Shown one piece after another: positions 1 through 35,557 of a stretch of 35,557 bases of DNA. The DNA comes from Candidatus Melainabacteria bacterium GWF2_37_15 (lineage in GTDB: Bacteria; Cyanobacteriota; Vampirovibrionia; Gastranaerophilales; UBA9971), in the NCBI GenBank assembly GCA_001784565.1, contig MFRL01000018.1:1-35557 (forward strand), in the 5' to 3' direction. Under the pieces are notes generated by a model, which saw only the letters and a list, made by a program, of their open reading frames with translations, was not told the origin of the DNA and ran no database searches. The stretch's first letter is position 1; each line of letters starts with the position of its first letter. The translations under genes were made by a program, and so were the position numbers.

Positions 1-378
1 TAACTTAACAATAATATTTTTACACATGTATTAATTCTTTTCTTGGATCAGTAGCGTTCAAAGAAAGAAAATGAACAAGAACAAAAAAACTCCGATGGAA
101 AGCCTTAAAACTTGAATACCCCCAAAACCCTCACAAACCATGCTATAATAATCATATAAACACCCCTGACAACAATTTTCGATAAACCAAAATTTACATC
201 TAAAATAAAAAAATTTTTCATTAAAAAGTGTCCGATTTCGTCCGATTTATACATGGCAAAATCGCTAAAATGTATGCCCAGCAAGGCTTTTGGGTTATTT
301 CTGAAAAATCAAAACATCGGACAGTATCGGACACTATGCCCTACTGCCAAATATTGGTAATAATGCTAAACTTGTTAC
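1..378. other. Intergenic region upstream of cdd
   Basis: This AT-rich stretch holds no convincing gene. A TATAAT hexamer lies at 144-149 but has no recognisable -35 at the right distance. The only structured part is an inverted repeat at 228-334, listed separately. The left edge shows no tRNA or end of a recognisable gene. Confidence 0.6.
228..334. repeat. Inverted repeat with four GTCCGAT/ATCGGAC copies
   Basis: A 19-nt arm at 228-246 (two GTCCGAT copies separated by three bases) is repeated in inverse orientation at 316-334 (two ATCGGAC copies), with mismatches only in the middle three bases. The arms enclose 69 nt containing a small ATACAT/ATGTAT inverted repeat. The outer ends are GTGTCCG...CGGACAC. 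No obvious target-site duplication flanks it. It could be a paired operator, a recombination site or a small non-autonomous element; position 45 nt upstream of cdd allows a regulatory role. Confidence 0.5.
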
Positions 379-816
379 ATGAATAAAGACCCGATTCATC
401 TTCTTGAATTAGCCAGTGAGGCTGCAAAAAAGGCTTATGCCCCGTATTCAAAATTCAGGGTTGGGGCATGTGCTTTATATGAAGATGGAAGTGTTTATAC
501 AGGCTGTAATGTTGAAAATGTAAGTTACGGTCTAACAATTTGTGCTGAAAGAAGCGCAATATCAGCAGCAGTAGCAAATGGAGAGCATGGCGGGTTGGTT
601 GCTATTGCAATATTTAGCCCGGATTCTGAACTTTGTTTTCCCTGCGGGGCATGCAGGCAGTGGATAATAGAGTTTTCAGATAATGCTAAAATTATTGTGC
701 AGGATAAAACAGGCAAGCCTGTTGAGGTTTCAATTAAGGAGTTACTTCCTAATGCAGAATTTATGCAGAATGTGCGGCAGGTGCTGCAGGTCAATAACAA
801 CGAGTTACACCCTTGA
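379..816 (+). CDS. cdd: Cytidine deaminase
   Basis: A 145-residue homotetrameric-type cytidine deaminase, which hydrolyses cytidine and deoxycytidine to uridine and deoxyuridine in pyrimidine salvage in the cytoplasm. The zinc and catalytic signature is intact: C55-A-E57 (zinc ligand and proton-shuttling glutamate) and P88-C-G-A-C92 (two further cysteine ligands). The early APYSKFRVGA segment and the GCNVEN motif are also typical. Length is close to the usual 130-140 residues, with a tail of about 20 residues after ELLPNA. There is no clear Shine-Dalgarno before the ATG, as in several genes here. The 3' end overlaps the next gene by 65 nt in another frame, and the extra tail residues come from that overlap. 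Identification is firm. Confidence 0.95.
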   Translation: MNKDPIHLLELASEAAKKAYAPYSKFRVGACALYEDGSVYTGCNVENVSYGLTICAERSAISAAVANGEHGGLVAIAIFSPDSELCFPCGACRQWIIEFSDNAKIIVQDKTGKPVEVSIKELLPNAEFMQNVRQVLQVNNNELHP

Positions 817-1297
817 AGAACTAAAAAAAATGACTCAGGAAGGTTCTGAGCAAGCAAGGGTTTTTATAGATATATTTAAACCTTACGCCAGTATAGAAGA
901 AGCCAGAAAGGTTGTGCCGGATCAGGTTGATCAGGTTTTGGAGGAATTGAAGCAAACAGAAGACTTTGATATTAACAATGTTACTTTTTATTATTGCCCT
1001 CATATAACAGAAGAAAACAAATGCGGGATTTATGAACAGCGGCCTGAATGCTGCAGTCGGGCTCCCGGTGGCCCCTGGTCGTGTATGCCGCCCGGGTGTG
1101 GTTTTGAGGGGTGGCAGTTTGAAGAAAGAGAAAAAACAAAAAAGAAAGTCAGGAAATTAAAGGAATATCTTATTACCGCTGAAGCAATAGCTGAAAATGG
1201 CATGGTTGCAGGGAAAGATATGAGTGTCGAAGAGCTTAGAAAGCTAGTGCATGAGAAAATTAAGCCATGGGAGAAGTATGGGGCTTTGTACTGGTAA
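752..1297 (+). CDS. YkgJ-family cysteine cluster protein
   Basis: A 181-residue protein of the YkgJ/CxxCxxCC (UPF0153-like) family, thought to bind a metal or iron-sulfur cluster; its reaction is unknown. The N-terminal signature is C5-xx-C8-xx-C11-C12, followed by C82, C91, the pair C100-C101, C111 and C116 around a GGPWSC segment, a typical second cysteine cluster. The open frame extends upstream to 683, but the ATG at 752 is chosen because AAGGAG lies at 735-740 and the cysteine motif follows at once. The start lies inside cdd, with 65 nt of overlap, which suggests translational coupling. The C-terminal third is charged and helical. Confidence 0.85.
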   Translation: MQNLCRMCGRCCRSITTSYTLEELKKMTQEGSEQARVFIDIFKPYASIEEARKVVPDQVDQVLEELKQTEDFDINNVTFYYCPHITEENKCGIYEQRPECCSRAPGGPWSCMPPGCGFEGWQFEEREKTKKKVRKLKEYLITAEAIAENGMVAGKDMSVEELRKLVHEKIKPWEKYGALYW

Positions 1298-1347
1298 AGG
1301 CTATTTTATTTGCTTATACAGATTTGCAATCAATGCATAATTTGCCA

Positions 1348-1506
1348 GCGGCGTTGTAGGCATTAATTTTTATATTTCCATGTTGCCCTTGGCGTTAAAA
1401 AGATTTTTATAGGGGGGATTGACCGCGTAGCGGTCAATCCCCCCTATAAAGTGACCTAATGCGTCAAGGATAACCTAGAATGAAAACAAGAAATGTGTAT
1501 TGCGCC
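1348..1506. repeat. Dispersed repeat, copy A
   Basis: The ends (GCGGCGTTGT on the left; a GTCAAGG block and AATGTGT then GCGCC on the right) match the copy at 8364-8487 in the same order and orientation, with a long hairpin in the middle of each. The copy is degenerate. The ends form a weak inverted repeat (GCGGCG / GCGCC), so a miniature transposable-type element is possible. Confidence 0.55.
1406..1450. repeat. Perfect 21-bp hairpin, loop GTA
   Basis: Arms 1406-1426 and 1430-1450 are exactly complementary, with a 3-nt loop. The 5' arm starts TTTATAGGGGGG and the 3' arm ends in ATAAA, so T's precede and A's follow the stem. This is the reverse of an intrinsic terminator. It sits within dispersed repeat copy A. 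Confidence 0.85.
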
Positions 1507-1556
1507 TGCTTTTAAAAAAGTTATATATTGAAAGCATTTTCGTATAAAATAGGAAA

Positions 1557-2258
1557 ATGATTAACAAAGTTTTAATTGTGGATGATGACCCTGAAATAAT
1601 GGAATGGCTCTCAACTGACCTGAAGTTGAGCGGTTTTCAAACAGATTCCGCATCTGATGGCATTGAGGGTTTGCAAAAGTCCCAGAATGGGAATTATGAC
1701 GTAATTATCCTTGATGTAATGATGCCGAAAATGGACGGGTTTGAGGTTTGTAAAAACTTAAGAAAATCAGTTAAGACAAAGGATACACCCATAATTTTAT
1801 TAACAGCAAAAGGAACCCTTGAAGATAAGGTTATTGGTTTTGGCGCAGGAGCTGATGATTATTTAGTTAAACCGTTTGATATTCAGGAATTGCTGGTAAG
1901 GATGCGTGCTCTTATGCGCAGAACCGGTTATGTTAAGCCATCGAATGAAGAAGTCCTTGAAAGCGGTGATTTAAAGCTTTATCCGGACTCGCTTGAGGTT
2001 AATGTTGAGAATAAATTAATAAAGCTTACACCCACGGAATTTGAAATATTATATTGTCTGATGCAGCACATAAACCAGGCAGTTAAGCTCACAACACTTC
2101 TGAACGAGGTATGGGGATATGATTCTGATGAGGATGTAAGGATGGTCAGGGTGCATATTGGGGGTTTAAGGAATAAAATTGAGCCAAACCCAAAATATCC
2201 GAAATACCTTCACACTGTTACAAATGTGGGTTATAAACTTGTTCCCTGGGGGGAATAA
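1557..2258 (+). CDS. OmpR/PhoB-family response regulator (orphan)
   Basis: A 233-residue two-domain transcription regulator. Receiver domain, residues 1-120: acidic pocket D9-D10-D11, phospho-acceptor D53 (ILDVMMPKMDG), T83 and K105 (LVKPFD). Winged-helix DNA-binding domain, about 135-230, with LTPTEFEILY, the recognition-helix region VRVHIGGLRNKI and the GYKLV wing. All residues needed for phosphorylation are present. No histidine kinase is encoded next to it; downstream is only a 58-codon ORF with one membrane segment. The domain sequence resembles cyanobacterial RpaB-like and PhoB-like regulators, but the target genes cannot be inferred. A weak AGGAAA precedes the ATG. Confidence 0.93.
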   Translation: MINKVLIVDDDPEIMEWLSTDLKLSGFQTDSASDGIEGLQKSQNGNYDVIILDVMMPKMDGFEVCKNLRKSVKTKDTPIILLTAKGTLEDKVIGFGAGADDYLVKPFDIQELLVRMRALMRRTGYVKPSNEEVLESGDLKLYPDSLEVNVENKLIKLTPTEFEILYCLMQHINQAVKLTTLLNEVWGYDSDEDVRMVRVHIGGLRNKIEPNPKYPKYLHTVTNVGYKLVPWGE

Positions 2259-2276
2259 AAATTAATAAAATCTGCA

Positions 2277-2453
2277 ATGAATTTTAAATTTCGCGACTTT
2301 AAAATACCCTTTATGACTAAGAAGGAATTTTATCTGGTCGCAGTTATTGTTATTTACATGTATCTTGCATTTATATTTCATATAAACCTGAAAAATTTTA
2401 TCAATTTTCAGAAAAATCCACATGCGGAATATAGTTATAACCTTTTTGAATAA
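2277..2453 (+). CDS. Small single-pass membrane protein (58 aa), uncertain
   Basis: An ORF of 58 codons starting 18 nt after the response regulator stop on the same strand. Its translation begins MNFKFRDFKIPF, then a hydrophobic stretch FYLVAVIVIYMYLAFIF (about residues 18-34), then a polar tail ending NLFE. A basic N-terminus, one membrane helix and a polar tail is a plausible membrane protein layout. It may also be the surviving start of a lost sensor kinase, given that the regulator has no kinase partner. There is no good Shine-Dalgarno, and the ORF is short enough to arise by chance, so the call is tentative. It converges on the minus-strand gene ending at 2466. Confidence 0.4.
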   Translation: MNFKFRDFKIPFMTKKEFYLVAVIVIYMYLAFIFHINLKNFINFQKNPHAEYSYNLFE

Positions 2454-2465
2454 GGTTGTAATAGT

Positions 2466-3053
2466 TTACAGTTTTTCCAGGTACTTAACCTGCAAGTCTT
2501 TTTCCAGAACAATTATAACCTCAAGCCCTGATGGAAGAGCCCTTTCCTGCCCCATAGCTCTTGGCCCGGTCTGTACCAGCTTGACAATAGGCCCTATGTT
2601 TTCAATGTAATGGGGGACTTTTGTGTATTCTGTTCTTTGTGTAACCTGTCCGCCAATAAGATCTGTCGTGCTTTTGTCCCATACTCTGGCGTGTAAAGGA
2701 GTCCGCCACCCGTCAGAAAAAATCAGTTCGTTAATTCCTACTTTGAAATAGCCGTCTCTTCCTTCTTGCGCCTGCTCTAATTCAACAATATTACCCAGAA
2801 AAACAGAGTCCTTAGGTATACACACTGATTTTCCTATAACCACATCAGCTACAAGCACCATGGAAACAGGATCTCCAATTTTATTTATTTTGGAAGAGAT
2901 TGTTTCCTGCAAAATAACTTTAAACATTGTGCCTGAAGGAAACTCTGCTGTTGCTGTATTGGGTTCAACTTCAAAAGAAAACACTGCACAGTTTGCTTTA
3001 GAACTGATTAAAAAAACCATCAGGCATATAATTAAATATTGTATTAATCTCAT
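2466..3053 (-). CDS. Secreted protein of unknown function
   Basis: A 195-residue protein with a clear signal peptide (hydrophobic residues 4-18, likely cleavage after NCA near residue 23). The mature part contains GTMFKVILQETISSKINKIG (40-60), then IPKDSVFLGNIVE (79-91). This is a small beta-rich arrangement seen in several exported proteins in which a 'G-T-x-hydrophobic ... S ... G-D' stretch is followed by an 'iP.gS...G.v' stretch. No enzyme motif is visible. It starts 8 nt after the stop of the upstream minus-strand gene for another small secreted protein, and without its own clear ribosome site, so the two are probably one operon and may act together in the periplasm or at the surface. 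Confidence 0.75.
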   Translation of the reverse strand: MRLIQYLIICLMVFLISSKANCAVFSFEVEPNTATAEFPSGTMFKVILQETISSKINKIGDPVSMVLVADVVIGKSVCIPKDSVFLGNIVELEQAQEGRDGYFKVGINELIFSDGWRTPLHARVWDKSTTDLIGGQVTQRTEYTKVPHYIENIGPIVKLVQTGPRAMGQERALPSGLEVIIVLEKDLQVKYLEKL

Positions 3054-3061
3054 ATTTTGCT

Positions 3062-3664
3062 TTAAAAGCCCGGGGAATGCACGGGTAAACCATTGTATCC
3101 AGGGTTAGAGTATACCATACTTCTTATTTTTTTAGTAGTGTAATTGCCGTTTTGAAAGGTCCTTGCCAGTGTATTTAGCCTGTCTACCAGAGGATATGAG
3201 CCTAATGTAATAGTATTAAGTTTTGAATTTCTTTTTTTCATTTGAATCCATACATCTGCTTCATATCCCCAGGCATATGTCTCCTCTTCTAAGGAGCATT
3301 GTTCGTCCTGATGTACTGATTCATGGCTTAAGAGGCTTGCCAGTGCCTCAGGAGGAGCTGATGCATGTTTGTTATTGATAAAGATATAAAGTTGTTTGCC
3401 GTCTTTCCAACCCAATGCATCAAAGTCTTTATAGTTGGGAGATATTTCAGCAAGATTTCTAAATTTTATTTGCATTGGTCGCCGGGAAACGTTATTGCCA
3501 AGTATTGCAGTTCTGGCCCATTCGGCAGTGGTACCGGACATAAGGTTTATTGCCTGTATTATTTTAGGGTCTTTAGATGCCAGGGAGGAAGAATCAGCAC
3601 AAGAAACCTGATTTTGTAAGAAAAAAACAAAACAAAGTACCGCAAAAAGCTTTAAAATACGCAT
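3062..3664 (-). CDS. Secreted putative zinc metallopeptidase (HExxH)
   Basis: A 200-residue exported protein. The frame is open from a GTG at 3694, but the ATG at 3664 is preferred because a signal peptide (RILKLFAVLCFVFFL, ending near VSCA) follows immediately. In this numbering the motif H114-E-S-V-H118 is a zincin HExxH, followed by E121 and an acidic group E126-E128 then TYAWGYEADVW. A helix with HExxH and a nearby glutamate is what zinc peptidases with a short glutamate linkage show. I cannot assign a MEROPS family. It precedes another small secreted protein by 8 nt, so they are likely co-transcribed. The rest is conserved-looking but unrecognised. Confidence 0.72.
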   Translation of the reverse strand: MRILKLFAVLCFVFFLQNQVSCADSSSLASKDPKIIQAINLMSGTTAEWARTAILGNNVSRRPMQIKFRNLAEISPNYKDFDALGWKDGKQLYIFINNKHASAPPEALASLLSHESVHQDEQCSLEEETYAWGYEADVWIQMKKRNSKLNTITLGSYPLVDRLNTLARTFQNGNYTTKKIRSMVYSNPGYNGLPVHSPGF

Positions 3665-3803
3665 AAATCCACTCTCTTCTAAATTAACTGCCACAGTAGA
3701 TATTCTGGCACATGTTAATTATAATGATCCAGAAAAATATGGAAATCGTTTAATTAATGTAACGATTTTTAGCAATAATTAAAATAAATTGATTTTTATC
3801 TTC

Positions 3804-3872
3804 ATTTGGGGGGCTGCGCGAAGCGCAGCCCCCCAAATATGGGCGGGTGGCCTTTCGGGCCACCCGCCCATA
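3804..3872. repeat. Tandem pair of long perfect hairpins
   Basis: First stem 3804-3819 / 3823-3838 (16 bp, loop GAA). Second stem 3838-3852 / 3858-3872 (15 bp, loop TTTCG). Both 5' arms are G-rich and start with T's; both 3' arms end in A's. They lie between two divergently transcribed genes, where terminators would not be expected. Confidence 0.85.
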
Positions 3873-3926
3873 AAAAATAATATAAATATTTAATCTTTCA
3901 TTGCCGGCTTCTTAATTGTTATTGTA

Positions 3927-3955
3927 TTGACAATGTAGTAACAGAGTAGTACAAT
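3927..3955 (+). promoter_or_regulatory. Consensus promoter of the toxin-antitoxin pair
   Basis: A -35 TTGACA (3927-3932), exactly 17 nt of spacer, then -10 TACAAT (3950-3955). Only six bases separate the -10 from the ATG at 3962, so the predicted transcription start coincides with the start codon and the message should be leaderless. No Shine-Dalgarno could fit. Confidence 0.8.
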
Positions 3956-3961
3956 TTAACT

Positions 3962-4249
3962 ATGGATAAAAATTTCAGAATGTACAAAAAATACAGGGTT
4001 AAAGATATAATTTTCCGATTCAAAATGGATTTAAACCCTGTAACTAATGAAATGGATTACCACATCTGGATTAGACATCTAGTTGAACCTGAAACTGTCA
4101 TCAATGCGTTTTTTAACGTTGATAAAGAACGCTATAATGAAAAACATAAAAGATTTGAAGTATATTCGGAAAAATATAATTTAATTATTTATTATTTTTA
4201 TCTAAAAGAAAAGGAAATCATTATAATATCTGCATTTCAAGGAGTATAA
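3962..4249 (+). CDS. Putative toxin of a type II toxin-antitoxin pair
   Basis: A 95-residue basic protein, unrecognised by itself. It ends with KRFEVYSEKYNLIIYYFYLKE and a hydrophobic strand IIIISAFQ, an alternating strand pattern like small RNase toxins (RelE/BrnT/HigB size range), but I see no diagnostic BrnT or RelE motif. The case rests on context: it is immediately followed, after 2 nt, by a CopG-type antitoxin whose Shine-Dalgarno lies inside the toxin's last codons. Toxin-first order is known for brnTA and higBA. It is driven by a near-consensus promoter that predicts a leaderless mRNA, so the antitoxin, with a proper ribosome site, may be translated better than the toxin. Confidence 0.6.
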   Translation: MDKNFRMYKKYRVKDIIFRFKMDLNPVTNEMDYHIWIRHLVEPETVINAFFNVDKERYNEKHKRFEVYSEKYNLIIYYFYLKEKEIIIISAFQGV

Positions 4250-4251
4250 AA

Positions 4252-4527
4252 ATGAAAAAAATTGATAGAAAAATTAAAATTGATAATTTAGAAATCGAAG
4301 ATTTGGGATTTGAAGAATTATCTGAAGAAGAAGATGAATTAATAACAAAAATGATCGATGAAGCAGAAAAGGAAATCGAATCTAAAACTAAACCCCTGAC
4401 AATAAGAATGCCTTTATCCCAAATTGAACGGTTTAAAAAGATTGCTGCTAAAAAAGGCCTGCCATATCAAACCTATATTAAAAGTATTTTAAAACAGGCA
4501 TTGGACAAAGAAGAAGATATAGCTTAG
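4252..4527 (+). CDS. CopG/BrnA-type antitoxin
   Basis: A 91-residue protein with an acidic N-terminal half (LGFEELSEEEDELI) that probably wraps the toxin, and a C-terminal ribbon-helix-helix: LTIRMPLSQIERFKKIAAKK (about 49-68) then GLPYQTYIKSILKQAL. This matches the CopG antitoxin family often paired with BrnT-like toxins; the ribbon-helix-helix dimer normally binds the operon's own promoter. AAGGAG lies about 8 nt before the ATG, within the toxin gene. Its stop codon TAG (4525-4527) overlaps the stop codon of the convergent gpmI gene (TTA at 4524-4526). Confidence 0.8.
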   Translation: MKKIDRKIKIDNLEIEDLGFEELSEEEDELITKMIDEAEKEIESKTKPLTIRMPLSQIERFKKIAAKKGLPYQTYIKSILKQALDKEEDIA

Positions 4528-6077
4528 TTTTTTACCACGGGTTTCTTAATTATTAAAGAACATCCTGTCATTTCTTCAGGCTTTTCAAGTTCTAAAAGCT
4601 CCAGCACGGTCGGCGCAATATCTGCCAAACATCCTTCCGGTCTTAATGTCACGTTTTCCCCGTCATTAATGAGGATGAAAGGGACAGGGTTGGTCGTATG
4701 TGCAGTAAAAGGCTTGTGGGTGTGCGGGTCTTCCATGCATTCTGCATTTCCATGATCAGATGTCAGAAGCATCACAGCATCGACTTCTTTTACAGTGTCT
4801 ACTATCTTTTTAAGGCATTCATCAAGGAATTCTATTGCCTTAATCGCAGCATCCAGCATTCCGGTGTGGCCAACCATGTCAGGATTGGCAAAATTTACCA
4901 GAATAAATCCATATTCTTGTGATTTAAGTGCTTCAATTACCTTTTCAGTAACTTCAGGTGCACTCATTTCAGGTTGAAGGTCGTATGTTGCCACTTTAGG
5001 TGAAGGTATAAGCACTCGGGTTTCTGTTTTATATGCTTTTTCCACTCCACCATTAAAGAAAAAGGTTACATGCGCGTATTTTTCAGTTTCCGCTGTCCTG
5101 AATTGTTTAATGTTATGCTTATCCAGTACGTCTGCCAGGATATTGGTGAGGTTTTTAGGCGGATATGCAACTGGCAAGCCAAACGTTTCATCATATTCTG
5201 TCATACACACATAATAAAGGTTAGTAAGAACTTTTTTTCTTTCAAAACCTTTAAATTCAGGGCTATTTATAGCTCTAGTGATTTCTCTTGCCCGGTCCGG
5301 TCTGAAATTTATAAATATTATCGCATCGTTGTCTTTTATTCTTGAATTTTTATCATCATTTGTGACACTGGGTAAAACAAATTCATCGCCTTTGTCTTCA
5401 ACTTCATATGAGCTTTTTATTGCTGCATCTGCTGAAGGCAGTGTTTTCCCTTCACCTAAAAGCAGGCAATCATAGGCTTTTTCTACCCTGTCCCATCTCT
5501 GGTCCCTGTCCATAACATAATACCTGCCTATTATAGAAGCGATCTGGGGCAGGTTTTCCTGCTTTAGCTTATTTTCAAGCTGTGCAAGGAATCCATCAGC
5601 GCTTCTTGGCGGGGTGTCCCGGCCATCTAGAAAAGCGTGTATATAAACTTTTTCTAAGCTTTGCTGTTTTGCAAAATCAACGCAGGCAAACAAATGCTCC
5701 ATTGAGCTGTGTACGCCTCCATCGCTTACTAACCCCATAAAATGGAGCGAGGAATTATTTTTCTTTGCATGGTCAGCGGCTTTTAAAAATTGAGGATTTT
5801 TGAAAAAGCTTTTGTTTTTAATAGCAAGGTTTATGGCTGACAAATCCTGGTAAACAATCCTTCCTGCGCCGATATTTAAGTGCCCGACTTCTGAATTGCC
5901 CATCTGGCCTTCCGGCAGGCCCACATGTTCGCCGTGAGCATATATGCAGGTATTTGGATAGTTTTCTTTTAAAGAATTAAAAGTAGGAATATTTGCTGAT
6001 TTGATGGCATTGGTAGGGCAGTTGTCGCCGCATCCCCAGCCGTCGAGTATTGTTAGAAGAATTGTTTTATTTTTCAT
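4524..6077 (-). CDS. gpmI: 2,3-bisphosphoglycerate-independent phosphoglycerate mutase
   Basis: A 517-residue Mn-dependent mutase that interconverts 3- and 2-phosphoglycerate in glycolysis and gluconeogenesis. Seen: metal-binding LDGWG (D12 from the chosen start), the catalytic serine in MGNSEVGHLNIG (S62), the substrate-loop DGRDTPPRSA, and LLTSDHGNAE near the C-terminus with further metal ligands. Length fits the family (about 510). The frame extends to a GTG at 6098, but the ATG at 6077 has GAGG at a good distance and starts the conserved domain. Its 3' end overlaps the antitoxin stop codon, so the two transcripts must overlap. A micro-ORF lies upstream on the same strand. Confidence 0.96.
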   Translation of the reverse strand: MKNKTILLTILDGWGCGDNCPTNAIKSANIPTFNSLKENYPNTCIYAHGEHVGLPEGQMGNSEVGHLNIGAGRIVYQDLSAINLAIKNKSFFKNPQFLKAADHAKKNNSSLHFMGLVSDGGVHSSMEHLFACVDFAKQQSLEKVYIHAFLDGRDTPPRSADGFLAQLENKLKQENLPQIASIIGRYYVMDRDQRWDRVEKAYDCLLLGEGKTLPSADAAIKSSYEVEDKGDEFVLPSVTNDDKNSRIKDNDAIIFINFRPDRAREITRAINSPEFKGFERKKVLTNLYYVCMTEYDETFGLPVAYPPKNLTNILADVLDKHNIKQFRTAETEKYAHVTFFFNGGVEKAYKTETRVLIPSPKVATYDLQPEMSAPEVTEKVIEALKSQEYGFILVNFANPDMVGHTGMLDAAIKAIEFLDECLKKIVDTVKEVDAVMLLTSDHGNAECMEDPHTHKPFTAHTTNPVPFILINDGENVTLRPEGCLADIAPTVLELLELEKPEEMTGCSLIIKKPVVKN

Positions 6078-6148
6078 TGTATGTTGCCTCGTTGTCACTC
6101 TATATATCTTGAATTTTAATGTAAATATGTTATATTAAATATAAGGCA

Positions 6149-6170
6149 GGTGAGAGCTGCAACTCTCACC
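6149..6170. repeat. Small hairpin between the micro-ORF and gpmI
   Basis: Eight-base-pair stem GGTGAGAG / CTCTCACC with loop CTGCAA. It lies just after the micro-ORF stop on the minus strand. No T-run follows on that strand, so it is not a typical intrinsic terminator; it may close the 3' end of the small transcript or lie in the gpmI leader. Confidence 0.6.
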
Positions 6171-6180
6171 ATTCAAAGCC

Positions 6181-6267
6181 CTAATAGAACATTAATAACA
6201 AAATTTTGATTACGAGTAGTATCAATAAGATAACTACTCGTTCTCGCATTTTGATTTTAATTTCCAC
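6181..6267 (-). CDS. Hydrophobic 28-aa microprotein, candidate type I toxin
   Basis: A GTG-initiated ORF of 28 codons: VEIKIK, then MRE, then RVVILLILLVIKILLLMFY, i.e. a short basic N-terminus and one long membrane helix reaching the end. The ribosome site is extraordinary: AGAAAGGAGGTGAT (complement of 6273-6286) matches the whole 3' end of bacterial 16S rRNA over 14 nt, with AGGAGG nine nt before the GTG. Size, composition and a very strong ribosome site resemble type I toxins such as Ibs, Fst or TxpA. Alternatively it is a leader peptide for gpmI, which starts 103 nt downstream. No homologue can be named from sequence alone. Confidence 0.6.
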   Translation of the reverse strand: MEIKIKMRERVVILLILLVIKILLLMFY

Positions 6268-6335
6268 GTTGCATCACCTCCTTTCTCTGGCTATTTCACG
6301 TTTAGAGCGTGTCCAGAGGGGAAATGAAGGGCTTT
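6268..6335 (-). promoter_or_regulatory. Structured leader of the microprotein with hyper-extended Shine-Dalgarno
   Basis: The minus-strand leader contains CTCTGG ... CCAGAG (a six-base stem ending just before AAAGGAGG) enclosing a CACG/CGTG stem. AAAGCCCT (complement of 6328-6335) can pair perfectly with AGGGCTTT around the ORF's stop codon (6175-6182). A fold that joins 5' leader and 3' end is reminiscent of fold-back inhibition in hok mRNA. This is read from base complementarity only. Confidence 0.45.
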
Positions 6336-6463
6336 TTAGCCAAATTGAATTATCAAAGAGCAATTAATTTTTTAAATCATAGCATAATTATTAAACTTCC
6401 TGATAATTAAAATTTTTTTAGCATTGTTAGAATAAATATATGCAAAACATAGGGGAAACAGAA

Positions 6464-6685
6464 ATGGATATAGATAACATTATTTATAAAAGAATAGAGG
6501 AAGAAGCATTTCTGCATCATAAAAAAGATGAATGGAAGGACGCTTTGCAGAACTGGGGAGAAGCAAAAAACGAAATAATGGACAGAATACGTTTTATCGC
6601 TTATTATCTACACGTAAACAATCTTAATAAGCCTGCTCTCGATAATTGGGTGGAAGCACAGAAAATTTATATTAAAAACTTTTAA
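6464..6685 (+). CDS. Small DUF2934-like protein (tandem repeat)
   Basis: A 73-residue acidic cytoplasmic protein made of two similar halves. Each has the pattern I-x-x-x-A-(F/Y)... then W-x-x-A-(K/Q): RIEEEAFLHHKKDEW with NWGEAKNEI, and RIRFIAYYLHVNN with NWVEAQKIYI. This resembles DUF2934 units, whose function is unknown. The frame opens at an ATG at 6440, but the ATG at 6464 follows AGGGGA by seven nt, and the likely -10 (TAGAAT, about 6430) places the transcript start near 6440. Its stop codon overlaps the next start (TAATG), so it is translationally coupled to the membrane protein downstream. Confidence 0.75.
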   Translation: MDIDNIIYKRIEEEAFLHHKKDEWKDALQNWGEAKNEIMDRIRFIAYYLHVNNLNKPALDNWVEAQKIYIKNF

Positions 6686-8238
6686 TGACAGAAAACAAAA
6701 TTATTAAAAATATTAAAATAACAATTTTTTTTGTAACGATTTTTTTGCTTACAGTTCTTTTTGTGGTGGTTCGCTCAGAAGCGGATCTTGATTTATGGCA
6801 CAGAATGGCTGTTGGGAAGATTTTTTCGCAGATTGGGTGGGTCATTTACCATGATATTTTTTCTTATTTCCCTGTTAAAGAAATGTGGGTGGACCATGAG
6901 TGGCTCTCAGGAGTAATTTTTTACTATATAATTAATTGGTTTGGCGATTTTGGAATACTAACCCTGCAAATTTTAATAATATTTGCAATTTTGATTTTGG
7001 TTTATAAAACTAATAAGCTTATCTGGCTTGAAAATAAGTACAGAATCAGTTATTATGCGGTTGTCCTTCTGGCGATTATCCCTGGGTTAAGCTCAACATT
7101 AAGGTGTCAGGCTTTTACTTATTTGTTTTTTACTTTATGGCTATATCTGCTTGAAAGAATCAGGCGGGGGGATAACCGATTTATCTGGGTTTTTCCTGTG
7201 ACCACGCTCTTATGGGCAAATATGCATGGCGGGTTTCTTGCAGGGTTTGGATTAATAGGTTTTTATATAATTGGTGATTTTTTTAATAAAAAGGATGTAA
7301 AAAAATATTTTGTAATTCTTGGACTGAGCTTGCCAATGACTCTGCTGAATCCTTACGGAATCAAGTACTGGTATTATCTTGTAGATGCGGTATTAATGGA
7401 AAGACCTTATATAACTGAATGGCAGGCATTCGAGCCTTTTGAAAGTATTTATAATGAACCGGGAGCAAAGCTGTTATTTTTATTTTTAACGGTTGGATAT
7501 GGGTATAAAATATTTAGAAAGCAATTTGGGTTTGATAAAGTTGAAATCATTACTCTTCTAATAACGCTGTTTCTTTTATTCAGGCATGAAAGGCATACCA
7601 CGTTTTTTGCAATTGCAGCTGCATGTTATGGTTACAGGTATTTTGTGGCTTTTCTTGATGCTATATTTGATAAATTTAGAAATAAAGTTTTGAAACTGAT
7701 TCCTGAAGACAGAATTGAGCAGGCATATTTTGCAAAGTATTGCGGAGTTTATGTTTTATTGATTATGATTAGTGGTTATCTTATTTTTTCTAACCACATA
7801 TCAGTGAAAATGGACATGTATCCTGTGAAAGCTGTTGAATTTATAAGAAAAAATAATATATCCGGCAATCTTTTTGTGCCTTTTAACTGGGGCAGTTATA
7901 CTATGTGGAAACTTTATCCTAAAAATCTTGTTTCTATTGATGGCAGGTATGAGGAAACTTATGAAAGTCAGTCATATCTTGATGTATGTTATTTGTCTTT
8001 TTTTAAAAAAGATTGGGAAAAAGTTTTAAATAAATATAATCATGACGCTTTACTGTTGGGAGTTGAAACAGAAATTTATAAAAAAATTAAGACTCTTCCT
8101 GAATGGAAACTTGTTTATGAAGATGAAAAAGCTGTTGTGTTTTTGCCTGCTCTCAGTAAAAGGGCTGATTGGCAGATGCCTGTAGAGGATGAAGAGTATT
8201 ATATAAAAACAAAGTATGAAAATCAGATAAGTTTTTAG
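6685..8238 (+). CDS. Polytopic membrane protein, GT-C-like
   Basis: A 517-residue integral membrane protein with roughly ten to twelve helices and a soluble C-terminal part (about 390-517). The first periplasmic loop carries EADLDLWHRM (33-41), then YHDIFSYF (55-62) and WVDHEWLSG (68-76). Acidic and histidine residues after the first helix are the mark of GT-C-type glycosyltransferases and relatives that use polyprenyl-linked sugars. The exact donor and acceptor cannot be seen. It starts inside the stop codon of the small DUF2934-like gene and ends at a good intrinsic terminator, so the two form a bicistronic unit. It could also be a non-catalytic relative. Confidence 0.7.
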   Translation: MTENKIIKNIKITIFFVTIFLLTVLFVVVRSEADLDLWHRMAVGKIFSQIGWVIYHDIFSYFPVKEMWVDHEWLSGVIFYYIINWFGDFGILTLQILIIFAILILVYKTNKLIWLENKYRISYYAVVLLAIIPGLSSTLRCQAFTYLFFTLWLYLLERIRRGDNRFIWVFPVTTLLWANMHGGFLAGFGLIGFYIIGDFFNKKDVKKYFVILGLSLPMTLLNPYGIKYWYYLVDAVLMERPYITEWQAFEPFESIYNEPGAKLLFLFLTVGYGYKIFRKQFGFDKVEIITLLITLFLLFRHERHTTFFAIAAACYGYRYFVAFLDAIFDKFRNKVLKLIPEDRIEQAYFAKYCGVYVLLIMISGYLIFSNHISVKMDMYPVKAVEFIRKNNISGNLFVPFNWGSYTMWKLYPKNLVSIDGRYEETYESQSYLDVCYLSFFKKDWEKVLNKYNHDALLLGVETEIYKKIKTLPEWKLVYEDEKAVVFLPALSKRADWQMPVEDEEYYIKTKYENQISF

Positions 8239-8249
8239 TAATGTTACTC

Positions 8250-8285
8250 TTTAAAAGGGAGCTGCTGGAAGCAGTCCCTTTTAAA
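8250..8285 (+). terminator. Intrinsic terminator after the GT-C-like gene
   Basis: Stem TTTAAAAGGGA ... TCCCTTTTAAA continuing into CTGCT/AGCAG with a small bulge and loop GGA. A's lie on the 5' side and T's on the 3' side, the normal terminator polarity, 12 nt after the stop codon. Confidence 0.75.
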
Positions 8286-8363
8286 TTAATACCAAAAAGC
8301 CATCAATATAATTCTTTTATAAGTGGCGTGCAACAACACCAGTTATATACTTCAGTATGTTCT

Positions 8364-8487
8364 GCGGCGTTGTCATCGTTTTGTGTGGGGATTCTTAAGG
8401 GGCCGAAGGCCCCTTAAAAATCCCCCTATAACGACGGCTACGTCAAGGTCAACTTAAAAAGAAAACAAAAAATGTGTCCTGCGCCGC
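8364..8487. repeat. Dispersed repeat, copy B
   Basis: Starts GCGGCGTTGT and ends with CGTCAAGG, a polypurine stretch, AATGTGT and GCGCCGC. The same blocks occur in the same order at 1348-1506. Ends are imperfectly inverted (GCGGCG / CGCCGC). A hairpin at 8387-8425 forms the centre. Confidence 0.6.
8387..8425. repeat. Hairpin with loop GAA inside repeat copy B
   Basis: Inner stem 8395-8404 / 8408-8417 (10 bp, loop GAA), an internal 2x2 loop, and outer stem GGGGAT / ATCCCC. Confidence 0.8.
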
Positions 8488-8539
8488 CCAAAAGTTATGC
8501 TTTGATTGCACCTTGGTATAAAAATTATTTTAGGAAAAA

Positions 8540-9217
8540 TTAATTCAAGGATTTGGCTTTTTTTATTTTTAAATCAGTCATAAACACATTTTTTATTGCT
8601 GATATAAATTGTAATTTGGCTTCAATAGGGTTCATAACATAGTTTTTAGAAGAGCATTGTTTGCTATATAGTTTATAAAAGTTTGACCAATTTTGAACAC
8701 TGTTTTTAGCGTCTGTTTTTGCTTCTTGAAGCAGGTTTGTAACATCCTTACTTAAGTCTTTAGGGATAATAATTTTATCAATGTCTTGTATTGCTGAATT
8801 ACAGTGATTTTGCGCTTTATTGATTAAGCTGCATTGTTCTTCTGGATTTTCTATTGTTTTAGAAAAAGCATTATCATAAGAATCAAGGCATGCGTCTGTT
8901 GCTTTAAGCAATTTTTGTTCAAATTTAATTACAGGATCAGTATTATTTTTGTTTATAGCAACAGGGGCTTTTTTATTATTAGTTGCCCATAAGGAATGAA
9001 CTATTAAACCTGCCATTACAAAGCATAAAGCAAGAATTATTACGCAGGCAGCTTTAATTTCTCTAAATTTTTTGGTTAACAAACTGTAAATAAGTGGAAT
9101 AAATATTAAGGCAGATAAGCCCAGCAGAACATCTCCGATAAAATTCAGAGAATAATAAAAACACCACAATGATCCTAAAAAAAGTTGAATCCCAAAAAGA
9201 TATTTTAAAAAGCTCAT
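8540..9217 (-). CDS. Membrane-anchored protein with cysteine-containing helical domain, unknown
   Basis: A 225-residue protein I do not recognise. Three hydrophobic segments (about 5-24, 27-47, 54-76) are followed by a polar, mainly helical domain (80-225). With a cytoplasmic N-terminus, three passes put this domain in the periplasm, consistent with its four cysteines (C110, C129, C139, C188), which could form two disulfides. The Lys/Asn-rich linker at 80-94 supports a flexible tether. The ATG at 9217 has no ribosome site; a TATAAT (complement of 9226-9231) lies only eight nt upstream, so the message may be leaderless. It converges with the GT-C-like gene. No function is proposed. Confidence 0.7.
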   Translation of the reverse strand: MSFLKYLFGIQLFLGSLWCFYYSLNFIGDVLLGLSALIFIPLIYSLLTKKFREIKAACVIILALCFVMAGLIVHSLWATNNKKAPVAINKNNTDPVIKFEQKLLKATDACLDSYDNAFSKTIENPEEQCSLINKAQNHCNSAIQDIDKIIIPKDLSKDVTNLLQEAKTDAKNSVQNWSNFYKLYSKQCSSKNYVMNPIEAKLQFISAIKNVFMTDLKIKKAKSLN

Positions 9218-9269
9218 AATTATACATTATACAATATTTATACAATATTGTTTTATATTTATAATTTTT

Positions 9270-9339
9270 GGTAGTGAGGCCGCCTTAGGCGGCCTCACTA
9301 CCTTTTGGAGAGGGCCGGCGGAGCCGGCCCTCTCCAAAA
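9270..9339. repeat. Tandem pair of long perfect hairpins
   Basis: First stem 9270-9284 / 9288-9302 (15 bp, loop TTA). Second stem 9303-9319 / 9323-9339 (17 bp, loop GGA). The second begins TTTTGGAG and ends CTCCAAAA. They lie between two divergent genes. Confidence 0.87.
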
Positions 9340-9409
9340 AATATTAAAAATCAGTTACTATTCGACCACAACCAAAAAACAAAAACCTTTTATAGATAGC
9401 AAGTTACGT

Positions 9410-9415
9410 TATAAT
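9410..9415 (+). promoter_or_regulatory. Probable -10 box of ribF
   Basis: A perfect TATAAT ends nine nt before the ribF ATG at 9425, with only a poor -35 upstream. No Shine-Dalgarno precedes the ATG. The transcript would start within two or three bases of the start codon. Confidence 0.5.
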
Positions 9416-9424
9416 AATTGCATT

Positions 9425-10336
9425 ATGCAGGTAGTAAAGAAACTTAATAAAAATTTATTTGAAGCTTCAAGCCTCGCACTGGGAGTGTTTGATGGAGTAC
9501 ACATAGGGCATCGCAGTGTTATAGCAGATGCGATACAAAAAGCAAAAAAACTGGATATAACTTCTGCTGTAGTTACTTTTTCCTGTCATCCAAAGTCTGT
9601 AATAACTGGAATCAGTCCTGAAATGATTACCACCATTGAGGATAAACTGGAACTTTTTAGTGAGCTTGGCGTGGATGCGACAGTTATCATTGATTTCAAT
9701 GAAGAATTCGCAAAAATGACAGCAGAAGAATATTTGAAAAATATTTTAACGGATTGTTTAAATGTAAAGAGTCTTTCTGTAGGGTATAACCATCAATTTG
9801 GCAGTGACAGGAAGGGAACCGGCGATTTTTTAAAACAATACTGCGCTGAACATAATATCCAGCTTAATATAATACCTCCTGTGAAAATTGATAACCATAC
9901 AGTGAGCAGTTCTGTAATAAGAGGGTTTATAACGTCAGGTGATGTCTCCTCAGCGCATGAATTCCTGGGAAGGCCGTTTAAAATTAAAGGCAAGGTGATT
10001 GAAGGCCAGCATCTTGGCAGGAAACTAGGCTTTCCAACAGCTAATTTACAAGTTAATGAGGATTTAATCTTGCCTCTGCGAGGAGTATATTCAGGCACAG
10101 CAATAATAGAGGAAAAAGTTTACAAAGCAGTTATAAACGTGGGAAGAAGACCGACTATAGGTGATTTGCAAAAAGACCTTATTGAAGCGCATATCCTGGA
10201 TTTTGACAGGGATATTTACGGGCAGGTAATAGAAGTTGCTTTTTTAGAGCGAATCCGGGACGAGAAAAAGTTTGAGTCACTTGATGATTTAAAGAAGCAA
10301 ATAGAGCAGGATTGTGGAATAGTGAACATGTTTTGA
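9425..10336 (+). CDS. ribF: Bifunctional riboflavin kinase / FAD synthetase
   Basis: A 303-residue bifunctional enzyme that phosphorylates riboflavin to FMN and adenylylates FMN to FAD. The N-terminal nucleotidyltransferase domain has GVFDGVHIGHR (20-30), with the HxGH motif, and SVGYNHQFG. A following riboflavin kinase domain has GHxLGRKLGFPTANL and INVGRRPTIG, the flavin and ATP-Mg loop. The frame is open upstream to 9305, but that extension would translate the hairpin at 9303-9339, and the domain starts only at the ATG at 9425. Length fits the family (about 310). No FMN riboswitch precedes it. A hairpin follows directly after the stop. Confidence 0.95.
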   Translation: MQVVKKLNKNLFEASSLALGVFDGVHIGHRSVIADAIQKAKKLDITSAVVTFSCHPKSVITGISPEMITTIEDKLELFSELGVDATVIIDFNEEFAKMTAEEYLKNILTDCLNVKSLSVGYNHQFGSDRKGTGDFLKQYCAEHNIQLNIIPPVKIDNHTVSSSVIRGFITSGDVSSAHEFLGRPFKIKGKVIEGQHLGRKLGFPTANLQVNEDLILPLRGVYSGTAIIEEKVYKAVINVGRRPTIGDLQKDLIEAHILDFDRDIYGQVIEVAFLERIRDEKKFESLDDLKKQIEQDCGIVNMF

Positions 10337-10339
10337 TTG

Positions 10340-10376
10340 TTTTAGGGGAGCAGCGCTTCACGCTGCTCCCCTAAAA
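10340..10376. repeat. 16-bp hairpin after ribF
   Basis: Stem 10340-10355 / 10361-10376 with loop CTTCA. The stem can extend outward through GATTG / CAATC-like bases with one G-T pair. T's precede and A's follow the GC core, so polarity is not that of a terminator although it is 3 nt past the ribF stop. Confidence 0.8.
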
Positions 10377-10449
10377 TAATCAAACAATCAGTTATTTTCA
10401 AATCATTACAGGATTGTTAGATATTAAAAATATCATTATAATTTTAAAT

Positions 10450-11316
10450 ATGATATTAATACGAATATTATTATTAATTATAATTTGTTTTTGCTCGAGT
10501 CTTTCTGCTAGCGCAATAAAGATAGGTTTGTATACGAATAGTGAAGATACTATTTATTTTGGTGTATCAAAAAGCGGCGTAATTGCTGATGCTGAAACCG
10601 GAGATTATATTCTTCTTTTAAATCCAATGAAGCCCTATAAAATGAAAGGGAAGGGTGAATATTTACAAATAAGTGTTGATGGAAAGGACTATTGGATAAA
10701 GAATCAAAAGATAATAATTAAATCAACTCAGGAAAAAGGTTTAGTATATACAAAGAAAAAATGGTACAAAGGTGAACTGGTAGCACTTAACACTAATGAA
10801 GGTTTAACAGTAATAAATGAAATTGATTTGGAAAATTATGTTAAAGGTGTAGTCCCTGCTGAAATGCCTCCTGCATGGAACCTTGAAGCACATAAGGCTC
10901 AGGCGATTGCTGCGAGAAGTTATGCAGTTTCAAATGCAGGAAAAAGAGGAAAACTTGGCTATGATTTAAAGGATAATGACGAAGATCAGGTGTATAAAGG
11001 TCTTTCAGCGGAAACCCTGCAAACAAATCACGCAGTTGACGCTACCAAGGGACAGGTTTTAGTTTATAACGATAAGGTAATACGCGCTTATTATCATGCA
11101 AGTTCAGGCGGCTCGACCTTATCTGCAAAAGACGTATGGGGAATGGATTTGCCGTATACAGTCCCTGTAAGGTCGTTTGATGAAAATCTTCCTTGCAGGG
11201 GACACAGGGTGGGCATGTCGCAAAACGGTGCCAATATTCTTGCAAAAGAAGGCTACAATGCTTATCAGATATTAGGGTATTTCTACAGAAACGTGATGCT
11301 GAGAACGCTTTATTAA
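10450..11316 (+). CDS. SpoIID/LytB-domain protein (short form), probable lytic transglycosylase
   Basis: A 288-residue exported protein of the SpoIID/LytB family; SpoIID of sporulating Firmicutes is a lytic transglycosylase acting on denuded glycan strands. A signal peptide (ILIRILLLIIICFCSS) follows the ATG at 10450; a TTG at 10414 in frame is less likely. Seen: LENYVKGVVPAEMP (E138 matches the catalytic acid position), AQAIAARSYA, YYHASSGGST (H216), VWGMDLPYT, and near the C-terminus GHRVGMSQNGA (251-261) and ILGYFY. Only about 12 residues separate PYTVPVRS from GHRVGMSQ, where classical members have several tens more, so the protein is a compact version. No sporulation genes are near; a role in division or envelope remodelling is inferred. 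Confidence 0.85.
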   Translation: MILIRILLLIIICFCSSLSASAIKIGLYTNSEDTIYFGVSKSGVIADAETGDYILLLNPMKPYKMKGKGEYLQISVDGKDYWIKNQKIIIKSTQEKGLVYTKKKWYKGELVALNTNEGLTVINEIDLENYVKGVVPAEMPPAWNLEAHKAQAIAARSYAVSNAGKRGKLGYDLKDNDEDQVYKGLSAETLQTNHAVDATKGQVLVYNDKVIRAYYHASSGGSTLSAKDVWGMDLPYTVPVRSFDENLPCRGHRVGMSQNGANILAKEGYNAYQILGYFYRNVMLRTLY

Positions 11317-11333
11317 TGAAAATAATATTCAAG

Positions 11334-12113
11334 TTAATATTCCAGAATAGTTAGAAATATCCTGATCCCAAGAATTATGAAAATTCCTACAAATATCATC
11401 CGTAAAATAAATGGTGAAAGTAGCCTGTTTAGCTTTGAGCCTAGCGCTGCTCCAAATACAGCTCCTATTATTATGAAAATAATTAAATTATAAGGTATAA
11501 GTCCTACAGAAATTTTTCCAGCAAATATAAGAATCGCAGAAATAAGGACAATAAGCGTTGTAGTACTTATAGCCGCTTTAACCGGTAATTTGCAAAAGTG
11601 ATTTAATATAGGCATAAATGTAACAGCTCCCGCAAAACCAAGCGTTCCAGAAATAAAAGTACCTGTAAAAATTATCAGATTTGTAATTACAGGTCTTTCA
11701 AGTTTGCAATCTTCACTATTATTACTTTCTGCGCTGGGAATAAGGATAAGCACAGCTGAAACGGCAAGTAAAAATAAATACATACACAGCATGGCTTTTT
11801 CTGAAACATATTTTGCTGTTACTGCACCCGATAATGCTCCGATTATTCCGGCGGGCAGGACTGCTTTAACTACTTTAAGGTTTATTGCGCCAAATTTTCT
11901 GTGATTCATAAAAGCAAAGAAAATTCCTGCAAGGGATTGGGTTGCGGCTATGCCGGTAATTTCATTAACGCTAAAGGTTTGAAAGCCTAAAAAGGGCAAA
12001 AGATACAAAAATGCAGGAAAAATAATTATTCCGCCGCCAATTCCAAGAAGGCCGGAAAAAAACGCAGCACCAAGGCTTACAAAAATTATTATTATGTAGT
12101 AAAGGTCAAGCAT
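11334..12113 (-). CDS. TauE/SafE-family permease
   Basis: A 259-residue inner-membrane protein with about eight helices, of the TauE/SafE (DUF81) anion-exporter family implicated in export of sulfite, sulfoacetate or related organosulfur anions. Seen: the two pseudo-repeats, each with GxxGGGI/xxP-type loops (SGLLGIGGGIIIFPAFLY near the start; SGTLGFAGAVTFMPIL in the second half). Substrate cannot be read. The frame is open to an ATG at 12140, but those first nine codons lie in the palindromic repeat that begins at 12136, so the start at 12113 is preferred. It is convergent with the SpoIID-like gene, with 17 nt between the stops. Confidence 0.85.
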   Translation of the reverse strand: MLDLYYIIIIFVSLGAAFFSGLLGIGGGIIIFPAFLYLLPFLGFQTFSVNEITGIAATQSLAGIFFAFMNHRKFGAINLKVVKAVLPAGIIGALSGAVTAKYVSEKAMLCMYLFLLAVSAVLILIPSAESNNSEDCKLERPVITNLIIFTGTFISGTLGFAGAVTFMPILNHFCKLPVKAAISTTTLIVLISAILIFAGKISVGLIPYNLIIFIIIGAVFGAALGSKLNRLLSPFILRMIFVGIFIILGIRIFLTILEY

Positions 12114-12135
12114 ACGTAAAAATACTTTCTGCAAT

Positions 12136-12297
12136 GTCATTGCGAGGAGAGCCGAAGGCTCGACGTGGCAATCTGTCCAACGTGGCTTTTATGCTGTGGG
12201 CCTTTGGCCCACTTAGATAGATTCTCGCGTCGGGCGAAAAAGTAAATTTAATTGTGTTTATGCTTAATTTTATGTTTCGCCCTCCTCAGAATGACAA
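12136..12297. repeat. Composite palindromic repeat, TCATTnnGAGG arms
   Basis: The left end TGTCATTGCGAGGAGA and the right end, reversed, TGTCATTCTGAGGAGG are inverted repeats. Each half runs into an AATCT core (CAATCT on the left; AGAATCT on the reversed right half). Internal palindromes include GTGGGCCTTTGGCCCAC and GGGCGAAA/TTTCGCCC. The element reaches into the 5' end of the permease frame. Confidence 0.7.
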
Positions 12298-12421
12298 TTT
12301 GGAACAGGGTTAGTTCAGAATAATTACAATAAATATATTATCTTAATAAATATTAAGCAAATAGCCAAAATTCTAAAATATTGTAAAATTTAATTGTACC
12401 AATATATTGAGAGAGGCAAAA

Positions 12422-13456
12422 TTGCTGTTTCAGGATAATTTTTGTTCAGGGTTAATCCGTACTGTAAAGTTTAATCGGTGTTTGTCATTACTGATAGCTT
12501 TAAATTTATTTGCTTATTCCACAATTTTGGGCTGGGTAGGCTTGTTTCTCTACATAATTGCAACAGAAATATTTATAAATCTCGCAAGAAACAAGGCTCT
12601 TTCCAGTAAAAAAGTGTGTCAAAATGTTTTTAATTTAAACATTGTCCTGACTACGATATTTTTATTAATAACAGCAATTGGTTCAGGGAATGAGGATTTT
12701 ATTTTTCTTTCGATAATTCCTATATTCCAGTCCACGCTGTATAGAAAATTTGGTTATATAGTTGGAATCATTGGCGCAGGTAGCCTAGGTGTTTTAGTTG
12801 TGGGTTTTGACCTTGCAAAAGTGGTGTCTTTTTTAACCGTGATAGGTGTTTTAACTTTTCTTATAATGATTTTATCAAAAACACTTAGCCGCACTAACAG
12901 TAAGGCCGACTATTTGCACAGTATAGCCACAACAGATGCCCTGACCGGTCTTATAAACAGGCGGGAATTTGATAAAAGGATGATAGAGGAATTTTCGCGT
13001 TCAAAAAGGCACAAATCTCCCTTATGTCTTGCTCTCTTTGACATAGATTTTTTCAAAAAGATTAACGATACATACGGGCATAATACAGGTGATACTATTT
13101 TAAAGGAATTAGCCAGGTTAATTTCTTCTAATACAAGGAACTGCGATGTTGCAGCACGTTATGGAGGGGAAGAATTCGCCCTGATACTACCGGAAACTGC
13201 TCAGTTAGAGGCATATGAGCTTGTAGACAGATTAAGAGAGATTGTAGAAAAAGAATTGTTTAATAAAACCCAGCGTCCTATTAAATTCACCATAAGTGTT
13301 GGAGTAGGACAGCTTGATTTAGCTGACCGCAGCCCAATAGATTTTATTGAAAGAACAGATAAAGCGCTTTATGCAGCAAAACAAAGCGGCAGAAACAGGG
13401 TAGAAAAAGCGCCTTTTGGCTTTCACTTTGTTTCAAAAAAGAGAGAAGCGGTTTAG
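12422..13456 (+). CDS. Membrane GGDEF diguanylate cyclase
   Basis: A 344-residue protein with about five N-terminal membrane segments (roughly 20-155) and a C-terminal GGDEF domain that makes cyclic di-GMP from two GTP. Seen: TDALTGLINRREFD, the substrate-binding FDIDFFKKIND, ARYGGEEF (the active-site GGEEF form) and the product-inhibition site RNCD five residues before it; TISVGVG and ALYAAKQSGRNRV close the domain. Catalytic residues are intact, so it is probably active and feedback-inhibited. The start is a TTG at 12422 after GAGAGG; another TTG at 12407 is possible. The membrane part may sense an unknown signal. Its stop overlaps that of the convergent hydrolase. Confidence 0.9.
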   Translation: MLFQDNFCSGLIRTVKFNRCLSLLIALNLFAYSTILGWVGLFLYIIATEIFINLARNKALSSKKVCQNVFNLNIVLTTIFLLITAIGSGNEDFIFLSIIPIFQSTLYRKFGYIVGIIGAGSLGVLVVGFDLAKVVSFLTVIGVLTFLIMILSKTLSRTNSKADYLHSIATTDALTGLINRREFDKRMIEEFSRSKRHKSPLCLALFDIDFFKKINDTYGHNTGDTILKELARLISSNTRNCDVAARYGGEEFALILPETAQLEAYELVDRLREIVEKELFNKTQRPIKFTISVGVGQLDLADRSPIDFIERTDKALYAAKQSGRNRVEKAPFGFHFVSKKREAV

Positions 13457-14289
13457 AGCTTACTTAAAAACTCAGAAATTGCCTGCGCTTTCCATTTCAT
13501 ATCATTATGGTCGCCTTTTTCGTTTAAAAACATTGTTACATTGGAATTGCCTGAATTCTTTAATGCTTCATAGTTGCGGTATGCCATATCTAAAGGAACT
13601 ACGTTATCAGTCTTAGTATGGAGTATTAAAACAGGAACTTTAATATCTTTCATTTTTTTAATGTTTTCAAACTTGCTTTGTAAGAATTTTCCTATATGTC
13701 GATGGCCTGGAATTTTTTCACAATGCTTATTAACAGCATCACCCATAGTTGTAAAGGTACTATCAAGAATAACGCCTTTAAAATTATACTTTATTGCAAG
13801 TTCTGATGCGACTCCGCCTCCCATAGACATGCCCCAGATTACTATATTATCAGGGGTTATTTTGTTTTTATTTAAAAATTTAATAGCGCTGTGTGCATCT
13901 TCATAAATAGTTTTTTCCGAGGGGTTTATAGGAGTGCTTTCTCCAAATCCTCTATAGTCTGTTATTAAAAGACCGTAGCCTTTCTCACTATCTTTATTTA
14001 TGAGAAATTCAGGCATTTCACCTACAAAGTATGAAGCATTATATTTTATTCCATGACAGAACATTACAGTGGGCATACCAGGCTTAGGCGCCCTGTAATA
14101 GCATTTTATTTCACCATTATTGGCTGTAGGAATAGAAATTTTTTCAATATTAGCATCAGGAGGTATGGGGGTAATTTTAGTACTGGGATCATATAGTAAT
14201 CTTTTTTCTGCGGAATCACGGATTCCATCAAAAGAAATATTCTGGTTTCTTATAAGGGTTAGATTAAAATTTGAATAATTGTTAAGCAT
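13453..14289 (-). CDS. Alpha/beta hydrolase (esterase/thioesterase type)
   Basis: A 278-residue alpha/beta-hydrolase fold protein without signal peptide. Seen: FCHGIKYN (oxyanion-region HG), ITDYRGFGES, the nucleophile elbow GMSMGGG (S155), LILHTKTDNVVPLDMA (acid D228) and GDHND (H261), a full Ser-Asp-His triad. This is the BAAT/FrsA-like 'serine aminopeptidase S33' type of layout, but the substrate cannot be told. AGGATAAAA precedes the ATG. It converges on the diguanylate cyclase; the stop codons share a TTAG, so neither gene has room for a terminator between them. Confidence 0.85.
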   Translation of the reverse strand: MLNNYSNFNLTLIRNQNISFDGIRDSAEKRLLYDPSTKITPIPPDANIEKISIPTANNGEIKCYYRAPKPGMPTVMFCHGIKYNASYFVGEMPEFLINKDSEKGYGLLITDYRGFGESTPINPSEKTIYEDAHSAIKFLNKNKITPDNIVIWGMSMGGGVASELAIKYNFKGVILDSTFTTMGDAVNKHCEKIPGHRHIGKFLQSKFENIKKMKDIKVPVLILHTKTDNVVPLDMAYRNYEALKNSGNSNVTMFLNEKGDHNDMKWKAQAISEFLSKL

Positions 14290-14403
14290 TTTTATCCTAC
14301 GGTGATTTTTGTTTTCAAATTAGTTAAATCACCTGAATAAAAAAAATTGCTAATGTGCCTGAAAAGAGGCGTTATCTTGCGTCCACTCGGTAGTGTAATC
14401 TTT

Positions 14404-14757
14404 TTATAAAATTTGATTTATTTTTTTTAAGCTGTCCGGGTTTAAAATTAAATATTCAGGGTCTTTAAGATCCAGCCTCTTTGGGCCCACACAAAATTCA
14501 ATAAATCTAGCTAATGTCTTAGTACCGTAACGACTATTTAATAATTCTCGTATTTTAGGATTAGAATTTTTTTTAACCGAATCCAAGTGGATTATTCCAT
14601 CCTGAGGAACTCCAAAATTGATGGCTTCATTACAAATTTCCCTGATAGCGTCTCTTCCTTTAGGGCAAAGAGTTGAAATGGATTTGTCATTTATTAAAAT
14701 TTCTACCACATCAGATAAATTTGCAGAAAATCCTATTCTTGAACTGTTGTTTATCAT
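14404..14757 (-). CDS. Hypothetical protein, 117 aa
   Basis: I do not recognise this protein. It has no signal peptide or membrane segment. The N-terminus MINNSSRIGFSANLS is polar; the rest is a mix of helices with TLCPKGRDAIREICNEA (about 30-47) and TKTLARFIEFCVGPKRLDL (about 78-97), ending in a proline/leucine-rich tail YLILNPDSLKKINQIL. There are three cysteines but no clear metal motif. It lies alone on the minus strand between the M23 peptidase and the hydrolase, without a strong ribosome site before its ATG. Coding is supported by length and ordinary composition only. Confidence 0.6.
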   Translation of the reverse strand: MINNSSRIGFSANLSDVVEILINDKSISTLCPKGRDAIREICNEAINFGVPQDGIIHLDSVKKNSNPKIRELLNSRYGTKTLARFIEFCVGPKRLDLKDPEYLILNPDSLKKINQIL

Positions 14758-14854
14758 TGCTTCTGTTTTCCAAAACGATTAATATTCATAATGAATATAA
14801 AGCAAAATTATTGCTATATTTCAAAAAAATTGTTTAAAAAATTAACAAATTTAA

Positions 14855-15415
14855 TTAGTTCCCACCCTGCGCGTAAGATGTATATCTTTGATTTTCCCTG
14901 ACATAAACTACATAATCAAGGTAAGCAGGCAGCTTGTATAAATAATCAAGCGGATTTATGGCACTTCCTCTATAAACAACTTCAAAATGCAGGTGCGGCC
15001 CTGTAGACCTGCCGGTTGAGCCAATATATCCTATAATTTGTCCTCTGCGGACATAATCGCCTTTATTAACCAGGTTTTGGGAGTTATGAGCGTATCTTGT
15101 CTGTACCCGTGGAACCTTGGGAATATCAGGATAATTGTGGTCTATTACTATACATTTTCCATATCCGCCATCCCAGCCGCTATAGATCACTTTCCCTTCC
15201 TGTAGCGCGTAGATAGGACTATTTTGGTTAGCAGCTATGTCTATGCCGCTGTGATATCCCCATTGCCTTGAAAATGGATCAATCCTGGGGCCGAATGGGG
15301 AGGATATACTGCCTTGTGTAGGGGCTGCCAGTTTGTGTTTTTCTTTGGAATAGCAAGGAGAAATAAAAAATAACAATACTAAAAAAACTGTTAATATGTT
15401 CGTTAAAATTCGCAT
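14855..15415 (-). CDS. Secreted M23-family metallopeptidase
   Basis: A 186-residue exported LytM/NlpD-type zinc endopeptidase or endopeptidase-like regulator that acts on peptidoglycan cross-links. Signal peptide 1-23 (FLVLLFFISPCYS). The M23 domain spans about 34-160: ISSPFGPRIDPF, YHSGIDIA (ligands H55 and D59), RYAHN (H109) and GPHLHFE (H140, H142). All ligands and catalytic histidines are present, so it should be active. There is no LysM or coiled-coil domain, which makes it a minimal version. It is transcribed divergently from glmS. No strong ribosome site is seen before the ATG. Confidence 0.92.
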   Translation of the reverse strand: MRILTNILTVFLVLLFFISPCYSKEKHKLAAPTQGSISSPFGPRIDPFSRQWGYHSGIDIAANQNSPIYALQEGKVIYSGWDGGYGKCIVIDHNYPDIPKVPRVQTRYAHNSQNLVNKGDYVRRGQIIGYIGSTGRSTGPHLHFEVVYRGSAINPLDYLYKLPAYLDYVVYVRENQRYTSYAQGGN

Positions 15416-15521
15416 ATTATTTTATATCGGCAAACCTTTATAAATTCTTTATTTCAAAAAGTAACAATATTCTGGTATCCTATAAATATGAATTGGGGCT
15501 AAAGGAATAATGGTGATTTAA

Positions 15522-17366
15522 ATGTGCGGTATAGTTGGCTGTATAGGGCATGAGGCTTTAGTAAGGTTTTTAATTGAAGGGCTGGAAAAGCTTGAATACA
15601 GGGGATATGACTCTTCAGGCATAGCTTTTCATAATGGCGAAGAAGTAAAGATTTATAAAGCACAGGGTAAGCTTATAAATTTAAAAAACCTTTTAAATGG
15701 CTGCCTGTCTGAAAACAGTAACTTAAAAGCAGGCATTGGCCATATAAGATGGGCAACTCATGGCGTGCCAAACGAAACAAACGCTCACCCTCATATAAGT
15801 TTTGAAAATAAAGTCGCAATAGTTCACAACGGCATAATAGAAAACTACAAGGAATTAAAAAAAGAATTAATTGAAAAAGGGTATAAATTCTCTTCGCAGA
15901 CAGATACTGAAGTAATAGCGCATTTAATAGAAGACAGCCTTAAAAATACCGATAGCTACAGTGCTGCAATGCGGCATGCCCTGAAGAAACTACAGGGGGC
16001 CTATGCTCTTGGGGTAATTTTTAAAGAAAATCCAGAAACCCTTTTTGCAGCAAGGAAAAGCGCACCGCTAATTATTGGAGTGGGTGAAAATAGTAACTTC
16101 ATAGCAAGCGATGTGCCTGCAATTCTTGAATATACTAAAAAAGTGATATACCTGGATGATAATGAAATTGCGCAAATACAGGGTTCATCGTATAAAATTA
16201 TGGATTTAGAAGGTAATATTCTTGAAAAGCAGGTGGAAATTATTCCCTGGGAGCCTGTTGCTATCAGCAAAATGGGCTACAAGCATTTCATGATGAAAGA
16301 AATACACGAACAGCCTGATGTAATAAGGCAAACCCTTTTTGATAAATTAAGATGTTTTTCCGAGCCGTTACATTTGCCGGAAGTAAAATTAACTCATGAT
16401 ACCCTTGAAAAGCTTGATAGAATACAGATTATAGCCTGTGGGACTTCGCTTCATGCTGCTATGGTAGGTAAATATTTGATTGAGGAGTTCATCGGCATCC
16501 CTGTGGATATTGAAGCATCTAGCGAATACATATATAAAAGAACGGTCATAAGTAAAAATTCTCTTATTATAGGGGTTTCCCAGTCAGGAGAAACCGCTGA
16601 TACCCTCACAGCAATCCGTCAGGCAAAATCTAAAGGTTCGCATGTGCTTGTTATAACAAATAGACCGGATTCTACCATGGCAAGAGAAGCTGACAGCCTG
16701 CTGCCCGTAAATGCCGGGTTTGAAGTGAGTGTTGCTGCTACAAAGTCATATACAGCGCAGCTTATGGCTTTTTATCTTTTTGCTATTTACCTTGCTGAAA
16801 TTAAGAATTCTTTGCCACAGGAAGAAATTGAGGAATACAAAAAAGAGCTTTTGCAACTGCCTCAAAAGGTTGAAATGATTCTTAGCAATAAGGAAGAAAT
16901 TAACGAATGCGCAATAAAATTCCATAATACAAGGAATTTTATATACATCGCACGGGGAATTAATTATCCTGTAGCCTTAGAAGGGGCATTAAAGCTGAAA
17001 GAAATAAGTTATATAAACGCAACAGGCTACCCTGCCGGCGAATTAAAGCATGGACCGATCGCTATGCTTGATGATACTATTCCTGTTCTTTCAGTATTGG
17101 TTCCAGGGAAGGTATATGAAAAGGTTTTATCTAACAGTGAAGAATCGAAGGCCCGTAATGCCAGCATGATCGCTGTTACTTCCGCGGATGATGAGAATTT
17201 GGAATCAATTTTTGACTATATAATTAAAATTCCAAAAACGCATGAGATTTTTTCGCCTATATTAACGACCATACCTTTGCAGTTACTGGCGTATTATATA
17301 GCAGAGTATCTTGGTAAGGACATTGACCAGCCACGGAACCTGGCGAAGTCTGTTACTGTGGAGTAA
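15522..17366 (+). CDS. glmS: Glutamine-fructose-6-phosphate aminotransferase
   Basis: A 614-residue enzyme that makes glucosamine-6-phosphate from fructose-6-phosphate and glutamine, the entry step to peptidoglycan, lipopolysaccharide and amino-sugar polymers. The start MCGIVG is fixed because Cys2 becomes the N-terminal nucleophile of the class II amidotransferase domain; HIRWATHG and HNGIIENY are also there. Two SIS sugar-isomerase domains follow, with IIACGTSLHA and SQSGETADT, and the C-terminus NLAKSVTVE closes the active site. No glmS ribozyme precedes it. GGTGAT lies four nt before the ATG and may serve as ribosome site. It supplies precursors for the polysaccharide locus nearby. Confidence 0.97.
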   Translation: MCGIVGCIGHEALVRFLIEGLEKLEYRGYDSSGIAFHNGEEVKIYKAQGKLINLKNLLNGCLSENSNLKAGIGHIRWATHGVPNETNAHPHISFENKVAIVHNGIIENYKELKKELIEKGYKFSSQTDTEVIAHLIEDSLKNTDSYSAAMRHALKKLQGAYALGVIFKENPETLFAARKSAPLIIGVGENSNFIASDVPAILEYTKKVIYLDDNEIAQIQGSSYKIMDLEGNILEKQVEIIPWEPVAISKMGYKHFMMKEIHEQPDVIRQTLFDKLRCFSEPLHLPEVKLTHDTLEKLDRIQIIACGTSLHAAMVGKYLIEEFIGIPVDIEASSEYIYKRTVISKNSLIIGVSQSGETADTLTAIRQAKSKGSHVLVITNRPDSTMAREADSLLPVNAGFEVSVAATKSYTAQLMAFYLFAIYLAEIKNSLPQEEIEEYKKELLQLPQKVEMILSNKEEINECAIKFHNTRNFIYIARGINYPVALEGALKLKEISYINATGYPAGELKHGPIAMLDDTIPVLSVLVPGKVYEKVLSNSEESKARNASMIAVTSADDENLESIFDYIIKIPKTHEIFSPILTTIPLQLLAYYIAEYLGKDIDQPRNLAKSVTVE

Positions 17367-17370
17367 TTAC

Positions 17371-17437
17371 CGTCATCCTGAGCGTAGCGAAGGATCTGTT
17401 TCAACAGATTCTTCGGGCTAAAGCCCTCAGAATGACG
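17371..17437. repeat. Palindromic repeat after glmS, TCATCCTGAG/TCATTCTGAG arms
   Basis: The left arm CGTCATCCTGAG...GGATCTGTT and the right arm, reversed CGTCATTCTGAGGG...GAATCTGTT, form an imperfect inverted repeat. They share ends with the element at 12136-12297 and the single arm at 28739-28767. It lies 4 nt past the glmS stop. Confidence 0.75.
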
Positions 17438-17452
17438 AAACACATAAAAATT

Positions 17453-17485
17453 AAAAGAGGCTGGTGCGCACCAGCCTCTTTTTCC
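17453..17485. terminator. Bidirectional terminator between glmS and HU genes
   Basis: AAAAGAGGCTGGTGC (17453-17467) faces its complement GCACCAGCCTCTTTT (17468-17482) followed by T's. A's on the left and T's on the right give correct polarity for both convergent genes. Confidence 0.85.
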
Positions 17486-17504
17486 AAACTAGTTAAGTAA
17501 ATTC

Positions 17505-17780
17505 TTACTTATTTACTAATTCTTTGAATTTTTTACCAGCTGTAAATGTTGGAACTGTTTTAGCAGGTATTTTAATTTCTTTACCGGTTTGTGGATTTCT
17601 GCCGGTTCTTGCTGCTCTTTTGCGTGATTCAAAAGTTCCAAAGCCAACTAATGTAACTTTTTTACCTTTTGCAACTGTTTTTTCCACAACGTCAACGAAT
17701 GCTGATAAAACTTCAGAAACGTCTTTTTGAGTAGCTTTCGCTTTTTTTGCCACTTCTTGTACTAATTCTTCTTTGTTCAT
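17505..17780 (-). CDS. hup: HU family DNA-binding protein
   Basis: A 91-residue nucleoid-associated histone-like protein that bends DNA non-specifically. Typical features: N-terminal MNKEELVQEVAKKAKATQKD, the VTLVGFGTFESRKRAARTGR core with the flexible arm GRNPQTGKEIKIPA that inserts a proline into the minor groove, and VPTFTAGKKFKELVNK. Length is standard. AAAGGAG lies eight nt before the ATG, one of the better ribosome sites in the region, and a TATAAT -10 is placed for a short leader. An HU gene isolated from replication or recombination genes is common. HU is well expressed, so the strong signals are expected. Confidence 0.96.
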   Translation of the reverse strand: MNKEELVQEVAKKAKATQKDVSEVLSAFVDVVEKTVAKGKKVTLVGFGTFESRKRAARTGRNPQTGKEIKIPAKTVPTFTAGKKFKELVNK

Positions 17781-17822
17781 TTAGGTCTCCTTTCCAAAAA
17801 AACCATTTAACCCACAAGTACT

Positions 17823-17850
17823 ATTATATTGATATTAGCAAATTGTGCAA
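17823..17850 (-). promoter_or_regulatory. Probable HU promoter
   Basis: On the minus strand, TTGCAC (complement of 17845-17850), a 16-nt spacer, then TATAAT (complement of 17823-17828). The start would lie near 17816, giving a leader of about 35 nt that includes the AAGGAG site. Confidence 0.5.
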
Positions 17851-17921
17851 GAGGTTTTCTACAATTTAGTTTACAGATTTTAAAATTTAATTAACTTGAA
17901 ATGTTAATTAAAAACGGCAAA

Positions 17922-17962
17922 TTTTAGTTGTAGGAGCCACTATACAGCTTCTACAACTAAAA
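17922..17962. repeat. AT-rich hairpin downstream of the Thr-rich gene
   Basis: TTTTAGTTGTAGGAGC pairs with GCTTCTACAACTAAAA (one G-T pair), loop of nine nt. It lies 23 nt past the stop of the Thr-rich minus-strand gene. As with the GC-rich hairpins, T's precede and A's follow. Confidence 0.65.
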
Positions 17963-17985
17963 AAATACTAAATAAATAAATTTAA

Positions 17986-18369
17986 TTAATCAATAATTAT
18001 TATGTCGTCATCATTTCCGGTACTACTGGAAGTAGTAGTTGAACTTGTTGTGTCTGGAGAATATGAACCTGACCGGGAATAATAAGTAGTATCACTGGTA
18101 GTGGTAGAAGGAGTAGTTGTAGTAGTCGTTGTAGTAGTGGTAGTAGGGTTAGTATTAAGATATTTTTCTTTTGCTTTTTCCAGTAAATGCTTGCCTACTG
18201 TTTCTACGGATTCTTTTATCAGTTCTTTCATTAAATCATCAGCAAAGCAGACTTTTCCGTCTGTACATACTTGTTTTCCGGAGTTTGGATTACTGTAATC
18301 ATTCACAGCAAATGCTGGTGTACTTATGATAAAAGCTAAAATAAATGCAACACTTTTAATTCTTTTCAT
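17986..18369 (-). CDS. Small secreted Thr/Ser-rich protein, unknown
   Basis: A 127-residue exported protein. Signal peptide SVAFILAFIISTPAFA (cleavage about 22). The mature protein has a helical part with GKQVCTDGKVCFADDLMKE (two cysteines that could pair) and ELIKESVETVGKHLLEKAKEKY, then a low-complexity stretch of eleven consecutive threonines (about 77-87), further TTT/SSS runs, and an acidic end GNDDDIIIID. The threonine run uses all four ACN codons, so it is held by selection on the protein rather than being a recent trinucleotide expansion. Such linkers are often surface-exposed and glycosylated, but that is conjecture. No family is recognised. Confidence 0.7.
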   Translation of the reverse strand: MKRIKSVAFILAFIISTPAFAVNDYSNPNSGKQVCTDGKVCFADDLMKELIKESVETVGKHLLEKAKEKYLNTNPTTTTTTTTTTTPSTTTSDTTYYSRSGSYSPDTTSSTTTSSSTGNDDDIIIID

Positions 18370-18473
18370 GCAAAACCCCTAACCTTTAAAATTACCTAAT
18401 TGTTTTTATAAAGTCAGGGTTTATTATATATGTTTGTTTAATAAAAAACAAGCATGTTAATAAAATTATATAT

Positions 18474-18546
18474 ATTTGGAGGGAAGTCCGGCTTCGCCGG
18501 ACTTCCCTCCAAATAGTGCGGGGGCGCCGAAGGCGCCCCCGCACTA
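18474..18546. repeat. Tandem pair of long perfect hairpins
   Basis: First stem 18474-18492 / 18496-18514 (19 bp, loop TTC). Second stem 18514-18528 / 18532-18546 (15 bp, loop GAA). The T at 18514 is shared by both. They lie in a 219-nt gap between two minus-strand genes. Confidence 0.87.
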
Positions 18547-18588
18547 GCTAAGATAAAAAACTGGTTTTTTAAATCTTAATTTTTGGCC

Positions 18589-19731
18589 TTAACTTGCCGC
18601 AATTATTGTTTTGCATACCTGGTCAAAATCTTTATCTCTTATTATTTGGTAAGAATTACGCCCCAGCGTTTCAGAATTATTGCATGCTTTTATAATATTT
18701 TCAGCTAGTTTTTCAGAGTCCATATACGGGAAAATATAGCCGTTATAATTATTTTTAACAAGGTCATAACTGCAACCCACTTTGTCTGAAACAATTACAG
18801 GCAAATTAAAGTTCATTGCCTCGTTTACAACCAGGCCCCACGGTTCAACGATTGATGGGAGGACAAAAACATCTGCTATAGAATAATAAAGCGTTAATTT
18901 TTTAAACTGCTGGAATGGTACTAATTGGACAAAGTCCTGCAACCCTTTTTCTATTATGTAACTTTTTATTTGAAAATCAAGGTTTCCGCCCCCTACGAAG
19001 ATACATATAATATTTTTCTTTTTTTTCCGAATTCTGTCTACTGCGTTAATAAGCGTAAAAGGATTTTTCTCTTTTACAAAACGGCCTACGTATAGTATTA
19101 CTTTTTTCTTTTCATTAATGCCAAGAGCCTTTTTAATCAGGCTTTTTTTGTGCTTGAGCTTAAGATAGCGTTGTCTGTATTTGTTGTTGTCCACAGGGGA
19201 ATACGCAAAGTGAATTTTGTCTGATATGCCTGAATTCATTGTTTCAAGAAATTCCCTAACTTTTGTTCCATATGCTATAAATCCTGAAAACATGAAATTA
19301 TTTATATAAAGAGGTTTCACTATACTTTTTAACAAAGTAGCGCCTGAGAGATTATCTTCCTCCCATAAAACAGCTTTTTTGCCCCATATTTTTGAGGCCA
19401 GGGCATAAAAAGGCCCTATAAACCTTGTCCCTCCTTTAAAAATTATGGTTGAATAGTTGTTTAATATTATGTCTTCTATAAGGCTGAAACCTCCAAGATA
19501 GAAAAACCTGTTTTGAAAGGGAATTTTAATAAGTTTTGTATCTTCCAGTATTTTATATTTATAGCTGGCATTTTTTAAATAATCTATGTTCCATTCCCGA
19601 TCAGGTTCCCGATATGCGCAGGCAGCTACAGTGAAATCAATTTCAGGGTATTTAGCCAGATTTTCAAAAAAATCATGCATATAGGGAGCTATGATGTTAG
19701 TTATAAACAGGATTTTCTTTTTGATGTTCAC
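18589..19731 (-). CDS. Glycosyltransferase family 4 protein
   Basis: A 380-residue cytoplasmic retaining glycosyltransferase of the GT4/GT-B type. The N-terminal half starts KKILFITNIIAPYMHDFF; the C-terminal donor domain (about 200-380) has VGRFVKEKNPFTLINAV, VPFQQFKKLTLYYSIADVFVLPS and the signature EPWGLVVNEAM (the EX7E-like nucleotide-sugar site). The GTG at 19731 is used because AGGAGG lies seven nt upstream; the gene begins inside the upstream polymerase gene (35-nt overlap), so translation is coupled. It is the last gene of the export part of the polysaccharide locus. Sugar and linkage cannot be told. Confidence 0.88.
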   Translation of the reverse strand: MNIKKKILFITNIIAPYMHDFFENLAKYPEIDFTVAACAYREPDREWNIDYLKNASYKYKILEDTKLIKIPFQNRFFYLGGFSLIEDIILNNYSTIIFKGGTRFIGPFYALASKIWGKKAVLWEEDNLSGATLLKSIVKPLYINNFMFSGFIAYGTKVREFLETMNSGISDKIHFAYSPVDNNKYRQRYLKLKHKKSLIKKALGINEKKKVILYVGRFVKEKNPFTLINAVDRIRKKKKNIICIFVGGGNLDFQIKSYIIEKGLQDFVQLVPFQQFKKLTLYYSIADVFVLPSIVEPWGLVVNEAMNFNLPVIVSDKVGCSYDLVKNNYNGYIFPYMDSEKLAENIIKACNNSETLGRNSYQIIRDKDFDQVCKTIIAAS

Positions 19732-21184
19732 TTAGTGCCCTCCTGATCGACTCAAGGAATCCTAAAAGACTGAAAATAACTATGATAGAAGGAACTGCCG
19801 GGCTTTCTGTGATATAATAAACAAGAAAGAATAATATTATCGTAACGCTCAGGCAGTTAAATATATTGTATTTATTGTGCAAAATGTCTTTAAAATTCCC
19901 GAAAAGTATTAATATAAAGGGAAGGAAAAACAAAAGAGCTATCAGCCCGTAATTATAGAACATTTCAAGGTATATGCTGTGAATATGCGGCTGTTGCATA
20001 GATGGCTCCGGGTGCATTGCAGTAAGGAAAAAAGTTGCCTCCCTGGAAGAATCTATACCAAAACCAAATAATGCCTTGAAAAAGTCGAAATTGCCGGCCC
20101 AATACTGGTTATATAACTCCCAGTTAACCATTCTTATATCAATTGTATCTGTAGAAGCAAAACGATCCTGGATGTTATACAGGGTAGTTTCAGCAAATTC
20201 AGGACAAAAAATCGTTGGTAAAACAATCAAAAATATGGGAGCAAGCAAAAATGCAGGGTTAAAGTTAAAACCTATTTTCTCCTTATAATAAAGTTTTACG
20301 GCAAAAATCAGGCCAATAACTACATGTGTTGCTATAAAGAGAGAAAGAATCGTTCCTTTTTTGATGCCCAGGAGGATTAAAAGCGATAAAATTATGATAT
20401 TCGTAATAATACTCCATTTTGTAGGCTCGTAAAGCTTAAAATCCCTGTTTTTTTGTATATAGAGATAAAAGCCTACAAGCATAATTAAAAGTAGAGCTTC
20501 AAAATCATTTCCTGTGAATCCTCCGTCAATAGCAAGCCTGCCCTGTATAAACATAAGGGTGCTGGTACCTGCTAGAATACTGATACCAAGAAATATAAGG
20601 TAAGTTAAAGAAGTAAAGGAAAAGAAACTTATAAGGTTCTGTAGGGTGGGCTTTAGCCCACCGGATTTAAACGACATAAACCCTGCCACAAAGGCAATTA
20701 ATGGAGCTAAACCTGCCAGGTATACTATATATTTTGTTTCCGAGCTTCCAAATTCCCTGGAAATTGTCCCAAGCCCTGATTTTATAGCGCTGTGTTTAAG
20801 TCCAAGGTTGTTGTGAATCCATAAGTCAATATAGCTTGATGAGCGAAAATCTGTTTTGTAAAAAATTGCATAAATTGTACTTATGATGAAAAAGAAAAAT
20901 AGGTATCTGAAAGGTTTGTAGCTCCATAAATAATCGAAGTGTTTAAAAATAAAATAAAACGATACCAGGGTTGTTAAAAGGAATACTACGGCATGGGGCT
21001 TGATTTCAAGCCCCATAGGCCCCAGTATTTTTTGCCCAAAGAATATCCATATAACTGTCAATTGAATTAAAAAATAGGCAATAACAGGTTTTTTAATCGA
21101 TTCGTTAAACAGGTATATTAATAGGCCAAGCCCGGTAATTAGTATTCCTAATAAAAGAATAGGGTCAATCTGCATGCTGGTCAT
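19697..21184 (-). CDS. wzy: O-antigen ligase/polymerase-like protein (Wzy)
   Basis: A 495-residue integral membrane protein with about ten to twelve helices and a long periplasmic loop (about 320-400). That loop contains the RMVNWELYNQYW, FGFGIDSSRE and HIHSIYLEMFYNYG segments typical of the O-antigen ligase/Wzy superfamily, with His and Arg/Glu positions that act on undecaprenyl-linked glycans. It probably polymerises repeat units in the periplasm. Start and stop overlap neighbours (ATGA with the upstream Wzz-type gene). Residues 174-181 (SGGLKPTL) translate a palindrome at 20641-20662 that looks like an inserted repeat in a periplasmic or cytoplasmic loop. The exact role of ligase versus polymerase is inferred from the locus. 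Confidence 0.85.
   Translation of the reverse strand: MTSMQIDPILLLGILITGLGLLIYLFNESIKKPVIAYFLIQLTVIWIFFGQKILGPMGLEIKPHAVVFLLTTLVSFYFIFKHFDYLWSYKPFRYLFFFFIISTIYAIFYKTDFRSSSYIDLWIHNNLGLKHSAIKSGLGTISREFGSSETKYIVYLAGLAPLIAFVAGFMSFKSGGLKPTLQNLISFFSFTSLTYLIFLGISILAGTSTLMFIQGRLAIDGGFTGNDFEALLLIMLVGFYLYIQKNRDFKLYEPTKWSIITNIIILSLLILLGIKKGTILSLFIATHVVIGLIFAVKLYYKEKIGFNFNPAFLLAPIFLIVLPTIFCPEFAETTLYNIQDRFASTDTIDIRMVNWELYNQYWAGNFDFFKALFGFGIDSSREATFFLTAMHPEPSMQQPHIHSIYLEMFYNYGLIALLFFLPFILILFGNFKDILHNKYNIFNCLSVTIILFFLVYYITESPAVPSIIVIFSLLGFLESIRRALSEHQKENPVYN
20641..20662. repeat. GGTGGGCTTTAGCCCACC palindrome inside wzy
   Basis: A stem GGTGGGCT / AGCCCACC around TT, with GTAG before it. A related palindrome GTGGGCCTTTGGCCCAC lies at about 12196-12212 in a non-coding repeat. 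In wzy it is translated in frame as SGGLKPTL. Confidence 0.6.
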
Positions 21185-22581
21185 ACGGCAAAACTTTCCA
21201 TATCATTAAGTTTTATTTTGTTTTCTATATAATTTTTAACCCAGGCTGCTGCAATACCTGCAATAACGCCAAGGTAAAGGAAGCCAAGAAATTTGAACAA
21301 GAGGTCAGCGAGCACAAAAACAGGTTTTGATGGTGCGTCAAGTATAAAAATATTGTTAACAATACTGTTTTCGTTTAATTTTGCTTCTAATTGTTTAGCT
21401 TTAACGCTTTCATAAGCGCTTTTTAATGCTGACTCCTGTTTTTTAAGTTCTTCAAGTCCCAAAATCTTTTCAGGAAGAGTAGATTCTCTTTGAAGCAGGT
21501 TGTTTACGCCTCTTTGCATCTGTTTAAGTTCGTTAGCGAGAGAAACTTTCTCTGCTTTGGCCATTGCCATTTCTTTTATCACATCCTGGGAAGATTCGTC
21601 ATAAATACCCCTTACATCCGTTTCTTTAATTTTTAGGTTTGTGAATGCCTGGTTTTGTCTTTCTTTTATGATATGGTCAAGGGTTTTAACTTCGTTTTGT
21701 GCTGAAATAACTTTTGGGTAATTTTCTGTAAAAGTGCCGTTCAAATCAGCCAGTTTTTGTTGGGATACAGCAAGGTTTGCAAATAGATTGTCAAGATAAG
21801 GGTCCTTTCCGATTGAAGCAGATCTAAGCGCTACTCGGACATCAGAGATACCGATTTGGTCTGCGAGTTCTTTATGTTTTCTATCATAATAATTTATTTT
21901 ACTTTTTGTCAGTTCAATGTCTCTTTCAAGCCCTACTCTAGCTTCAACAAGGACTGTTTTTTCAGCGTCCATATTTACTGCATTATTAGCTATTGTGTAA
22001 TTTTTTATTTCTTTTCTGACTTCTGTAAGGTTATTGTTTATTTCTTCAAGATTTTCTTCAAGATACTTTCTCTGGTTGACTGCCACGGCTTTTCGCATAT
22101 TCATGTTTTCACCCTTAAACTGTTCTACGATTTCGTTAAGGGTATTTCCGGCTGTATCCTTGTTGATCCATTTTAGTGATATGGAGAGAGTATCTGTAGA
22201 AGGTATGATTTTTGTTCTTATGTGTTCTGATAAATAGTTATGCCATTCATCTTCATTTTTAATATTTATTTTTTTAATATCTTTTTCCTGTTTCTGCTTA
22301 AGAGCTTCAAAAACTCTTACAGAGGTGTTTTTTGATTTTAAAACCTGTGCAAGGTTAAATAACGGGTTACTGTAACCACTTTCAGATTTTACAAGTGAAC
22401 CCCCGCCGAATTCAGCAATAATATTTTGTTGAGGGATATCTTTTATAAAGATTTTTGCGCTTGATGAATATAGTGGTTTGTACATGAAAATAAAATAGAA
22501 TAGGAAGAGAGCAAATGCTGATGCGAGTGATATTAGCATTATTTTTTTCTCTTTGAGCATAAGTTTTAATAAATTTCTCAT
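21181..22581 (-). CDS. Wzz/GumC-type polysaccharide chain-length and export protein
   Basis: A 466-residue inner-membrane polysaccharide co-polymerase. One membrane helix near 15-34 (MLISLASAFALFLFYFIF) is followed by the Wzz-type domain (YSSSAKIFIKD), a long periplasmic coiled-coil region (about 170-400, many Glu/Lys heptads) with the GNVR-like LGLEELKKQESAL segment, a proline-rich DAPSKPVFVL and a second helix (about 430-448). There is no fused tyrosine kinase: no Walker A follows, so a separate or absent kinase is implied. It controls chain length and couples the polymerase to the outer-membrane Wza-type protein encoded 29 nt upstream. AGAGGATAACC precedes the ATG. Confidence 0.9.
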   Translation of the reverse strand: MRNLLKLMLKEKKIMLISLASAFALFLFYFIFMYKPLYSSSAKIFIKDIPQQNIIAEFGGGSLVKSESGYSNPLFNLAQVLKSKNTSVRVFEALKQKQEKDIKKINIKNEDEWHNYLSEHIRTKIIPSTDTLSISLKWINKDTAGNTLNEIVEQFKGENMNMRKAVAVNQRKYLEENLEEINNNLTEVRKEIKNYTIANNAVNMDAEKTVLVEARVGLERDIELTKSKINYYDRKHKELADQIGISDVRVALRSASIGKDPYLDNLFANLAVSQQKLADLNGTFTENYPKVISAQNEVKTLDHIIKERQNQAFTNLKIKETDVRGIYDESSQDVIKEMAMAKAEKVSLANELKQMQRGVNNLLQRESTLPEKILGLEELKKQESALKSAYESVKAKQLEAKLNENSIVNNIFILDAPSKPVFVLADLLFKFLGFLYLGVIAGIAAAWVKNYIENKIKLNDMESFAV

Positions 22582-22610
22582 GGTTATCCTCTTTCTTCTT
22601 TATGTCTTAA

Positions 22611-23741
22611 TTAGTCATTGAACCTGCTTGGGTCGAACATAAGGCTCCAGTGGTTATATCCGCTTGCAACAGTGCCTATCGGGTCTACAATTCTCAGTGC
22701 AAAGTCGAACGCCCTTCCAATAATTGGTCTTGTTTTTTCAGGCACATATACTACATCCTGGGGCATAAGAGTAAGGTCCTGTTTCATAGGGTTAACTGCT
22801 GTGGTAACAAGGTTACCTCCATTGCTGTAGCGGCTAATAAAAACCTTTTTGGGTGGATATGGAGCATCTCCGAGGTATCCTCCTGCCTGTGCAATTGCTG
22901 TGTTCAGGCTGGATGACAGGCTTGAATCAAGCTCCAGTAATCCGGGGTTGTTTACATACCCTATAACCCTTACAGGTACGGTTTTGTAGGCAAATGTTGA
23001 TGCGGAAAACTTGCTATATTTCTCTGCGTCTACGGCAAGAGGAGAAGCAAGTCTGGGCACATGCACGCTATCACCGGTCATAAGATATATATCCTGGTCA
23101 GATTTGCCTTTTTCCAGGAGTTCAAGAAGATTTACTTCATGCTGGGTGTTGTCAAACCTGTTTGAAATTTGAATATGTTCTACATCTGCATCATAATTCA
23201 CTCCCCCGGCGGCGGTCAGTACGTTTGATAATATAGGAGTTTTTCTTTCTACATGGGTGGTCTTCTCATCAAAAAATGCTGCTGTTGTTTCTGTATCTGT
23301 GTTAATCTCATAGCTTCCGGGAACAGAAACAGCTCCTGTTACCTGGACAATAAATGGCCTGCTTTTTTGCATGCTTATTGCAACATGCGGGTTTCTTACA
23401 TAATGAGCATATTTTTCTTCCAGCACGCTGCTGAGCTCATCAAATGTTAAACCTGTTGCGGGAACGCTGTAGAGTCCTGAAAGGTTGATTTTTCCGTCAG
23501 GTTGTACTTTTACAGCATCCCTGGACAGTTCAGGAACACCAAGAACATTTACATTAATAATGTCGTTAGGTCCGAGAATATACTTTCTTGAATTGAAACT
23601 TGCGTAGAGTTGAGCCTTATCAGGCTGAGCAGCTTCTGAAATAACCGGTTCTTCCGGAATTGCTGCATTTTCTGCATATACAGGCAGAGATGCAAACATT
23701 GTAAACATTAACATCACGACAACTTTGATCATTAGTCTCAT
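22611..23741 (-). CDS. Wza-type polysaccharide export outer-membrane protein
   Basis: A 376-residue exported protein with a signal peptide (VVVMLMFTMFASLPVYA, cleaved about 23). The polysaccharide-export domain has YILGPNDIINVNVLGVPELS (54-73) and VQPDGKINLSG; SLBB domains follow, with VTGAVSVPGSYEI and VIGYVNNPGLLELD, and a C-terminal helix RPIIGRAFDFALRIVDPIG. Wza oligomers form the periplasm-spanning export channel, so the cell must have an outer membrane. A lipoprotein cysteine is not seen. It precedes the Wzz-type partner by 29 nt. GGGGA before the ATG is a good ribosome site. Confidence 0.93.
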   Translation of the reverse strand: MRLMIKVVVMLMFTMFASLPVYAENAAIPEEPVISEAAQPDKAQLYASFNSRKYILGPNDIINVNVLGVPELSRDAVKVQPDGKINLSGLYSVPATGLTFDELSSVLEEKYAHYVRNPHVAISMQKSRPFIVQVTGAVSVPGSYEINTDTETTAAFFDEKTTHVERKTPILSNVLTAAGGVNYDADVEHIQISNRFDNTQHEVNLLELLEKGKSDQDIYLMTGDSVHVPRLASPLAVDAEKYSKFSASTFAYKTVPVRVIGYVNNPGLLELDSSLSSSLNTAIAQAGGYLGDAPYPPKKVFISRYSNGGNLVTTAVNPMKQDLTLMPQDVVYVPEKTRPIIGRAFDFALRIVDPIGTVASGYNHWSLMFDPSRFND

Positions 23742-23815
23742 ATTTTGTCCCCTAATTCTATTACCTCTTTCTAGTTATTAAAAAATTTTGCAAAAAGGTA
23801 AATTAGACTATCAGA

Positions 23816-25045
23816 CTAATACGTTTGTTGAATAGTTTCCAGAAAGCTATACTCTGGTCTAGGGCTTATAGCCCATTCGTATACATTAATAAGTTTTTTA
23901 TAGTAAACTTCAGCAGTATATAAATTTTTAAACTTTATTTTTGCATTTTTTCCAAAATTAGATGAAAGTTCAGGATTGTTCCATAATTTTAGAATAGCAT
24001 TTTTTAATTCTTCAACATTTCCCGGCTCAACCATTATTCCGTCTTTATAATCATTTATTACTTCCGGGATGCCGCCTGTCCTGCTGGCAATTACAGGCTT
24101 CCCATAAGAAAATGATTCAAGTATGGAAAGTCCGAATGCTTCCCCGCACAGGCTTGATAATACTGTCGCGAAGCAATTTTTATACTCGTTTTCCAGCTCT
24201 ATTCCTTTTTTTAGCCCAATAAATTCTATATTTTTTATATTGTTTTGCTCAATGAATTTTTGTAATTCTGTTTCATATGCGCCTTTTCCGGCTATACGCA
24301 ATCTTATGTGAGGCAGGTCTTTAAAGGCGTTAATAAGGCAATATAGGCCCTTTTCTTTAACAATCCTGCCTGCATATAGAAAATATCCTTTGTGGGAATT
24401 ATTATTAGTATCGTTGGCATTAATAAAATTACTTATTAAAACCAGCTTTTCTCTTTTTATTCCTGATTCTACAGCAAGATCGAGTATAAACTGGCTTGGG
24501 CAGATGATGTATTCAGGGATTTCATAACTCCCCAGGCTTTTTTTAAAGAAAAATTCACTTGCTGAAACAAGGCTTTTTGAAAAAGAATTGCTGAAACAGC
24601 GGTATTTTACACAGGAGATCAGAGAACCATTTATACAATCACGTGAAGTGCAGGATTTGCCGTTTTTTATCAATGTGCCTGGAGGGCAGGCAAAATTAGA
24701 ATCATGAAACGTCATTACTATAGGTATACCACTTTCTTTGCAGGCAATAAGCACTGATGGAGTTAAATTATGTTGGAAGCAGTGAACATGAATCAGGTCT
24801 GGTTTTACTTTTTTTAAAAGTAAGCCCAACTTTTTTTTAGCTTCAATATTATAAAAAATTTTTTTTGAGTTTTTGGGGAAAAAGTTTTGATATTTATAAT
24901 CTTTTTCATAATATGGTTTTCTGTCTGAAGCAAAATAATATACTTCATGTCCTTTATCCTGTAATATTCTTCCAGTTTCAATGGTTGCTTTTTCAGACCC
25001 TCCACCGAAGTTTCCGAAAGTATTATTTACTAATACTATTTTCAT
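23816..25045 (-). CDS. Glycosyltransferase family 4 protein
   Basis: A 409-residue GT-B fold retaining glycosyltransferase. Near the start it has NNTFGNFGGGSEKATIETGR (the glycine-rich loop facing the acceptor) and VHCFQHNLTPS. The donor domain (about 215-390) has LYAGRIVKEKGLYCLINAF, IEFIGLKKGIELENEYK and CGEAFGLSILESFSYGKPVIA, the E-x7-E motif. Cysteines in the middle (CPPGTLIKNGKSCTSRDC) form a small metal-site-like cluster found in some GT4 members. AGGGGAATTAAAAA precedes the ATG. It lies first in the minus-strand wza-wzz-wzy group and diverges from the plus-strand acetyltransferase. Confidence 0.9.
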   Translation of the reverse strand: MKIVLVNNTFGNFGGGSEKATIETGRILQDKGHEVYYFASDRKPYYEKDYKYQNFFPKNSKKIFYNIEAKKKLGLLLKKVKPDLIHVHCFQHNLTPSVLIACKESGIPIVMTFHDSNFACPPGTLIKNGKSCTSRDCINGSLISCVKYRCFSNSFSKSLVSASEFFFKKSLGSYEIPEYIICPSQFILDLAVESGIKREKLVLISNFINANDTNNNSHKGYFLYAGRIVKEKGLYCLINAFKDLPHIRLRIAGKGAYETELQKFIEQNNIKNIEFIGLKKGIELENEYKNCFATVLSSLCGEAFGLSILESFSYGKPVIASRTGGIPEVINDYKDGIMVEPGNVEELKNAILKLWNNPELSSNFGKNAKIKFKNLYTAEVYYKKLINVYEWAISPRPEYSFLETIQQTY

Positions 25046-25189
25046 TTTTTAATTCCCCTTCTTAAAAAATAAAATAATAGTTTTTTAAATTTAAAACCGG
25101 TTAACAGGGTAGAATACCTGTTTAATTTATTAAATGTATTTATCTGGTATGCTGGCGTTGTTAATTTTTTAAGTGGGGTTTAGGAGGGA

Positions 25190-26218
25190 ATGAATTTTAA
25201 AGTATACGGGGCTTTTGACGTTGATTTAAAAGAAGCATGGCAAAATTTTTATCTTGAAAAAGGAGGTGCATATAATTCATCTTATGAATGGAATTTTACT
25301 TGGTTTAAGCATTTTGGTGAGGGTAAAAAATTATTCATTATAACAGGCTGGGAAGAAAATCAGATAAGGCTAATTGCTCCGTTTTATAAAAGGGGTAACA
25401 GATTATACGCTGTAGGCAGTAATCCTGATTTTTATGACAGTTTTTGTGTTTTATACCAGGATATAGCTTGTTTATTAGATCTTTCTAATTTTATTATTGA
25501 GAATAATTTTGAAATTGATTTGAGGTTAATTTCTCCCGGGTCTGAATTTTTTAAGTGTTTACTTAGAAGGTTTGAGCAGGAAAAGATTTATAAGGTAAAT
25601 ATATACAGTTATACGGTTAAACCTTTGATATATAAAACAGAAAAATTTAAAAATTCTTTAACAAAAAAATATAAAAGGTTAAAAAGAAAGGAAAATCTTG
25701 CTAAAAGGGATTTTAATGATGAGTTAAAGTATGATTTTAATTCAGTTAAAAATGAAAAACATATAAAAGAATTCATGAATTTTCATCAAAAAAAGTGGGA
25801 TATTTTTAAATCACATAAAATGCGGGATTTTATTAAGGATTTGTATTTAAACCAGGACTTTGTGATGCTGTCCAGGCTTTATTTAAAAAATAGCGATAGA
25901 TCGGTTGCATACAGTTTTAAATATAAAAGTCTGAATAATGTGCTCTACAGCAATATGTTCAGCTATAATGATGATTTTGCGGAAATGTCGCCTGGATTTC
26001 TTGTTCCTTATTATGACATTTCATCTGAAATGGGGTTATCAGTGGATTATATGGATTATGGAATAGGAAGTTACGAATATAAATATTATTTTGCAAACAA
26101 AGAGGAAATAATTTTAAGTATAAAAGCTGACCTGTCCTGGAAGCGCCATAAGACACTATTTAATATTCTTAAAAGGGTTAAAAAACAAATTAGCTTTTTA
26201 GCATGCGTAATGAAATAA
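25190..26218 (+). CDS. GNAT-type acetyltransferase (CelD/BcsL-like)
   Basis: A 342-residue protein of the acetyltransferase_6 group found with cellulose and exopolysaccharide genes. Seen: an N-terminal half with YEWNFTWFKHFGEGKKLF, then after about 130 residues a second GNAT-like unit with LTKKYKRLKRKENL, FMNFHQKKWD and the acetyl-CoA region MSPGFLVPYYDISSEMGLSVDYMDYGIGS. Residues after that (YEYKYYFANKE) match the family's typical ending. It probably acylates a sugar or peptide of the polymer. AGGAGGGA lies right before the ATG. It is the only plus-strand gene in the locus and its 3' end overlaps the flippase gene by 29 nt. It may be a later insertion. Confidence 0.85.
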   Translation: MNFKVYGAFDVDLKEAWQNFYLEKGGAYNSSYEWNFTWFKHFGEGKKLFIITGWEENQIRLIAPFYKRGNRLYAVGSNPDFYDSFCVLYQDIACLLDLSNFIIENNFEIDLRLISPGSEFFKCLLRRFEQEKIYKVNIYSYTVKPLIYKTEKFKNSLTKKYKRLKRKENLAKRDFNDELKYDFNSVKNEKHIKEFMNFHQKKWDIFKSHKMRDFIKDLYLNQDFVMLSRLYLKNSDRSVAYSFKYKSLNNVLYSNMFSYNDDFAEMSPGFLVPYYDISSEMGLSVDYMDYGIGSYEYKYYFANKEEIILSIKADLSWKRHKTLFNILKRVKKQISFLACVMK

Positions 26219-27494
26219 ACCCCAGAACAAAAAAGTCCACTATAATTCTTGATAACCAGGCCAACGCTGCTCCTATAAGTCCAAAATTCATTGTAAGAAA
26301 CCATAATAATGCTAAATAAAGAGGAAATTCTATCATATGCAGCTTTGCAGGTATATCAGACCGTCCTGTTGCCTGGATAAAATTATAATAAATTATGTTT
26401 AAACCGAATAATAGTCCTCCGATCGACATTATTTGCGCAAGTTTGTAGCTTTTTTCAGCAAATTCAGCACTAATCCATAAACTAAGCCCTGGTTTTGCAA
26501 AGAAGATCAGTATTAAAACAATAGGAAACATAAGAGTAAATATGGTTTTCATGCTCTGGAAAAAAAGTTCCCGGGATCGTGTCCGATTTTTAGTGAATTC
26601 TGCGCTCATTGCCGGAAACATAACGCTCATAATTGCTGCCGGGATTATGGATATTCTGGCGAGAATTTCAAGCGGAGTAGTGTAATATGCAACAACTGCC
26701 GTGGAAATTAACCCTGCTATAAAAAACCGGTCAATATTTGACATAATTGTGTTTATTATGTTGCTCAGGGTTATCCATCCTCCAAAACCCAGAAGAGGCT
26801 TTATATGGCTAAGTTTTATCTGAATCCGGCCGGAAAATTTGGATATAATTTTATAACAGAATATAAAATATGCCATAGATGATAAAAACCGTCCAAGTAC
26901 AAGTACAGCAACCACTGCCGCAAGGTTTTTTGTAAAAGGCAGCACAAGAAGCGGTCCTATATAATTACAGAAAATTATTGGAATTTTTAAAATTCCAATT
27001 ACGCCAAATTTTTGAAATGATTCAAGTATGCCTACAAGGCTTATATTAAGCATTAAAAGAGGTAATGATAACGCTAAAAGATATAAGGAATTTTGAGTTT
27101 CTGCCATATAAGCATCAGGAACATTCATTAATAAGGTTGTTATAGTAGGAATTAACAAAAAAACCGCTATGCAGGCAATTATTCCAAGAATAAAAATGAT
27201 GAATAGGGCAGTCCAGATGTGAATTTCAATGTCTACAATATCTTCTGCTCCCAGCCTTTTAGAGATAAACTGTGTTAAGGCGTGACCAAGCCCGAAATCA
27301 AGGATGCTTGAAGCTCCTATAATCACCCATATCAGGGTTAAAATTCCAAAACGTTCAGTCCCCATGCCATGTATAACCAGGGGGATGGTAAAAAACGCTA
27401 TTATAAGTGGAAGCCCGTGAGAAAGGAGGCTAATAGCCGAGTTAAAAGCCAGCACTTTTTTGCAGGTTAATTTTTCAAGATATGAAACAGACAT
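26190..27494 (-). CDS. wzx: Wzx-type oligosaccharide flippase
   Basis: A 434-residue integral membrane protein with about twelve to fourteen helices, of the MOP (polysaccharide transporter) superfamily that flips undecaprenyl-linked repeat units to the periplasm. Seen: the N-terminal ISLLSHGLPLIIAFFTIPLV, RFGILTLIWVIIGASSILDFGLGHALTQF (loop motif with conserved Gly and Asp), IDRFFIAGLISTAVVAYYTTP in the middle and GLIGAALAWLSRIIVD near the end. Its ATG directly follows the TAA of the upstream gene (TAAATG). The 3' end overlaps the plus-strand acetyltransferase by 29 nt. Naming as wzx follows function by context. Confidence 0.88.
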   Translation of the reverse strand: MSVSYLEKLTCKKVLAFNSAISLLSHGLPLIIAFFTIPLVIHGMGTERFGILTLIWVIIGASSILDFGLGHALTQFISKRLGAEDIVDIEIHIWTALFIIFILGIIACIAVFLLIPTITTLLMNVPDAYMAETQNSLYLLALSLPLLMLNISLVGILESFQKFGVIGILKIPIIFCNYIGPLLVLPFTKNLAAVVAVLVLGRFLSSMAYFIFCYKIISKFSGRIQIKLSHIKPLLGFGGWITLSNIINTIMSNIDRFFIAGLISTAVVAYYTTPLEILARISIIPAAIMSVMFPAMSAEFTKNRTRSRELFFQSMKTIFTLMFPIVLILIFFAKPGLSLWISAEFAEKSYKLAQIMSIGGLLFGLNIIYYNFIQATGRSDIPAKLHMIEFPLYLALLWFLTMNFGLIGAALAWLSRIIVDFFVLGFISLRMLKS

Positions 27495-29024
27495 TTAAAT
27501 ATGTTTTCCTATGATTTTCATGCCATCAATGATCTCAAACCCGTTTTCCGAGTTATAAGTATGGACTGCCAGGTTCCCTTTTATGCTTTCAGGCTTTATT
27601 TTTCGTATAGTTTTTTCTTTATATGCTTTTTCTGATAAAGATTCTATTTTATTAAAATTTAGGCTATATCCGTACCTGATAGAGGTTTCCTGGCTGGGCC
27701 TTATTAAGTCGCCATTATAGATGAATATTTTTCCGGCGCATCTTGCAGTCCTGACATCTGAAACTATAGGATTCTTAGGATGAGAAATCCATTGCCCGAA
27801 AAGGGAATCAGAGTAGAATAAGAATAACTCATCACATAAATACCCTGCTTTCTCGGCAATGTTTGTAAATAGCCAGTATTTTCCGTTATATTTGAGTAAG
27901 GTTGAGTCTACAGCATTAATATCTCTAAAAAGAACCTTTTTTAGTTTCCATTGTTCGGGAAAATCAACTGCTTCATATAGTTCTATTGTCCTATTTCCGA
28001 GTGTTTCCGGGATCATGTAAAATTTTCCATATTCTTCAAAAACAAACGGGTAAGAAAGGTGATAATCTTTTTCCAGAACTGTTTTTGGCTTTGAAAAGGC
28101 GCCATTACTTAAAATTTCCATATAAGAAATAACGCCTTTATTTTTTTCATAGTAATAATCTTCGAAAAAAATGTATGTTTTTTGTTTGTTTTGTATAAGA
28201 AAAGGGTCTGCAAAAAATCTGTTTTTAGGCGGATTTATTATATTAAAACTGTGAAATTTGTTGGTAAATGCGATAAACCATTGTTCTTTCAGGAATTTAT
28301 TTTTGGCTTTTTGTAAAAACATTCTTGTGGCAAGCTTAATAAAGAATATAAACATAAAAAGATTGGAGGGATAACAAAGTAGGGGCGCACCTGCGTGTGC
28401 GCCCTTTTGAACAGGGCAGACACATAGGTCTGCCCCTACTTTGAGGCATCTCAGCACAAAATCCGAGGCCTTCCAGTAGTTTTTGTTCTGGTTTATATAT
28501 AAAGAAAACGGGTTAGTACTGGAATATGAGGAATATAGAACCTTCTCTTCGTTATCAATCAAAGCGTCCAGGCTGCATTTTGATAAGGGATTATTTTCAT
28601 AAAGTTCCTTTAAAAAAGGAGCTTTTAAAAAACCGTTTTCATCTCCAAATGAAAAAAACCATACCCCATATTTTGCTTTTTTAAGGCTATCAGGACATTT
28701 TTTTTTTGATAAGTTGAGGATGATGTCAAAATTATTTTCGTCATTCTGAACTTGATTCGGAATCTCAACCATTTCCAAGGCATTTTCCTCTTCGGCAAGC
28801 TCTTTAAAAGCGCCTGATTTTGAAAATACATTTCTATCAAGCTTTTCGTATAGCCTATAAAGAAAATTGCCGGAATTTTTTTCATCTTTTTCATTAATTA
28901 AAAAAAAACTCATATCTGCAATGTTGGAATTTTGCAGATCATTTAATATTTTATGCTTCCATTTTTCAAGAGTGTATGAATTTATCAGTACAGCTATTTT
29001 AAATTTTTTATTTATATTATTCAT
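27495..29024 (-). CDS. GINT1-like beta-propeller protein, likely sugar transferase-associated
   Basis: A 509-residue protein. The N-terminal part (1-150) has KIAVLINSYTLEKWKHKIL, FDIILNLS and KYGVWFFSFGDENG, a formyltransferase-like domain. The C-terminal part (about 250-500) is a five-bladed propeller with RFFADPFLIQN, YIFFEDYYYEK, YPFVFEEYGKFYMIPET and ELYEAV, as in the N-terminal domain of plant glucosamine inositolphosphorylceramide transferase and bacterial polysaccharide-locus relatives. Function in bacteria is not established. The ATG at 29024 overlaps the upstream gene's last codons by 8 nt; a frame extension to 29081 is ignored. Two in-frame palindromic repeats (28376-28442 and 28739-28767) are translated as residues about 194-217 and 87-96. 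Confidence 0.7.
   Translation of the reverse strand: MNNINKKFKIAVLINSYTLEKWKHKILNDLQNSNIADMSFFLINEKDEKNSGNFLYRLYEKLDRNVFSKSGAFKELAEEENALEMVEIPNQVQNDENNFDIILNLSKKKCPDSLKKAKYGVWFFSFGDENGFLKAPFLKELYENNPLSKCSLDALIDNEEKVLYSSYSSTNPFSLYINQNKNYWKASDFVLRCLKVGADLCVCPVQKGAHAGAPLLCYPSNLFMFIFFIKLATRMFLQKAKNKFLKEQWFIAFTNKFHSFNIINPPKNRFFADPFLIQNKQKTYIFFEDYYYEKNKGVISYMEILSNGAFSKPKTVLEKDYHLSYPFVFEEYGKFYMIPETLGNRTIELYEAVDFPEQWKLKKVLFRDINAVDSTLLKYNGKYWLFTNIAEKAGYLCDELFLFYSDSLFGQWISHPKNPIVSDVRTARCAGKIFIYNGDLIRPSQETSIRYGYSLNFNKIESLSEKAYKEKTIRKIKPESIKGNLAVHTYNSENGFEIIDGMKIIGKHI
28376..28442. repeat. 67-bp three-stem palindromic element inside a gene
   Basis: Terminal inverted repeat AAAGTAGGGGC / GCCCCTACTTT (11 bp, 28376-28386 and 28432-28442). 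Inside are two hairpins with 8-bp stems: GGGCGCAC / GTGCGCCC (loop of 6, 28383-28404) and GGGCAGAC / GTCTGCCC (loop of 6, 28414-28435). Folded, it is a three-way junction. Read on the minus strand it is in frame and adds about 22 residues (VGADLCVCPVQKGAHAGAPL). Confidence 0.85.
28739..28767. repeat. TCATTCTGA repeat arm inside a gene
   Basis: CGTCATTCTGAA...GGAATCTC is a single arm of the repeat family whose paired arms occur at 12136-12297 and 17371-17437. In the gene it is translated as EIPNQVQNDE, a peptide typical of this class of dispersed repeat. Confidence 0.6.
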
Positions 29025-30150
29025 AAAAAGCCTTTTTGTCCATGTTTTCAAGCTGGTGGGCGTTTTTAAAAAGAAAATCAAGCTTGTCTATAAACCTCTG
29101 TTTGTCAAACTTTTTAGAATGCCGGGCTATCAGCTTATGGTCCCATTTAATGGATTCTGCTCTTTTAATTGCATCATTTAAAGACTCTGTTGTTTGTTCA
29201 TTAAACATGACTCCTGTCTCGTTATCCAGAATAATATCAATTGCTCCCCCGCCCCGGAATGCAATAACCGGTTTGCCGGAGGCCTGGGCTTCCACCATAA
29301 CTATCCCGAAATCTTCTTTGCCAGGGAACACAAAACCCTTGCACCGGCTCATATGATCAATAAGCACATGTGAAGGAACTTTTCCAAGCAAAGTAACGTT
29401 GGGTCTTGCCATTGCTTTTAGTTTTTCATACTCAGCGCCATCGCCAATAATAACAAGCCTTTTCCCTGACTCATTAAATGCTTCTATTGCCAGATCAAAT
29501 CTTTTATACGCAACCAGTCTGCTGGCCATGAGATAAAAATTTTCTGATTCTTGATAGTTAAATTTCTTTGTTTCTACGGGCGGGTAAATAATGCGGCTTC
29601 TTCTGTTGTAAAATTTGCTTATCCTGGCTGCTGTGTAGCTTGAATTCGCAATAAAATAATCAACTCTGTTTGCGCTTGTAACGTCCCACATTTTTAAATA
29701 ATTACATATAAAAAAGGATAACAGCCTTTTATATTTCCCCAGCCCGTTTAAATCTGAGTATTGCCAGAACATATCCCATATATACCTTGCGGGGGAGTGA
29801 CAATAACATATATGCACCGCATTAGGCCTTGGTATTATTCCTTTTGCAACACAATGGTGCGAAGAAAAAATAATATCATATTTTTGCAGGTCTAAATATT
29901 CTATTGCCGTAGGCATTAGAGGTAGATAAGCTTTGTACAGTTTTGTTGAGAATGGGAACTTTTGTAAAAAAGTAGTGTGGATTTTCCTGTTTTTAATATT
30001 TTCCGGTAATATATCCAAGTCGCATACTGTTGTAAAAATATCAGCATAAGGCAGCATTTCAGCAACAGTAAAAGTAATACTTTCTGCTCCCCCTATTCCT
30101 CCTGCGAGCTGGTCTGTAACAATAGCAATATTTTTTTCAGATGTATTCAT
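29017..30150 (-). CDS. Glycosyltransferase family 4 protein (WbaZ-like)
   Basis: A 377-residue GT-B glycosyltransferase. The acceptor domain has DQLAGGIGGAES (glycine-rich loop), the segment HICYCHSPARYIWDMF with histidine-cysteine-histidine, and FIANSSYTAARI (the conserved asparagine region). The donor domain has YLMASRLVAYKRFDLAIEAF, LLGKVPSHVLIDHMSRC and FPGKEDFGIVMVEAQASGKPVIA (E-x7-E). The HCHSPxRYxWD form is usual in WbaZ/mannosyl- or rhamnosyltransferase-type enzymes of surface polysaccharides. It precedes the propeller gene with an 8-nt overlap and follows the initiating transferase after 71 nt; the substrate is not determined. Confidence 0.9.
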   Translation of the reverse strand: MNTSEKNIAIVTDQLAGGIGGAESITFTVAEMLPYADIFTTVCDLDILPENIKNRKIHTTFLQKFPFSTKLYKAYLPLMPTAIEYLDLQKYDIIFSSHHCVAKGIIPRPNAVHICYCHSPARYIWDMFWQYSDLNGLGKYKRLLSFFICNYLKMWDVTSANRVDYFIANSSYTAARISKFYNRRSRIIYPPVETKKFNYQESENFYLMASRLVAYKRFDLAIEAFNESGKRLVIIGDGAEYEKLKAMARPNVTLLGKVPSHVLIDHMSRCKGFVFPGKEDFGIVMVEAQASGKPVIAFRGGGAIDIILDNETGVMFNEQTTESLNDAIKRAESIKWDHKLIARHSKKFDKQRFIDKLDFLFKNAHQLENMDKKAFYE

Positions 30151-30221
30151 AGGAATGATTTAAATAAAAACTTGCCGGTTTTTATATTAATCACTCAGGT
30201 AATGGTAGGAATAAAATAAGA

Positions 30222-30965
30222 TTAAGCCGCGTTCTTGGCAAACAGCACTACAGGTATTGTTTTAAACAATAGCCCTATGTCCATGAGGAAACTCCACCTG
30301 TTTATATAGCTGAAATCTAATTGCAGAACCGTGTCAAATTCTTTTATTTTGGATCTTCCACTGACTTGCCACAGTCCCGTTAATCCTGGCAGCGTTGCAA
30401 ACCTTAAATAATGACGTTTTTCATAGTGTTGGACTTCACGTGGCAGGGGTGGTCTTGGCCCAACAAGACTCATTTCTCCTTTTAAAACATTAAAGAGTTG
30501 GGGTAGCTCATCTATACTGTATTTTCTGATAAATTTCCCGACCCGTGTAATTCTTGGGTCATTAAATACCTTAAACATTAATTCATTTGTTTCATTAAGC
30601 TGCTTTAATTTTTCATATTCTTTATCGGCATCCTGTCTCATGCTTCTGAACTTATACATTTCAAATTCTTTTCCATAAAGGCCGATCCTTTTTTGTTTGT
30701 AAAAAATCGGCCCTTTAGAATCGAGTTTAATAAGTGCAGCTACTAAAACCAGAAGTGGTGATATTAACATCAGGCCAAACAAAGTTGCGCAATAGTCAAA
30801 ACTTCTTTTTAATGTCCATTGCAAAGGTTTTCTTAAAGCTAAATTAAAGTTTCTGATTAGATATTTATAAGTATTTCTTCTGGATAATCCGGTTAGATCA
30901 AGATTTAGGTTTAGTTTTTCACGTTTTTTCTTTTGAAGAATATCTCTTTCTTGTAGGAGCCTCAT
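30222..30965 (-). CDS. Undecaprenyl-phosphate sugar phosphotransferase (initiating)
   Basis: A 247-residue monotopic phosphoglycosyl transferase that moves a sugar-phosphate from UDP-sugar to undecaprenyl phosphate and so starts the repeat unit on the cytoplasmic membrane face. After a basic N-terminus of about 50 residues comes the re-entrant helix SFDYCATLFGLMLISPLLVLV (55-75), then PIFYKQKRIG, MYKFRSMR, and the catalytic dyad in SIDELPQLFNVLKGEMSLVGPRP (D152, E153), followed by PGLTGLWQVSGRS. This is the small form without the four-helix, nucleoside-binding N-terminal domain of WbaP/WcaJ. It is the first gene of the minus-strand group. Confidence 0.94.
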   Translation of the reverse strand: MRLLQERDILQKKKREKLNLNLDLTGLSRRNTYKYLIRNFNLALRKPLQWTLKRSFDYCATLFGLMLISPLLVLVAALIKLDSKGPIFYKQKRIGLYGKEFEMYKFRSMRQDADKEYEKLKQLNETNELMFKVFNDPRITRVGKFIRKYSIDELPQLFNVLKGEMSLVGPRPPLPREVQHYEKRHYLRFATLPGLTGLWQVSGRSKIKEFDTVLQLDFSYINRWSFLMDIGLLFKTIPVVLFAKNAA

Positions 30966-31298
30966 TTTTCCCTTCCTCCAAATTAATATTATTAAGTGTG
31001 TTTATTATATTTATTTAAAATATAAAATTTGGAATCCCACACCCGTACAAATAAAAAAAGACCGGGTAATATTATCTATAAATTTGAGGGAAAGTTCGAG
31101 GGAGGAAGCTGTGCTTCGCACAGCTTCCTCCCTCGAATGGAATAAGGCCGGCTACGCCGGCCTTAAATATCTTAAGATTTGTAAATCTGTATTATGCCAA
31201 AAAACGCAATCTTTATTACCATTTATTGTTTATATAATCATAAGGGAAATATGGGTAGGAAAATTTTAGTTTTAAAAACGAAAGGAAGGGATATTATT
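30966..31298. other. Divergent intergenic region with two hairpins
   Basis: Lies between divergent genes. It holds the hairpin pair at 31095-31165 and an AAGGAAGGG ribosome site at 31282-31290 for the next gene. A frame open from 31194 is judged not to be coding because the site and the ATG at 31299 fit better. Confidence 0.6.
31095..31165. repeat. Tandem pair of long perfect hairpins
   Basis: First stem 31095-31114 / 31118-31137 (20 bp, loop TTC). Second stem 31143-31152 / 31156-31165 (10 bp, loop TAC). They sit between divergent genes. Confidence 0.85.
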
Positions 31299-31703
31299 AT
31301 GGGTGAAGTAAATCCATTATTAACGGGAAAGCACCAATCAATGCCGCAAACAAGGAAAACGTTAAAAGAGTTTTTTACCGGGGAAGATAGTTTTTATGGA
31401 AAACTTAAAGGTTGTATAAATGGTGAAAAGCCTTGTTCGGATTTAGTACTCGATTGTCCTGCAAATAAGATTGCGACAATTGCCGTAGAACATAATATTT
31501 TTACAAAAATAAAACAATGTGCGTCAGGTGAAAGACCATGCTCTGATATTATTTTCGCAAAGCCACCTGCTGCCGCATTGGGGGAACAAGCCGTAGAAGG
31601 ATTTGAAAAGTCATTGCCTGATAATCTTAAAGTTTTACAAGAACAGATGTTTCATGGTGCCCCAGTTGAGTTTGTAGATTATTCGACTCTCGATCAAACA
31701 TAA
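31299..31703 (+). CDS. Small protein with duplicated CxxGExPCSD motif, unknown
   Basis: A 134-residue soluble protein of no known family. Two similar segments, KLKGCINGEKPCSDLVL (about 37-53) and KIKQCASGERPCSDIIF (about 70-86), each carry C-x2-G-E-(K/R)-P-C-S-D; a further cysteine follows the first one. Four spaced cysteines could bind a metal or form disulfides, but there is no signal peptide. The ATG at 31299 is used because AAGGAAGGG precedes it; an upstream open frame to 31194 lacks a ribosome site. The gene is single and ends at a strong terminator. Function is unknown. Confidence 0.65.
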   Translation: MGEVNPLLTGKHQSMPQTRKTLKEFFTGEDSFYGKLKGCINGEKPCSDLVLDCPANKIATIAVEHNIFTKIKQCASGERPCSDIIFAKPPAAALGEQAVEGFEKSLPDNLKVLQEQMFHGAPVEFVDYSTLDQT

Positions 31704-31716
31704 AAAATAGACATAT

Positions 31717-31751
31717 AAAAGAGAGCCAGCACTTTATGCTGGCTCTCTTTT
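31717..31751. terminator. Bidirectional terminator between the Cys-repeat gene and fabF
   Basis: Perfect 15-bp stem AAAAGAGAGCCAGCA / TGCTGGCTCTCTTTT with loop CTTTA, correct polarity on both strands. It serves the plus-strand gene and the fab operon on the minus strand. Confidence 0.9.
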
Positions 31752-31766
31752 GTTTATTATATTATT

Positions 31767-33020
31767 TTATTCGTATTTTTTAAACACCAGTGATGCGTTA
31801 TGTCCGCCAAAACCGAAGGAATTCGACATTACAGCGGTTACCTTATCGAGTTTCCTGGCTTTATGTGGTACATAATCCAAATCACACAGTTCATCAGGAT
31901 TATCAAGGTTTATTGTTGGAGGAATTATGCCTGTTTCCATGGCTTTTATGCAGGCAGCAGCTTCAATTGCTCCGGCAGCGCCGAGGGCATGTCCTGTCAT
32001 GCTCTTTGTAGAGCTGACAAGCAGGCCATTTTTTGCATAATCTCCAAATACACGCTTGATAGCGAGGGTTTCCGCAACATCACCAAGGTCAGTGCTTGTA
32101 CCATGAGTGTTAATGTACTGAATATCCTCGGGCTTAAGATTTGCATCTTTTAATGCTAATACCATTGCCCTTGCTGCGCCATCACCATCCGGACATGGGG
32201 CTACTATATCGTTAGCGTCTGCATTGGCTGCATAGCCTGCAAACTCACCGTATATTTTAGCTCCTCTGGCTTTTGCATGCTCAAGTTCTTCAAGTACAAA
32301 AATGCCGGCGCCTTCCGCCATTACAAAACCATCTCGGTCTTTATCAAACGGCCTGCTGGCTTTTTGAGGCGCGTCATTACGTCTTGACAATGTTCTTGCG
32401 CTGGTAAAACCGGCTATTGCAAGTGAGGTTAACGGGGCTTCGCATCCGCCAGCCAAGATAATATCAGCATCTCCGTACATAATAGCTCGGAATGCATCTC
32501 CCAGGCAGTGAGAGGCCGTAGCGCAGGCAGTTACAATTGCCTTGTTAGGGCCTTTAGCTCCAACCATTATAGAAATTCTTCCAGCTGCTATGTCAACTAT
32601 CATCATTGGCACAGTAAAAGGACTGCATTTTGCAGGCCCTTTTTCTATTATAGCCAGATGATTTTTTTCGATAGTTGCCATACCGCCGGAAGCGCTTCCA
32701 ACAATTACGCCTACCCTGGTAGGATCAATCTTATTCATATCAAGCCCTGCGTGTTGTGCAGCTTCCTGCGCAGCAACCATGGCAAGCTGAGTATACCTGT
32801 CCATCCTTTTAACTTCTTTTTTATCAAGGTATTGTGCAGGGTCAAAATCAGAGCATTCGCCGCCGAATTTAACATCATGCTGGCTAAGATCTACCTGTGT
32901 GATAGTCTTAATCCCGCTATTTCCCTGTATAAGATTTTCCCAGAGTGTGTCAAGCCCAACCCCGAATGGACTTACCACGCCCATTCCGGTTATAACTACT
33001 CTTCTGGACCTGTTAGTCAT
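31767..33020 (-). CDS. fabF: Beta-ketoacyl-ACP synthase II
   Basis: A 417-residue condensing enzyme that elongates acyl-ACP with malonyl-ACP in type II fatty acid synthesis. Catalytic residues: C166 in VTACATASH, and the histidines in INTHGTSTDLGD and TGHALGAAGA. The GFGGHNA end is typical. Length fits FabF (about 410). AAAGGAAACTATTA precedes the ATG, 18 nt after acpP's stop. It is the last gene of the operon, with a terminator 16 nt past its stop. Confidence 0.97.
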   Translation of the reverse strand: MTNRSRRVVITGMGVVSPFGVGLDTLWENLIQGNSGIKTITQVDLSQHDVKFGGECSDFDPAQYLDKKEVKRMDRYTQLAMVAAQEAAQHAGLDMNKIDPTRVGVIVGSASGGMATIEKNHLAIIEKGPAKCSPFTVPMMIVDIAAGRISIMVGAKGPNKAIVTACATASHCLGDAFRAIMYGDADIILAGGCEAPLTSLAIAGFTSARTLSRRNDAPQKASRPFDKDRDGFVMAEGAGIFVLEELEHAKARGAKIYGEFAGYAANADANDIVAPCPDGDGAARAMVLALKDANLKPEDIQYINTHGTSTDLGDVAETLAIKRVFGDYAKNGLLVSSTKSMTGHALGAAGAIEAAACIKAMETGIIPPTINLDNPDELCDLDYVPHKARKLDKVTAVMSNSFGFGGHNASLVFKKYE

Positions 33021-33038
33021 TAATAGTTTCCTTTGAAA

Positions 33039-33281
33039 TTAGCTGCTAACTTTTTGTTTTTCGATGAAACTTACAGCGTCTTGTACTTTCTGGATTTTTT
33101 CTGCTTCTTCATCAGGAATTTCAACACCGAATTCCTCTTCAAAAGCCATAACAAGTTCTACTGTATCCAGTGAATCAGCGCCTAAATCAGCTGTAAAGCT
33201 TGCGCCAGGTGTTACTTCTGATTCTTCAACGCTTAATTGTTCCACTATTACCTTTTTTACTCTTTCAAATGTTTCGCTCAT
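33039..33281 (-). CDS. acpP: Acyl carrier protein
   Basis: An 80-residue acidic carrier with the phosphopantetheine site S37 in [20 protein letters not shown]. The four-helix pattern and acidic helix II are complete. A strong AAAGGAG precedes the ATG. It lies between fabG and fabF, the standard place. Confidence 0.98.
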
Positions 33282-33345
33282 TGTTTTTTCTCCTTTAAGT
33301 TTGTGTATTACAATATGTACAATATGTGTTTGTTAATTAAGTGTA

Positions 33346-34086
33346 TTAAATAACAAGTCCCCCGTCAACTCCTATGACCTGTCCGGTTATATAGGAATTT
33401 GGCCTTGCAAGGAATTTTACCACATCCGCAACGTCTTCAGGCTTTCCGAGCCTGCCAAGAGGAATACGTTCAGCAATTTTTGCAGTATCAAGTTTTTCAG
33501 TCATGGGTGTTTCAATGAAACCCGGTGCAACAGCGTTCGCCACAATTCCTCTTGAGGCTAATTCTTTTGCTATTGTTTTTGTAAAGCCGATTACACCTGC
33601 TTTAGTTGAAGCGTAGTTTGCCTGGCCAGCATTTCCGTAAACTCCGGTTATGCTTGCCATGTTAACTATGTTTCCGCTTCTTTGCTTCATCATAACTTTT
33701 GCTACAGGCCTGGTTACATAGAAAACACTGTTAAAGTTGGTATTAACTACTTTTTCCCAGTCCTCATCAGACATCCTGATTAATAAACCATCTCTTGTAA
33801 TTCCTGCATTGTTGACTAAAACGTCAATTCTGCCGAATTCTTTTACAATTTCATCTATCATGCCATTTACAGCTGTGCTGTTAGTAACATCACAACCCAT
33901 AGCTTTAGCCTGGCCGCCTGCTGCCTCGATTTCCTTAACCACGTTATTAGCATCAGCTTCGCATGGAGGAGCTGGATAGTAATTAATAATTACAGTACAG
34001 CCTTCTTTTGCAAGTTCAGTTGCGCATACCCTGCCGATCCCGCTGGATGCTCCGGTTACAAGAGCTACCCTTTTTACATCAGACAT
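33346..34086 (-). CDS. fabG: 3-oxoacyl-ACP reductase
   Basis: A 246-residue short-chain dehydrogenase/reductase that reduces 3-oxoacyl-ACP with NADPH. Rossmann motif TGASSGIG (11-18), NNAG (92-95), the catalytic set S145, Y158 and K162 (YASTK), and the C-terminal YITGQVIGVDGG. A short insertion after the beta-2 strand (PAPPCEADA) replaces the usual loop and may alter cofactor choice; NADPH use is assumed from context. It overlaps fabD by 13 nt, with AGAGGAG before its ATG. Confidence 0.97.
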   Translation of the reverse strand: MSDVKRVALVTGASSGIGRVCATELAKEGCTVIINYYPAPPCEADANNVVKEIEAAGGQAKAMGCDVTNSTAVNGMIDEIVKEFGRIDVLVNNAGITRDGLLIRMSDEDWEKVVNTNFNSVFYVTRPVAKVMMKQRSGNIVNMASITGVYGNAGQANYASTKAGVIGFTKTIAKELASRGIVANAVAPGFIETPMTEKLDTAKIAERIPLGRLGKPEDVADVVKFLARPNSYITGQVIGVDGGLVI

Positions 34087-35024
34087 TTATTAAACTCCTC
34101 TTTAATTACATTTTCCAAAGATTCTTTGTCACAAATATTTAAAACATTAACTTCAGGCGCAATTTTTTTAATCATGCCGGAAAGCACCTTCCCAGGCCCG
34201 ATCTCAATAAACGTATCCACGCCCTGCTGTACCATATATGTAATTGATTGTTTCCAATAAACTGAAGAATACATCTGCTTTAACATTTTTGATGAAAATT
34301 CAGCTTTATCTATTGTTGGCTTTGCATCAACATTGGTTACAACAGGTATTTCTGAATCATTTACGTTTGTGTTGTTTATGTATTTTGCAAAATTCTCTGA
34401 AATTGGCTTCATTAAAGGTGAATGGAAAGCGCCGCTTACTGCCAGGGGAATAACCCTTTTTGCTCCCATTGTTTTAGCGAGTTCATTTGCTTTTAAGATT
34501 GCCTTTGCTTCCCCGCTGATGACTGTTTGTATCTGTGTATTGTAATTTGCAGCGCAAATAATACCCTCTGAAGAGCATTGTTCTATAAGTTCAGCAATTT
34601 TATCTTCATCAAGTCCAAGTATAGCTGTCATTGCACCGTTTGGAGCATTATTCATAAGCTCTGCTCTTTTTAAAACAAGTTTAATAAGTTCATCAAGCTC
34701 TACAACACCTGCTGCGTAAAGCGCTGAATACTCACCAAGGCTGTGCCCTGCCACATAATCAGGTGTAATATGTACTTTTTCATTTAAAATTTCATATAAA
34801 GCAAGAGAAACAGCCAGTATGGCAGGCTGGGAATTTACAGTTTGTTTTAAATCTTCATCGCTTCCTGAAAAACAAAGCTTAGAAATGCTTTTTCCTGATA
34901 TTTCATCAAATTTTTCAAATATTTCTTTAGCGCTAGTGTAGTTTTCATAAATATCCAGCCCCATACCCGGATATTGCGATCCTTGCCCCGGGAATACAAA
35001 AGCTATTTTTTTCGTGTTGCTCAT
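34074..35024 (-). CDS. fabD: Malonyl-CoA-ACP transacylase
   Basis: A 316-residue enzyme that moves malonyl groups from CoA to ACP. Seen: FPGQGSQYPGMG, the nucleophile S95 in GHSLGEYSA, and H201 in GAFHSPLM. The C-terminal VDTFIEIGPGKVLSGMI is typical. It follows fabH after a 30-nt gap, with GGAGATGAG before the ATG, and overlaps the start of fabG. Confidence 0.97.
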   Translation of the reverse strand: MSNTKKIAFVFPGQGSQYPGMGLDIYENYTSAKEIFEKFDEISGKSISKLCFSGSDEDLKQTVNSQPAILAVSLALYEILNEKVHITPDYVAGHSLGEYSALYAAGVVELDELIKLVLKRAELMNNAPNGAMTAILGLDEDKIAELIEQCSSEGIICAANYNTQIQTVISGEAKAILKANELAKTMGAKRVIPLAVSGAFHSPLMKPISENFAKYINNTNVNDSEIPVVTNVDAKPTIDKAEFSSKMLKQMYSSVYWKQSITYMVQQGVDTFIEIGPGKVLSGMIKKIAPEVNVLNICDKESLENVIKEEFNKCLM

Positions 35025-35054
35025 TATATACTCATCTCCAAAGTCTAGATTCCT

Positions 35055-35557
35055 TTATCCTCTCCATTTTATCACAGCAGTACCCCAGGTCAAACCGGCG
35101 CCAAAACCGCTTAAGACCAATAGCGAAGGATTTTTTACAGTCCCGTCCTGAATTGCCTCTAATAAAGCTATTGCAATCGAGGCAGCTGAAGTATTTCCGT
35201 ATTTATGTAAATTAACATAAAACTTGTCTTTGCTGACATTGAGCTTGTCAGCAATTGATTCAATTATCCTGACGTTTGCCTGGTGCAGTATAAAACAATC
35301 GACATCTTCGAGCTTAGTATTGGACTCATCAAGTGCTTTTTTTATAGATTCAGGAACTGTATTTACGGCAAATTTGTATATTTCTTTGCCATTCATAAAC
35401 ACATGTTGGCTTTGTAGTGTGTTAGGCTCTACCAGAGGGCAATTTTTACCTATTAATGGTATTTTAAGCTCTGCTCCCTTGCTTCCATCAGCTTCTATAT
35501 CAATGTGTAAAATGTCATCCTGTCCATCTTCACTTCTTGTTAAAACCATAGCGCCTG
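35055..35557 (-). CDS. fabH: Beta-ketoacyl-ACP synthase III (3' part, runs off the window)
   Basis: The C-terminal 167 or so codons of FabH, which condenses acetyl-CoA with malonyl-ACP to start fatty acid synthesis. Visible: the histidine in ILHQANVRI and the asparagine in YGNTSAASI, both catalytic, and FGAGLTWGTAVIKW at the end. Codons before the first internal ATG at 35549 still read Gly-Ala, as in the family's GAGAMVL region, so the gene continues past 35557 and the true start and catalytic cysteine are outside. It is the first visible gene of the fab operon. Confidence 0.95.
   Translation of the reverse strand, partial: GAMVLTRSEDGQDDILHIDIEADGSKGAELKIPLIGKNCPLVEPNTLQSQHVFMNGKEIYKFAVNTVPESIKKALDESNTKLEDVDCFILHQANVRIIESIADKLNVSKDKFYVNLHKYGNTSAASIAIALLEAIQDGTVKNPSLLVLSGFGAGLTWGTAVIKWRG

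Follow-up and report, generated by a model that had tools for sequence, protein, structure and literature searches.

A dispersed, multi-copy type I toxin-antitoxin-like cassette predicted in the Gastranaerophilales

Introduction

What is encoded by a short minus-strand reading frame of Candidatus Melainabacteria bacterium GWF2_37_15, a member of the Gastranaerophilales, that starts with GTG and follows an exceptionally good ribosome site? The frame lies in a window of 35,557 nucleotides, by which we mean the whole stretch of DNA that was analysed (contig MFRL01000018.1 of assembly GCA_001784565.1). An earlier sequence-only reading took it for a type I toxin gene similar to Ibs, Fst/TxpA and hok, and offered a leader peptide regulating gpmI as the alternative. 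According to a paper of 2025, type I systems had been known only from Proteobacteria, Firmicutes and Tenericutes before that study's own single candidate from Microcystis (PMC12390103). We compared the locus with its copies in the same genome and in relatives, and the results suggest that it is very probably a chromosomal type I toxin-antitoxin-like module.

Results

The 28-codon hydrophobic ORF proposed in the sequence-only reading (6181-6267, minus strand) is present, and its translation is VEIKIKMRERVVILLILLVIKILLLMFY (Table 1). It is one of eight or nine copies of a cassette of about 230 nt in this genome; with the region as a DNA query, six further dispersed core copies were found in the genome and more in relatives. 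When 17 copies were aligned, a single architecture was seen, which on the minus strand runs, 5′ to 3′, from a GGG..AAGCCC segment through a leader hairpin, the motif AAAGGAGGTGAT and a hydrophobic ORF to GGGCTT, placed on the stop codon or immediately behind it, and finally a terminator hairpin.

Table 1. Features of the cassette copy in the window, with the evidence for each.
Feature	Position	Strand	Basis
Alternative upstream candidate sense promoter TGCTATGAT	~6376-6384	-	
Candidate sense promoter TTTAAA-16-GATAAT	6349-6376	-	best site in leader
Local 5′ hairpin GGCTAAAAAGCC	6330-6341	-	sequence; competes with the 5′-3′ helix for the same GCCC
5′ arm AAAGCCCT of long-range 5′-3′ helix	6328-6335	-	compensatory changes across family
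Anti-Shine-Dalgarno strand UCAUUUCC	6320-6327	-	consensus fold and single-sequence fold
Leader hairpin CTCTGGACACG...CCAGAG closing the ribosome-site lock	6285-6319	-	RNAalifold; two-sided changes in several pairs
Ribosome site AGAAAGGAGGTGAT	6273-6286	-	14 nt complementary to own 16S 3′ end
Putative toxin ORF, 28 codons, GTG start	6181-6267	-	basic N-terminus and single hydrophobic helix
Hairpin inside ORF	6208-6243	.	placed as antisense terminator when read on plus strand; U-run weak here
3′ arm AGGGCTTT of long-range 5′-3′ helix, overlapping stop codon	6175-6182	-	compensatory changes
Sense terminator hairpin GGTGAGAGTTGCAGCTCTCACC	6149-6170	-	family alignment
Candidate antisense promoter TTGAAT-16-TATATT, extended TG at 6128-6129	6109-6136	+	family position, alignments, model R2
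Predicted antisense RNA (putative antitoxin), ~100 nt	6143-6250	+	inferred from promoter and hairpin inside ORF

Two covariance models were built from different halves of the cassette, R1 from the leader hairpin and ribosome site and R2 from the 3′ end and the antisense promoter. R1 matched 75 of 383 Gastranaerophilales genomes, representing 25 of 52 genera, and at E <= 0.01 it located 8 copies in this genome. R2, at a stricter cut-off than R1, matched 109 of the 383 genomes and 32 of the 52 genera, and in this genome it found the same eight R1 loci and one more on contig C91. These prevalences are probably underestimates, because the E-value calibration was shortened and strict filters were used in the large searches. 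In a blind check of 20 previously unexamined R2 loci, 16 passed a strict filter for ribosome site and hydrophobic ORF, and at least three of the four that failed look by eye like diverged copies. Across 386 genomes of the phylum, matches outside the order occurred in 5 genomes only, about the chance expectation at the cut-off, and from their number and E-values we judged them to be noise.

Individual loci vary. The ninth copy of this genome (L132, G000:C91:4900-5330) is diverged, with a weaker ribosome site, AAAAGGAGAG, and an apparent peptide start of VDIKVTLKERLVITL. One real copy (L073) was missed by the ORF filter, two model matches (L080 and L099) look like false positives without a cassette, and a planctomycete pattern match (L029) lies in GC-rich DNA that lacks the other cassette features and was taken as chance. 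Tandem arrays were also seen, for instance in G057:C34, where the units repeat about every 305 bp, and in G003:C57 and C134 (L130, L131), where they repeat about every 400 bp; the copies that were read in the first of these (L150, G057:C34:29800-31140) encode different peptides.

The match of the ribosome site to 16S rRNA, which had been described as perfect over 14 nt, is exact: AGAAAGGAGGTGAT complements the 3′ terminus of the 16S rRNA of this organism, ATCACCTCCTTTCT, whose gene lies on contig C26. In the 2.27-Mb genome the 12-mer AAAGGAGGTGAT occurs six times, five of them in cassette copies and the last on the antisense strand of the 16S 3′ end, and its reversed control pattern occurs zero times. 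For the loci that were read, a 16S-antisense artefact was excluded as the source of weak single matches. The leader stem suspected beside the site is likewise real in the predicted fold, where UCAUUUCC pairs with GGAGGUGA (6274-6281) inside the ribosome site. A structure of the toxin mRNA that sequesters the site is predicted in both consensus and single folds, and in the single-sequence fold of the window copy eight bases of the site are paired. The fold is conserved, in that pairs of the leader lock and of the terminator show two-sided changes across the family alignment; for the sense terminator hairpin this holds in 9 of 9 pairs. By thermodynamic folding only, the unpaired probability of the ribosome site was 0.1 alike in full-length, 3′-truncated and leader-only RNA, and with its predicted accessibility unchanged we rejected a hok-like opening of the site by 3′ truncation.

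A second structure connects the mRNA ends. The usual form of this clamp is AAGCCC/GGGCTT, joining the 5′ and 3′ ends. The pairing of AAAGCCCT in the leader with AGGGCTTT at the stop codon, already pointed out for the window copy, is present and is kept family-wide by compensatory change: other cores still pair, among them AACCC/GGGTT, GGAATCCTT/AAGGATTCT, GGAGTTCTT/AAGAACTCT, AATCCG/CGGATT and ACTCCCGG/CCGGGAGT. A plain duplex-energy test was uninformative because long segments permit many mispairings and one core is common to half of the elements, and the 5′-3′ pairing was measured in its place by a contiguous-helix test on the non-canonical cores. In 38 distinct non-canonical cases, the native helix score averaged 16.55; mispaired elements averaged 13.17 (sd 0.43), and the native value was not reached in any of 2000 shuffles. 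In 59 of 79 elements, a 5′ hairpin of the GGG..CCC type was recovered with a simple pattern. In one divergent subtype (L084, G148:C13), a 5′-3′ helix of 14-15 bp, TTTAGTTTCTACAGT/ATTGTAGAAACTAAA, replaces the GCCC/GGGC core.

Is the peptide itself maintained? Among 65 loci fetched with R1, 61 carry an ORF that passes a filter of 18-50 codons, more than 45% hydrophobic residues and a start within a few bases of the ribosome site, compared with 8.4% for shuffled downstream sequences. The reading frame and its hydrophobicity are kept in about 80 cassette elements. In these elements the peptides are about 20-43 aa long and 45-83% hydrophobic, with a single hydrophobic stretch of helix length that is predicted to be a membrane helix. 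About 80 copies are intact; in one, L039, the frame was lost although the RNA structure was kept, through a frameshift seen on comparison with its near-twin, L038. From 18 independent pairs of cassette ORFs we obtained a pS of 0.337, a pN of 0.149 and a pN/pS of 0.44, which is conservative because the hairpin inside the ORF also constrains synonymous sites. Judged from these substitutions, the cassette peptide is under purifying selection. One chassis carries several peptide types (among them MKVKFALSERELLILVIV.., M.VVSKWDWLAIIIILLLL.., MIFAISEKALIIILIII.., MVVNTEELAIILLILLVLK.. and MKRDIIKKVLATLGHLIQILAEFV). The peptides have diverged to low identity, but the architecture is kept, with a fixed distance between ORF and ribosome site.

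These results bear on whether the cassette might be a non-coding dispersed repeat or MITE-like element in which the ORF is incidental. The cassette is indeed repeated, dispersed and sometimes tandem. Such an element is nevertheless very improbable in view of the pN/pS ratio, of a distance from ORF to ribosome site that stays fixed despite peptide divergence, and of compensatory changes in at least three separate helices.

A promoter on the opposite strand is found just beyond the sense terminator, facing back into the cassette. Across the family it is near-consensus (TTGAAA/TTGACA-16/17-TATAAT), with a spacing of 16-17 and a nearly fixed place relative to the stop codon, and 63 of 75 elements have at least 10 of the 12 consensus bases, against about 7% of dinucleotide shuffles. 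It is aligned in two alignments (A3 and A4) and included in R2, which matches 6107-6181 of the window; from its position, an antisense start is expected near 6143. The window copy is weaker than the family norm in its antisense -10 (TATATT), its -35 (TTGAAT) and its terminator U-run. The plus-strand promoter candidate put forward earlier, at 6206-6234, has to be given up, as it overlaps the hairpin inside the ORF and is no family feature; the conserved site is that at 6109-6136, slightly beyond the stretch that the earlier reading covered.

The hairpin inside the ORF was compared with synonymous permutations of the codons, which gave z = -5.5 for the window copy. In the family the mean z was -3.3 when synonymous codons were permuted within the ORF and -3.6 when codons were drawn from a pool, and p was below 0.05 in 61 of 66 ORFs by synonymous shuffles. 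Of the two strands, the antisense gives the slightly more stable hairpin (p = 0.014), and many members have T-rich sequence after the hairpin on the antisense strand. Because of this greater stability and the T-rich sequence next to it, the hairpin likely serves as the terminator of an antisense RNA; alternatively, it may act in the mRNA. An antisense RNA reaching from the promoter to this hairpin would be complementary to the 3′ UTR, the stop codon and the 3′ two thirds of the ORF. What favours taking the antisense transcript as the functional product, a trans-acting sRNA, with the peptide frame secondary, is that no other signal is as strong or as well placed as the antisense promoter. We give this explanation almost no credence, for it leaves the exact ribosome site, the lock and the conserved peptide without a role.

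The sense promoters are poorly defined, being weaker and less fixed in position across the family than the antisense promoter (mean score 9.18 of 12, against 8.54 in shuffles). A motif, CTTTGAAAA or CTTTGATAA, is found about 80 nt upstream of the ribosome site, at 6350-6361 on the minus strand and in about ten element leaders, and resembles an rRNA-type boxA antitermination sequence. One copy (L005, G000:C76) follows the stop codon of an accB-like gene so closely that hardly any space is left for a sense promoter of its own, and may be co-transcribed with that gene.

In the window, the cassette is located directly upstream of gpmI on the same strand, the arrangement behind the suggestion that it encodes a leader peptide or attenuator regulating gpmI. 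Synteny refutes this suggestion: the cassette is upstream of none of the relatives' gpmI orthologues with readable upstream DNA. Moreover, other copies adjoin unrelated genes, and the sense transcript has its own terminator ahead of gpmI, leaving a role as gpmI leader only a very slight chance. The neighbours of other copies, named by eye from sequence, are dprA-like, flagellar export, metG, accB, argH-proximal, coaE/trpG and hisD genes. A phage or plasmid origin of the cassette was rejected as well, there being no match in viral contigs by exact pattern and no blastn match in phages or plasmids. Also near the cassette, a block of about 50 nt (TTAAACTTCCTGATAATTAAAA...AGCATTGTTAGAAT, 6385-6435, plus strand) stands upstream of an 81-aa ORF (6440-6685) and is 82-88% conserved in four relatives (G001, G002, G006 and G008); it resembles a conserved promoter or operator serving this small gene.

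Does the cassette belong to a known toxin family? No toxin-family match was found in Pfam, where only sub-cutoff chance matches such as TatA and ATP-synt_8 appeared, or in NCBIfam, where only sub-cutoff TatA matches appeared; the TatA matches, to one peptide, are expected of any short hydrophobic helix. Curated profiles in these two databases gave no match to Fst/Ldr, Ibs, TxpA/Hol_Tox, Hok or other named toxin families. Rfam returned no match at gathering score over the whole window, and a match of the element to SprD (30 bits against a gathering score of 100), which comes from AT-rich sequence plus a hairpin, was discarded. The likeness to Ibs, Fst/TxpA and hok does not, on these profile searches, extend to family membership. 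In a full-text search of the open-licence literature, no report of such toxin-antitoxin systems was found for the Gastranaerophilales or Melainabacteria. On its architecture, we have filed the cassette in the type I class as a new family that belongs to no named toxin family.

Discussion

Type I anatomy is supported because the cassette is multi-copy and spread through the order, its 5′-3′ helix shows compensatory change, and its predicted antisense promoter and terminator are conserved. On these grounds the first identification as a type I toxin gene finds support in kind, but not in the site of the antisense promoter, the gpmI alternative or membership of a named family. The comparison also documents the locked ribosome site, selection on the peptide and the selected hairpin inside the ORF.

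We infer from the sequence that both RNAs are made. The mRNA from the minus strand would be short and highly structured and would encode a small hydrophobic peptide, which probably inserts into the membrane and is toxic when overproduced. The leader hairpin would hold the perfect ribosome site shut, and the AAGCCC/GGGCTT helix would clamp the mRNA ends. From the promoter beyond the mRNA terminator, an antisense RNA of about 100 nt would cross that terminator, then the GGGCTT clamp and the stop codon, and end at a terminator built into the peptide codons. By pairing with the mRNA over its 3′ half, this RNA would probably silence the mRNA, as RatA, SR4 and SR6 do with the txpA, bsrG and yonT mRNAs, and its binding may displace the GGGCTT clamp and create a long duplex for RNase III.

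The same anatomy could belong to a non-toxic small membrane protein, a regulator or a stress peptide, under cis-antisense RNA control, and the purifying selection on the peptide is consistent with this. We regard it as unlikely: there are multiple copies that diverge, form tandem arrays, are patchily distributed and have translation locked in several layers, all of which is usual in type I toxins but not in small housekeeping proteins.

How does the putative toxin-antitoxin module compare with known systems? Very short hydrophobic peptides in multi-copy tandem arrays are a feature of E. coli Ibs/Sib and Ldr/Rdl, and the cassette peptides are likewise short, hydrophobic and found in multi-copy tandem arrays. 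The cassette differs from both in its predicted antisense geometry and gives no profile match to them; Sib RNAs cover the Ibs ribosome site (PMC12390103).

In B. subtilis txpA/RatA, bsrG/SR4 and yonT/SR6, the antitoxin RNA overlaps the toxin mRNA in the latter's 3′ half (PMC6562991). The cassette resembles these systems in its small hydrophobic peptide and in a ribosome site paired within the mRNA (PMC6562991, PMC5848175). The positions of its candidate antisense promoter and terminator predict pairing with the 3′ half of the mRNA, the mode of bsrG/SR4. SR4 extends the ribosome-site lock of bsrG from 4 to 8 bp (PMC6562991, PMC5848175), whereas the 8-bp lock of the cassette is predicted without the antisense RNA. 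The cassette is further set apart from the B. subtilis systems by its phylum, by shorter peptides (about 20-43 aa) with no sequence similarity detected in Pfam or NCBIfam, by the covarying 5′-3′ clamp at the mRNA ends and by the selected intra-ORF hairpin placed as antisense terminator.

With hok/Sok and Helicobacter aapA/IsoA, the cassette shares long-distance 5′-3′ pairing, ribosome-site locking and compensatory changes (PMC6733600), and possibly a competing 5′ hairpin. The 3′ end of the aapA mRNA locks the ribosome site, which 3′ truncation frees (PMC6733600), but the lock of the cassette is local to the leader and predicted to survive 3′ truncation. The putative antisense RNA of the cassette would also cover the 3′ half of the mRNA and not the leader, unlike in both of these systems.

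The candidate type I system of Microcystis, msoT1/msoA1, has an antisense RNA that pairs with the 3′ UTR and the adjoining end of the coding region (PMC12390103), as the one predicted for the cassette would. MsoT1 has 63 residues, two predicted membrane helices and relatives in other cyanobacteria (PMC12390103). By this published description it stands apart from the single-helix peptides of the cassette, and within the phylum the R1 model is confined to the Gastranaerophilales apart from noise-level matches.

More tentatively, and at somewhat below an even chance in our estimate, the copies may form an order-wide superfamily in which one RNA chassis carries several unrelated-looking single-helix peptides, the antitoxin terminator lies within the codons of the toxin helix, and the pairing arms of the copies have diverged for self-recognition. 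If so, a terminator within the membrane-helix codons would make the toxin and antitoxin genes inseparable, and the diverged pairing arms of co-resident copies would let each antisense RNA recognise its own mRNA. The peptide code overlapping the putative antisense terminator offers a clear test case of two selective constraints on one short sequence, and the set of cassettes is large enough for a study of toxin and antisense RNA co-evolution. Type I systems can, by this example, be found by RNA architecture (5′-3′ covariation, an antisense promoter and a hairpin in excess of coding constraint) where peptide similarity fails. With this family, the known range of type I systems would grow by an entire order of mostly uncultured bacteria, in which the cassette spans tens of genera and forms multi-copy arrays.
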